Source: Rhizobiaceae bacterium (GTDB taxonomy: Bacteria; Pseudomonadota; Alphaproteobacteria; Rhizobiales; Rhizobiaceae). From it: a stretch of DNA of 41,083 nucleotides. The position numbers and the translations under genes were made by a program. The notes under the pieces were generated by a model, which had not been told where the DNA came from, made no database searches, and saw only the letters and a list, made by a program, of their open reading frames with translations. Within the stretch, counting starts at the first letter, position 1, and every line of letters starts with the position of its first letter. Positions 1 to 41,083 of this stretch are shown here, piece by piece. The stretch spans positions 325,193 through 366,275 of the forward strand of contig JARGOF010000002.1 of NCBI GenBank assembly GCA_029212415.1, in the 5' to 3' direction.

Positions 1-768
1 CAGGTCTATCTTTCGCGCGCGACGTTGCCGGGCGACCGGGCGCTTGCAGCGACATTGGATGCGATTGCTACGCCGCAAATCCGCAACATGGCAACGCTTG
101 CCGGAAACCTTTGCCAACAGAACCGTTGCTGGTTCCTGCGCAGCGGGATGAATTGCTTCAAGCGTGGCGGGGTCGGGCGTCCCTGCTATGCGGTAACCGG
201 CGATCACCGTTATTTTCATTCGGTCGTGGACGCCGGGCGCTGCCAATCGGTGACGCCCTCTGATCTGGCCACCATGCTGACCGCTCTGGATGCAGAGTTG
301 GTGATCCGCGGCCCCAAAGGACAGCACTTTCTTTCTGCCGCTGCTTTTCACACCGGACCTGGAGAAAATGCGCTGCGACCGGGTGAAATCGTGACTGCCT
401 TGCGGATATCAGCCGCCGCCAGATGTGATCGCGCCGCCTTTGGAAAACTCTCGCTCAGCTCGGATGGTTTTGCCATCGTTTCGGCTGCTGTTCGCTTGCG
501 CTTGGACGCGGACGGTCGGGTGCAGACGGCACGTATTGTTCTGGGAGGCGTTGCGCCAACACCCTGGCGGGCTGCGCCGTCCGAAGAGCGTCTTCTGGCC
601 CAGGTGCCATTGGAAACAGATATCGCGGCAGCGGCCGATGCGTGGACAACCCGCGCCCACCCGCTACGCGACAACGAATGGAAGCTCGCCGCCGGCGCCG
701 GGCTTTTGAAACGCGTCCTTTCGCAGGCGCTTGACGATAGCCGGACAGTAAATGCTGCTGAAACCTGA
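1..768 (+). CDS. Molybdenum hydroxylase (xanthine dehydrogenase family) FAD-binding subunit, 5' truncated by window edge
   Basis: The reading frame is open from base 1, so the start lies outside the window; 255 residues are visible. In this family the medium subunit binds FAD and passes electrons between iron-sulfur clusters and an acceptor. The FAD-binding signature TPQIRNMATLAGNL is at visible residues 24-37. It is followed by the PSDLA motif (about residues 86-90) and a C-terminal CO-dehydrogenase-flavoprotein-like domain. Between the two lies a cysteine-rich insert (C38, C43, C52, C62, C81). This resembles the insert that carries an extra [4Fe-4S] cluster in the 4-hydroxybenzoyl-CoA reductase and PaoB type subunits; that equivalence is inferred. 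The gene is 30 bp upstream of a TRAP transporter operon, which suggests uptake and oxidation of a common substrate. The large and small subunits would lie upstream, outside the window. The substrate is unknown. Confidence 0.85.
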   Translation, partial: QVYLSRATLPGDRALAATLDAIATPQIRNMATLAGNLCQQNRCWFLRSGMNCFKRGGVGRPCYAVTGDHRYFHSVVDAGRCQSVTPSDLATMLTALDAELVIRGPKGQHFLSAAAFHTGPGENALRPGEIVTALRISAAARCDRAAFGKLSLSSDGFAIVSAAVRLRLDADGRVQTARIVLGGVAPTPWRAAPSEERLLAQVPLETDIAAAADAWTTRAHPLRDNEWKLAAGAGLLKRVLSQALDDSRTVNAAET

Positions 769-798
769 TCCAAAAGCGATCACAACAAGGAGACGAAC

Positions 799-1812
799 AT
801 GATACGGACCTTTGCAGGATTTTCCGCCGTGGCGCTCGCTGCCTCACTTCTCGCCAGCACGGCCTGGGCCGAGCGGGTTCTGACGCTCGAAACTTACGCC
901 GGGCCGAAACATGCGGTGAACGCCGCCGGACTCGACATCTGGGCCAAGCAGGTCGAAGAGGCCAGCGGTGGCGAATTGAAGATCAACATCACCTATCCGC
1001 CGGTTGACCCACGCGATCTGATGGATCGGGTACGCACCGGCATCGCCGATCTGGCCTGGATGACCCATGGCTACACCACCGGACGCTTCACCTTTACCGA
1101 CATGATCGAACTGCCCGGAAACGGCGGTAATGCCGAACAGGCTTCCCATGCCTACTGGAAGGTCTACATGGAAGAAGTCGGAATGCGCGAACATCGCGGC
1201 GTAACACCAATCGGCCTGTTCACCCATGGGCCGGGCATGATTCATACGGCCGAACCAATCACCTCGGGCGAGCAGTTCAAGGGTCTGAAAATCCGCACCG
1301 GTGGCGGCGTTCAGGCAGCCATTGCCGAGGGGCTTGGACTTGTCACCGTCGCCGCTCCAGTGACCAAGGCGCAGGAAATGCTGTCGCAGGGGGTTGCGGA
1401 CGGGGTGATGTTCTCGATCGAGACGATCAAATCGTTCAACCTGGGTGATCTGGTGACCAACCATTATCACTACCCGGGCAACCTTTATGGCTCCAGCATG
1501 GCGATCATCATCAACACCTCTGTGCTTGAAAGTCTGACCGATAGCGAACGCGAAGCCCTTATGTCGGTATCGGGCGAGCATCTTTCGGGCCTGATCGGAT
1601 CTGCCTGGGATGGTGCGGACAAGGTCGCCATCGAGGCGTTTGGACCTGATAGCGTCACTGTGATGGAAGGCGATGTGTTGACGGCAATGCAAGCGGCGAC
1701 TGCCGGACTTGACGAAGCCTGGATTGCTCGGGCCAAGGAAGCGGGTCTGGAAGATCCGGCCGCCGTGCTGGCTAAGCTGCGGGCCGAGATCAAAGCTCAG
1801 GGCGCTGAGTGA
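799..1812 (+). CDS. TRAP transporter substrate-binding protein (DctP family)
   Basis: A periplasmic solute receptor of 337 aa, the usual size for the family. It has an n-h-c signal peptide of about 24 residues ending TAWA before ERVLTLETYA. The domain shows the DctP pattern: a glycine/aspartate-rich first lobe and the segment around FKGLKIRTGGG. R166 in that segment matches the conserved arginine that pairs with a carboxylate ligand in most TRAP receptors. The ATG has a good ribosome-binding site (AAGGAG). The stop overlaps the start region of the small permease, so the three TRAP genes form one operon. The ligand is probably a small organic acid, since TRAP receptors mostly bind carboxylates. 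The adjoining molybdenum hydroxylase gives no exact identity. Confidence 0.9.
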   Translation: MIRTFAGFSAVALAASLLASTAWAERVLTLETYAGPKHAVNAAGLDIWAKQVEEASGGELKINITYPPVDPRDLMDRVRTGIADLAWMTHGYTTGRFTFTDMIELPGNGGNAEQASHAYWKVYMEEVGMREHRGVTPIGLFTHGPGMIHTAEPITSGEQFKGLKIRTGGGVQAAIAEGLGLVTVAAPVTKAQEMLSQGVADGVMFSIETIKSFNLGDLVTNHYHYPGNLYGSSMAIIINTSVLESLTDSEREALMSVSGEHLSGLIGSAWDGADKVAIEAFGPDSVTVMEGDVLTAMQAATAGLDEAWIARAKEAGLEDPAAVLAKLRAEIKAQGAE

Positions 1813-2321
1813 CGATGACGTCTTCGCCTCGACTTCACCGATGGCGCGACCGGTTGATCAGCCTTTCAGGGCTGACCGCCGGCGCCTTTCTGGTGCTCAT
1901 GATGCTGGTAACGGTGGTTGATGTCGTAGGCCGCTATTTCCTGAACGCGCCGTTGCCCGGCGCGTTCGAGATGACGCAGTTTCTGATGGCGGCGATTGTT
2001 TATGCCGGTCTGCCGAACGTGTCACAACGCGAAAGTCACATCACGATTGACTTGCTCGATAATGTCACTCCCAGCCGCCTCGTACCCTTTCGTGACCTTG
2101 CGGTGAATCTGCTTTGCGCCGTTGCTTTCGCAGTACTGGCCTGGCGGCTCTGGTTGCTGGCCCAGGAGGCTGTCGAATGGGGCGACGTGACACAATATCT
2201 TGGTTGGCCATTATACCCGATCATTCGATTCGGCGCGACCTTGTGCGCTGTCACGGCCGTTATCCACCTGGGCAAGGTCTTTGATATCTTGCGCCTGCCA
2301 ACCCGTAGGACCTTGCCATGA
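1809..2321 (+). CDS. TRAP transporter small permease (DctQ family)
   Basis: This 170-aa protein has four hydrophobic segments (roughly residues 15-38, 50-68, 90-112 and 130-150), as expected of the DctQ subunit, which forms a membrane complex with the large permease and the solute receptor. The motif VDVVGRYFLNAPLPGAFEMTQF is the usual DctQ signature region after the first membrane helix. The first possible start is a GTG overlapping the dctP stop; an ATG two codons later (1815) is equally plausible. The gene ends in an ATGA overlap with the large permease, indicating translational coupling. Confidence 0.88.
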   Translation: MTMTSSPRLHRWRDRLISLSGLTAGAFLVLMMLVTVVDVVGRYFLNAPLPGAFEMTQFLMAAIVYAGLPNVSQRESHITIDLLDNVTPSRLVPFRDLAVNLLCAVAFAVLAWRLWLLAQEAVEWGDVTQYLGWPLYPIIRFGATLCAVTAVIHLGKVFDILRLPTRRTLP

Positions 2322-3625
2322 TTACTGCCCTTGCCGGTTTCTTCTTCGTCATGTTGATGGTCTTCGTTCGCGTGCCGATCGCCATTGCGATGGGTGTGGT
2401 GGGCTTCGTCGGTTTCGCTCTGCTGCGCGACTGGATGCCGTCGCTGGCGCTGGTCGGCCTGGTTGCGCGCACAACGGTGGAATCCTACGAACTGTCGGTC
2501 GTGCCGCTGTTTATCCTGATGGGGAATTTCGTCAGCCGCGCTGGGATCTCGGATGATCTCTATACCGCCTCCTATGCTTTTGTCGGCCACCGCAAAGGCG
2601 GTTTGGCGATGGCGACGATTGTGGCTTGCGGCGGGTTCAGTGCGGTCTGTGGTTCCAGTCTGGCAACGGCTGCGACCATGGCGCGGGTCGCTGCGCCGCC
2701 GATGAAACGCTACGGCTATGCCGATACGCTGGCCGCCGGCTCCATCGCCGCTGGCGGGACGCTGGGCATATTGATACCGCCTTCCGTGATTCTGGTGCTT
2801 TACGGGATCATGACACAAACGGACATCCGCGCACTCTTCATGGCCGGTATGATCCCAGGTCTGCTGGGTGTCGCATTGTATCTGCTGGCAATCCGCTGGG
2901 TCGTCTGGCGCAACCCCAAAGCAGGCCCGGCCGGCGAGCGTCTGCCGATCGGCAAGAAGCTTGCCGCTTTGCGCGGCGTCTGGCCGATGATCCTGCTTTT
3001 CGTCATCGTTATCGGCGGCATATATGTGGGAATATTCACCCCGACCGAATCCGCCGGGATCGGTGCCTTCGGTGCCTTGATCTTTGCCGTGGTGCGCCGG
3101 CGATTGGACCTGCGTGGTTTTGTCAACGTCGTCGTGGATACCGCTGTGACAACGGCTTCACTGTTCATGGTGCTCATCGGCGCGCTGATCTTCGCCAATT
3201 TCGTCAACGGCACAGGAATGCCAACGGCACTGAAGGAGTGGGTTCAGCAGGGCGACATGTCGCCCATGTTGGTTCTTTTTCTGATTGTGCTTGTCTATCT
3301 GGTTTTGGGCTGCGTGCTGGAAAGCATGTCGATGCTTTTGCTGACAATCCCTGTATTCAGCGGCCTGGTTGCCTCGCTCGATTTTGGGCTTGGACCGCAG
3401 GAAACGCTCATCTGGTTCGGGATAATCGTTGTCGTGGTAACAGAAATCAGCCTGATTACGCCGCCCATTGGAATGAATGTGTTCACCCTGTCGGCCATGC
3501 TGCCCGAAATATCGACCCGCGATATATTCCGGGGGGTGACGCCCTTCTGGTGCGCCGACATTGTTCGATTGGCACTGTTGATTGCGATACCCGCCCTGTC
3601 CCTGATCGTGCCGTCTTTGTTGTAG
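2318..3625 (+). CDS. TRAP transporter large permease (DctM family)
   Basis: A 435-aa integral membrane protein with about twelve hydrophobic segments, the normal length for DctM, the subunit that drives sodium-coupled solute import. Recognisable family features are the N-terminal FVRVPIAIAMG segment, the glycine-rich GGFSAVCGSSLATAATMA region and the repeated loop GGTLGILIPPSVILVLYG, which is highly conserved in DctM proteins. A second such loop, ISLITPPIGMNVF, is near the C terminus. The start overlaps dctQ by ATGA. The TRAP operon seems to end here, because the sequence changes character in the following 370 bp. Confidence 0.92.
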   Translation: MITALAGFFFVMLMVFVRVPIAIAMGVVGFVGFALLRDWMPSLALVGLVARTTVESYELSVVPLFILMGNFVSRAGISDDLYTASYAFVGHRKGGLAMATIVACGGFSAVCGSSLATAATMARVAAPPMKRYGYADTLAAGSIAAGGTLGILIPPSVILVLYGIMTQTDIRALFMAGMIPGLLGVALYLLAIRWVVWRNPKAGPAGERLPIGKKLAALRGVWPMILLFVIVIGGIYVGIFTPTESAGIGAFGALIFAVVRRRLDLRGFVNVVVDTAVTTASLFMVLIGALIFANFVNGTGMPTALKEWVQQGDMSPMLVLFLIVLVYLVLGCVLESMSMLLLTIPVFSGLVASLDFGLGPQETLIWFGIIVVVVTEISLITPPIGMNVFTLSAMLPEISTRDIFRGVTPFWCADIVRLALLIAIPALSLIVPSLL

Positions 3626-3671
3626 GGGGTGGCTGGCCACAGGAATTGAAGCTTCTTCACGGGGAGGTTTC

Positions 3672-3782
3672 ATGCATGCAAATTACGGTGTCCTTGCAGA
3701 TCAGCTGTGGTTTTCAAGGAAACCTGAACGCCTTGGTGAACCGACCGATCATGGCTCGGCAGGTATGCCTATGCAAAATTGA
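3672..3782 (+). CDS. Possible 36-aa remnant ORF with strong RBS, otherwise empty gap
   Basis: The stretch 3626-3997 holds no full gene. The only coding-like item is an ATG preceded at optimal distance by GGGGAGG, 46 bp after dctM. It opens a 36-residue frame (starting MHANYGVLADQLWF) that ends in TGA. The strong ribosome-binding site in operon position suggests the 5' end of a further TRAP-operon gene, cut off where the lower-GC accessory patch begins. I do not recognise the peptide. The rest of the gap shows no convincing structure apart from a weak match to the tRNA-Thr T-arm at about 3887-3906. Confidence 0.25.
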   Translation: MHANYGVLADQLWFSRKPERLGEPTDHGSAGMPMQN

Positions 3783-3997
3783 TTTCCGGATACTTAAACC
3801 ATGCATTGTTGTGGATTACGCGCACAGGCAGTCCATGGGGGGTGAGAGAACGTTTCGACGCGTGAAATTCGATGTTCAAATGCATCCGTGAGTGGAACAC
3901 GCGGGACGACTTATACCGTGCGTCCAATGGCCGTTTGCTATCGCTGTAGAAGTTTAGCCGCCAAACTATCCTAGCGCTGATGTTGCCTCAATGACGA

Positions 3998-4582
3998 TTA
4001 GTGATTTTTCGAAGCGCGCTCCTGGATTTCTTGTTGGGTATCGATCGCCACCCACATGTTTTGTGTCAGCGAATATTCGATGTAATGTGAACCTCCAAAC
4101 CCTTTAACTTCGGAGAGCATGTCGTTCAGCGCGCCGTTTCCGGTCTTTGTGTCCTCCACCAGTAGTTCATGAAGATGATCAAGGATTAATGCGTAGTGTT
4201 CATGGCTTACCCCTTCGGGAAAAATGCACTTTACGGACCGCTCTTGATGATCTCGGATTTGAATGGAAAAAATTATGCTGCGTCTGGCTTCTCGCGCTTC
4301 GGGCTTGGGTCCAAAGAGCCGTTCAATCAGTTTGAGAATTCCCGATTTGAGAGTGATGTAGCTGTCTTTTCCCGCTTCAATCAAAAAACCTTCAAAATAG
4401 GGCTTGGCAAGATATGCAACGACGATAGTCGAAACTGCCCATTCAAAAGCTGCATAAACCCCGATTGGTCGCTCGCGTGATTGGACTCTCAAACCGCTTT
4501 TCACCAGTTCCGAAACAAGTTCATTGATCGCTTCCTCAGGAACATCGGTCTGATACCAAATTCCAATGTCAAAATCTTGCAT
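3998..4582 (-). CDS. Hypothetical protein, 194 aa
   Basis: I do not recognise this family. The protein begins MQDFDIGIWYQTDVPEE and has a compact N-terminal domain of about 40 residues. A moderately hydrophobic stretch (around residues 42-62, with FEWAVSTIVVAYLAKPYFEG) could be a membrane-associated helix. The C-terminal half is charged and includes HYALILDHLHELLVED. Codon use is AT-richer than in the flanking operons. It lies 39 bp downstream of parE in the same orientation, so it may be co-transcribed with the toxin-antitoxin pair. It is probably accessory cargo of the patch between the TRAP operon and tRNA-Thr. Confidence 0.6.
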   Translation of the reverse strand: MQDFDIGIWYQTDVPEEAINELVSELVKSGLRVQSRERPIGVYAAFEWAVSTIVVAYLAKPYFEGFLIEAGKDSYITLKSGILKLIERLFGPKPEAREARRSIIFSIQIRDHQERSVKCIFPEGVSHEHYALILDHLHELLVEDTKTGNGALNDMLSEVKGFGGSHYIEYSLTQNMWVAIDTQQEIQERASKNH

Positions 4583-4621
4583 CGAATACCTCTGTATCAG
4601 CCTTTAGTGTAAAGCGCGGCA

Positions 4622-4921
4622 TCACAAATCCTCTTCCCAATTTTGCCCGCCGTAGAACAGGCGCAAGATGGTGACGGTTTGATATGAAACCATGAATGCG
4701 ATGGTGACGCGCCTTTCAAAGCCGATGACACGCAGGCCTGTCCGAACATCATCGCGTGCATCACCGCGTTCAGAAGCGATGTCGAAACCGTTGCAATAAC
4801 GTTCGATGCGCTCAATGTAGGTCATCGCAATCTCGGGACTGACTTTGGCGCTGATCCATTCATAGAGATTCAACAAATCCGCGCGCGCTTCTGGCGCAAA
4901 AATAATGTCTCGCTGTTTCAC
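4622..4921 (-). CDS. parE: Type II toxin, RelE/ParE superfamily
   Basis: A 99-aa protein with the ParE pattern: an N-terminal beta strand (IIFAPEARADLLNLYEWI), two helices with the ERIERYCNGF segment, and C-terminal strands RTGLRVIGFERRVTIAF and VTILRLFYGGQNWEEDL. The arginine-rich strand and the C-terminal IxRxxxGGxxxE-like motif are typical of ParE toxins, which usually poison DNA gyrase. That activity is inferred from family membership. The start overlaps the antitoxin stop by four bases (ATGA), the usual antitoxin-first order. Toxin and antitoxin both appear intact. Confidence 0.88.
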   Translation of the reverse strand: MKQRDIIFAPEARADLLNLYEWISAKVSPEIAMTYIERIERYCNGFDIASERGDARDDVRTGLRVIGFERRVTIAFMVSYQTVTILRLFYGGQNWEEDL

Positions 4922-5190
4922 GCGGAGCCTTTTGTCTTTTGGGTGTGCAGAACTCGGATATTATCAAAAACAGATTTTGCGGGAATGCCGCGCGACGGAT
5001 CGGCAAGCATGGCATCATAAGTTGGGGCAACCTGATTGCGCAGCCAGTCTTCAGCAGCACGATCTCGCTCTTGTAGAGCGCGCAATCCCGCGCGAATAAC
5101 CTCACTTGCCGAGGCGTAATCACCAGAACGGACTTTCTGATCGATATAGTTCGCATGCTCATCGGGAAGGCTGATTGTTCGTTTGTCCAT
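4918..5190 (-). CDS. parD: Type II antitoxin, ParD family (ribbon-helix-helix)
   Basis: With start ATG at 5190 this is a 90-aa protein beginning MDKRTISLPDEHANYIDQKV. The frame could extend to a TTG at 5208, but the ATG fits the family better. Residues 3-45 form the ribbon-helix-helix DNA-binding domain (RTISLPDEH strand, then GDYASASEVIRAGLRAL), and the C-terminal tail would wrap the ParE toxin. It normally represses its own operon; an inverted repeat at 5223-5239 upstream is a candidate operator. It is translationally coupled to parE. Confidence 0.9.
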   Translation of the reverse strand: MDKRTISLPDEHANYIDQKVRSGDYASASEVIRAGLRALQERDRAAEDWLRNQVAPTYDAMLADPSRGIPAKSVFDNIRVLHTQKTKGSA

Positions 5191-5222
5191 GATTGATCCC
5201 TTGTTCAATAGGATGTCAAAAA

Positions 5223-5239
5223 GTATGATTATTTCATAC
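5223..5239. promoter_or_regulatory. Candidate ParD operator upstream of parDE
   Basis: Inverted repeat with arms GTATGA and TCATAC around a 5-nt AT-rich centre, 33 bp upstream of the parD ATG. ParD antitoxins bind such palindromes to autoregulate. The site was found by eye and the promoter elements were not resolved. Confidence 0.45.
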
Positions 5240-5469
5240 CATATTCTGATGAGTTGTAGAATGCGTTTTTATAACTCATGGTGGATCTGTATTTCCAAGC
5301 AATTACCCGAATTACCAATTTGGCTGCCGCTGAGTTGGCGGTGGATCGTCGGTAGTCGGGACGGGTTATCACCCCCGTATCAGGAGGAATCATCTATGAA
5401 ACGTTTATACATTTGGTGGTGCTTGGTATCGCGGCCTACGGACATATTTTATTTGGCATTGTTCATGAT

Positions 5470-6340
5470 GCGATGGCACAGTCTATCCGAGACTCTTGGA
5501 GCAATCCGGTGCGCCGCAGTTTCCAGTCTCCCAATCTCGCATCTGTTCGCTTCTCCTGGGAGGTCAAGCGCATTCTTGAAAACCAAACAGACTTCCATGA
5601 AAAGAAGAAGGGTGTGGTTCAACCAGAAAAAGTCCATATGCTTCTGACGCAGCCGTTCTATGCTGGACATATCAACCATAGGAACTTTTACCTGCATCTG
5701 ATCAAGGGGCATCACAAACCACTGATCTCGCTCCGCACATGATAAAGGATCAAGGCGATTTGCTGGGCAATGCCAAAGCACCAACCCGTAAGGACAGAGG
5801 TCTTGCCACTTTTGGGGTTTGCCAAATCCAGGGATTGTGGTCATCCTTATAGTCTGCTGGTCGGCAGGGAATGCGCGCAAATACCCGTATTATGCGTGTG
5901 ATACTTTACGCTGTGTCGGCTATCGTAATTCCATCCCGCACCATGTTCCAAGCGGTACGGGATCACCGCAATACGCAAGCAGGGGAGATGGCGGCGCGAC
6001 CTAGACGCGATCTTTCTAAACTGGATACCCAGACCAAAGGGTTTTTGGACGCAATCATCGTGGCATCGGATCCGTCGGTCATCGCCGCCTATGAAAAACG
6101 CATCGAGGCACTCGATACGGAAAAGCGGCTGATCAAGGATAAGCTGAACCAATCGCCAAATCCAGCCCGAACCTACGCTCGAATTACTCTCAAGCCTCTG
6201 GAAAATATGGGATTCCGGTTCACTAAACAGGCGGGGATCGGTGCTCAAACTAGCCTTTGCAGATCGTTTGGATGCGACCGCAGAACAGGTTATCTAACAC
6301 CTGAATTATCATTACCATTCATGCTGTTAGGAAAAATATC
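5470..6340 (+). pseudogene. Large serine recombinase, C-terminal remnant with frameshifts
   Basis: Pieces of the recombinase and zinc-ribbon parts of a large serine site-specific recombinase appear in order but in different frames. At 5500-5740 are WEVKRILENQTDF and then LLTQPFYAGHINH with KGHHKPLISL. At about 5752-5800 is GNAKAPTRKD. At 5850-5930 is the zinc-ribbon part KYPYYACDTLRCVGYRNSI. At 6000-6110 is the coiled-coil segment ending PSVIAAYEKRIEALD. At 6240-6297 is VLKLAFADRLDATAEQ, and at 6290-6325 is LTPELSLPF. The catalytic N-terminal resolvase domain is missing; the stretch 5240-5470 has no clear match to it. At least three frame changes and in-frame stops mean the enzyme is dead. 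The remnant ends about 15-20 bp from the 3' end of tRNA-Thr, which suggests the tRNA gene was the insertion site of a decayed integrative element. Confidence 0.8.
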
Positions 6341-6354
6341 TATGAACAAAAAAA

Positions 6355-6430
6355 TGGTGCCGCTTACGTGACTCGAACACGTGACCCCCGCATTACGAAT
6401 GCGATGCTCTACCAACTGAGCTAAAGCGGC
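6355..6430 (-). tRNA. tRNA-Thr (anticodon CGU)
   Basis: A complete 76-nt cloverleaf can be folded on the minus strand. The acceptor stem pairs GCCGCTT with AAGCGGC. The D arm is GCTC-loop-GAGC. The anticodon arm is TCGCA-TTCGTAA-TGCGG with CGT at positions 34-36. The T arm is ACGTG-TTCGAGT-CACGT. The discriminator base is A and the CCA end is encoded. It reads ACG threonine codons. Its 3' end faces the serine recombinase remnant, the geometry expected of a tRNA attachment site. No second tRNA is visible nearby. Confidence 0.96.
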
Positions 6431-6573
6431 TCTGATGCATGTATGATGCAACAAATGCGTTGCGTTTGGTTTAACGCCCTGCAATGCGGCGCTGAATACT
6501 CTCTATTGGCCAACAATTCAAGATGCAAACCCTTTGAAAAACCCTGCGCGTCACGATCATTTTTCAAGCTGCA

Positions 6574-7068
6574 TCACAGAGCCAGCTTTTCAAGGATCTG
6601 GGCAACGATCTGCGGTTCACTGCGGGCGATATCGACATTGAAGGCCAATTCATCCGGGCCCGGCACTTCAAGCGTGTCAAACTGGCTGTCCAGCAGGCTG
6701 GGCGGCATGAAATGATTCTGCCGGGCGCGCATTCTGGTTTCGATCAGTGCCTTGCTGCCTTGCAGATAAATGAACAGCACGTCTTCACCTGCCGCTTTGG
6801 CAATGCGTGCGCGGTAGCTGCGTTTGAGCGCCGAGCAGGCGCAAAAGACCGTGCCTTTTTGCGATGCCATCTGCCGGCCGACCTGTTCAAGCCAGGGCCA
6901 GCGGTCCTCGTCCGTCAGCGCGATGGCAGCGCGCATCTTTTCAATATTGCCTGCCGGGTGAAAACTGTCGCCGTCCAGAAAGAAACCGCCCGTCGCATGT
7001 GCAAGCGCCGTTGCCATGGTTGACTTGCCGCAACCCGAAACACCCATCACGACAAACAGGCGCGCCAT
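6574..7068 (-). CDS. gntK: Gluconokinase
   Basis: Phosphorylates D-gluconate to 6-phosphogluconate with ATP. With start ATG at 7068 the protein is 164 aa, normal for the GntK type. It carries the P-loop GVSGCGKST (residues 9-17), the substrate segment GDSFHPAGNIEKM, LTDEDRWPWL, the CSALKRSYR motif and the C-terminal RARQNHFMPPSLLDSQF lid region. These motifs together are diagnostic of gluconokinase. The frame could start at 7101, but that would overlap the dehydrogenase gene and add unneeded residues. The chosen ATG lies one base after the stop of the upstream gene, pointing to translational coupling. The product feeds 6-phosphogluconate dehydrogenase, encoded divergently. Confidence 0.92.
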   Translation of the reverse strand: MARLFVVMGVSGCGKSTMATALAHATGGFFLDGDSFHPAGNIEKMRAAIALTDEDRWPWLEQVGRQMASQKGTVFCACSALKRSYRARIAKAAGEDVLFIYLQGSKALIETRMRARQNHFMPPSLLDSQFDTLEVPGPDELAFNVDIARSEPQIVAQILEKLAL

Positions 7069-7069
7069 G

Positions 7070-7843
7070 TCAAAGGGAGACCGAGATGCCGCCATCGACA
7101 TAAAGCGTGTGGCCGTTGACGAAGCTGGAGGCCGGTGCGGTCAGGAAAATACAGGCGCCGACCAGTTCGTCAACATTGCCCCAGCGCCCGGCCGGTGTGC
7201 GTTTTTCCAGCCATGCGGTGAAGTCCGGATCGCTGACGAGAGCCGCATTGAGCGGTGTGTCGAAATAGCCCGGCGCGATGGCGTTGACCTGCAGGCCGTA
7301 TTTGGCCCAGTCGGTCGCCATGCCCTTGGTCAGATTGCCAACGGCGCCCTTGGTGGCTGTATAGGGCGCAATGCCGGGGCGGGCCAGCGCCGTTTGAACG
7401 GAGGCAATATTGACGATCTTGCCCTGGCCGCGCTTGATCATGTGGCGGGCGACCGCCTGGCCGACATTGAAGACGCTGGACACATTGGTCGCCAGCATTT
7501 TTTCAAACATAGCGGCAGGAAAATCCTCCAGAGGCGTGCGAAACTGCATGCCGGCATTGTTCACCAATATGTCGATCGCTCCATTGGCGCTCTCGAAGCC
7601 GTCAATGGCCGCGTTGACCGCGCCATTGTCAGTGACATCAAATGCCAGTTCGGATACGTTCAGGCCATCAGCGCGCAGCGTGCCTGTCGCCTCGGCAAGT
7701 TTTGCCCCATCGCGGCCATTGAGCACGATTTTGGCCCCGGCTTCACCCAGCCCCTTTGCAAGCGCCAGACCGATCCCCTGTGATGAACCGGTAATCAGGG
7801 CGGTGCGGCCTGACAGGTCAAAAAGTGCGTTTTGATGCGACAA
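7070..7843 (-). CDS. Gluconate 5-dehydrogenase / SDR family oxidoreductase
   Basis: A classical short-chain dehydrogenase of 257 aa. It has the nucleotide-binding TGSSQGIG motif near residue 18, the NNAG motif, a catalytic Ser in NIASVQ, the YxxxK pair in YTATKGAV, and a C-terminal VDGGISVSL. Sequence style and its position beside gluconokinase support reversible reduction of 5-ketogluconate to gluconate (Gno/IdnO type). SDR substrate calls without a search are only moderately safe. Translation appears to begin at a TTG with a strong GGAGGA site six bases upstream. The stop almost touches the gluconokinase start, so the two genes are an operon. Confidence 0.85.
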   Translation of the reverse strand: MSHQNALFDLSGRTALITGSSQGIGLALAKGLGEAGAKIVLNGRDGAKLAEATGTLRADGLNVSELAFDVTDNGAVNAAIDGFESANGAIDILVNNAGMQFRTPLEDFPAAMFEKMLATNVSSVFNVGQAVARHMIKRGQGKIVNIASVQTALARPGIAPYTATKGAVGNLTKGMATDWAKYGLQVNAIAPGYFDTPLNAALVSDPDFTAWLEKRTPAGRWGNVDELVGACIFLTAPASSFVNGHTLYVDGGISVSL

Positions 7844-7883
7844 GGTGTTTCCTCCGCCGAAAATTTCCGGCTCTATGCGGGCC

Positions 7884-8303
7884 TCAAAATGTATCGGCGC
7901 CTATGGATTCCAGCGCTGCATTGGCAACGGCAATATCCTGCTCGCCGGATCCTGAGCCGATACCGATGCCGCCAATGAGTTCGCCATCAAAAATGATTGG
8001 CAGGCCACCGGGCAGCGCCGTAACAGCGCCGCCGGTTGCTGCGGCAATGGGGGCGCGAAAGGATTCAGGAATGGCCGTGGTTGGTGCGGCATTGGAGGCT
8101 GCGGTGCGTGCCTTTGCCGTGGCGCTCTTGCGGCTGAGAAATTTGGCGCCGGTCATGCGGATTTCCCCATGCAGTTCACCACTTGCATCCACAATCACGA
8201 TACATTGCGGTTGGCCGATTTCCTCAGCCTTGCTGATGGCGGCACTGAGCATCGTCATGGTCGCGGCATGGGTGAGTGTTTGGCGTGTCTTGAAGGCTTG
8301 CAT
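7884..8303 (-). CDS. GlcG/HbpS family protein (DUF336)
   Basis: This 139-aa protein fits the GlcG/HbpS domain: an N-terminal helix (LTHAATMTMLSAAISKAEEIG), the strand QCIVIVDASGELHGEIRM, a helical segment with KSATAKARTAA, and the glycine-rich ending GGLPIIFDGELIGGIGIGSGSGEQD, a hallmark of the family. Members are often called heme-binding or cobalamin-adenosyltransferase-like proteins, and many sit in sugar-acid operons with unknown roles. It lies 40 bp upstream of the gluconate dehydrogenase in the same orientation and faces the operator palindrome at 8334-8347. It is therefore probably the first gene of the gluconate operon. Confidence 0.85.
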   Translation of the reverse strand: MQAFKTRQTLTHAATMTMLSAAISKAEEIGQPQCIVIVDASGELHGEIRMTGAKFLSRKSATAKARTAASNAAPTTAIPESFRAPIAAATGGAVTALPGGLPIIFDGELIGGIGIGSGSGEQDIAVANAALESIGADTF

Positions 8304-8333
8304 TGGGAATTTCCTTGCGAAATCAGCGATCTA

Positions 8334-8347
8334 TGTTATCGATAACA
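8334..8347. promoter_or_regulatory. LacI/GntR-type operator palindrome in the gluconate intergenic region
   Basis: Perfect 14-bp palindrome TGTTATCGATAACA, 30 bp upstream of the minus-strand glcG-like gene and about 285 bp before gnd. It has the dyad form of LacI-family operators, including the GntR gluconate repressor type (TGTTAYCGRTAACA core, from general knowledge). No LacI regulator gene lies in the window, so it would act in trans. Confidence 0.7.
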
Positions 8348-8372
8348 CCTATTGCCGAGGAGAGAAACGATC

Positions 8373-8639
8373 ATGTCCTGGTTTCGGAACGACGGACCGG
8401 CTGCTGTTACTTATGTGATGGGCAACGCGCCCGTCAAGCAAAGGGCAATTGGTTTTGGCGCGATAGGAGATGCAGTCACCAGCCCTTCAATCGTGTCACG
8501 GGGAAAAATGCTGGTCCCGCAGGTCGTTTCCAATGTATGTTTCGGTGGAAGAGCAAAACACCAATTTTACGCAACAGCCGCGACGAGCGGCGACGCACCT
8601 TTATTGAACGGGCAGGGGGAGCAGGGCCAGAATGGATAA
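8373..8639 (+). CDS. Doubtful small ORF in the gnd leader, 88 aa
   Basis: The 328-bp stretch before gnd contains an open frame starting MSWFRNDGPAAVTYVMG. A GAGGAG ribosome-binding site precedes it by about 10 bases, and it begins just after the gluconate operator. The frame ends eight bases inside gnd. I recognise no family, and the second half reads like unselected sequence. It may be a truncated gene, a leader peptide or chance. Beyond this and the operator I see nothing else in the interval. Confidence 0.25.
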   Translation: MSWFRNDGPAAVTYVMGNAPVKQRAIGFGAIGDAVTSPSIVSRGKMLVPQVVSNVCFGGRAKHQFYATAATSGDAPLLNGQGEQGQNG

Positions 8640-10038
8640 TCAAGCAGCAGACATTGGTCTGATCGGACTGGGTACCATGGGTGCAAACCTTGCACTCAAT
8701 ATAGCCGAAAACGGTTTCAAGGTGGCGGTCCATAACCGCACTGTCGAGAAAATCGAAGGCTTTATGCATGATGCCGGACCTCTGGCCAGCCAATTGGTGG
8801 CCTGCGATACGGTTGAAGAGCTGATCCGCGCGATCAAGCCACCCAGGGCGGTGATCCTCATGGTTCCCGCCGGTCCCGTGGTTGATGAATATATTGCGAC
8901 CTTGCGCGCGCTGATGGATGATGACGACATCGTCATCGACGCGGGCAATGCAAATTTCCAGGACACCAACCGCCGGGCGGCCAGTGGGGCTCCGTTTCTT
9001 GGGATCGGTGTCTCTGGCGGCGAAGAAGGTGCACGTTTTGGTCCGTCGATCATGGGTGGCGGCCGAAAGGTCCACTGGGATCGTGTCGCGCCCATCCTGC
9101 AGGCCATCGCTGCCGATTATCAGGGCACACCCTGCGCCACATGGATGGGGGAGGGTGGTGCCGGACATGCCGTGAAGACCGTGCACAACGGCATCGAATA
9201 TGCGGACATGCAGATGATCGCCGAAGCCTACGGCATCATGCGTGATGGCATGGGGCTGCACCCGGCGCAGATCGGCGATGTTTTCGAAGGTTGGAACACG
9301 GGCGTGCTGAAATCCTACCTGATGGAAATTTCCGCCACCGTGTCGAAGGCCGTTGATCCGCAGACCAATGCCCCCGTGCTGGACATCATTCTTGACCGGG
9401 CCGGCCAAAAGGGAACGGGCCGCTGGACAGCCATCGAGGCGCAGCATCTCGGCGTGCCGGCAACGGTGATCGAGGCGGCGGTTGCCGCCCGCAACCTGTC
9501 GTCACGGCTGGAAATGCGGCAAAAGGGCGAGTCGCTTTTTGGGGCTGCGCCACAAAGGCTGGCGGAAGGGCAATTGACGATTGACACTTTGGGCAATGCG
9601 CTCATCGCCGGCAAGATCATGTGCTACACGCAGGGCTTCGAATTGCTGGCAGCGCTTTCTGCGGCCAATGATTGGACATTGCCCATGCCGGAGATTGCCA
9701 AAGTATGGCGCGAGGGATGCATCATTCGCTCCACCATGCTCAACGACATGGCCAATGCATTGTCTGAGAGCCCGGATGCCAATTTGATGTTCTCGGATTT
9801 CTTTGCCAGGCTGATGCGCGAAACCCAGACGGATTTGCGTCAGACGGTCAGCCTTGCTGCGCAAAGCGGTCTGCCGGCGCCAGCGCTGTCTGCCGGGCTG
9901 TCCTATTTTGACATGATGCGGACCAGCCATTCAACGGCCAATCTGATCCAGGCGCAAAGAGACTTTTTTGGTGCCCATGGCTTTGAGCGTCGTGATGCCA
10001 AAGGCGCTCACCACGGCCCCTGGGGCTCAAACTCATGA
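8632..10038 (+). CDS. gnd: 6-phosphogluconate dehydrogenase, decarboxylating
   Basis: Oxidises and decarboxylates 6-phosphogluconate to ribulose 5-phosphate, reducing NADP+ (or NAD+). The 468-aa length is the normal long form. Visible hallmarks are the N-terminal Rossmann motif GLGTMGANLALN (residues 12-23), the substrate loop GGEEGARFGPSIMGGG, the catalytic stretch HAVKTVHNGIEYADMQ and the KGTGRWT motif near residue 265. The gene is divergent from the gluconokinase group, across the operator palindrome. The window thus encodes both enzymes that carry gluconate into the pentose phosphate pathway. It ends in a shared hairpin with the convergent nitronate monooxygenase gene. Confidence 0.95.
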   Translation: MDNQAADIGLIGLGTMGANLALNIAENGFKVAVHNRTVEKIEGFMHDAGPLASQLVACDTVEELIRAIKPPRAVILMVPAGPVVDEYIATLRALMDDDDIVIDAGNANFQDTNRRAASGAPFLGIGVSGGEEGARFGPSIMGGGRKVHWDRVAPILQAIAADYQGTPCATWMGEGGAGHAVKTVHNGIEYADMQMIAEAYGIMRDGMGLHPAQIGDVFEGWNTGVLKSYLMEISATVSKAVDPQTNAPVLDIILDRAGQKGTGRWTAIEAQHLGVPATVIEAAVAARNLSSRLEMRQKGESLFGAAPQRLAEGQLTIDTLGNALIAGKIMCYTQGFELLAALSAANDWTLPMPEIAKVWREGCIIRSTMLNDMANALSESPDANLMFSDFFARLMRETQTDLRQTVSLAAQSGLPAPALSAGLSYFDMMRTSHSTANLIQAQRDFFGAHGFERRDAKGAHHGPWGSNS

Positions 10039-10057
10039 CAGCCGTGAGGCTGTCATG
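10034..10057. terminator. Bidirectional hairpin overlapping both stop codons of gnd and the monooxygenase
   Basis: Perfect 10-bp stem (arms CATGACAGCC and GGCTGTCATG) with a GTGA loop. The gnd stop lies in the left arm and the convergent gene's stop in the right arm, so one hairpin can serve both transcripts. There is no T-tract on either side, so intrinsic termination would be weak or Rho-assisted. Confidence 0.65.
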
Positions 10058-11015
10058 ATTCCAGCAGATCCTTTTTGGCGGCCAGATATTCCATTTCCAG
10101 CTGGTCGACAAATTCTGCGACGGGCCGGACTTTCTTGACAGCGCCGATGCCCTGACCGGAACCCCATATGTCCTTCCAGGCCTTGGCGCCCGATGCCTTG
10201 CCATCAAAATCCATTTTCGATGCATCGGCCTGCGGCAGATCATCGGGGTCCATGCCCGATTGCGCGATGGATGGCTTGAGATAATTGCCGTGAATGCCGG
10301 TGAAATAATTGGAATAGACGATATCGGCGGAATTGCTGTCGACAATCATCTGTTTGTAGGCATCGACGGCCCGTGCCTCTTCTGTGGCGATGAACGGCGT
10401 GCCGATATAGGCCATATCGGCGCCCATGGCCTGGGCCGCCAGAACCGAGCGGCCATTGGCAATCGAGCCGGACAGCAGCAGCGGCCCGTCAAACCATTCG
10501 CGGATTTCCTGTATCAGCGCAAAGGGTGACAGGGGGCCTGCATGACCACCGGCACCGGCGGCAACGGCGATCAAGCCGTCTGCGCCCTTGCGTATCGCCG
10601 AATTGGCGTGCCGGTTGTTGATGATGTCGTGCAGGACGATGCCACCATAGGCGTGCACGGCTTCATTGACCTCGGGAACAGCGCCCAGCGAGGAAATGAC
10701 AATCGGTACCTTGTATTTTTCGCACATCTGCAGATCGTGCTGCAGCCGCGTATTGGAACGGTGGACGATCTGATTGACGGCAAAGGGAGCGGCAGGGCGG
10801 TCGGGATTTTTTGCATTGTGATTGGCAAGCTCTTCCGTCATTTCCGCCAGCCATTCATCAAGCTGTGCTTCCGGGCGGGCATTCAGCGCCGGAAAGGAGC
10901 CGACGATACCGGCCTTGCATTGCGCAAGCACCAGCGGCGGATGGGAAATGATGAAAAGCGGTGCGCCGACAATCGGCAGGCGGAGATTTGTTTTCAAGAT
11001 ATCTGGAAGCGCCAT
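10053..11015 (-). CDS. Nitronate monooxygenase (NPD family flavoprotein)
   Basis: A 320-aa FMN-dependent TIM-barrel enzyme of the 2-nitropropane dioxygenase family, which oxidises alkyl nitronates such as propionate 3-nitronate. Supporting motifs are the N-terminal LPIVGAPLFIISHP strand, GIVGSFPALNARP, the phosphate-binding GADGLIAVAAGAGGHAG segment with the conserved GGHAG, and SIANGRSVLAAQAMGADMAYIGTPF. These are typical of the family. The gene is alone on its strand and convergent with gnd. Its promoter region carries a TTACG-N4-CGTAA inverted repeat. The physiological substrate cannot be read from context. Confidence 0.9.
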   Translation of the reverse strand: MALPDILKTNLRLPIVGAPLFIISHPPLVLAQCKAGIVGSFPALNARPEAQLDEWLAEMTEELANHNAKNPDRPAAPFAVNQIVHRSNTRLQHDLQMCEKYKVPIVISSLGAVPEVNEAVHAYGGIVLHDIINNRHANSAIRKGADGLIAVAAGAGGHAGPLSPFALIQEIREWFDGPLLLSGSIANGRSVLAAQAMGADMAYIGTPFIATEEARAVDAYKQMIVDSNSADIVYSNYFTGIHGNYLKPSIAQSGMDPDDLPQADASKMDFDGKASGAKAWKDIWGSGQGIGAVKKVRPVAEFVDQLEMEYLAAKKDLLES

Positions 11016-11040
11016 GCTGCAATGTCCTGTGGTATGACCT

Positions 11041-11054
11041 TTACGGAAACGTAA
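11041..11054. promoter_or_regulatory. Inverted repeat upstream of the nitronate monooxygenase gene
   Basis: TTACG-GAAA-CGTAA dyad lies 26 bp upstream of the minus-strand start, a position where a repressor of the TetR type could act. The surrounding 395-bp gap (11016-11411) otherwise holds two short overlapping dyads, including ACACC-TTT-GGTGT at 11261-11273, and no recognisable gene. Confidence 0.45.
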
Positions 11055-11411
11055 GGGCGGGTTAGCAGACCTTTTGGGTGCTGAAAAGAATTTTCTAACG
11101 CTTTTATTTGCCTCAAGGCCTGTTAAAAGGCGAATTACGAACTAGATGCAGATCCATGTGTCATGGCTATTGACACAAGAGAAGTTGGCGAAGAGAACGT
11201 CGCCTCATATATTTTCGGCGAAAAATCATGCATATCAGCCCGCCAAAGGGAACTTTGCGTACACCTTTGGTGTTAACTGTGACACCTGATGTTTGTAAAT
11301 GGGGATCAACCTGATAAGAGAGATTCGCTAAGGGACTTAGGCAGTTTATATGGGAATATGGCTGTCGCGCAGTCAGCGCTTTTGAGCCGCTGACCACATG
11401 GGGAACGAGCA

Positions 11412-12785
11412 TTGAAGGCATTTGAGACGGCCATCCGGAACGCGTTGCAAAAAGCGGATGATAGCAATCCGGAACTGCGCGCACGGATTTATGATTCTGC
11501 TCGCAATGCATTGTCAAACAGTCACACAAAGCAGGGCAAATGGGGCAGCGATAGTGCGCGCGAGCAAACCCGTAAACTGGAAGCGCTGATCAACGTCATC
11601 GAGGCCGACTATCAAAAGCGCCCCCGCCGATCCGCTGCTGCGGGGCCAAAATCCGTTTTGCAGGACGTGCCACCACAAGCTCCGATCACCAACAACGCTT
11701 CAAAACAGGCAGCCCCGAAACAGGCAGCCCCGAAACAGGCAGTCCCGAAACAGGCAGTCCCGAAACAGGCAGCCCAAAAGCAGGCAACCACTGTCAACGA
11801 CGGTAGCAATATCAGCCTGGCGGATGATGATGTTCAGATCGGTGGACAGATGCGCTCCGGGTCTCCCCGCCCCAATCAAACCCGCCCCAATCCGGCCCGC
11901 TCCAATCCAGCCCGCTCCAATACTGCCCCACTCAACGCGGCCCGCTCTGAACCTGGCCGTTACAATCCGTCCCGTTCCGGCCCGTCACGTGCCAATGCGC
12001 CCCGCTCCAAACCGGGTGCCGCTGGCCGGTCCCGTGATGGTCTGCAGCTTGATGCGCCTGAAAGAATTGTCGATGGGCAGCGACCCGATGCAATGCTGTT
12101 CAACGATGATGCGCGTTCTGCCGAGCGACCGGTCCGTGAGAAGCGCCGTCGGCCGTTCTTTGCAATCATCCTTGTGTCCGCTCTTGTCCTTGCTGCGGTG
12201 GGAATTGGATTCCTCTGGGTGATCTTCAGCGGGCTGATGCTCAGCCCCGAGCAACGCGACACAAGTGTCCCCAATCCACCGGCGACCATAAACGGCGATG
12301 CCTTTGTCGGAAATCCATCGGCTGATGGCGAGTTTTCCGGAGAATGGATTGATGTCTTCACCCCGGAAGATATCTCCCGGGTTGCAGGACGCGGCAGTGT
12401 CAAGGCGGCCTTGATCGAAAGCAATGGCCGTTCGGCCTTGCAGGTGGTCTCGCAAAGTCCTGATATACAGGGCGAAGTCCTGTTTGAACTGGGACGCGGC
12501 ATTCTGGATACGCTTGCAGGAGATCAGGCTCTGGTGGCCATGACCCTGCGCTCAAGCACCGATGCGACAACCCAGATCTATGTCAAATGTCAGCTTCCCG
12601 GTGGTGGCGATTGCGGACGACGACGTTTTGATGTGACCTATGAAACCAATGATATTGTGTTCAGCCTTGATCTTTCCAACGTGCGCAACGGTGGCGGCGA
12701 GTCAGGCATTCTGGCGTTGAACAGCGATGTCTCGGGCTCCAACAAGGGCATCAATATCTACGCCATTCGCATTCGTCCACAATAG
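11412..12785 (+). CDS. Conserved hypothetical membrane-anchored protein with repeat-rich linker, 457 aa
   Basis: I know no function for this protein. Four zones are visible. Residues 1-70 are a charged helical domain (FETAIRNALQKAD, EQTRKLEALINVIEADY). Residues 98-125 are a tandem PKQAA/PKQAV repeat, followed by an Arg-Ser-Asn-Pro-rich linker to about 205. Residues 249-271 form one membrane helix preceded by KRRRP, giving an N-in topology. Residues 290-457 form a periplasmic beta-rich domain (EFSGEWIDVFTPED, IYVKCQLPGGGDCGRRRFDVTYE) that resembles a carbohydrate-binding-like sandwich. Translation probably starts at TTG 11412, preceded by GGGGAAC. It may tether an envelope component to a cytoplasmic partner, but this is inference. 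Confidence 0.7.
   Translation: MKAFETAIRNALQKADDSNPELRARIYDSARNALSNSHTKQGKWGSDSAREQTRKLEALINVIEADYQKRPRRSAAAGPKSVLQDVPPQAPITNNASKQAAPKQAAPKQAVPKQAVPKQAAQKQATTVNDGSNISLADDDVQIGGQMRSGSPRPNQTRPNPARSNPARSNTAPLNAARSEPGRYNPSRSGPSRANAPRSKPGAAGRSRDGLQLDAPERIVDGQRPDAMLFNDDARSAERPVREKRRRPFFAIILVSALVLAAVGIGFLWVIFSGLMLSPEQRDTSVPNPPATINGDAFVGNPSADGEFSGEWIDVFTPEDISRVAGRGSVKAALIESNGRSALQVVSQSPDIQGEVLFELGRGILDTLAGDQALVAMTLRSSTDATTQIYVKCQLPGGGDCGRRRFDVTYETNDIVFSLDLSNVRNGGGESGILALNSDVSGSNKGINIYAIRIRPQ
11704..11787 (+). repeat. In-frame 15-bp tandem repeat coding for PKQA(A/V)
   Basis: About five near-identical 15-bp units of the form CAGGCAGYCCCGAAA lie inside the hypothetical gene, encoding the Pro-Lys-Gln-Ala repeat. 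The unit length keeps the frame, so slippage would lengthen or shorten the linker without breaking the protein. Confidence 0.85.
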
Positions 12786-12842
12786 GGATCAACACGCCCC
12801 TTTTGGTTTCATGGTGCAAGCGGCGCAGATGGTTCGACAGTG

Positions 12843-13727
12843 TCAATCGCCGACGAAACCCGGGCCCTTGCCCAGTATTTTTTTGTCGATCTCACCGATG
12901 GCGTCAATATCCTTGCCCTCATAGGGCAGGTTGTGCAGCATGTGCCGTATGAGGTTCAGGCGCGCGCGGCGTTTGTCATTGGCTCTGATAACGGCCCAGG
13001 GTGCGTGGTCCGTGTGGGTGTGCTCCAGCATCAGGTCCCGCTTTTTTGTATAATCGTCCCATTTGTTGAGGCTTGCCATATCCATTGGCGAGAGTTTCCA
13101 TGACTTCAGCTGGCTGTGCCGGCGGTCATGAAATCGTTTCAACTGCATTTCGCGGCCGATATTGAGCCAGAATTTGAACAGATGAATGCCCTCGCGAACC
13201 GGCATACGCTCGAAAAGCGGCGTGTCCTGAAGAAAGCTCTCATGCTCTTGCGGTGTGCAAAAGCCCATGACCGGTTCAACACCGGCGCGGTTGTACCAGG
13301 AACGATCAAACATCACCATTTCACCGGCGGTCGGAAAATGGTCGATGTAGCGCTGATAATACCATTGCCCCTGTTCCTTGTCGGTCGGCTTTGGCAGGGC
13401 CACAATGCGTGCCGTGCGCGGGTTCATGAAGGCGCGTGTTGCTCCGATGGAGCCACCCTTGCCGGCGGCGTCGCGTCCTTCAAAAACAGCGATCACCCGT
13501 TCGCCGCTGGTCTGCAGCCAGGATTGCACCTTGACCAGTTCGATTTGCAGCGCCTCCAGTTGCTCCTCATAGATCCCCCGTTTGAGCTTCTTGTCATAGG
13601 GGTAATCGTCGGAGCCGAACGCCTTGTCCTCAATCCAGTCGGGCAGGTCGGGATTATCAATATCGAACAGGCGTTTTTCGCCATTGATCTTCAGTTCAAC
13701 GGATCTGTCCGACTTTTTCTTCGACAT
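12843..13727 (-). CDS. ppk2: Polyphosphate kinase 2
   Basis: PPK2 enzymes transfer phosphate between polyphosphate and nucleoside diphosphates (or monophosphates). With start ATG 13727 the protein is 294 aa, typical of one-domain class I PPK2. The Walker A motif is [13 protein letters not shown] (about residues 82-94), the Walker B region is [19 protein letters not shown] (from about 139), and the lid segment is [20 protein letters not shown]. Neighbouring conserved stretches [12 protein letters not shown] and QWYYQRYI are also present. An in-frame ATG at 13745 is possible. The gene lies next to the phosphate regulon but on the opposite strand; no Pho box was seen before it. Confidence 0.94.
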
Positions 13728-13827
13728 CTGTTCATTCCCGATCATTGGTGGCCATTCACCCTGGCAGAAACCTGATCATAGCATGCAAGAGTCAATATTC
13801 GGTTGCAAAGATTGTTCGATTGCATCA

Positions 13828-13879
13828 GGCCGATAGAACGGGCCGATAGAACGGGCCGATAGAACGGGCCGATAGAACG
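13828..13879. repeat. Four perfect tandem copies of a 13-bp unit
   Basis: The unit GGCCGATAGAACG is repeated four times without error in the 351-bp gap between the divergent ppk2 and phoR genes. A 14-bp direct repeat, CTGCCCGCCACAAT, follows at 13925-13938 and 13942-13955. These may be iterons for a regulator or simple slippage products. Apart from these the gap shows nothing I recognise. Confidence 0.95.
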
Positions 13880-14078
13880 GGAACATTCATCGTAGTGTCA
13901 CCTTTCGCCGTTAAATGCGGGAATCTGCCCGCCACAATGGCCTGCCCGCCACAATATCTTGCAGCCGTGTGGACTATTCATCGAACTTTTGCATTGTGGC
14001 CGGGCAGGCGATAGATGTGGACGGCGCCGCAGGGCAGCCGTCCTGATCAAACTCAATGTTGGAATCGAACCCGGAAAC

Positions 14079-15344
14079 ATGCAGGAATTTCGACAGAATA
14101 TCGCGCAGCGGCTCTATGATGCACGCTACACTCTGGTTGCCTCGGCTGCGTTTGGCCTGGCGCTCGAACTGGTGGAAGGCGTGCCGCGCTGGCAGGTCCT
14201 GAGCGGCATGGCGCTGATATTTGTCGCGGCGGCCCTGCCGACCCGTTCCCGGTCTGCCCGCAAGCAAGAACGCATCTTGCGCAAGGAAGGCCGGCAGCCT
14301 CTGGAGACCATTGTCTTTACCACCTGTGAGGCATTGGAGGACCCGGCATTCATTCTGGCGCCGGGCGGCACGCTGAAATATCAAAACAAGGCCGCCATCG
14401 CGCAATTCGGAACCATGACGATCGGCCGCCATCTTTCATCGCGTCTGCGCGCGCCAGCCATTCTGGATCTGGTGGAAAAGGCAATGGCGACCAAAGATGA
14501 CTATACGAGCGAATATGTGGAGAAGGTGCCGACCGAGCGCTGGTACCGGGTGCGCATAGCGCCTATGGCGGCGATTGCCGACATGAAGGGCGGCAGTGAA
14601 CTTTATATGCTGACCCTGCGCGATCAGAGTGAATCGCACCGCATGGATCGCATGCGGACCGACTTCATAGCCAATGCCAGCCATGAACTGCGCACACCGC
14701 TTGCTTCGCTTTCCGGTTTCATCGAGACTCTGCGCGGTCCTGCCAGGGATGATCCCGAGGCGTGTGAGCGTTTTCTGGGGATCATGTTCGAACAGGCGGG
14801 CCGCATGACGCGGCTTGTGGACGATCTGCTTTCCCTGTCCCGGCTTGAAATGAAATCCCATATGGTGCTGACCGGTGAGGTGGACCTTCCGGCATTGATC
14901 CACCATGTGCTCGATACGCTCAAGCCTCTGGCCGAAAACCTCGGCGTGACGGTCCGCTATGAGGCCCCGGAAAAGCCTGTTGTCGTGTCAGGTGATCGCG
15001 ACGAACTCATTCAGGTCTTTGAAAACCTGATAGAGAATGCCTGCAAATATGGCCAAAGCGGCAAATTCGTCGATGTTGCCATTCGCCAGAGCGACGACGC
15101 GGCCTTTCCGGTGGAAGTCATGGTGCGTGATTTTGGGCCGGGTATTCCAAGAGAACATGTGCCCCGCCTGACGGAGCGCTTCTACCGGGTCAGTGTCGAG
15201 GCCAGCCGATCGAAAAAGGGCACCGGCCTTGGACTTGCCATTGTCAAACATATTCTGACCCGTCACCGCGCCAGGCTTGTGGTTCACTCCACGGTGGGAG
15301 AGGGCTCGGAGTTTTGTGTCAGATTCAGCCAGCAAAAGCGCTGA
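14079..15344 (+). CDS. phoR: Phosphate regulon sensor histidine kinase PhoR
   Basis: Membrane kinase that phosphorylates PhoB when phosphate is scarce. From ATG 14079 the protein has 421 aa. Two N-terminal hydrophobic stretches (about 15-30 and 38-53) act as a hairpin anchor with no large periplasmic domain, as is usual for PhoR. A PAS-like region covers about 78-180. The dimerisation/phosphoacceptor H-box is SHELRTPLASLSGF (His202). The ATPase domain has NLIENACKYG, DFGPGIPREH and GTGLGLAIVKH boxes. The frame runs open upstream to 13959, but that part does not look coding and lacks a ribosome-binding site. It is followed by pstS after a Pho box. Confidence 0.92.
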   Translation: MQEFRQNIAQRLYDARYTLVASAAFGLALELVEGVPRWQVLSGMALIFVAAALPTRSRSARKQERILRKEGRQPLETIVFTTCEALEDPAFILAPGGTLKYQNKAAIAQFGTMTIGRHLSSRLRAPAILDLVEKAMATKDDYTSEYVEKVPTERWYRVRIAPMAAIADMKGGSELYMLTLRDQSESHRMDRMRTDFIANASHELRTPLASLSGFIETLRGPARDDPEACERFLGIMFEQAGRMTRLVDDLLSLSRLEMKSHMVLTGEVDLPALIHHVLDTLKPLAENLGVTVRYEAPEKPVVVSGDRDELIQVFENLIENACKYGQSGKFVDVAIRQSDDAAFPVEVMVRDFGPGIPREHVPRLTERFYRVSVEASRSKKGTGLGLAIVKHILTRHRARLVVHSTVGEGSEFCVRFSQQKR

Positions 15345-15389
15345 GTCAATTTATTGCTTATAAAAACACAATAAATACAGCAATTTAAC

Positions 15390-15407
15390 CTGTCACAAAC
15401 TTGTAAT
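15390..15407 (+). promoter_or_regulatory. Pho box before pstS
   Basis: CTGTCAC-AAAC-TTGTAAT matches the 7-4-7 layout of the PhoB-binding Pho box (CTGTCAT-N4-CTGTCAT). It lies 110 bp upstream of the pstS ATG, so PhoB encoded at the end of this cluster should induce pstSCAB-phoU-phoB under phosphate starvation. Confidence 0.75.
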
Positions 15408-15517
15408 CATTGCGTCATAAAACTGCGTTGAACGGGCTGCTAAAAGTCATGAGCCAGCGGGGGTACCGTTGTGCTGACCATGAATGATCAAACAGACCGC
15501 ATTGACCGGAGATTCCT

Positions 15518-16552
15518 ATGAAAACACTTCGCCTTACCGCCGCCGTCCTGCTGGCATCGGCCGCTTTTGCCGGCGCTGCAGCAGCGCGCGACCAGGTCCA
15601 GATTGCTGGATCATCGACCGTATTGCCCTACGCAAAAATCGTTGCCGAAACTTTCGGCGAAATCTTTCCGACCTACAAGACACCCATCGTTGAATCCGGT
15701 GGTTCTTCGGGCGGCCTGAAAGAATTCTGCAAGGGCGTTGGCCCGCAGACCGTTGATATCGCAAACTCTTCGCGTTCCATTCGTGAGAGCGAAATCGAGG
15801 CCTGTGCAGCAAATGGCGTCACCGAAATCCAGGAAATCCGCATTGGTTATGATGGCATCGTCTTTGCCACCGACATCAACGGACCTGATTTCAAGCTGAC
15901 ACCAAAAGATGTCTATCTGGCGCTTGCTGCCAATATCATCGTGGATGGCAAAGCCGTCGCAAACCCCAACAAGAAATGGTCGGACGTCAACGCCGATCTG
16001 CCTGACTGGGACATCAATGCATATATTCCCGGTGAAAAACACGGCACCCGCGAAGTCTTTGAAGACAAGCTGCTGGAAGTCGGTTGCGAAGAAGTCGGCG
16101 ACAAGCAGGTCCACATGGATGGCGGCATGGATAAAAAGGCCGCCGGCAAGGCCTGTATCGCTGTGCGCAAGGACGGTGGCGCAGTCGATATCGACGGTGA
16201 CTACACGGAAACACTGGCGCGTATCGACTCCAATAAAACCGGTGTGGGCGTCTTCGGTCTGGCTTTTTATGAAAACAATGCTGACAAGCTGAAGGTTGCC
16301 ACGGTCAACGACATTGTGCCGGACACGGAAACCATTGCTGCCGGTATCTATCCGGTATCGCGGCCGCTTTTCTTCTACGTCAAGAAGGCCCATCTCGGCG
16401 TCATTCCCGGCCTGAAGGAATATGTCGAGTTCTTCACATCCGACCAGATGATCGGCCCGGATTCTCCGCTGGCTGAATATGGTCTGGTTTCCGCGCCTGA
16501 AAACGAGCGTGAAGACGTACGCAAGAACTTCACAGACGGAAAGCTGCTTTAA
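15518..16552 (+). CDS. pstS: Phosphate ABC transporter substrate-binding protein PstS
   Basis: A periplasmic phosphate receptor of 344 aa. A signal peptide of about 23 residues (cleavage near AAAARD) precedes the mature protein. Phosphate-ligand motifs are visible: IAGSSTVLPYA at the mature N terminus, ESGGSSGGLKEFC, and VDIANSSRSIRESE. The spacing of the serine-rich loops matches alphaproteobacterial PstS proteins, which differ from the E. coli type by longer inserts such as the IPGEKHGTREVFE loop. The ATG has a GGAG site. A hairpin follows the stop and probably lowers read-through into pstC, so receptor is made in excess. Confidence 0.95.
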   Translation: MKTLRLTAAVLLASAAFAGAAAARDQVQIAGSSTVLPYAKIVAETFGEIFPTYKTPIVESGGSSGGLKEFCKGVGPQTVDIANSSRSIRESEIEACAANGVTEIQEIRIGYDGIVFATDINGPDFKLTPKDVYLALAANIIVDGKAVANPNKKWSDVNADLPDWDINAYIPGEKHGTREVFEDKLLEVGCEEVGDKQVHMDGGMDKKAAGKACIAVRKDGGAVDIDGDYTETLARIDSNKTGVGVFGLAFYENNADKLKVATVNDIVPDTETIAAGIYPVSRPLFFYVKKAHLGVIPGLKEYVEFFTSDQMIGPDSPLAEYGLVSAPENEREDVRKNFTDGKLL

Positions 16553-16565
16553 CAGCGGACTGATT

Positions 16566-16592
16566 TCAGGGGCGCATTTGTTGCGCCCCTGA
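16566..16592 (+). terminator. Attenuator hairpin between pstS and pstC
   Basis: Perfect 11-bp stem (arms TCAGGGGCGCA and TGCGCCCCTGA) with a 5-nt loop, starting 14 bp after the pstS stop. It is not followed by a T-run. Partial termination or 3'-end protection of pstS mRNA is the common role of such a structure after receptor genes. Confidence 0.7.
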
Positions 16593-16665
16593 TCAACCCT
16601 CTTTGCCTCAACGTATCCCTGCCCGATCCCACTGCCTGATCCCCTGCCTGTCTGGAGCCTGGTTC

Positions 16666-18150
16666 ATGAACGCTGCAACCACCATCGTGATCGTCCTGTG
16701 TCTGGCCGCACTTGGATATGTGGCAGGTCGCCTTCGCGCCAATCAGGTGGCGGGCAATGTGGCGTCCAGCCTGCATTCCCGGCCCGGTTATTATGGCGCC
16801 TTTGTTGCCATATTTACCGCGCTTCCCGCGCTCCTGGTGCTCGCCGCTTGGCTGATCATCAGTCCACTGGTCATCAACAGTCAGGTTTTTGACAGCCTTC
16901 CCCAGGACATTCAGGCGCTGCCCGACACGGACCATGCCCTGCAAATGGGCAAAATCAATTCCATCGCCCAGGGGCTTGCGCAATTGACCCCAGAGGACGA
17001 GGCCCGGCTGAAATCGGGCGCTGTCGATATGCGCTCTCTGTTGGGGGAAAAGGGTGTCGCCATTGCCGGTGAAGTGGATGATTACATGCCCGCCGCCGCC
17101 CGCAAGCTGAGCGCCATGCATTCTGCCAGCGAGCTCTATCGCACCGGGGCGACAATTTTGCTGGCTGCCGCCGGTCTTTTATGGGCCTGGATGCAAATCA
17201 AACCCAGAATGCGGGCGCGCAACAGCGTCGAGGCCGTGATCATTGCCGGTTTGATGCTGGCATCCAGCATTGCCGTCCTGACGACCGTCGGCATCGTTCT
17301 GTCCATGGTCTCGGAAACCTATCGGTTCTTCTCCTCCGTGCCGCCGCTCGAGTTCTTTTTCGGCACCGTCTGGGATCCGCGTTTTGCCGCCGCCGGTGAG
17401 GCCGATTCCGCCGGTCAGTTTGGTCTCATCCCGCTGCTTGCCGGCACGCTCTACATCGCCTTTGTGGCGATGCTTGTTGCCGTGCCCATCGGCCTTTATG
17501 CGGCGATTTACATGTCGGAATATGCCGGGCAGCGCATGCGCTCGGTGGTCAAACCCCTGTTGGAGGTGCTCGCCGGCATTCCGACCATTGTCTATGGTTT
17601 CTTCGCACTGACGACCGTCGGACCCTTTCTGCGCGATATCAGTGCGCAGATCCATGGATTGGCTTTTGGTGAGGTCTCCTCCTTCATTCAGGCACAGAGC
17701 GTCCTGACCGCCGGTTTTGTCATGGGCATCATGCTCATTCCTTTCGTCTCGTCGCTGTCGGATGATATTATCACCGCTGTGCCGCAGGCCATGCGTGACG
17801 GGTCACTGGGCCTTGGCGCCACCCATTCGGAGACCATCCGCCGGGTCATTTTTCCGGCAGCTCTTCCGGGCATCGTCGGCGCCTTGCTGCTGACCGCATC
17901 GCGGGCCATTGGCGAGACGATGATTGTGGTTCTGGCCGCCGGTGTTGCCGCCCGCCTTTCCCTCAATCCCTTTGAACCGATGACGACGGTGACGGTGAAA
18001 ATCGTCAACCAGCTCACCGGGGACCTGGAGTTCACCTCGCCGCAAACGCTGGTGGCCTTTGCTCTGGGTATTACACTTTTCGTGATCACACTTTGTCTGA
18101 ATTTTTACGCGCTCTATATCGTGCGCAAATATCGGGAGGCGTACGAATGA
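16666..18150 (+). CDS. pstC: Phosphate ABC transporter permease PstC
   Basis: One of two membrane subunits of the high-affinity phosphate importer. From ATG 16666 (GGAG site upstream) it has 494 aa, longer than the roughly 320 aa of E. coli PstC. The extra N-terminal part has two membrane helices and a periplasmic stretch (around residues 60-150), as is usual in rhizobial homologues. The core shows the binding-protein-dependent permease domain with GLIPLLAGTLYIAFVAMLVAVPIGLYAAIYMSEY and the EAA-like loop AMRDGSLGLGATHSETIRRVIFPAALPGI that contacts PstB. The stop overlaps pstA by ATGA. Confidence 0.93.
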   Translation: MNAATTIVIVLCLAALGYVAGRLRANQVAGNVASSLHSRPGYYGAFVAIFTALPALLVLAAWLIISPLVINSQVFDSLPQDIQALPDTDHALQMGKINSIAQGLAQLTPEDEARLKSGAVDMRSLLGEKGVAIAGEVDDYMPAAARKLSAMHSASELYRTGATILLAAAGLLWAWMQIKPRMRARNSVEAVIIAGLMLASSIAVLTTVGIVLSMVSETYRFFSSVPPLEFFFGTVWDPRFAAAGEADSAGQFGLIPLLAGTLYIAFVAMLVAVPIGLYAAIYMSEYAGQRMRSVVKPLLEVLAGIPTIVYGFFALTTVGPFLRDISAQIHGLAFGEVSSFIQAQSVLTAGFVMGIMLIPFVSSLSDDIITAVPQAMRDGSLGLGATHSETIRRVIFPAALPGIVGALLLTASRAIGETMIVVLAAGVAARLSLNPFEPMTTVTVKIVNQLTGDLEFTSPQTLVAFALGITLFVITLCLNFYALYIVRKYREAYE

Positions 18151-19466
18151 GCGACGCTGTCACACCGCCTGCCGCTGTTGCCGGCACGGGCATTCAAAAA
18201 CGCGACATCGGCATCAAGCGCAGATATGCCGCTGAGCGGCGTTTCAGGGCCTATGGTCTGATCGCCATTGCGCTCGGCATGCTGTTTCTTGCAGCCTTGC
18301 TCTACACGGTGATTTCCAAGGGGTATACGGCCTTCCAGCAGACCGCCATCAGCGTTCCGGTGACATTTTCCGAAAAGATCATCGATCCCAAGGGTGAGGG
18401 CGCGCAGAACCCGCAGGGGCTGATGATGGCCAATTATCCGGTGCTGGCCCGCAATGGTCTGGTCAAGGAACTGGGGATTGATCCGAAGAACAAGAAACTG
18501 GTGAGTGCAGCCGGCAAAATGCTGTCTGCCGGGTCTCGTGTGCAATTGCGCGATATGGTACTCGCCGATCCCTCGATCATCGGCAAAACCCTGCCCGTGT
18601 GGATCCTGGCAAGCGGTGATGTGGATTCAGCTTTCAAGGGGCAGGTCGATCTGTCCGTTGATCAGGCCCGCCGTCAGGTCGATGACCAGCAGATTGCCTG
18701 GATGAATCAATTGGCCAAGGACAATATTCTGGTCAAACGTTTCAACACGGGGCTGTTTACCAATGGCGCCTCAAGCCGCGCAGAGACCGCCGGAGTGGGT
18801 GTTGCGATCATCGGTTCGCTCTACATGATGGGCATCGTTCTGGTTCTGGCGTTGCCCATTGGCGTTGCGGCGTCGATCTATCTGGAAGAATTCGCGCCGA
18901 AAAACCGCTGGACGGATCTCATCGAGGTCAACATCAACAATCTTGCTGCGGTGCCTTCCATCGTCTTCGGCCTCTTGGGACTTGCCGTCTTCATCAATTT
19001 TGCCGGCATGCCGCGATCCGCGTCGCTGGTCGGTGGTCTGGTCTTGAGCCTGATGACCCTGCCGACCATCATCATCGCCACCCGGGCGGCCTTGAAGGCG
19101 GTGCCGCCGTCCATTCGCGCTGCTGCCCTTGGCCTTGGCGCATCGCGCACGCAGATGGTTTTCCATCATGTGTTGCCGCTTGCCGCCCCCGGCGTGATGA
19201 CCGGCACCATTATCGGCCTTGCTCAGGCGCTGGGTGAAACAGCCCCGTTGCTGCTGATCGGAATGGTGGCCTTTGTAGTCGGCTTTCCGGCCAGTCCAAT
19301 GGACCCGGCCACGGCATTGCCTGTGCAGATCTTCATGTGGGCCAATGAAGCCGAACGGGCATTCGTCGAGCGCACATCCGGTGCTATCATCATATTGCTG
19401 GGCTTTCTGGCCGTGATGAATATCACCGCAATCATATTGCGTCGTCGCTTTGAGCGGCGTTGGTAG
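18147..19466 (+). CDS. pstA: Phosphate ABC transporter permease PstA
   Basis: Second membrane subunit of the phosphate importer, 439 aa from ATG 18147; the frame is open further upstream but that overlaps pstC. A CGGGAGG ribosome-binding site precedes the start. The N-terminal part includes one helix (around 40-62) and a long periplasmic insert, again an alphaproteobacterial trait. The C-terminal permease domain shows GVGVAIIGSLYMMGIVLVLALPIGVAASIYLEEF, then the coupling loop IRAAALGLGASRTQMVFHHVLPLAAPGVMTG. It is translationally coupled to pstC and followed by pstB 88 bp later. Confidence 0.93.
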   Translation: MSDAVTPPAAVAGTGIQKRDIGIKRRYAAERRFRAYGLIAIALGMLFLAALLYTVISKGYTAFQQTAISVPVTFSEKIIDPKGEGAQNPQGLMMANYPVLARNGLVKELGIDPKNKKLVSAAGKMLSAGSRVQLRDMVLADPSIIGKTLPVWILASGDVDSAFKGQVDLSVDQARRQVDDQQIAWMNQLAKDNILVKRFNTGLFTNGASSRAETAGVGVAIIGSLYMMGIVLVLALPIGVAASIYLEEFAPKNRWTDLIEVNINNLAAVPSIVFGLLGLAVFINFAGMPRSASLVGGLVLSLMTLPTIIIATRAALKAVPPSIRAAALGLGASRTQMVFHHVLPLAAPGVMTGTIIGLAQALGETAPLLLIGMVAFVVGFPASPMDPATALPVQIFMWANEAERAFVERTSGAIIILLGFLAVMNITAIILRRRFERRW

Positions 19467-19554
19467 AATTGAGCAAAGCGCGCTAAAAAGTGAATGCGCG
19501 CCGACCAGTTGAATGTGCGCCATCACGACAGGCGCCGGATTGAGGTTTTGAAGG

Positions 19555-20373
19555 ATGAACATGATGTCGGAAGCAGCAGTAGAAGCAGCGGTGGGAGCAA
19601 CAGCCGCCACGCAGCCACCGATCAAGATGCAGGGCCGTCTGGTCAATGTGTCCTATGGAGACAATCAGGCGCTTTTTGATGTGGATCTGGATGTCCGCCT
19701 GCATCAGGTCACAGCGCTGATCGGACCGTCAGGCTGTGGCAAGTCGACCTTCCTGCGTTGCCTCAACCGCATGAATGACACGATTGACGGCTGCCGCGTC
19801 AAGGGCAGCATCACGCTGGATGGCGCTGATATCTATGACCCCTCCATTGATGTGGTGGAACTGCGCGCAAATGTCGGCATGGTCTTTCAAAAACCCAACC
19901 CATTCCCCAAGACCATCTATGAAAATGTTGCCTATGGCCCGCGCATTCACGGACTGGCCACCGGCAAGGCCGAGATGGACGAAATTGTCGAAACGAGCCT
20001 GCGCAAGGCAGGCCTGTTCGAAGAGGTCAAGGATCGTCTGCAAAGCGCAGGAACGGGGCTTTCCGGCGGTCAGCAGCAGCGCCTTTGCATCGCACGGGCG
20101 ATCGCCGTCAGCCCTGAGGTGATCCTGATGGATGAACCCTGTTCGGCGCTGGATCCCATCGCCACCGCAAAGGTCGAGGAACTGATCGACGAATTGCGGG
20201 TCAATTACACCATTGTCATCGTCACCCATTCCATGCAGCAGGCGGCCCGTGTTTCGCAGCGCACAGCCATGTTCCATCTGGGCCGGCTGGTGGAAGAAGG
20301 CGCCACCGACAAGATGTTCACCAATCCGGATGACCAGCGCACCCAGGATTACATTACCGGCCGCTACGGCTGA
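19555..20373 (+). CDS. pstB: Phosphate ABC transporter ATP-binding protein PstB
   Basis: Cytoplasmic ATPase of the phosphate importer, 272 aa. The Walker A is GPSGCGKST (residues 57-65), the ABC signature is [16 protein letters not shown], the Walker B is [13 protein letters not shown] and the switch histidine lies in [14 protein letters not shown]. The family markers [18 protein letters not shown] and [19 protein letters not shown] are specific to PstB. A second ATG at 19564 is possible. The first 25 residues are alanine-rich and variable. Confidence 0.96.
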
Positions 20374-20395
20374 TTTTACACGCACAGGAACTATC

Positions 20396-21130
20396 ATGAG
20401 TGACCAGAAGAATCCGACCATGCCGGCGGCGCATACCGTGTCTTCCTATGATGATGAATTGCAATTCTTGGTGCGCCGTATTTCGGAAATGGGCGGCATT
20501 GCCGAGCGCATGGTGGAGGAATCCGTTGCTGCGCTGGTCAATTCCGACGCTGCATTGTCGCAGAAAGTCATATCGGATGACCTTCTGCTTGATGATGCGG
20601 AGCGGCAGATTGGCGAGAAGGCCGTTCTGATCATCGCCAAACGCCAGCCCATGGCGTCCGATCTGCGCGATATCATCGGCTCGATCCGCATTGCTGCCGA
20701 TCTTGAGCGGGTTGGCGACATGGCAAAAAACAATGCCAAGAGGGTGCTTGCCGTTCAGGGCATGGCGCAGCCGAAAAAGCTGGTGCGCGGCATTGAACAC
20801 CTTTCCGAACTGGCCCTGACGCAGTTGAAAGAGGTGCTTGACGCCTATTCGTCGCGGTCGTCGGAACTGGCCAATTCGGTGCGCCAGCGCGATGATGAAA
20901 TAGATGCCATTTACACGTCGCTGTTTCGTGAATTGCTGACTTACATGATGGAAGATCCCCGCAACATCACGGCCTGCACGCATCTCCTGTTCTGCGCAAA
21001 AAACATTGAACGCGTTGGTGACCATGCGACCAATATCGCCGAGACGGTCTACTACATGGCAACCGGCTCGCAACTGACGACAGAGCGGCCCAAGGACGAC
21101 GAAACAGCCAGTGTCGTTGTCGAGAATTGA
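20396..21130 (+). CDS. phoU: Phosphate signalling protein PhoU
   Basis: A 244-aa, all-helical regulator that links the Pst transporter to PhoR and keeps the regulon off when phosphate is plentiful. It has two PhoU repeats with the metal-binding E/DxxxD-type motifs: one around LLLDDAERQIGEKAVLIIAKRQPMASDLR and IRIAADLERVGDMAKNNAKR, the other around REREDEIDAIY-like sequence (QRDDEIDAIYTSLF) and AKNIERVGDHATNIAETVYYMATG. ATG 20396 follows AGGA and begins MSDQKNPTMPAAH. It lies 22 bp after pstB. Confidence 0.95.
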   Translation: MSDQKNPTMPAAHTVSSYDDELQFLVRRISEMGGIAERMVEESVAALVNSDAALSQKVISDDLLLDDAERQIGEKAVLIIAKRQPMASDLRDIIGSIRIAADLERVGDMAKNNAKRVLAVQGMAQPKKLVRGIEHLSELALTQLKEVLDAYSSRSSELANSVRQRDDEIDAIYTSLFRELLTYMMEDPRNITACTHLLFCAKNIERVGDHATNIAETVYYMATGSQLTTERPKDDETASVVVEN

Positions 21131-21147
21131 ACCGATGCGTAATGAGT

Positions 21148-21165
21148 TCGGGGCAAGCGCCCCGA
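21148..21165 (+). promoter_or_regulatory. Hairpin at the phoB ribosome-binding site
   Basis: Stem TCGGGGC/GCCCCGA with an AAGC loop lies between phoU and phoB and ends two bases before the GGAG of phoB. It could act as a partial terminator or modulate phoB translation. There is no T-run after it. Confidence 0.5.
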
Positions 21166-21178
21166 TCGGAGAATGAAT

Positions 21179-21868
21179 ATGGGTATGGTACCACAAATAA
21201 CAGTCGTCGAAGACGAGGAGGCGCTGAGCGTTCTTCTGCGTTACAACCTGGAGGCCGAAGGCTATGAGGTCGATACGATTCTGCGCGGCGACGAGGCCGA
21301 GGTAAGGCTGCAGGAACGTGTGCCCGATCTGCTGATCCTCGACTGGATGCTTCCGGGTCTTTCCGGCATAGAATTATGCCGCCGGCTGCGGGTGCGTCCG
21401 GAAACTGAACGCCTGCCAATCATCCTGCTGACCGCCAGGGGCGAGGAAAGTGAACGGGTGCGCGGGCTTTCGACGGGCGCTGATGATTATGTCGTCAAAC
21501 CCTTCTCGACGCCCGAACTGATGGCCCGGGTGCGCGCTCTGCTGAGGCGATCCAATCCGGAATCCATATCGACGCTTCTCAAACACGGCGATATCGAGCT
21601 CGACCGCGAGACCCATCGTGTCTATCGCCGCGGCCGCGAAATCAAGCTCGGACCGACGGAATTCCGCCTGCTGGAATTTTTCATGGCCTCGCCGACGCGG
21701 GTCTTTGCGCGATCACAATTGCTGGACGGCGTTTGGGGGCATGACATCTATGTCGATGAACGCACGGTTGATGTGCATGTCGGTCGGCTGCGCAAGGCCC
21801 TCAATCTGGCCAATATGCGCGATGTCATCCGCACCGTGCGCGGTGCGGGCTATTCGCTGGAAAGCTGA
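21179..21868 (+). CDS. phoB: Phosphate regulon response regulator PhoB
   Basis: A 229-aa OmpR-family response regulator. The receiver domain has the acidic pocket VVEDEEA, phosphoacceptor Asp55 in LILDWMLPG, the LLTARGEE switch region and Lys107 in VVKPFS. The C-terminal winged helix (about 130-229) has LGPTEFRLLEFFM and the recognition region DERTVDVHVGRLRKAL. The start at 21179 is favoured because GGAG lies seven bases upstream; ATG 21173 sits too close to it. Together with PhoR it closes the regulon, and its target Pho box is before pstS. Confidence 0.95.
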   Translation: MGMVPQITVVEDEEALSVLLRYNLEAEGYEVDTILRGDEAEVRLQERVPDLLILDWMLPGLSGIELCRRLRVRPETERLPIILLTARGEESERVRGLSTGADDYVVKPFSTPELMARVRALLRRSNPESISTLLKHGDIELDRETHRVYRRGREIKLGPTEFRLLEFFMASPTRVFARSQLLDGVWGHDIYVDERTVDVHVGRLRKALNLANMRDVIRTVRGAGYSLES

Positions 21869-21886
21869 AAGGCATGCGCTGTTTGA

Positions 21887-21913
21887 CTGGTGGCCCGTCA
21901 GCGGGCCAGCCAG
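21887..21913. terminator. Bidirectional hairpin between phoB and kduD
   Basis: Strong stem TGGCCCG/CGGGCCA (21891-21897 with 21902-21908) with loop TCAG, extended by CTGG/CCAG past a one-base bulge. It includes the last codons and stop of kduD and starts 19 bp after the phoB stop, so it can serve both convergent operons. Confidence 0.65.
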
Positions 21914-22653
21914 CCGCCATCCACATTGAGAACGCAGCCATGCACATAGCGTGCTGCCGGTGAGGCCAGAAAAACCGCTGCGCCTGCAATATCTTCCGGC
22001 TTGCCCCAGGCACCGGCCGGAATCCGGGCGAGTATTTCCCGGTTGCGGTTTTCATCTGCGCGCAGCGCCACCGTATTGTTGGTTGCGATATAGCCCGGCG
22101 CAATGGCATTCACATTGATGCCCCTGAAGGCCCATTCATTGGCCAGAATTTTTGTCAGGCCTGCGACCCCGTGTTTCGATGCGGTATAGGACGGCACGCG
22201 GATGCCGCCCTGGAACGACAGAAGCGAAGCAATGTTGATGATGGAGGCGTGGGCGCCGCGCGCCAATGCATGTTTTGCAAAGGCCTGGGCGGTGAAGAAA
22301 ACCGCCTTCAGGTTGACGTCCATCACATCGTCCCAGTCGATCTCCGTGAAATCCAGCGAGTCGGCGCGACGGATGATGCCAGCATTGTTGACCAGGATAT
22401 CCAGGTCTCCGTGCTCAGCCAGCACTGCGGCGCTGGCCATCGGATCTGCAAGATCCAGCGCGGCGATGTGCGCTTTGCCACCCATTTTCGCAATGGCGTC
22501 GACAGTCTCCTCGGCCGGTGTGCGTCCGGCGCATATGACTTCGGCGCCTGCCGATGCCAGCCCAAGCGCGATGCCCTGACCGATGCCGGTATTGGCGCCG
22601 GTGACAAAGGCCCGCCTGCCTTCAAGCGAGAAGCTCGGGGCCGCAAAACTCAT
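21898..22653 (-). CDS. kduD: 2-dehydro-3-deoxy-D-gluconate 5-dehydrogenase (2-deoxy-D-gluconate 3-dehydrogenase)
   Basis: A 251-aa short-chain dehydrogenase that reduces 2,5-diketo-3-deoxygluconate to 2-keto-3-deoxygluconate with NADH. It shows the cofactor motif TGANTGIGQG (about residues 18-27), NNAGIIRR, which is characteristic of KduD, the catalytic Ser region INIASLLSFQGG, YTASKHGV, and the C-terminal NVDGGWLAR. The start overlaps the kduI stop by ATGA. Substrate identity is supported by direct pairing with kduI, whose product is the KduD substrate. It is the last gene of the uronate operon. Confidence 0.92.
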   Translation of the reverse strand: MSFAAPSFSLEGRRAFVTGANTGIGQGIALGLASAGAEVICAGRTPAEETVDAIAKMGGKAHIAALDLADPMASAAVLAEHGDLDILVNNAGIIRRADSLDFTEIDWDDVMDVNLKAVFFTAQAFAKHALARGAHASIINIASLLSFQGGIRVPSYTASKHGVAGLTKILANEWAFRGINVNAIAPGYIATNNTVALRADENRNREILARIPAGAWGKPEDIAGAAVFLASPAARYVHGCVLNVDGGWLAR

Positions 22654-23474
22654 CGCAGCGTCTCCATGGACACCATCTCCACGTCCTTGTAGTCGACATT
22701 GTCTCCGGCCATCGCCCAGATGAACGTATAGGAGGCCGTACCGGCACCGCTGTGCAGCGACCAGGGCGGCGAGAGAACGCCATCGAGATTTTTCATCACC
22801 AGATGGCGCGTTTCATCCGGCTCGCCCATGAAATGCATGACGCGCGCCTCTTCCGGCAGATCGATATACAGATAGGCCTCGGAACGCCGGTCGTGGACAT
22901 GGGCGGGCATGGTGTTCCAGACTGAACCGCTGGACAATTTGGTCATGCCGACTACCAATTGGCAGGACTTCATGACGTCGGGATGGATGAATTGATAGAT
23001 CACCCTTTCGTTCGATGTTTCTTTGGCGCCGAGTTCCACGGTTGCCGCATCGCCGATCCGGATGTGGCGCCTGGGGTGGGCCGTATGGGCAGGGGCGGAG
23101 AGAATGTAGAATTTCGCATTCTTCGCAAAGGTGACGGGGCCCGATCCCATCGGCAGATAGAGCATGTCGCCCTTTGCCATGTCATGGGTTTCGCCGCCGG
23201 CCGCCACTGATCCGTCACCCTCGACACAGACGACCACCATTTCGCGGCGATCAAGAATGCTTTTGGTGCCGCATTCCCTGACTTCATCAAGCACCAGTGA
23301 AGCACCATCGGGAACGGCGCCACCGACGATCATGCGGTCATAATGGCTGTAGCACAGCCGGATTTCCCCCGGCTGAAACATGGTGCCGACATGGAAATTG
23401 GCACGCAGGGCATCGGTATCAAAGGTTTTGGCGGTTTTTGGATCAATCGCCTGGCGGGTTTCAACGGTGAGCAT
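22650..23474 (-). CDS. kduI: 5-dehydro-4-deoxy-D-glucuronate isomerase
   Basis: Converts 5-keto-4-deoxyuronate, formed from unsaturated uronates, to 2,5-diketo-3-deoxygluconate. The protein has 274 aa from ATG 23474 (site GGAAGGA); the frame is open upstream, but that region belongs to the cupin gene. KduI features are the N-terminal MLTVETRQAIDPKTAK, the central YLPMGSGPVTF and the metal-binding cluster near the C terminus, WNTMPAHVHDRRSEAYLY with HxH-type zinc ligands and E. It also has the typical end DNVDYKDVEMV. It is coupled to kduD and lies 16 bp after kdgF. Confidence 0.95.
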   Translation of the reverse strand: MLTVETRQAIDPKTAKTFDTDALRANFHVGTMFQPGEIRLCYSHYDRMIVGGAVPDGASLVLDEVRECGTKSILDRREMVVVCVEGDGSVAAGGETHDMAKGDMLYLPMGSGPVTFAKNAKFYILSAPAHTAHPRRHIRIGDAATVELGAKETSNERVIYQFIHPDVMKSCQLVVGMTKLSSGSVWNTMPAHVHDRRSEAYLYIDLPEEARVMHFMGEPDETRHLVMKNLDGVLSPPWSLHSGAGTASYTFIWAMAGDNVDYKDVEMVSMETLR

Positions 23475-23490
23475 TTGCAGTCCTTCCAGA

Positions 23491-23808
23491 TCAGAGAAAA
23501 TCGTCCCGACGGGGCGTGAATGTATCGATGAGTTTTCCGGCTTCATGGCAATGACAGCCATGCACGGCGTTTGACGGGATGACAAAGCTGTCGCCTGCTT
23601 CCACATCAAAGGCTTCGCCGTCGATGGTGAATGTGAAACGCCCTTCTGCGACATAGGTCGACTGAACATGCGGGTGATTGTGCAATGCGCCTTCACCGCC
23701 TGCGGCAAATGAAAAGGCCACGACCATCAGGTCGGGACTCTCCGACAGGACCTGCCGTTTGACGCCCGGGCCCGGTTCGGCGATGGGATATTTTTTTACA
23801 TAACTCAT
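23491..23808 (-). CDS. kdgF: Cupin protein KdgF, uronate linearisation
   Basis: A 105-aa single-domain cupin. KdgF converts cyclic 4,5-unsaturated galacturonate or similar products to the linear keto form that KduI uses. The first cupin motif, GGEGALHNHPHVQSTYVAEGRFTF, supplies two His ligands and a Glu/Gln position; the second, GDSFVIPSNAVHGCHC, supplies the third His. The N-terminal RQVLSESPDLMVVAFSF is typical of KdgF. Position between the transporter and kduI fits the pathway order. Other small cupins share this fold, so the name rests mainly on motif pattern plus context. Confidence 0.85.
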   Translation of the reverse strand: MSYVKKYPIAEPGPGVKRQVLSESPDLMVVAFSFAAGGEGALHNHPHVQSTYVAEGRFTFTIDGEAFDVEAGDSFVIPSNAVHGCHCHEAGKLIDTFTPRRDDFL

Positions 23809-23817
23809 GTGTCTTCC

Positions 23818-25098
23818 TCAGTGAAACAGGGATGGCAGCCAAAGGGAAAGCGCCGGTATGTAGGTGACCACCATCAAGGTGGCGAAGGCGGCGCCATAGA
23901 AGGGCCAGATGCTGCGCACCGCATCCCAGATGGGAATGCGCCCGACGGCACAGCCAACGAAAAGCACGGCGCCGACCGGTGGCGTGCACAGGCCGATGCC
24001 CAGATTCAGGATCAGGATCACGCCGAAATGCACCGGATCAACGCCGAAGGCGACGGCCACCGGCAGGAAGATCGGTGTGGTGATGACGATCAGCGGAGAC
24101 ATGTCCATGAAGGTGCCAAGGATCAGCAGCACGATGTTGAGCAGCAACAGGATGACGATCGGATTGTCGGAAATGCCCTTGAGCAGAACCACCATGGAGG
24201 CAGGCACCCGCGTATAGGCCAGCAACCAGCCGAAGGCCGCCGCACAGCCGATCACCATCAGCACCATGGCGGTGGTGCGCACAGCGGCGAATGTGGCCTC
24301 CTTGAAGTCACTCCAACTCAGGCTGCGATAGACCAGAAAGGTCACCAGCAGGGCGTAGACGACAGCAATATTGGAGCTTTCCGATGCGGTAAAAATGCCG
24401 GAGCGCACGCCACCGAAAATGATGGCGACCAGAATGAGACCGGGCGCGGCGGAGACAAACAGCCGGCCCATTTCGCGAAAACCCTGAAAGGGTTCTGTCG
24501 GATAGCCGCGCTTGCGGGCGACATACCAGGCAGCGCACATCAGCGACAGCGCAAGCACCAGCCCCGGAATGATGCCGGCGGTAAACAGGTCGGCGATGGA
24601 AATCTTGCCGCCTGCGGAAATCGAATAGATGATCATATTGTGGGATGGCGGGATCATCAGGGCGATGATCGAACCGACCACGGTGATATTGACCGCATAG
24701 TCGACGCCGTAGCCGCGGGCTTTCATCTGCGGCACCATCAGGCTGCCGACGGCGCTGGCATCGGCAGCCGCCGAGCCGGAGACGCCGCCAAACATCACCG
24801 ACGCCATGATGTTGACCTGACCCAGTCCACCGCGCAAATGACCCACCATCGAACCGGCCAGAGCGACCAGCCTGCGGGCAATGTCGCCGCGCACCATCAG
24901 GTCACCGGCATAGATGAAAAACGGAATGGCCATCAGTGCAAACACGGACACACCCGAGTTCAGACGTTGAAAGACCACCACCGGGGGAAGCCCGAGATAG
25001 GCAATTGTTGCGAAGCTCGAAACACCAAGGCAAAAGGCCACCGGCGTGCCGATCAAAAGCAGGAATGTGAATGTTCCGAAAAGGACCCAGAGTTCCAT
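23818..25098 (-). CDS. TRAP transporter large permease (DctM family), uronate operon
   Basis: A 426-aa multi-helix permease. Family motifs are the N-terminal GTPVAFCLGVSSF, GGVSGSAAADASAVGSLMVP, the characteristic loop VVGSIIALMIPPSHNMIIY, and a second loop NLGIGLCTPPVGAVLFVG near the C terminus. The sequence differs clearly from the first DctM at 2318, so this is not a recent duplicate. The ATG overlaps the stop of the small permease by one base (TAATG). Within this operon it most likely imports galacturonate, glucuronate or unsaturated uronate products. Confidence 0.93.
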   Translation of the reverse strand: MELWVLFGTFTFLLLIGTPVAFCLGVSSFATIAYLGLPPVVVFQRLNSGVSVFALMAIPFFIYAGDLMVRGDIARRLVALAGSMVGHLRGGLGQVNIMASVMFGGVSGSAAADASAVGSLMVPQMKARGYGVDYAVNITVVGSIIALMIPPSHNMIIYSISAGGKISIADLFTAGIIPGLVLALSLMCAAWYVARKRGYPTEPFQGFREMGRLFVSAAPGLILVAIIFGGVRSGIFTASESSNIAVVYALLVTFLVYRSLSWSDFKEATFAAVRTTAMVLMVIGCAAAFGWLLAYTRVPASMVVLLKGISDNPIVILLLLNIVLLILGTFMDMSPLIVITTPIFLPVAVAFGVDPVHFGVILILNLGIGLCTPPVGAVLFVGCAVGRIPIWDAVRSIWPFYGAAFATLMVVTYIPALSLWLPSLFH

Positions 25099-25610
25099 TA
25101 CGCGTCCTCAATCGGGTCTTCGCCAAAGCGGGCGGTTGGCAGGCCGGCAGCGCGGCGGGCAACCCGTTCAACGGAAAACAGAATAATCAAAAGGCCGCCG
25201 GCAATCAGCGGAATGAAATCGAAAGCCCCGGAAATGCCCAGGCTCGGCAATTTGTTGCCAGCCGTCTTCATCGCCAATTGGCCGCCGTAATAAGCCATGC
25301 CAATTCCGAAGGTGACGACAACCAGATCCGACACTGTGTGCAAGATGAGCTTCAGACGCGTTGGAATGAGGTAGAGCAGTATATCGAAGGACAGATGATA
25401 GCCCTCGCGAATACCGACCGCAGCACCGAGGAAAATGAACCAGCCCATGATCATCACCGCTGCGGGCTCCGTCCATGGCAGACTGTCATTCAACACATAC
25501 CGCCAGAACACCTGGGCGGCGATGAATATGGTCATCAGCACCAGCCCGATACCGGCGGTCCACAGTGCCAGATGGGCCAATCGACCCAAATAAAACGCCA
25601 GACGTTCCAT
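25098..25610 (-). CDS. TRAP transporter small permease (DctQ family), uronate operon
   Basis: A DctQ-type subunit of about 170 aa with four membrane helices. The signature VFWRYVLNDSLPWTEPAAVMIMGWFIFLGAAVGIREGYHLSFD matches the family. The frame can begin at a TTG (25622), but ATG 25610 (MERLAFYLGRL) is the better start. It lies 65 bp after the solute-receptor stop, with a strong hairpin between them. It is tightly coupled to the large permease. Confidence 0.88.
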   Translation of the reverse strand: MERLAFYLGRLAHLALWTAGIGLVLMTIFIAAQVFWRYVLNDSLPWTEPAAVMIMGWFIFLGAAVGIREGYHLSFDILLYLIPTRLKLILHTVSDLVVVTFGIGMAYYGGQLAMKTAGNKLPSLGISGAFDFIPLIAGGLLIILFSVERVARRAAGLPTARFGEDPIEDA

Positions 25611-25647
25611 TCTGTCCCGCAATTGCTTTTACCTTTGATGGGAGGAA

Positions 25648-25668
25648 GCCCGCGCTGAAAGCGCGGGC
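25648..25668 (-). terminator. Attenuator hairpin between TRAP receptor and permease genes
   Basis: Perfect 9-bp GC-rich stem (GCCCGCGCT/AGCGCGGGC) with a 3-nt loop, 7 bp beyond the receptor stop. As with pstS, it probably lets the receptor be made in excess over the permeases. Confidence 0.7.
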
Positions 25669-25675
25669 AACTGTC

Positions 25676-26656
25676 TTATTGCGTGGCCTGAATTTCGCTG
25701 ACCATTTTCTTCAGCTTGTCCGATTTGACGTATTTTTCGTAAACCGGCTTCATGGCATCGATGAACGGTGTCTTGTCGATATCCGTGACGATTTCGACGC
25801 CTGCGGCGCGCACCTTGTCTTCAGATATTTTTTCCTGCTTGACCCAAAGGTCGCGCATCACGCCAACGGAATTTCTTGCCGCCGTGCGCACTTTGGCCTG
25901 CTCATCGGCTGACAATTTGTCCCAGGTCTTCTTCGACATGACCAGGACTTCAGGCACGATCAGATGCTGATCGAGCGTGTAGTATTTCGCCACTTCAAAG
26001 TGGCCTGACGTGTCATAGGAAGGCCAGTTGTTTTCAGCGCCATCGATAACGCCTGTCTGGATGGACGAATAGACTTCACCATAGGGCATGGGTGTTGCAT
26101 TGGCGCCCAAAGCCGACACCATGTCGACGAACATGTCGGACTGCATCACGCGGAACTTCATGCCCTTCAGATCATCCATGGAATTGATCGGCTTTTCGCG
26201 ATTGTAGAAGCTGCGCGAGCCACCATCATAGAATGCCAGACCGATCAGATCATGATCCGCAAAGGCATCCAGAATCTGCTGACCAACCGGTCCGTCCATC
26301 ACCTTGTGCATATGATCGACCGAGCGGAAAATATAGGGCAGCGAAGGAACCTGGGTTTCTTCGATAATATTGTTGAAGGGCCCGAGACTCACGCGGTTCA
26401 TGTCAATGGCGCCGAACTGCGTCTGTTCGATCGTGTCCTTTTCCTCACCAAGCTGCTTGGAATGGAAAATTTCGATGCACAATTTGCCATCAGTTGTGGA
26501 TTCCAGTTCGGCGCCCATTGCTTTGACAGCCTCGACAGTCGGATAGCCATCAGGATGGGTGTCCGACGATTTGAGCGTCATCTCGCAGGCGCCAGCCATC
26601 GAGACGAAGGCAACACTTGCCACCAGTCCCGCCACTATTGATTTCATTCTCATCAT
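25676..26656 (-). CDS. TRAP transporter substrate-binding protein (DctP family), uronate operon
   Basis: A 326-aa periplasmic receptor with a signal peptide of about 23 residues ending near GACE. It belongs to the best-known DctP branch: [17 protein letters not shown]-like first lobe, [10 protein letters not shown], then [15 protein letters not shown] with the carboxylate-binding Arg169, and [20 protein letters not shown] with the conserved ligand-contacting Asn near residue 209-210. This branch includes the known glucuronate and galacturonate receptors. With uxaC directly upstream, a hexuronate ligand is likely. The start has a GGGAGAAGAG site. Confidence 0.92.
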
Positions 26657-26679
26657 TTCTCTTCTCCCTTGGTCGCTCT

Positions 26680-28086
26680 TCAGAGCTGATAGGCCTGCTT
26701 GGCAAGCCGGTATGCGAGGTCATTGGCGACCTCAAACGCCTCGTTTTCGCGCAGCCGCCCGGTGGCGACCAGCGTTGCGAGGAATGCGCAGTCGGAACGT
26801 CGCGCCAGATCGTGCCTTGCGGGAATCGAGCAAAAGGCCCGCGTGTCATCATTGAATCCGACCGTGTTGTAAAAACCGCATGTTTCCGTGGTTGTTTCGC
26901 GAAACCGGCGCATGCCCTCATAGCTGTCGAAGAACCACCAGGGCGGGCCCAGTTTCAGCGCCGGATAGGCACCGGCAAGCGGCGCGAGTTCGCGGGAAAA
27001 GGTCGTTTCATCAAGCGTAAACACGATGATCGTCAGATTTTTTTCCATGCCGACGGCATTCAGCAGCGGTCTTAGTGCATGGACAAAATCTGTTTGCGCC
27101 GGAATATCAAACCCCTTGTCGCGGCCGTAGGCCTGCGCCACGCTTTTCGAATGATTGCGCACAGCGCCGGGGTGGATTTGCAGCACGAGGCCGTCATTCA
27201 GGCTCATCCGGGCCATTTGTGTCAGCATATGACCACGAAAGGCGTCAGCTTCCTGGCGGGTGCATTGCCCGGCCAGCGCCGTGGCGAAAAGAGCCGCAGC
27301 TTCAAAGGGCGGCAGATCCTCGGTGCGCGCGCTGGCATGGCCGTGGTCGGTGGCTGTGGCGCCCATCGATTTGAAAAAGGCGCGGCGTATGCGATGCGCA
27401 TCCAGATAGCCATTGTAGGAACTGGTATCACAGCCGGTGATATCACCCAGCTTTCGCACATTGTCTGCAAAGCCTTCAAATTCCGGGTCAACCACTGCGT
27501 CCGGCCGATAGGTGGTCAGCACCCGGCCGTTCCAGTCGGATTTCGCGATCATCTCATGCCAGCGCAGGTCGTCCAGCGCGCTTTCCGTGGTGGCGATGGC
27601 CTCGATGTTGAAGCGCTCGAACAAGGCGCGCGGGCGAAAGTCCTGGGAGGACAGGCAGGCGTCGATATGTTGGTAATAGTGTTCGGCGGTATCGCTGCTC
27701 AAAGGCACGTCCAGCCCGAACACCTGCTCGAAGGAATGGTCCAGCCAAAGCGCAGACGGCGTGCCGCGAAAAAGAAAATAATGATCGGCAAACAGCTGCC
27801 AGATGGCGCGCGGGTCTTGTTCGACCGGCTGGCCGTCCTGCCGTGGAACGCCCAGTTCCCCCATGGAAATTCCCTGAGAGGCCAGCATGCGGAACACATA
27901 GTGATCGGGAATGACAAAGAGTTCAGCGGGGTTTTTGAAAACATCGTTTTCGGCGAACCAGCGCGGGTCCGTATGGCCATGGGGACTGAGAATAGGCAGA
28001 TCGCGCACGCTCTCGTAAAGCCTGCGAGCGATGGCGCGCGATTGTGGTTCCGACGGAAACAACCGGTCGGTGTCCAGTAAACCCAT
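26680..28086 (-). CDS. uxaC: Uronate isomerase (glucuronate/galacturonate isomerase)
   Basis: Converts D-glucuronate to D-fructuronate and D-galacturonate to D-tagaturonate. The protein is 468 aa from ATG 28086, preceded by a strong GGGAGGG; the frame extends to 28122 without a good site. An N-terminal metal-binding motif in the amidohydrolase-fold style is seen in [15 protein letters not shown]. Further UxaC stretches are [58 protein letters not shown] and [26 protein letters not shown]. It is the first gene of the operon and lies divergent from the GntR-type regulator. No uxuB/uxaB, uxuA or kdgK is seen in the window. Confidence 0.94.
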
Positions 28087-28120
28087 GAAGCCCTCCCATG
28101 ACAGGCGAAACTGAATGTCC

Positions 28121-28170
28121 ATCTGCCAACTAGTAATCTAATATTCCAGTTGAAAAAATCTGTCAACTGG
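28121..28170. promoter_or_regulatory. Operator region between uxaC and the FCD regulator
   Basis: Contains a perfect spaced inverted repeat CCAGTTGA-N9-TCAACTGG (28146-28170). It also has a 13-bp direct repeat, ATCTGCCAACTAG (28121-28133) and ATCTGTCAACTGG (28158-28170). The repeated half-site CAACT in this 116-bp divergent gap is a good candidate binding region for the adjacent GntR/FCD regulator, controlling both promoters. Confidence 0.55.
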
Positions 28171-28202
28171 GCCATAGAAACATTCATCAAAAGGAGTGAA
28201 CG

Positions 28203-28904
28203 ATGGCAGACCTTACAAGCCTGAGAGCGATCGGCCCGATAGCGACGCCGTCAATCAGTGAGCTTGTCTACGAAGAATTGTACCGCCGGGTGGTTGAGCA
28301 TGAGCTGACGCCGGGGACAAAGATTTCGGAAGCCGATGTCGCCCAGCAGCTGGAGGTATCGCGCCAGCCGGTTCGGGACGCATTCTCACGCCTGGCGCGC
28401 CTTGGATTCCTGGTCATTCGTCCGCAGCGGGCAACGACCATCGCGCCCATTTCCGTTGAATCGGTCATGCAGGCCAAGTTCATTCGCACGGCAATCGAGA
28501 TTGAGACAGCCGCACTGGCCGCCGAGCGGCGAACCCAGGCCGATATTGACCGGCTGGCGCAGAATATCGAGCTGCAGCGCAAGGCCGTGGCAACCGGATC
28601 GCGGAAGGATTTCCACAAGCTGGATGATCTTTTTCACGAGGAACTGTGCAAGATTGCCGGTGCGGGTTTTGCCTGGTCGATGATCCGTGAGAAAAAGGGC
28701 CAGATGGACCGTGTGCGCTTCTTTTCACTGGAAATCGGCGCCCCCAGCGCCCTGGCCGATCATGTGGCGGTCTTTGATGCTCTGGTGGCGGGTCGCAACG
28801 AGGACGCCAGCAAGAACATGCGTATCCACCTTTCGCGCATCACCGATATATTGGACAAATTGCGTGCGGTTGACGGGTCCGTTCTCAAGGAAGACCTGTC
28901 CTGA
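28203..28904 (+). CDS. GntR family transcriptional regulator, FCD domain (uronate regulator candidate)
   Basis: A 233-aa protein. The N-terminal winged helix (about 20-85) has VYEELYRRVVEHELTPGTKISEADVAQQLEVSRQPVRDAF and the wing LGFLVIRPQRATTI. The C-terminal helical FCD domain (about 95-220) has FIRTAIEIETAALAA, FHKLDDLFHEELCKIAG and DHVAVFDALVAGRNEDASKNMRIHL; the Asp and His residues fit the metal/ligand site of FCD proteins. The family includes ExuR/UxuR-type repressors that respond to uronates. Divergent placement from uxaC with shared inverted repeats supports control of the uronate operon. The start has AAGGAG. Confidence 0.9.
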   Translation: MADLTSLRAIGPIATPSISELVYEELYRRVVEHELTPGTKISEADVAQQLEVSRQPVRDAFSRLARLGFLVIRPQRATTIAPISVESVMQAKFIRTAIEIETAALAAERRTQADIDRLAQNIELQRKAVATGSRKDFHKLDDLFHEELCKIAGAGFAWSMIREKKGQMDRVRFFSLEIGAPSALADHVAVFDALVAGRNEDASKNMRIHLSRITDILDKLRAVDGSVLKEDLS

Positions 28905-28915
28905 GACGATCGGCC

Positions 28916-28941
28916 CGCGACACAGGGCAGGTCGCGATTTT
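28916..28941 (+). terminator. Terminator-like hairpin after the FCD regulator
   Basis: Stem CGCGAC/GTCGCG with a 9-nt loop followed by ATTTT, just after the regulator stop and before the convergent MarR gene stop. This is the only hairpin of this kind I found in the window with even a short T-run. Confidence 0.5.
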
Positions 28942-29387
28942 CAGTCCCGTTGTTTGTCCATGAACTGACGGATTTCCGTCAGGCCCGGCACCAGTTGGTT
29001 GACGCTTTCGGGCGGAAATTTTTCAGCCAGCGTGGCCAGAAATGGCGCAAGTTTCTCAATTGCCTCATTGCGAAAATCAAGTCCCTTTGTGGTCAGCCAG
29101 ACGCATTTGCTGCGGCCATCCTTCGGGTTCGGGCGCATTTCGATCAGGCCGTGTTTTTCCAGCACCGACAAAGTGTGCGTCATGGTGGTTTTGGGAAGCT
29201 GGAAGGCCTGGGCAAGTTTCAGCGGGGTTTGACCGTCCTGAACCCGGATCAGATGGTTCAGGACAGAAAAATGCGACATCAGGAAACCGTCGGGCAGCTG
29301 CGACTCGAAGAGTGCACGGCCGAGTTGCTCGATGATGCCGATCTCGTTGAAGAGAGAAAAATAGAGCGAAAGCGTTTTGCTATCCAT
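28941..29387 (-). CDS. MarR family transcriptional regulator
   Basis: With start ATG 29387 the protein has 148 aa, the usual MarR size; the frame extends to 29564 but that part overlaps the flavoprotein gene. The winged-helix core has FLMSHFSVLNHLIRVQDGQTPLKLAQAFQLPKTTMTHTLSVLEKHGLIEMRPNPKDGRSKCVWLTTKG, showing recognition helix and the DxRSK wing of MarR proteins. It overlaps the preceding flavoprotein gene by eight bases and is co-transcribed with it. It likely represses the pair through the two dyads at 30516-30553. Confidence 0.9.
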   Translation of the reverse strand: MDSKTLSLYFSLFNEIGIIEQLGRALFESQLPDGFLMSHFSVLNHLIRVQDGQTPLKLAQAFQLPKTTMTHTLSVLEKHGLIEMRPNPKDGRSKCVWLTTKGLDFRNEAIEKLAPFLATLAEKFPPESVNQLVPGLTEIRQFMDKQRD

Positions 29388-30498
29388 GAATGATCCGTGT
29401 CTCCAGCGGCCACCGCGGTGAGGGATTTGTCTCGGGGCCAAATCCAAGCCTGCCCAGCATTTGCACACTGTGTCCAGGTTCCGCAAGCATCGTATGGGCT
29501 TTGGTGTAATGTTCCGCCATTTCCGGGAATTCCTGCAAGGCCTGACTGACCGGGTGAAGCGCAAGACCCAGCGACGCTGTCGTCAGATTCAGCCGCAGCC
29601 AGCGCCGTCCGGCCTCGATCTGATCAATCCGGCTGTTTCCCGGCGTCGTGATGGTCGCATAGGCAGGCGTCGCCATCAGCATGTTCCGGTAGATCTCGAT
29701 GCCTTCCTTGAAACCGGCCGATTGCGGATCAGCCTGCGCCTCGCGGGTAAGCACACCGGCCAGCATCAGGGATTCCAGAAACGCGCCGCCAAGATCAATG
29801 CCGTCTGGATTTGCGTTGATTTCGGACTTTCCAAAGCGCATCAAATCGACGCTTTCCTGCATGGTGCGCGGTGTATTGATCTCTGTCAGCCAGGCCTGCC
29901 AGGTCAAATCACGAATGGCCGCCACCTTGCCCGGTTCCGTATGAATATCGGCCAGACCTGCCAGGCGCGGGATCATCGAAGCCGGTATGGAGCGATCGTC
30001 AAAGGGCTCCTTGCAGGAGCGCCGCTCCATGACCTGCGCAAACAATGGATCGGCCCTGCCACCTTCGCTGCCACCTTCGCTAAATGTCGCAACGGCGACC
30101 GGCCCGTCTTCGCCTTGCGGAAAATAGCTCAGATCAACCTGATGGCCGCCCTGCGCCGCGGCCATCACCATCAATTCGACAAAACACCCCAGGCCGATGG
30201 TCAATTGCCGGGAAAAAGGGTCCGTATGGGGCAGGTCACGCGTCTTGTCCCGATAGAGCGTGACCGTGTCATCCTGGCTCAGATCCACCAGCCAGGGCTG
30301 CCTGTTGTGCGGGTTGGGCGCCAGGATGGCGTAGGACAGGGCGCGCCTGCGCGGTTCGCTCTCAAGCCCGGCGGCCGCCCAAGGGGCAAGGGCCCGTGTG
30401 GGCGTGCGGGTTGTCACGAATATTCCGCCCGCCACGGAGGCGGCGAGAATGGTTCCGCCACCCAATAGGGCAAGGGCCTTGCGTCTGCTGATGGTCAT
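29380..30498 (-). CDS. Acg-family FMN-binding oxidoreductase (nitroreductase-like), Tat-exported
   Basis: A 372-aa protein starting at ATG 30498 with a GGAG site. The N terminus MTISRRKALALLGGG is a twin-arginine signal followed by a hydrophobic stretch, predicting export as a folded flavoprotein. The motif ILAPNPHNRQPW and the later LGCFVELMVMAAAQGG and ERRSCKEPFDD match the duplicated nitroreductase fold of the Acg branch, which binds FMN but often lacks classical nitroreductase activity. A role in redox or drug stress is plausible. It forms an operon with the downstream marR. The frame upstream to 30882 is not coding. Confidence 0.85.
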   Translation of the reverse strand: MTISRRKALALLGGGTILAASVAGGIFVTTRTPTRALAPWAAAGLESEPRRRALSYAILAPNPHNRQPWLVDLSQDDTVTLYRDKTRDLPHTDPFSRQLTIGLGCFVELMVMAAAQGGHQVDLSYFPQGEDGPVAVATFSEGGSEGGRADPLFAQVMERRSCKEPFDDRSIPASMIPRLAGLADIHTEPGKVAAIRDLTWQAWLTEINTPRTMQESVDLMRFGKSEINANPDGIDLGGAFLESLMLAGVLTREAQADPQSAGFKEGIEIYRNMLMATPAYATITTPGNSRIDQIEAGRRWLRLNLTTASLGLALHPVSQALQEFPEMAEHYTKAHTMLAEPGHSVQMLGRLGFGPETNPSPRWPLETRIIHG

Positions 30499-30515
30499 GT
30501 TGATCTCCTGAATAA

Positions 30516-30553
30516 TAGTACGACTTCGAACTATATAGTACGATATCGCACCA
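30516..30553 (-). promoter_or_regulatory. Two tandem MarR operator candidates
   Basis: Two 18-bp imperfect palindromes, both opening TAGTACGA: 30516-30533 (right arm TTCGAACTA) and 30536-30553 (core CGATATCG). Their starts are 20 bp apart, about two helical turns, so two dimers could bind one face of the DNA. They lie 18 bp upstream of the flavoprotein start. Confidence 0.65.
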
Positions 30554-30583
30554 AATGCAAGGGCGTTGACATGTTTTGAAAAA

Positions 30584-30635
30584 GTAACCTTGACGTTACC
30601 TTTTGCGAAATCTATATGTAACCTCAAAGTTACAT
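30584..30635 (+). promoter_or_regulatory. Two XRE operator candidates GTAAC-N6-GTTAC
   Basis: Identical spacing and arms occur twice: 30584-30599 and 30618-30633. The second extends to 7-bp arms ATGTAAC/GTTACAT. The centre-to-centre distance is 34 bp. The second ends ten bases before the first gene of the operon, whose third gene product (XRE) probably binds here to repress its own transcription. Confidence 0.7.
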
Positions 30636-30645
30636 GGAGATTGAT

Positions 30646-31053
30646 ATGCTGTCCTCTGAAAAATTGTCTGACATTCGCGTTGCCGTCCTCGGTCTGACCG
30701 GCCTCATCTGCCTTGTCTACGCCTGTCTTGCCTTGTTTTACGGAAACCCGGACCCGATGCCCTTCTGGATCCCGGGCCTTGCCGGTCTGGCCTCTGCCGC
30801 GATCATCACCATCGCGGCGCGGGCGGCCGGCAGAAAAAACACCCGGCGCGCTGTGGATGAGGGGTATTTTGCTGACAGCCACAGGGCGCAGCGCATGGCC
30901 TATTGGGTTGCTCTGCTGCTTTACCCGATCTTTGGTCTCTTGCTGAGCTTCGGCTGGGTGGCGCCCGGTGTCGCTTTCGCTGCCATGGGAACGCTGACAG
31001 GCGCGGCCTTTCTGCTACTTTTTGTCTGGTTTGATCTTCGGGGTCGCCTATGA
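30646..31053 (+). CDS. Small integral membrane protein, four helices, 135 aa
   Basis: I recognise no named family with certainty. Four membrane helices are clear: residues about 10-30, 40-58, 84-104 and 108-130, with a charged loop RAAGRKNTRRAVDEGYFADSHRAQRMA between helices 2 and 3. ATG 30646 is preferred because GGAG lies six bases upstream; ATG 30634 sits inside the operator. Small four-helix membrane proteins encoded just before short XRE regulators are common, and the pair here overlaps by ATGA. The role may be stress sensing or a target of repression, which cannot be told from sequence. Confidence 0.75.
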   Translation: MLSSEKLSDIRVAVLGLTGLICLVYACLALFYGNPDPMPFWIPGLAGLASAAIITIAARAAGRKNTRRAVDEGYFADSHRAQRMAYWVALLLYPIFGLLLSFGWVAPGVAFAAMGTLTGAAFLLLFVWFDLRGRL

Positions 31054-31256
31054 GCCTCGTCAATCATCTGGCGGCTTTCCGCAAAGAGGCCGGCCTGACC
31101 CAGGCCCAACTGGCCGAGGCGGCCGGCGTGTCCCGCAAGACCATCAACACAATCGAAAACCGGATATTTGTTCCCTCAACCGTTCTGGCCCTGAAAGTGG
31201 CGCAAGTCCTCAATGTGTCGGTGCATGATCTGTTCGAACTGGAAGAAGACCAATGA
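31050..31256 (+). CDS. XRE family transcriptional regulator, 68 aa
   Basis: A minimal Cro/CI-type helix-turn-helix protein of YozG-like size. Residues 5-60 carry NHLAAFRKEAGLTQAQLAEAAGVSRKTINTIENR with a typical HTH and the VPSTVLALKVAQVLNVSVHDLFELEED tail shared by many short XRE regulators. It overlaps the preceding membrane protein and following hydrolase genes by four bases each (ATGA), so all three are one coupled operon. It is expected to be an autorepressor acting on the GTAAC-N6-GTTAC repeats. Confidence 0.92.
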   Translation: MSLVNHLAAFRKEAGLTQAQLAEAAGVSRKTINTIENRIFVPSTVLALKVAQVLNVSVHDLFELEEDQ

Positions 31257-32230
31257 AAAAAATCCTCCTGCCCATCATCCTGACACCCGTCATTTTTCTG
31301 CTCATTGCCGGCGGACTGATCCTGTCGCAATCGCCGCAGCCATTGCCATCCGATCGCGAGGGGCTGGACTTTTCCGGCATCCTGGCAGGCGAAGCCACTG
31401 CGGTGCGTGAACCCACAGATGTCCCCATGCGGGACGGCACGGTCATGCCTGCGCGGCTCTATGGAGAGCCGGACAATGGGCCGCTGCTTGTGCTGATTCA
31501 CGGGTCCGGCTGGCACGGCATGCAATTTGACGGCTTGGCCCGTGCCCTGTCCGGCGATGCCTTTGTCGTTGTACCGGACCTGCGCGGCCATGGCGCAAAG
31601 CCTGAACGGCGCGGCGATGTGGATCATATCGGCCAATATGAAGAAGACCTGGCGGATCTGATCGACAATCTGCGCCAGGATGACCAGAAGGTCGTTGTTG
31701 CCGGTCATTCCTCCGGCGGCGGCCTTGTCGTGCGCATGGCGGGCGGCGCCTATGGTGATCGCATGGACAAGGCGATCCTGCTGGCGCCCTTCCTCAAATA
31801 CAACGCTCCCACCATGCGCCCCGATGCCGGTGGCTGGACGCAGGCCCTGACGCGCCGCATCATCGGCCTTACCATGCTCAATATGGTCGGCATAACAGCC
31901 TTCAACGACCTGCCGGTCATTCAACTCGCCATGCCCAGGGCCGTGCTGGATGGCCCCCTGGGTAATACCGCAACCACCACCTATACCTACCGCCTGAACA
32001 GCGGCTTTGCACCCCGCGAAGACTACCTCAAAGACGCCGCCGCCCTGCCACCCTTCCTGCTCATCGCCGGAAGCGACGACGAGGCATTTGTCGCCGAGGC
32101 CTATGAGCCGCTGCTGTCAGATGTGAACACGCGTGGCACCTACGCGCTGATCGATGGCGTCGGGCATCTGGATATTGTGGACAATGCCGAGACGGTTGGG
32201 TTGATCAGGGCGTTTTTGGGTGGGGCTTGA
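31253..32230 (+). CDS. Alpha/beta hydrolase, membrane-anchored; its 3' end is the repeated sequence of this region
   Basis: A 325-aa hydrolase with an N-terminal hydrophobic anchor or signal (residues 4-25). Catalytic elements: oxyanion region LIHGSGWHG, nucleophile elbow GHSSGGG (Ser153), acid in AGSDDEAF and His305 in GVGHLDIVDNAE. The last roughly 30 codons plus downstream sequence recur at 36.05, 38.56 and 40.85 kb, always on the plus strand. It is the third gene in an operon with an XRE regulator. Substrate unknown; lysophospholipase-like or esterase activity is possible. Confidence 0.88.
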   Translation: MKKILLPIILTPVIFLLIAGGLILSQSPQPLPSDREGLDFSGILAGEATAVREPTDVPMRDGTVMPARLYGEPDNGPLLVLIHGSGWHGMQFDGLARALSGDAFVVVPDLRGHGAKPERRGDVDHIGQYEEDLADLIDNLRQDDQKVVVAGHSSGGGLVVRMAGGAYGDRMDKAILLAPFLKYNAPTMRPDAGGWTQALTRRIIGLTMLNMVGITAFNDLPVIQLAMPRAVLDGPLGNTATTTYTYRLNSGFAPREDYLKDAAALPPFLLIAGSDDEAFVAEAYEPLLSDVNTRGTYALIDGVGHLDIVDNAETVGLIRAFLGGA

Positions 32231-32320
32231 GAGGGAAGGGGTGGGATGGTGACGGATGATTTGCCGCGATTGGAAGGAGGGGGAGGAGTTGGAATGAAAC
32301 GAATTTCGTGTTTCCAATAA
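32138..32320 (+). repeat. Hydrolase-tail repeat, copy 0 (within and after the intact gene)
   Basis: This copy contains the true C-terminal codons of the hydrolase (from about YALIDGVGHLDIVD to the stop at 32230) and about 90 bp downstream that ends near GGAATGAAACGAATTTCG. The same series of landmarks occurs in the other copies. The remaining gap to 32448 shows no gene. Confidence 0.8.
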
Positions 32321-32448
32321 ATCGGCCTAATAGTTAGCACTGGATAACAAAAAATTCTTGTTGTAGGGATCGGAGAATACCCAGAATTGCAGTTATTTTA
32401 AAATTGGGATGCGCATTTGGAGCGTGGAATATTGCCGCCGATGCGCAC

Positions 32449-33669
32449 TCAGGTCTGCTTTCCCCTTACATCTTCGATGAAATCTGCAAGAGACCAAAGC
32501 CAACCCTGCTGAGAGTCAGTGTAGCTAGACTGAATTGGCTGAGGCACAACAAGCTGGAGGCTAGATGCTTCCATCTGTTGCGTCTGCGGCTCTGAAATTC
32601 GTGGCTCTAGTGTCAAAAGATGTTTTCGACTAATTTTTTCCGCTTCTGCCAAGACCTGCCGCCAGCGATCCTTGCAACTGGATTTTGCCCCCAGCATGGT
32701 CAACCGAACATTGCCTTCCGGTGGAGCGGTTTGATAGGTGTCGAGGTTAGGGAAAAGAAAATCAGGCTTATGATTGTGTTCGGTGACAGCCCCTCGGATG
32801 TGCTGAACGCCATGCGCCCTGAAAACCGCTTCCAAATGGTGTTCTAGCGAATAACCCCGGCGCGATTTCCGGCGATTTTGAACGCTCAACGAATAACTGA
32901 TGAAACCATCAATATCGATACCGTCCTCATTTACAAAGCCTGCCTCGATCCGTGATGAAACAACCCGACGCTCTAGACGCCTGAACAGTGCCTCCTCGTG
33001 GTCTAGCCATGCGATCAGTGCGGAGTCCGGGTCATCCTCAGCTCTAACTTCGGGTATGGTGAGGCGGGCAAGATCTGAGAACTCGGCGGTCTTCGGAAAC
33101 ATGGTGCCGAACTTGTCTATGATGGTGTCCAGCTTGTCAGCTTCCGGTTCTTCAAACTCGACACCGATCTCATCCAAGATGAACCGTGCCGCGAAGTCCA
33201 GCGTCGGTTCTTCATCCGAAAATTCACGCGAGACGAAAGACTGTCCCTCTGGACGCCGGTCGAAAAGCCAAAAGAGTTGCTGTTCACTGGTTGACCCTTG
33301 AGGGGCAACGATGAACCATCTCACACCGGTCGTGTCTTTGGCTAGAAATAGACTGTCGCCCGGTCTCATGGCCTCGGTTACAGGATTTGTAGGATAATAT
33401 AACCTCCACTCCGCCGAGCGCGCGTCATCTTCTAGGCGGCTGTCATAGTGTGTCGACCAGCTTTCCTCGGTAAAACCGTCTTGGTCACCTCCTAACCAGA
33501 CATATCTTGTTGTAGCTTTTTCCTGATGTACTTGTCCGAGAAACCCTTCACGCATCTCCTTGGTGGTTCCTATCTCATGCTGATTGGAACGCTCAGGATC
33601 TGCATCGACCGCAGACAAGCGTTTAACGCCAACTCCTTCGAAATAATCAGACAGTTGCCCCCGATTCAT
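32449..33669 (-). CDS. EcoRII-like type II restriction endonuclease
   Basis: A 406-aa enzyme with the two-domain plan of EcoRII. The N-terminal part (to about 170) resembles the B3-like DNA effector-binding domain. The C-terminal catalytic domain (about 260-406) has RRKSRRGYSLEHHLEAVFRAHGV, KPDFLFPN, LGAKSSCKDRWRQVLAEA, KHLLTLEPRISEPQTQQM and LQLVVPQPI. These are the EcoRII-C hallmarks, including the PD and K of its PD-(D/E)XK site. EcoRII cuts before the first C of CCWGG and needs two sites; the same specificity here is inferred. It overlaps vsr by 23 bp, so dcm-vsr-endonuclease is one operon. Confidence 0.92.
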   Translation of the reverse strand: MNRGQLSDYFEGVGVKRLSAVDADPERSNQHEIGTTKEMREGFLGQVHQEKATTRYVWLGGDQDGFTEESWSTHYDSRLEDDARSAEWRLYYPTNPVTEAMRPGDSLFLAKDTTGVRWFIVAPQGSTSEQQLFWLFDRRPEGQSFVSREFSDEEPTLDFAARFILDEIGVEFEEPEADKLDTIIDKFGTMFPKTAEFSDLARLTIPEVRAEDDPDSALIAWLDHEEALFRRLERRVVSSRIEAGFVNEDGIDIDGFISYSLSVQNRRKSRRGYSLEHHLEAVFRAHGVQHIRGAVTEHNHKPDFLFPNLDTYQTAPPEGNVRLTMLGAKSSCKDRWRQVLAEAEKISRKHLLTLEPRISEPQTQQMEASSLQLVVPQPIQSSYTDSQQGWLWSLADFIEDVRGKQT

Positions 33670-34120
33670 TTCCGCTTACCTCCAGCATTTTTATATCTGA
33701 TTTCAACCATATGGCGCATTGATTGGCAATATGCTCAACGGAAATGCGAGTTTTACCCTTCAGGGCACATTCCCAGACAGTACAGACACGCCAGCCACTA
33801 TCAGCAAGGGCCAAATACTGCTCATGGTCCCGCTGGATGTTCCTCCCGATCTTCTCCCGCCAAAAAATCTCTTGGCTCTTCGGCCAGCGGAACAGATGGC
33901 AATCATGGCCGTGCCAGAAACACCCATGAACGAATATAACGGCTTTGCGCCTGTTGAATACAAGATCAGGTTTTCCTGGAAGGTCTTTGCGGTGCAGCCG
34001 AAATCGGAATCCGCGCCGGTGTAGCGCGGATCGGATTACCAATTCAGGCTTGGTATTCTTACCTTTGATGCCAGCCATCATACGGCTACGAACTGCTGGC
34101 GTCACGCGGTCGGGGCACAT
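33647..34120 (-). CDS. vsr: Very short patch repair endonuclease Vsr
   Basis: Nicks next to T:G mismatches that arise when 5-methylcytosine deaminates, preserving Dcm sites. The 157-aa protein keeps all key residues of E. coli Vsr, shifted by one: Glu26, Asp52 (in GKPDLVF), His65 and His70 (VIFVHGCFWHGHDC). The zinc site residues Cys67, His72, Cys74 and Cys118 are also present, as is the MMAGIKGKNTKPE segment. It starts three bases after the dcm stop. Its presence between methyltransferase and endonuclease implies cytosine-C5 methylation by this system. Confidence 0.95.
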   Translation of the reverse strand: MCPDRVTPAVRSRMMAGIKGKNTKPELVIRSALHRRGFRFRLHRKDLPGKPDLVFNRRKAVIFVHGCFWHGHDCHLFRWPKSQEIFWREKIGRNIQRDHEQYLALADSGWRVCTVWECALKGKTRISVEHIANQCAIWLKSDIKMLEVSGNESGATV

Positions 34121-34123
34121 AAT

Positions 34124-35383
34124 TCAGGTTGAAACACGCGGTTCTGGCAATGTTAGCTTGGGCTTCGAAATAGCGGGCCGGGCGCGTCCTTCACGCTCAA
34201 GCACAAATGTTATGTGCGGCTCCATCAGATTGGCCACAGCCTGTACTGCAGGCACGACAACAGCGTTGCCGAACTGCCGGTATGCCTGTGTGTCCGATAC
34301 CGGGATGCAGAATTTTGTTTCTCCAGGTTCTTCGAACCCCATTAGTCTCGCACACTCGCGCGGCGTCAAACGGCGTGGCCGGTTGCCCTTTTGCTCAATC
34401 AGGATTTCTGAGCCGTCCTTGTAGTAGCGTGCCGAAAGGGTCCGGGCCACGTCATTCGGTCCAAAGAGAGAAAATCCAAAACCATTCCCCGCATTCCTGT
34501 GCTTTTCCTTGTAGCCCTGAAGGTATTTCCACATGTGTTCTGTCAGGGTGTATTTCGGGTCCACATCGCTGTCGAGTATTTGGCCAAGAGTCGGGCCGTC
34601 TCCTTGCGGAACAGCCAGATTATCGAAATTAAAATTGACCTGGTCGCGGAACCCGACGATAAAAATACGTTCGCGCTTCTGTGGAACCCAAGGTGTCGAG
34701 CTCACCACTCGGTAGCTGACATTATATCCCAGTTCCTTCTGAAGAACGTGCATTATCGTGGCAAAGGTCTTGCCGCCGTCATGGCGTTGCAGATTTTTTA
34801 CATTTTCCAGTAGAAAGGCAGGTGGACGATGGTGGGCGATGATCTTTGCCAAATCGTAGAACAGTGTTCCCTGCGTATCACAAAGAAATCCGTGGGGGCG
34901 GCCAAGGGCATTTTTCTTGCTGACTCCTGCAATAGAAAATGGTTGGCATGGAAAGCCGGCCAGCAGGACATCATGTGCTGGAACCTTATCGGGTGAATCG
35001 GCGAATGGTCGCACGTCCTCTGCGAAGACATGATCACTTTCTGCAGTTTCAGGGAAGTTTGCTTTATAGGTTTGGCGGCTGAAACGGTCCCATTCTGCCG
35101 TAAACACGCATCGGCCGCCAATTGTCTCGAAAGGGCGGCGCAGGCCACCGATGCCGGCAAACAGGTCGATGAACCTGAAGTCTTCACGCCTGCCTTCGGT
35201 GCAGCGCGAATCGGCAGCTTCGCGCAGCTTGGTCAGCCTGAGTTGGTCGATCTTTCTGCCTTGATTGTTGATGTTGCGGCGTATCGTGCGGTCACTCACG
35301 TTCAGCAACTCCGCTGCGGTCTCGATACTAAGGCCGGCACGTTCCATCAATTCAGAGAATTCTGTACGTGGATGCGGCTTCAT
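34124..35383 (-). CDS. DNA (cytosine-5) methyltransferase, Dcm/M.EcoRII-like, with N-terminal HTH
   Basis: Methylates the cytosine of the restriction site and protects the host. In 419 aa it has the ten-motif plan: SAM-binding [16 protein letters not shown] (motif I, about 71-86), catalytic Cys146 in [16 protein letters not shown] (ENV, 192-199), the QKRER motif (235-239), and [15 protein letters not shown] plus [10 protein letters not shown] near the end. The first 55 residues form an HTH ([24 protein letters not shown]) that probably represses the operon, as is known for M.EcoRII/M.SsoII-type enzymes. The dyad at 35402-35416 is a candidate target. Confidence 0.95.
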
Positions 35384-35401
35384 GCGTCGCCCCTGTTTCT
35401 G

Positions 35402-35416
35402 TGTCAGTCATTGACA
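35402..35416. promoter_or_regulatory. Candidate autoregulatory dyad upstream of the methyltransferase gene
   Basis: TGTCA-GTCAT-TGACA inverted repeat, 18 bp upstream of the methyltransferase start, followed by a third TGTCA at 35420-35424. The position and the HTH at the methyltransferase N terminus make it a likely operator. From here to 36188 no intact gene is found; the interval holds a repeat, described separately. Confidence 0.5.
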
Positions 35417-35594
35417 ATGTGTCATAATCTTTCCAAGCGCGTTTGGAAACCCAGTTTTTCCTTTTTGTTCTTATTTTGTTCCAGCGCTCATTGAAATATC
35501 AAAATTCCATTGCGGAGCAAGAAATTTTAGAAAACATGACAATGGATACTTATTGGAGCCTTTTAAACCAGCCCTCACAACCAATGCCCCCCAC

Positions 35595-36125
35595 ACGCTC
35601 ACTCCCAAGCAACATACTTGCAACAGGCCGGAGCAATGGCGGAGAGGCGACGGCGAAGCATGCCGCGCGGCTTGATCGGGCATATCCACCGATCATCCTG
35701 AATAAAGCGGCAGAGTTAAACGCCCGTGGGAGAGGATTGGGCAGCTCAGCACACACGGACGCATTCTCCAGCGTGAGGGATCGCCAGAAATCGGGCTCCC
35801 CGAACGAAAGAATTTTGAACCGTGATGAAGCGTGTTTTGCCGCTTGCTGCATTTTTGATGGGATCGGTGTTTTGCTGTTTGCCGGTGGCGCCAACGGCCT
35901 GATCCTGCCGACCAGAGGCCAAGCCGAAGGGGTTACGGCCGCCGCGCTTGGTCTCTTCGGAACCGGTTGGGCGATCGGCAATGTGGCCGGTTGTCTGTGA
36001 ACCCTGTCCCTTGTAGCGCGTGTCGGCCATATCAGGGCCTTTGGGCGCCTACGTGCTCATCGATGGCGTCGGGCATTTGGATATTGTGGACAACGCCGAG
36101 ACGATTGGGCTGTTCATATGTTTGT
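35595..36125 (+). repeat. Long composite repeat, copy A: 102-bp block, MFS 5' fragment, hydrolase tail copy 1
   Basis: Homologous to copy B at 40375-41035. By eye, the first 102 bp (35595-35696) differ from 40375-40476 at six positions. A weaker similarity then continues with GGGAGAGGATTGGGCAG and an ACGCATTCTCC landmark. Next comes the start of an MFS transporter gene, and from about 36050 the hydrolase tail, ending at about 36125. Copy A lacks a roughly 27-bp segment present in B and has about 16 extra bp early in the MFS fragment. Confidence 0.85.
35824..36116 (+). pseudogene. MFS transporter N-terminal fragment fused to hydrolase C-terminal fragment (copy A)
   Basis: The first part encodes the start of a major facilitator transporter (LLFAGGANGLILPTRGQAEG, ALGLFGTGWAIGNVAGCL), including the end of helix 1 and helix 2. 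A 16-bp insertion after the ATG and a stop after VAGCL break the frame. A one-base shift further on restores RVGHIRAFG, the usual MFS continuation. At about 36050 the sequence switches to YVLIDGVGHLDIVDNAETIGL, the hydrolase C terminus. Neither half can give a functional protein. Confidence 0.75.
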
Positions 36126-36141
36126 GCTGCGGTTTAGAGCC

Positions 36142-36170
36142 CAAAGCGGGCGCATGCGACGCCCGCTTTG
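36142..36170 (-). terminator. Strong hairpin after the SnoaL-like gene
   Basis: Perfect 11-bp stem (CAAAGCGGGCG/CGCCCGCTTTG) with a 7-nt loop, 18 bp beyond the stop of the minus-strand gene at 36189. It is a good terminator candidate for the sulfotransferase-SnoaL operon, although without a T-run on that strand. Confidence 0.7.
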
Positions 36171-36188
36171 CCCTTGCGGATTCGAGAG

Positions 36189-36620
36189 TCATGCAGCTTC
36201 GGTCAGCCGTTCAAGGATCTCCAGCATGCTTGGAGACAGATCCGTATGATGGTGCGCCAGTTTCCACACCCCGCCCTGCCGCTGATAGACGTTGGTTACA
36301 CGGTGTTCGATCCTGGCTTCATGGCCGGCAAGGGTCAAAGTTCCGACTTCCATGCCCGTTTCCACGGCCATGTCCGCTCCGACATTGATCGATTGGCCCT
36401 CCAGCCGGATTTCACCGCCACCGGCAATTTTGGCGACCTGATTGAACGAGGCCAGAATGGTATCTGAACCTATGTCGCGGCCGCCGATGGGGTGCTGCGC
36501 GGTGACTCCGTCGCCCTTGATCCACACGTCCTGCATCGCGGTATCATCGCCCTGCGCCATCTTGTTGAGCGCATCGTAGAACGTGGCCGAGGCGCGGCGA
36601 ACGTCATTGAGGTTGGTCAT
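36189..36620 (-). CDS. SnoaL/NTF2-like domain protein (DUF4440 type)
   Basis: A 143-aa protein of the cone-shaped NTF2/ketosteroid-isomerase fold. Matching features are the N-terminal helix RRASATFYDALNKMAQGD, the short DVWIKGDGVTAQHPIGG segment typical of the DUF4440/SgcJ-like group, strands MAVETGMEVGTLTL and ARIEHRVTNVYQRQGGVWKLAHHHTDLS with the WKLAHHH strand that often closes this fold. The function is unknown; members are ligand-binding or small enzymes. It lies 87 bp after the sulfotransferase-like gene, in the same orientation. Confidence 0.85.
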   Translation of the reverse strand: MTNLNDVRRASATFYDALNKMAQGDDTAMQDVWIKGDGVTAQHPIGGRDIGSDTILASFNQVAKIAGGGEIRLEGQSINVGADMAVETGMEVGTLTLAGHEARIEHRVTNVYQRQGGVWKLAHHHTDLSPSMLEILERLTEAA

Positions 36621-36707
36621 GGTTTGGTTCCTTCTGGCTGTTGGCAGACCGGGGGTGTGCCCGGCCCATGCCGAACGCCCCGTTGCCGATAAATTGAGTG
36701 GGTTGGC

Positions 36708-37343
36708 TTAGACAGCAGCCTCTTGCGTTCCGGATTTGACGGAGGAGAAAAAATCTGCCCGCGCATTGGTCTTGGGGAAGGGCGCATCCGGCAGGTCAAC
36801 GCCAAGAAAGCGGCAGAGCGGTTCCCATCCGTCACGGACATTGAACACCAAGACCTTGCCTTGCGCCTCCAGTTCCCGCGCGGCCGCTTCATTGGCACGG
36901 TAGGCCTTCAGAATGCCGTCCCTATCCGTGCGGCCGCCCAAAGCCTTGCCGATGATGACCTTCTCGATCATCTCAAACCAGGGAGCCGCGTTTTGCGGCC
37001 AGGCCTCCTTGTCGAGGATCAGCGGCAGGATGGTCTGGGAAAAACTGCCATACCAATCCTCGGCCTCCCGATGTGAAAGAATGACCCTGGCGTTCGGTGT
37101 GGCCGTAAGCACGTCTTGCCAGTAGGCCGAAACGGGGAAGTCCACAGCTGATCGAAAGCCCGAGAAGATCGCGTCAAAGTCGGGGCGCCCCTCTGTCACT
37201 GCGCACCAGGCTTTGATCTGCCTGGGGTCACTGACGACCTCGGACATGTGGTGGCATGGGCCGAAGCCCAAATGCTCCAACGCCGCCTTCAGTGAATAGG
37301 TCCCGGTTCGACCGAAGCCCGCGCCAATGATTTCGAGTGCCAT
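36708..37343 (-). CDS. Sulfotransferase-like P-loop protein
   Basis: A 211-aa protein of the sulfotransferase superfamily (the group often annotated as NAD-dependent or P-loop sulfotransferase). The PAPS-binding strand-loop-helix GAGFGRTGTYSLKAALEHLGF is at residues 7-27. A second conserved part, ARVILSHREAEDWYGSF, matches the 3'-phosphate-binding strand with R/S in the family. The end WEPLCRFLGVDLPDAPFPKTN is also typical. The acceptor is unknown. It is divergent from a LysR regulator and leads an operon with the SnoaL-like gene. Confidence 0.85.
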   Translation of the reverse strand: MALEIIGAGFGRTGTYSLKAALEHLGFGPCHHMSEVVSDPRQIKAWCAVTEGRPDFDAIFSGFRSAVDFPVSAYWQDVLTATPNARVILSHREAEDWYGSFSQTILPLILDKEAWPQNAAPWFEMIEKVIIGKALGGRTDRDGILKAYRANEAAARELEAQGKVLVFNVRDGWEPLCRFLGVDLPDAPFPKTNARADFFSSVKSGTQEAAV

Positions 37344-37361
37344 TGCCTCTAACCTCCTTTA

Positions 37362-37402
37362 TGAATAGGATAGATCAACATTGCTTGATCTGCACCTATT
37401 CA
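37362..37402. promoter_or_regulatory. Nested palindromes between the sulfotransferase and lysR genes
   Basis: Outer arms TGAATAGG (37362-37369) and CCTATTCA (37395-37402) enclose inner arms AGATCAA (37372-37378) and TTGATCT (37385-37391); the centres differ by only half a base. LysR-type regulators bind such dyads in divergent gaps, often controlling both directions. Confidence 0.65.
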
Positions 37403-37456
37403 GGGTAGGATGAACCATTATCCCCGCAAAAGTCGAACGAAACGATTTCATAGACC

Positions 37457-38425
37457 ATGAATGAAATTGATTTACACCGCATTGACCTGAATTTATTGGT
37501 TGTTTTTGAGTCCCTGATGGAGACCCGAAGCGTTACGGTGACGGCAGACAGGATCGGGCGCACACAGTCGGCGGTCAGCCACGCGCTTGCTCGGCTAAGG
37601 GAGCAGCTCGACGATCCCGTGCTGGTCCGGGTCGGCGGCAAGATGCACCCCAGCCCGTTCGCCGAGGCGATCATCGAGGATGTCAGACCCATCCTGCGCA
37701 GCATCCGCCGCGTGATCGCGCCGCGCAACCTGTTCAACCCTGGCCAAAGCGACCGGGTGTTCCGTATCGCCATGCCGACGCTGACCAAAGTCATTGCAGA
37801 GGTATCAGCGCGGGTCGAGGCCGAAGCGCCCAGGGTAAAGATCGAGTGGCTTCCAGCGCATCAGGATGTATATCCGGCACTCAGCGAAGGATTGATCGAC
37901 CTTGCCCATCTGGGCGGACAGCCGCGATTGCCGGATGGTCTGGATCATCAGATCATGGAGCCGTTTTCCTGGGTGACTTTCGCGCGGCAGGGTCACCCGG
38001 CAGCCACGGACTGGGGGATCGATGCCTGGCGCAAATACCCGCATGTGATGGTCAATGTCACCCGCTCGCAACAAAACCCCTTTCCCGTTACGCCCGATTC
38101 CGATGCCGGGGCGCGGCGGGTCAGCGCGATGATCGGGGATTCGGCCGGGGTTGCCCCGCTTCTTGCCAATTCGGATTTTCTGGCCACCTTCCCGGCGGTT
38201 CTGCTGGCCTGGGACATGGAGGCCCACGGCCTCATCGCGATGAGGCCGCCCGTCGACCTGGGCTCGGTTCTTGTTCGCTTTTTCTGGAGCTCGCGCCTTG
38301 CCAACGACGCCGGTGGTATCTGGATCAGATCGATCGTCATTGAAGCCTACCGGCGCCTGCAGGCTGAGGCAGAGGCGAAGCTCGCCATGCCAAAACTTGT
38401 CCAGCCCTCCAGGCAACCGGCTTGA
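37457..38425 (+). CDS. LysR family transcriptional regulator
   Basis: A 322-aa LysR protein of the NodD-like branch. The HTH is in the first 65 residues: IDLHRIDLNLLVVFESLMETRSVTVTADRIGRTQSAVSHALARLREQLDDPVLVR. The PBP2-type ligand domain follows from about 95 (FRIAMPTLTKVIAEVSARVE). The C terminus is slightly long and Ala/Glu-rich. Divergent from the sulfotransferase gene with nested palindromes between them, it is the likely activator of that operon. Confidence 0.93.
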   Translation: MNEIDLHRIDLNLLVVFESLMETRSVTVTADRIGRTQSAVSHALARLREQLDDPVLVRVGGKMHPSPFAEAIIEDVRPILRSIRRVIAPRNLFNPGQSDRVFRIAMPTLTKVIAEVSARVEAEAPRVKIEWLPAHQDVYPALSEGLIDLAHLGGQPRLPDGLDHQIMEPFSWVTFARQGHPAATDWGIDAWRKYPHVMVNVTRSQQNPFPVTPDSDAGARRVSAMIGDSAGVAPLLANSDFLATFPAVLLAWDMEAHGLIAMRPPVDLGSVLVRFFWSSRLANDAGGIWIRSIVIEAYRRLQAEAEAKLAMPKLVQPSRQPA

Positions 38426-38556
38426 TTGGACCACTCATTCCACGGTCGCTTTGTCCAGCTAACCGACGATTTACCGGCCTGAACGCCGCAGGATGCATCA
38501 AGGAATGGTCTGGTGACGCTGCGTCGCAGGGCTGAACGAACCGGCCAGGCGCGGCA

Positions 38557-38775
38557 GTGAATGCGCGGAGCGCCTGCGCGCTGAACGACGGCGACGGGCA
38601 TCTGGATATTGCACAGTACGCCGAGACGATTGGGCCGATCAGGGCGTTTTGAGAGGGGGCTTGAGTTGAAGGGTGAGATGGTCCTGCGCCATTTTCGCGG
38701 TTCGCAAGAGTGGAAAGGGTTGGAATGAAACGAATTTCGTCGTTTTTGCACGGCAGGCTACGACTGGATTGGGCG
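38557..38775 (+). repeat. Hydrolase-tail repeat, copy 2
   Basis: Starting near GTGAATGCGCGG, the plus frame reads VNARSACALNDGDGHLDIAQYAETIGPIRAF and then a stop, a decayed version of the hydrolase C terminus. It is followed by the shared downstream landmarks CAAGAGTGGAAAGGGT, GGAATGAAACGAATTTCG and GGCTACGACTGGATT. Unlike copies A and B it has no MFS part. The stretch 38426-38999 otherwise has no gene I can support; its last 60 bp is the promoter of the next module. Confidence 0.8.
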
Positions 38776-38961
38776 GGGAGCGGAAGTTCGCGTATGCAGC
38801 GCCGCAGACAAAGCCGGCACCGAAGCGGTCGATCAGCAAACCTGAGCGCCAGCCAAACGGTGGCAGCTTGCTTGATCTGACCTGTGATGTCGATAAGGTG
38901 GCGGTGGGTCTCTTTATTGGTCAAGTGGACGAACGTCTTGATCTGACCACTTAAATTTTAC

Positions 38962-38977
38962 CTTGTCGATTGACAAG
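38962..38977 (+). promoter_or_regulatory. Operator candidate before the HicA-like module
   Basis: Perfect dyad CTTGTC-GATT-GACAAG, 22 bp before the first gene. A TTGACA at 38970-38975 overlaps its right arm. Autoregulation by the HTH protein encoded by the second gene is plausible. The exact promoter is unclear, because a -10-like TATATC at 38993 would place the transcript start inside the gene. Confidence 0.55.
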
Positions 38978-38999
38978 TTAATTAAGGAAGTCTATATCC

Positions 39000-39278
39000 T
39001 TGTCACGTGATAGGCATTCGAAGAAAGAGGTCGAGGAAGCGCTGCAAGCTGCCGAAGCCCTTGGCTGGAAGATCATTCGGCGGAAGGGGAAGGGGCACGC
39101 ATGGGGGCTCTTGAGATGTCCACAACCAACTGATGAGTGCCGCTGCGGTCAGTATTGTCAGATGTCGATCAACTCGACACCTGAAAACCCTGGATCGCAT
39201 GCCGCTAAGTTGATTGGCAAAGTGCATGGATGCACCAACCCGCTGAAGAAGGATGACGAAAATGGTGGAACAGTTTGA
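39000..39278 (+). CDS. Small HicA-like protein, candidate toxin, 92 aa
   Basis: The N-terminal helix SKKEVEEALQAAEALGW, followed by strands KIIRRKGKGHAWGLLRCP and a QMSINSTPEN strand and a closing helix PGSHAAKLIGKV, gives an order resembling HicA mRNA-interferase toxins. His34 (GKGHAWG) is at the place of the HicA catalytic His. A Cys cluster (CP...ECRCGQYCQ) is unusual for HicA and could bind metal. Start is TTG 39000 behind AAGGAAG, as no ATG is available early. Overlap with the next gene supports a two-gene module. The toxin role is inference. Confidence 0.6.
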   Translation: MSRDRHSKKEVEEALQAAEALGWKIIRRKGKGHAWGLLRCPQPTDECRCGQYCQMSINSTPENPGSHAAKLIGKVHGCTNPLKKDDENGGTV

Positions 39279-39795
39279 GTTTGAGCTCGTCTATGCGCTT
39301 CCGGTCGGTGAGCACGATGCTTTCGAGCTTTCTGATGCTGTATTTGAAGCTGGTTACCATGATGCGATCATCGGTTCTGGTGATCCGCGCCTGATGGCCA
39401 TTGAACTGGAGGTAGCTGGGGAGGACGCTGAGACCGTTATCCTGAATGCGGCTCGGTCGATCTTGAAGAACCTCCCTGAGGGCACGGAATTGCGCGAAGT
39501 TCGGCCAGATTTGGTGAGTTTGGCGGACGTTGCTGAGCGATTGGAAGTGCGGCGTCAGGCCCTTCAGCAACGGACTATGCCTCCTGCTGTCGCCGGCGGG
39601 CTCTATCGTATTGCCGAATTGGCCGAGGTGATTGCCGCCTTCGCTCAGCCCGAGCCCGGTGGCCGCCGCGCGCGTATGAACTTCGAGCGTGCTAACGGCT
39701 GGTTGCGCGCAGGGAAGGCAGCGACTGCTCTCAATGCCAAAATAGCGTTGAAACAGCTAAACACAGTTTCTCTTGAAGAGAAACAACGAGCTTGA
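39262..39795 (+). CDS. HTH-containing partner of the HicA-like protein, candidate antitoxin
   Basis: From ATG 39262 (AAGGA at good distance; ATG 39253 is too near it) the protein has 177 aa. The N-terminal part EQFEFELVYALPVGEHDAFELSDAVFEAG and the ELEVAGEDAETVILNAARSILKNLPEG section form an alpha/beta domain. The second half carries an HTH-like region LVSLADVAERLEVRRQALQQRTMPP followed by LYRIAELAEVIAAF. It overlaps the first gene by 17 bp. An antitoxin that neutralises the small protein and represses via the upstream dyad would fit, but I do not recognise a named family. Confidence 0.6.
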   Translation: MVEQFEFELVYALPVGEHDAFELSDAVFEAGYHDAIIGSGDPRLMAIELEVAGEDAETVILNAARSILKNLPEGTELREVRPDLVSLADVAERLEVRRQALQQRTMPPAVAGGLYRIAELAEVIAAFAQPEPGGRRARMNFERANGWLRAGKAATALNAKIALKQLNTVSLEEKQRA

Positions 39796-40374
39796 TCTCC
39801 CCCGTCGGTTCCTTGGGCAAAGTTTCCGACTGATTCAGGCTGCTGCCTGGACCTGCTGAGACGCCGAGACTTAGGAGATGGTGAACTTCTGAGCAAGGAT
39901 GAGCATCCTGCCCGAGTAAGAGATGATCGCCATTCAGGAAATCAACGCTGCGTTCCAGCGCATGAAGCGCCCGATGTGCGCAATCGCTTCTTTGTCGACA
40001 TGGCATCGCTCGAAGCTGCCTGATGGTTCAAGCACGAGGCGGCGTGCTTTGCGCGCCTCGCGTAGCATTCGCAGCCTTGCCTGCGGCGATCAACCGTTTC
40101 TGTTGCGGATTGCTTAAATGACTGCTTTGGCGATTGCCTAATCGCAGCTGTACTCTGAGCTGGGCTGCAGCTTGGGGCCGGAAGCGACACCGTTCAATGA
40201 TGTCGTACTGCGTTGCAACAAAATGAAGATCCTTGCGCAAACCTGACGCTACGCATCTTTCTTATATTGTACTAGCAAGATCGCGTCACGTGAGTTGAGA
40301 AGGAAAACACAGCGGGCATTGAGGCAAAATTTTGCGCCTTTGACACCCCGAGCAGCCATTGCCGTACTGTCCTC

Positions 40375-41035
40375 ACGTTCACTCCCAAGCAACATACTTG
40401 CAACAGGCCGGAGCAATGGCGGAGAGGCGACAGCGAAGCATGCCGCGTGGCTGAATTGGGCATATCCACCGATCATGCTTATCCATTCAGATGACCATAT
40501 CATCCAGAATGAAGCGGCAGAGTTCAACGCACATGGGAGAGGATTGGGCAGCGCAGCACACAGGGACGCATTCTCCATAGGGGAGGAACGTCGGGCCTCA
40601 GGTCATACTGACGAAAGAATTTTGAACCGAGATGAAGAATGTTCTGCCGCTTGCTGCACTTTTGCTGTTTGCCGGTGGCGTCAATAGCCTGATCCTGCCG
40701 ATCAGAGGCGAAGCCGAAGGGTTTACGACCGCCTCGCTTGGTCTCTTGGGAACCGGATTGGCGATCGGCAATGTGGCCGGTTGTCTGCGAACCCCGTCCC
40801 TGTGGCGCGTGTCTGCCATATCAGGGCCTTTAGGCGCATACGCGATGGTCGATGGCGTCGGGCTTCTAGATTTTGTCGACAGCGGCGAGACGGTCGGGTT
40901 GATCAGGGCGTTTTTGGATGGGGCCTGAGTTAAAAATGGGGTGATGTGCCGTTTTCGCGATTGGCAAGAGTGGAAAGGGTCGGAATGAGTCGAATTTCGA
41001 CGTTTTCTGCACTGCAGGCTACGACTGGATTGTCT
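40375..41035 (+). repeat. Long composite repeat, copy B: 102-bp block, MFS 5' fragment, hydrolase tail copy 3
   Basis: Same layout as copy A at 35595, with a roughly 27-bp extra segment after the 102-bp block and a longer right end that goes past GGAATGAGTCGAATTTCG to GGCTACGACTGGATT near 41030. The 39796-40374 stretch before it shows no gene or repeat that I can identify, and the last 50 bp of the window shows nothing. Confidence 0.85.
40632..40928 (+). pseudogene. MFS transporter N-terminal fragment fused to hydrolase C-terminal fragment (copy B)
   Basis: An open 98-codon frame from ATG to TGA. The first 58 residues are an MFS N terminus (MKNVLPLAALLLFAGGVNS, ILPIRGEAEGFTTASLGLLG, TGLAIGNVAGCL) with helices 1 and 2. 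Then a frame slip changes RVGHIRAFG into other residues, and the end, MVDGVGLLDFVDSGETVGLIRAF, is the hydrolase C terminus with its catalytic His replaced (GLL for GHL). The junction point corresponds to that in copy A. It might still be translated, but it cannot be a transporter or hydrolase. Confidence 0.75.
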
Positions 41036-41083
41036 AAGGTTTGTGGCTGCTGTCAGCGTGAGCTGCAGCGGCGACAAATCTGA

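What the first reader, a model, noticed from the sequence alone, without database searches (positions are those of the whole stretch)
32138..41035. Hydrolase 3'-end repeats separate three different accessory modules
The last codons of the hydrolase gene at 31253-32230 and flanking DNA occur four times in the same orientation (about 32.14, 36.05, 38.56, 40.85 kb). The intervals hold, in order, an EcoRII-Vsr-Dcm system, a LysR-sulfotransferase-SnoaL set and a HicA-like/HTH module. This is the pattern expected when an insertion at the 3' end of a gene restores the end of the gene and leaves the old end displaced, as happens with tRNA-targeted elements. Later copies are more decayed (copy 3 lost the catalytic His codon), consistent with the intact gene keeping the newest tail. 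No recombinase is seen in the array, so the mechanism is open: serial site-specific insertion, homologous exchange between scars, or duplication. The repeats could also let modules be swapped by recombination.
Basis: partly seen in the sequence, partly recalled or inferred. Interest (0 to 1): 0.8.

Follow-up and report, generated by a model that had tools for sequence, protein, structure and literature searches.

The report
Gene-fragment scars between accessory gene blocks
A bacterial chromosome carries a row of broken copies of two neighbouring genes' ends, with unrelated accessory genes (two of the three sets are defence or candidate defence genes) lodged between them; it looks like the debris of repeated duplication and insertion at a gene-turnover spot rather than a dedicated integration system.

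Summary
The four same-strand hydrolase (H) tails are real. Intact M is on contig C41, placed right of the array by synteny: relative G006 has H and M on one contig, same order and strand, with 10.6 kb of other genes between the conserved flanks and no H-tail copies. A third, older M-start remnant marks the right edge in both genomes. The fragments lack the third-position bias of intact genes, so they decay largely without protein constraint. The intact H tail matches G006 as well as the H body does. No recombinase was recognised among the proteins scanned, no conserved core was found, and no convincing tail copies follow H in 24 other loci. Modules: EcoRII-Vsr-Dcm; SnoaL-sulfotransferase-LysR; a PDC-M06A/B candidate defence pair. 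Best reading: head-to-tail joining of [H3'-spacer/module-M5'] segments at a microhomology, by tandem duplication or integration of a circularised fragment, then unequal exchange and decay. Tail-targeted integrase insertion is poorly supported. The window stops at a contig end beside an unassembled repeat, possibly an IS91-type element.

The parts
31253..32230 (+). Intact alpha/beta hydrolase gene H (325 aa)
   Evidence: Pfam Hydrolase_4 E 7e-23; 94% aa identity to the G006 orthologue
32135..32309 (+). Copy 1: native H tail plus 79-nt spacer, the reference for the repeats
   Evidence: Collinear with G006 up to 32309
32310..35557 (-). Module A: EcoRII-type restriction enzyme (32449-33669), Vsr (33647-34120), Dcm-type methylase (34124-35383)
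   Evidence: GC 51.1% against 57.1% in the left flank; endonuclease matched in 1 of 8 genus genomes, this one; the same three genes lie together in L131 and L132 of other genera at 47-68% aa
35558..36043 (+). M5' fragment of copy 2: upstream DNA and about 74 codons of the MFS gene, with frameshift and stop
   Evidence: 84-88% identity to intact M in C41 and G006; internal TGA and 1-nt deletion visible in the alignments
36044..36116 (+). Copy 2: H tail, 73 nt, joined directly to M5'
   Evidence: 89% identity to copy 1
36117..38556 (.). Module B: SnoaL-like (36189-36620 -), sulfotransferase (36708-37343 -), LysR regulator (37457-38425 +)
   Evidence: all three genes occur together in G268 at 64-83% aa identity, with no H or M match in the 11 kb held
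38557..38784 (+). Copy 3: H tail plus spacer, no M5' in front
   Evidence: 76.6% to copy 1 and 77.6% to G006
38785..40353 (+). Module C: PDC-M06A (39000-39278) and PDC-M06B (39253-39795) candidate defence pair, then gene debris
   Evidence: PADLOC E 3e-29 and 1.1e-21; pair also in G145 at 82-85% aa, the second gene cut by a contig end, and DNA matches across both genes in G152 and G158 at 67-68%
39862..40023 (+). Decayed 3' end of a zinc-type alcohol dehydrogenase gene
   Evidence: 79% and 78% DNA identity to G110 and G022; the G110 gene is ADH_N/ADH_zinc_N by Pfam and both frames end in matching residues; no other match in 8 genus genomes, own included
40371..40832 (+). M5' fragment of copy 4 (weaker match from about 40354), partly resembling the third M5' remnant in C41
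   Evidence: 77-78% identity to M; alignments
40833..41032 (+). Copy 4: H tail plus spacer; frame 40632-40928 is an open 98-codon M5'-H3' fusion with Leu in place of the H-tail His
41030..41083 (.). Contig end shared with contigs C12 and C24: outer end of a repeated element, possibly IS91-type
   Evidence: 100% over 53-55 nt. A 109-nt stretch with this end lies behind an IS91-family transposase gene in G005 (L056) but also behind an IS110-family one in G007 (L055), so the family is not settled

Best explanation
The array is a ladder of head-to-tail units of the form [H 3' end - spacer holding an accessory module - M 5' end] at a gene-turnover spot between two genes, H and the transporter M, that face the same way. 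Shown: two of the three displaced H tails are fused to the M start at one identical joint; H and M stand in this order in G006; a further M-start remnant marks the right edge in two genomes; and the fragments decay largely without protein constraint. Inferred: intact M follows the array in G000 (synteny across an assembly gap); an illegitimate join between M and H coding sequence at the microhomology GGCrCC produced the M5'/H3' joint, either as the new joint of a tandem duplication or as the ligation point of a circularised fragment that went in by a single RecA crossover at the H tail. Later unequal exchange between units, perhaps including DNA from other strains with other modules in the same spacer, multiplied the joint (copies 2 and 4 descend from one). 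Deletions then trimmed the units (copy 3 has no M5'). The modules ride in the spacers, which are neutral ground. No dedicated recombinase is needed.
For: H and M occur in the same order and strand on one G006 contig, flanking a variable interval; G000 is collinear on both sides (window to 32309 = L037rc 2611; C41 from 93 = L037rc 13214). The M5'/H3' joints at 36044 and 40833 share one join point and an extra base relative to M (read by eye from the sequences), and 27 columns group the two copies against both intact M genes, with one conflicting column each way, so one origin. Third M5' remnant at C41:156-300 / L037rc 13277-13420. Codon-position differences: intact M between genomes 14/5/64 for positions 1/2/3; copy 2 against M 11/4/10; H tails 5/1/2, 6/7/6 and 4/4/6; pooled fragments against pooled intact genes p=1e-5 (the fragments share ancestry, so the sites are not fully independent). 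Modules A and C and the G006 interval lie between H3' and M5' sequences. H body and tail equally close to G006. No integrase or transposase among the array proteins scanned. Similar processes are in print: serial displacement with a proposed homology-facilitated illegitimate mechanism (PMC5361080, passages); circularisation and single-crossover integration of linear DNA in E. coli (PMC3240628, abstract and outline).
Against: No two units share module content, as a fresh tandem duplication would give. Two of five modules break the H3'-module-M5' syntax: B lies between two H tails, and the LysR block of C41/G006 between two M starts. Copy 3 has no M5' and by eye seems to keep about 12 nt of H upstream of the joint, so it may have another origin. 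Copy 4 alone does not differ significantly from intact genes in codon-position pattern (p=0.08) and keeps an open fused frame. The microhomology is short (6 nt, one mismatch between parents). A rough clock puts the joint older than the split of the two genomes, yet G006 has no array, so G006 must have lost it or G000 imported it. Sites that separate G000 from G006 do not settle the order: for both M copies 13 like G000, 7 like G006, 4 neither; H tails 2:0, 8:6 and 6:9 for copies 2, 3 and 4. C27-C41 adjacency is inferred from synteny only.
Confidence: 0.6

Rival explanations
1. Serial site-specific insertion at the H 3' end: each element brings a replacement tail, displaces the old one, and the integrase was later lost.
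For: Displaced tails in one orientation behind an intact gene; the spacer just after the H stop is unusually divergent from G006 (14 of 79); part of the region is missing in the assembly gap and might have held an integrase.
Against: Two tails begin at an M coding joint, not at an element end; no conserved core, since the longest exact match of copy 1 with copies 2, 3 and 4 is 18, 22 and 22 nt and lies at different places; H tail not newer than H body; no integrase family in the proteins scanned; no convincing tail copies in 24 other H loci.
Confidence: 0.07
2. One-ended, rolling-circle transposition by an IS91-type element next to the array delivered the modules.
For: The contig ends at copy 4 with a 55-nt end resembling the stretch behind an IS91 transposase in G005.
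Against: The same end also lies behind an IS110-family transposase in G007, so the element may not be IS91; no IS91 sequence was found in the array (L056:1-1560 was among the subjects and gave no hit); the module borders inside the array are gene fragments of H and M; the element end does not recur at the other copies.
Confidence: 0.1
3. Insertion with long target duplication of a restriction-modification system: module A copied its target when it entered.
For: A restriction-modification set lies between direct repeats of the neighbouring gene's end (73 nt, 89%); the concept is described in PMC3031569 (passages; it cites Nobusato 2000, which I did not read).
Against: An M5' piece lies between module A and the right-hand repeat; modules B and C are not restriction-modification sets but sit in the same frame; no empty-target relative was found.
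Confidence: 0.12

Closest known systems
Sequential displacement arrays of T6SS effector-immunity modules in Vibrio cholerae (PMC5361080, passages read)
   Same: New modules enter at a gene end, older parts are shifted back in one orientation, no integrase known; the authors propose homology-facilitated illegitimate recombination.
   Different: There the displaced parts are older immunity genes (with effector 3' ends), which the authors think are of advantage; here they are decaying ends of two ordinary neighbours, and the modules are unrelated to them.
Insertion with long target duplication of restriction-modification systems (concept seen in PMC3031569 passages; original paper not read)
   Same: Restriction-modification genes between direct repeats of a chromosomal gene end.
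   Different: Here the repeats also contain the start of the gene on the other side, and non-restriction modules share the frame.
Tandem duplications with microhomology joints (general knowledge, recalled)
   Same: Joint of the right-hand gene's 5' part to the left-hand gene's 3' part, both parents present in order.
   Different: The repeated interval content is not shared between units.

Membership tests
Integrative element targeting a gene 3' end | Integrase or recombinase gene next to the repeat | tested here: not met
   None among the array proteins scanned with Pfam, NCBIfam, PADLOC and PHROGs. Two weak excisionase-like matches in small parts: NCBIfam 'excise' in the methylase (E 6e-5, below cut-off) and a PHROG excisionase/regulator in PDC-M06B (E 2e-4). 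The assembly gap after 41083 and short unscanned frames are untested
Integrative element targeting a gene 3' end | Identical attachment core in all repeats | tested here: not met
   Longest exact run of copy 1 with copies 2, 3 and 4 is 18, 22 and 22 nt at different places
Integrative element targeting a gene 3' end | Intact gene carries a replaced tail | tested here: inconclusive
   Tail 95.8% and body 95.0% to G006; spacer after the stop 82%
Tandem duplication of an H3'-M5' segment | New joint M5'/H3' with both parents intact in the order H...M on one strand | tested here: met
   order seen on one contig in G006, inferred across the C27/C41 gap in G000
Tandem duplication of an H3'-M5' segment | Repeated units share the interval content | tested here: not met
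   Units hold different modules
Restriction-modification insertion with long target duplication | Direct repeats of the target immediately flank the inserted genes | tested here: inconclusive
   H tail on both sides of module A, but about 490 nt of M5' lies between module and right repeat
IS91/ISCR-type mobilisation | Element or its end at each module border | tested here: not met
   End seen only at 41030-41083; no IS91 hit in the array
Integron cassette array | attC sites and IntI | not tested
   No attC search was run; repeats are protein-gene fragments

The most novel reading that the evidence does not exclude
The [H3'-module-M5'] unit is a recombinase-free cassette form: fragments carrying any module between these two gene ends circularise and enter by homologous single crossover at the H tail, so that two ordinary genes act as a shared dock through which a population exchanges defence and metabolic modules in series.
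Probability: 0.12. Interest if true: 0.55.

Novelty: new member of a known kind. Interest (0 to 1): 0.33.

Why it matters
It shows how accessory sets, here a restriction system and a candidate defence pair, can pile up at one spot with no integrase in sight, leaving readable joints that record order and mechanism. The shared M5'/H3' joint makes it testable whether gene-turnover spots grow by in-place duplication or by capture of circularised fragments. It is one locus in one draft assembly, so its reach is unproven.

Tried and rejected
Tail-replacement test by divergence along H: body and tail alike, spacer higher but within the range of other intergenic stretches; weak. Dating by sites that differ between G000 and G006: not decisive. 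Search for the joint region in 297 family genomes: 22 of 297 had a match at E<=0.001, G000 included; the other 21 were short matches (28-187 nt), mostly within the M-coding part of the query; one (G163, 43 nt, E 8.5e-4) spans the position of the joint and I take it as chance; G006 does not appear in that list and seems not to have been drawn. H relatives: 22 of 297 at E<=1e-70, G000 included; loci were held for 19 of the other 21. Module search: 24 of 297 at E<=1e-20, G000 included; the full length of module B only in G268; the PDC-M06 pair in G145, G152 and G158; many others match only the methylase/Vsr part. M relatives at 54-56% in G004 and G005: none of the other 21 proteins of this locus that I tried matched within the 19 kb held around them. 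G006 interval genes are not elsewhere in G000 except one 167-nt match at 71%. The tblastx scan was not used as evidence because the real control region gave many weak hits too. A possible MYG1 fragment at 40276-40347 overlaps other weak matches and was left open. Literature searches run: (one returned nothing); papers opened: PMC3031569 and PMC5361080 (passages), PMC3240628 (abstract and outline). No search was made for this locus by name, so I claim nothing about its being in print.

Full report
What is there. The window is the end of contig C27 (366,275 bases) of a genome of 5.84 Mb in 85 contigs. Of the 8 genomes searched in the genus, itself included, only G006 has an H orthologue (94% aa; the best in the other six is 37-40%). 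The G006 contig has the length and match of record JARGOX010000019.1, a metagenome bin named Rhizobiaceae bacterium. The H tail occurs four times on the same strand.

Layout. H - H3'(1) - module A - M5'/H3'(2) - module B - H3'(3) - module C - M5'/H3'(4) - contig end. On contig C41 follow a short M5' remnant (156-300), an isochorismatase-domain, a pirin and a LysR gene, and intact M (3243-4538). G006 has the same order on one contig: H and its spacer, 10.6 kb of SDR, AraC, molybdopterin, LysR and cupin genes, the same short M5' remnant, the same LysR block, and M. The link C27-C41 in G000 is inferred from this synteny. The last 53-55 nt of C27 are shared with C12 and C24, and the first 49-64 nt of C41 with C19, C39 and C6, as expected for a repeated element in the gap. 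A stretch with this end lies behind an IS91-family transposase gene in G005 but also behind an IS110-family one in G007, so the element's family is open.

The joint. In copies 2 and 4 the M sequence stops and the H sequence starts at the same point, around GGCrCC, present in both parents with one mismatch; by eye both copies carry one extra base there relative to M. Across the M5' block, 27 columns group copies 2 and 4 against both intact M genes, with one conflicting column each way and 76 columns set aside for gaps. So one joint was multiplied. In the H tail and spacer, copies 3 and 4 share 11 changes against native, with 20 in copy 3 alone, 13 in copy 4 alone and 2 where both differ otherwise; over the part that copy 2 has, copies 2 and 3 share 2 changes and all three share 2. 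Copy 3 has no M5' in front.

Decay. Intact M differs between the two genomes at 14, 5 and 64 sites for codon positions 1, 2 and 3; H at 11, 8 and 29. Copy 2 differs from M at 11, 4 and 10, copy 4 at 5, 3 and 10; H tails at 5/1/2, 6/7/6 and 4/4/6. Copy 2 against intact M gives p=0.001, H tails pooled p=0.02, copy 4 alone p=0.08, all pooled p=1e-5 (sites shared by descent are not independent). The fragments thus evolve mostly free of protein constraint, which speaks against their being recently imported from working genes. With the local intergenic divergence of 9.6% as a neutral scale, M to copy 2 (14.4%), M to copy 4 (16.0%) and copy 2 to copy 4 (13.0%) suggest that the joint is older than the split from G006. 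This assumes a clock and no transfer, and the site-sharing test does not confirm it.

H body 95.0%, H tail 95.8% and spacer 82% to G006. None of 24 other H loci has a convincing tail repeat; 22 of 24 gave no hit, and L099 and L101 gave hits of 19 nt or 8-9 residues. Downstream sequence was about 9.9 kb for 5 loci and 0.7-1.4 kb for 19; one of the 24 is the G006 locus itself. Array proteins scanned matched no integrase; two weak excisionase-like matches are told in the membership table. The array also holds the decayed 3' end of an alcohol dehydrogenase gene at 39862-40023, so scars are not confined to H.

Modules. A: EcoRII-C, Vsr and C5-methylase, lower in GC (51.1%), the endonuclease found in 1 of 8 genus genomes, this one; the same trio lies together in L131 and L132. 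B: found as a three-gene block in G268. C: PDC-M06A/B by PADLOC, also in G145 and, by DNA match, G152 and G158. All three sets thus exist as blocks elsewhere; in the L131, L132, G268 and G145 stretches held, no H or M match was seen.

Mechanism. The syntax H3' - module - M5' holds for modules A, C and the G006 interval; module B (between two H tails) and the LysR block (between two M starts) depart from it. It is what remains when segments running from H3' to M5' are joined head to tail. A tandem duplication gives this joint but would first repeat the same content; a fragment circularised by end joining and inserted by one crossover at the H tail gives it with a new module at once. Circularisation with single-crossover entry has been reported in E. 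coli (PMC3240628, abstract), and homology-facilitated illegitimate recombination was proposed for serial displacement in Vibrio (PMC5361080, passages). I cannot separate the two and give the shared core (illegitimate joint, then homologous multiplication, then decay) 0.6.

Noticed in passing
39000-39795: The small 'HicA-like/HTH' pair matches PADLOC candidate defence genes PDC-M06A and PDC-M06B, so two of the three modules are defence or candidate defence sets.
   Followed up: partly
39862-40023: Decayed 3' end of a zinc-type alcohol dehydrogenase; no other DNA match in this genome or its genus (8 genomes).
   Followed up: partly
40276-40347: 72-nt match (78%) to the end of the MYG1-family gene at C41:9235-9306, overlapping other weak matches; in L063 (Rhodobacterales) H and a MYG1-family gene are also near neighbours.
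   Followed up: partly
L037 (reverse strand) 13277-13420 and L049:156-300: Third, older M-start remnant shared by both genomes at the right edge of the variable interval; part of copy 4 (about 40580-40650) looks more like it than like M, suggesting exchange between remnants.
   Followed up: partly
20059-20157: About 100-nt inverted match (75%) to C41:6392-6490 in the right flank, also present in G006; the genes there were not examined.
   Followed up: no
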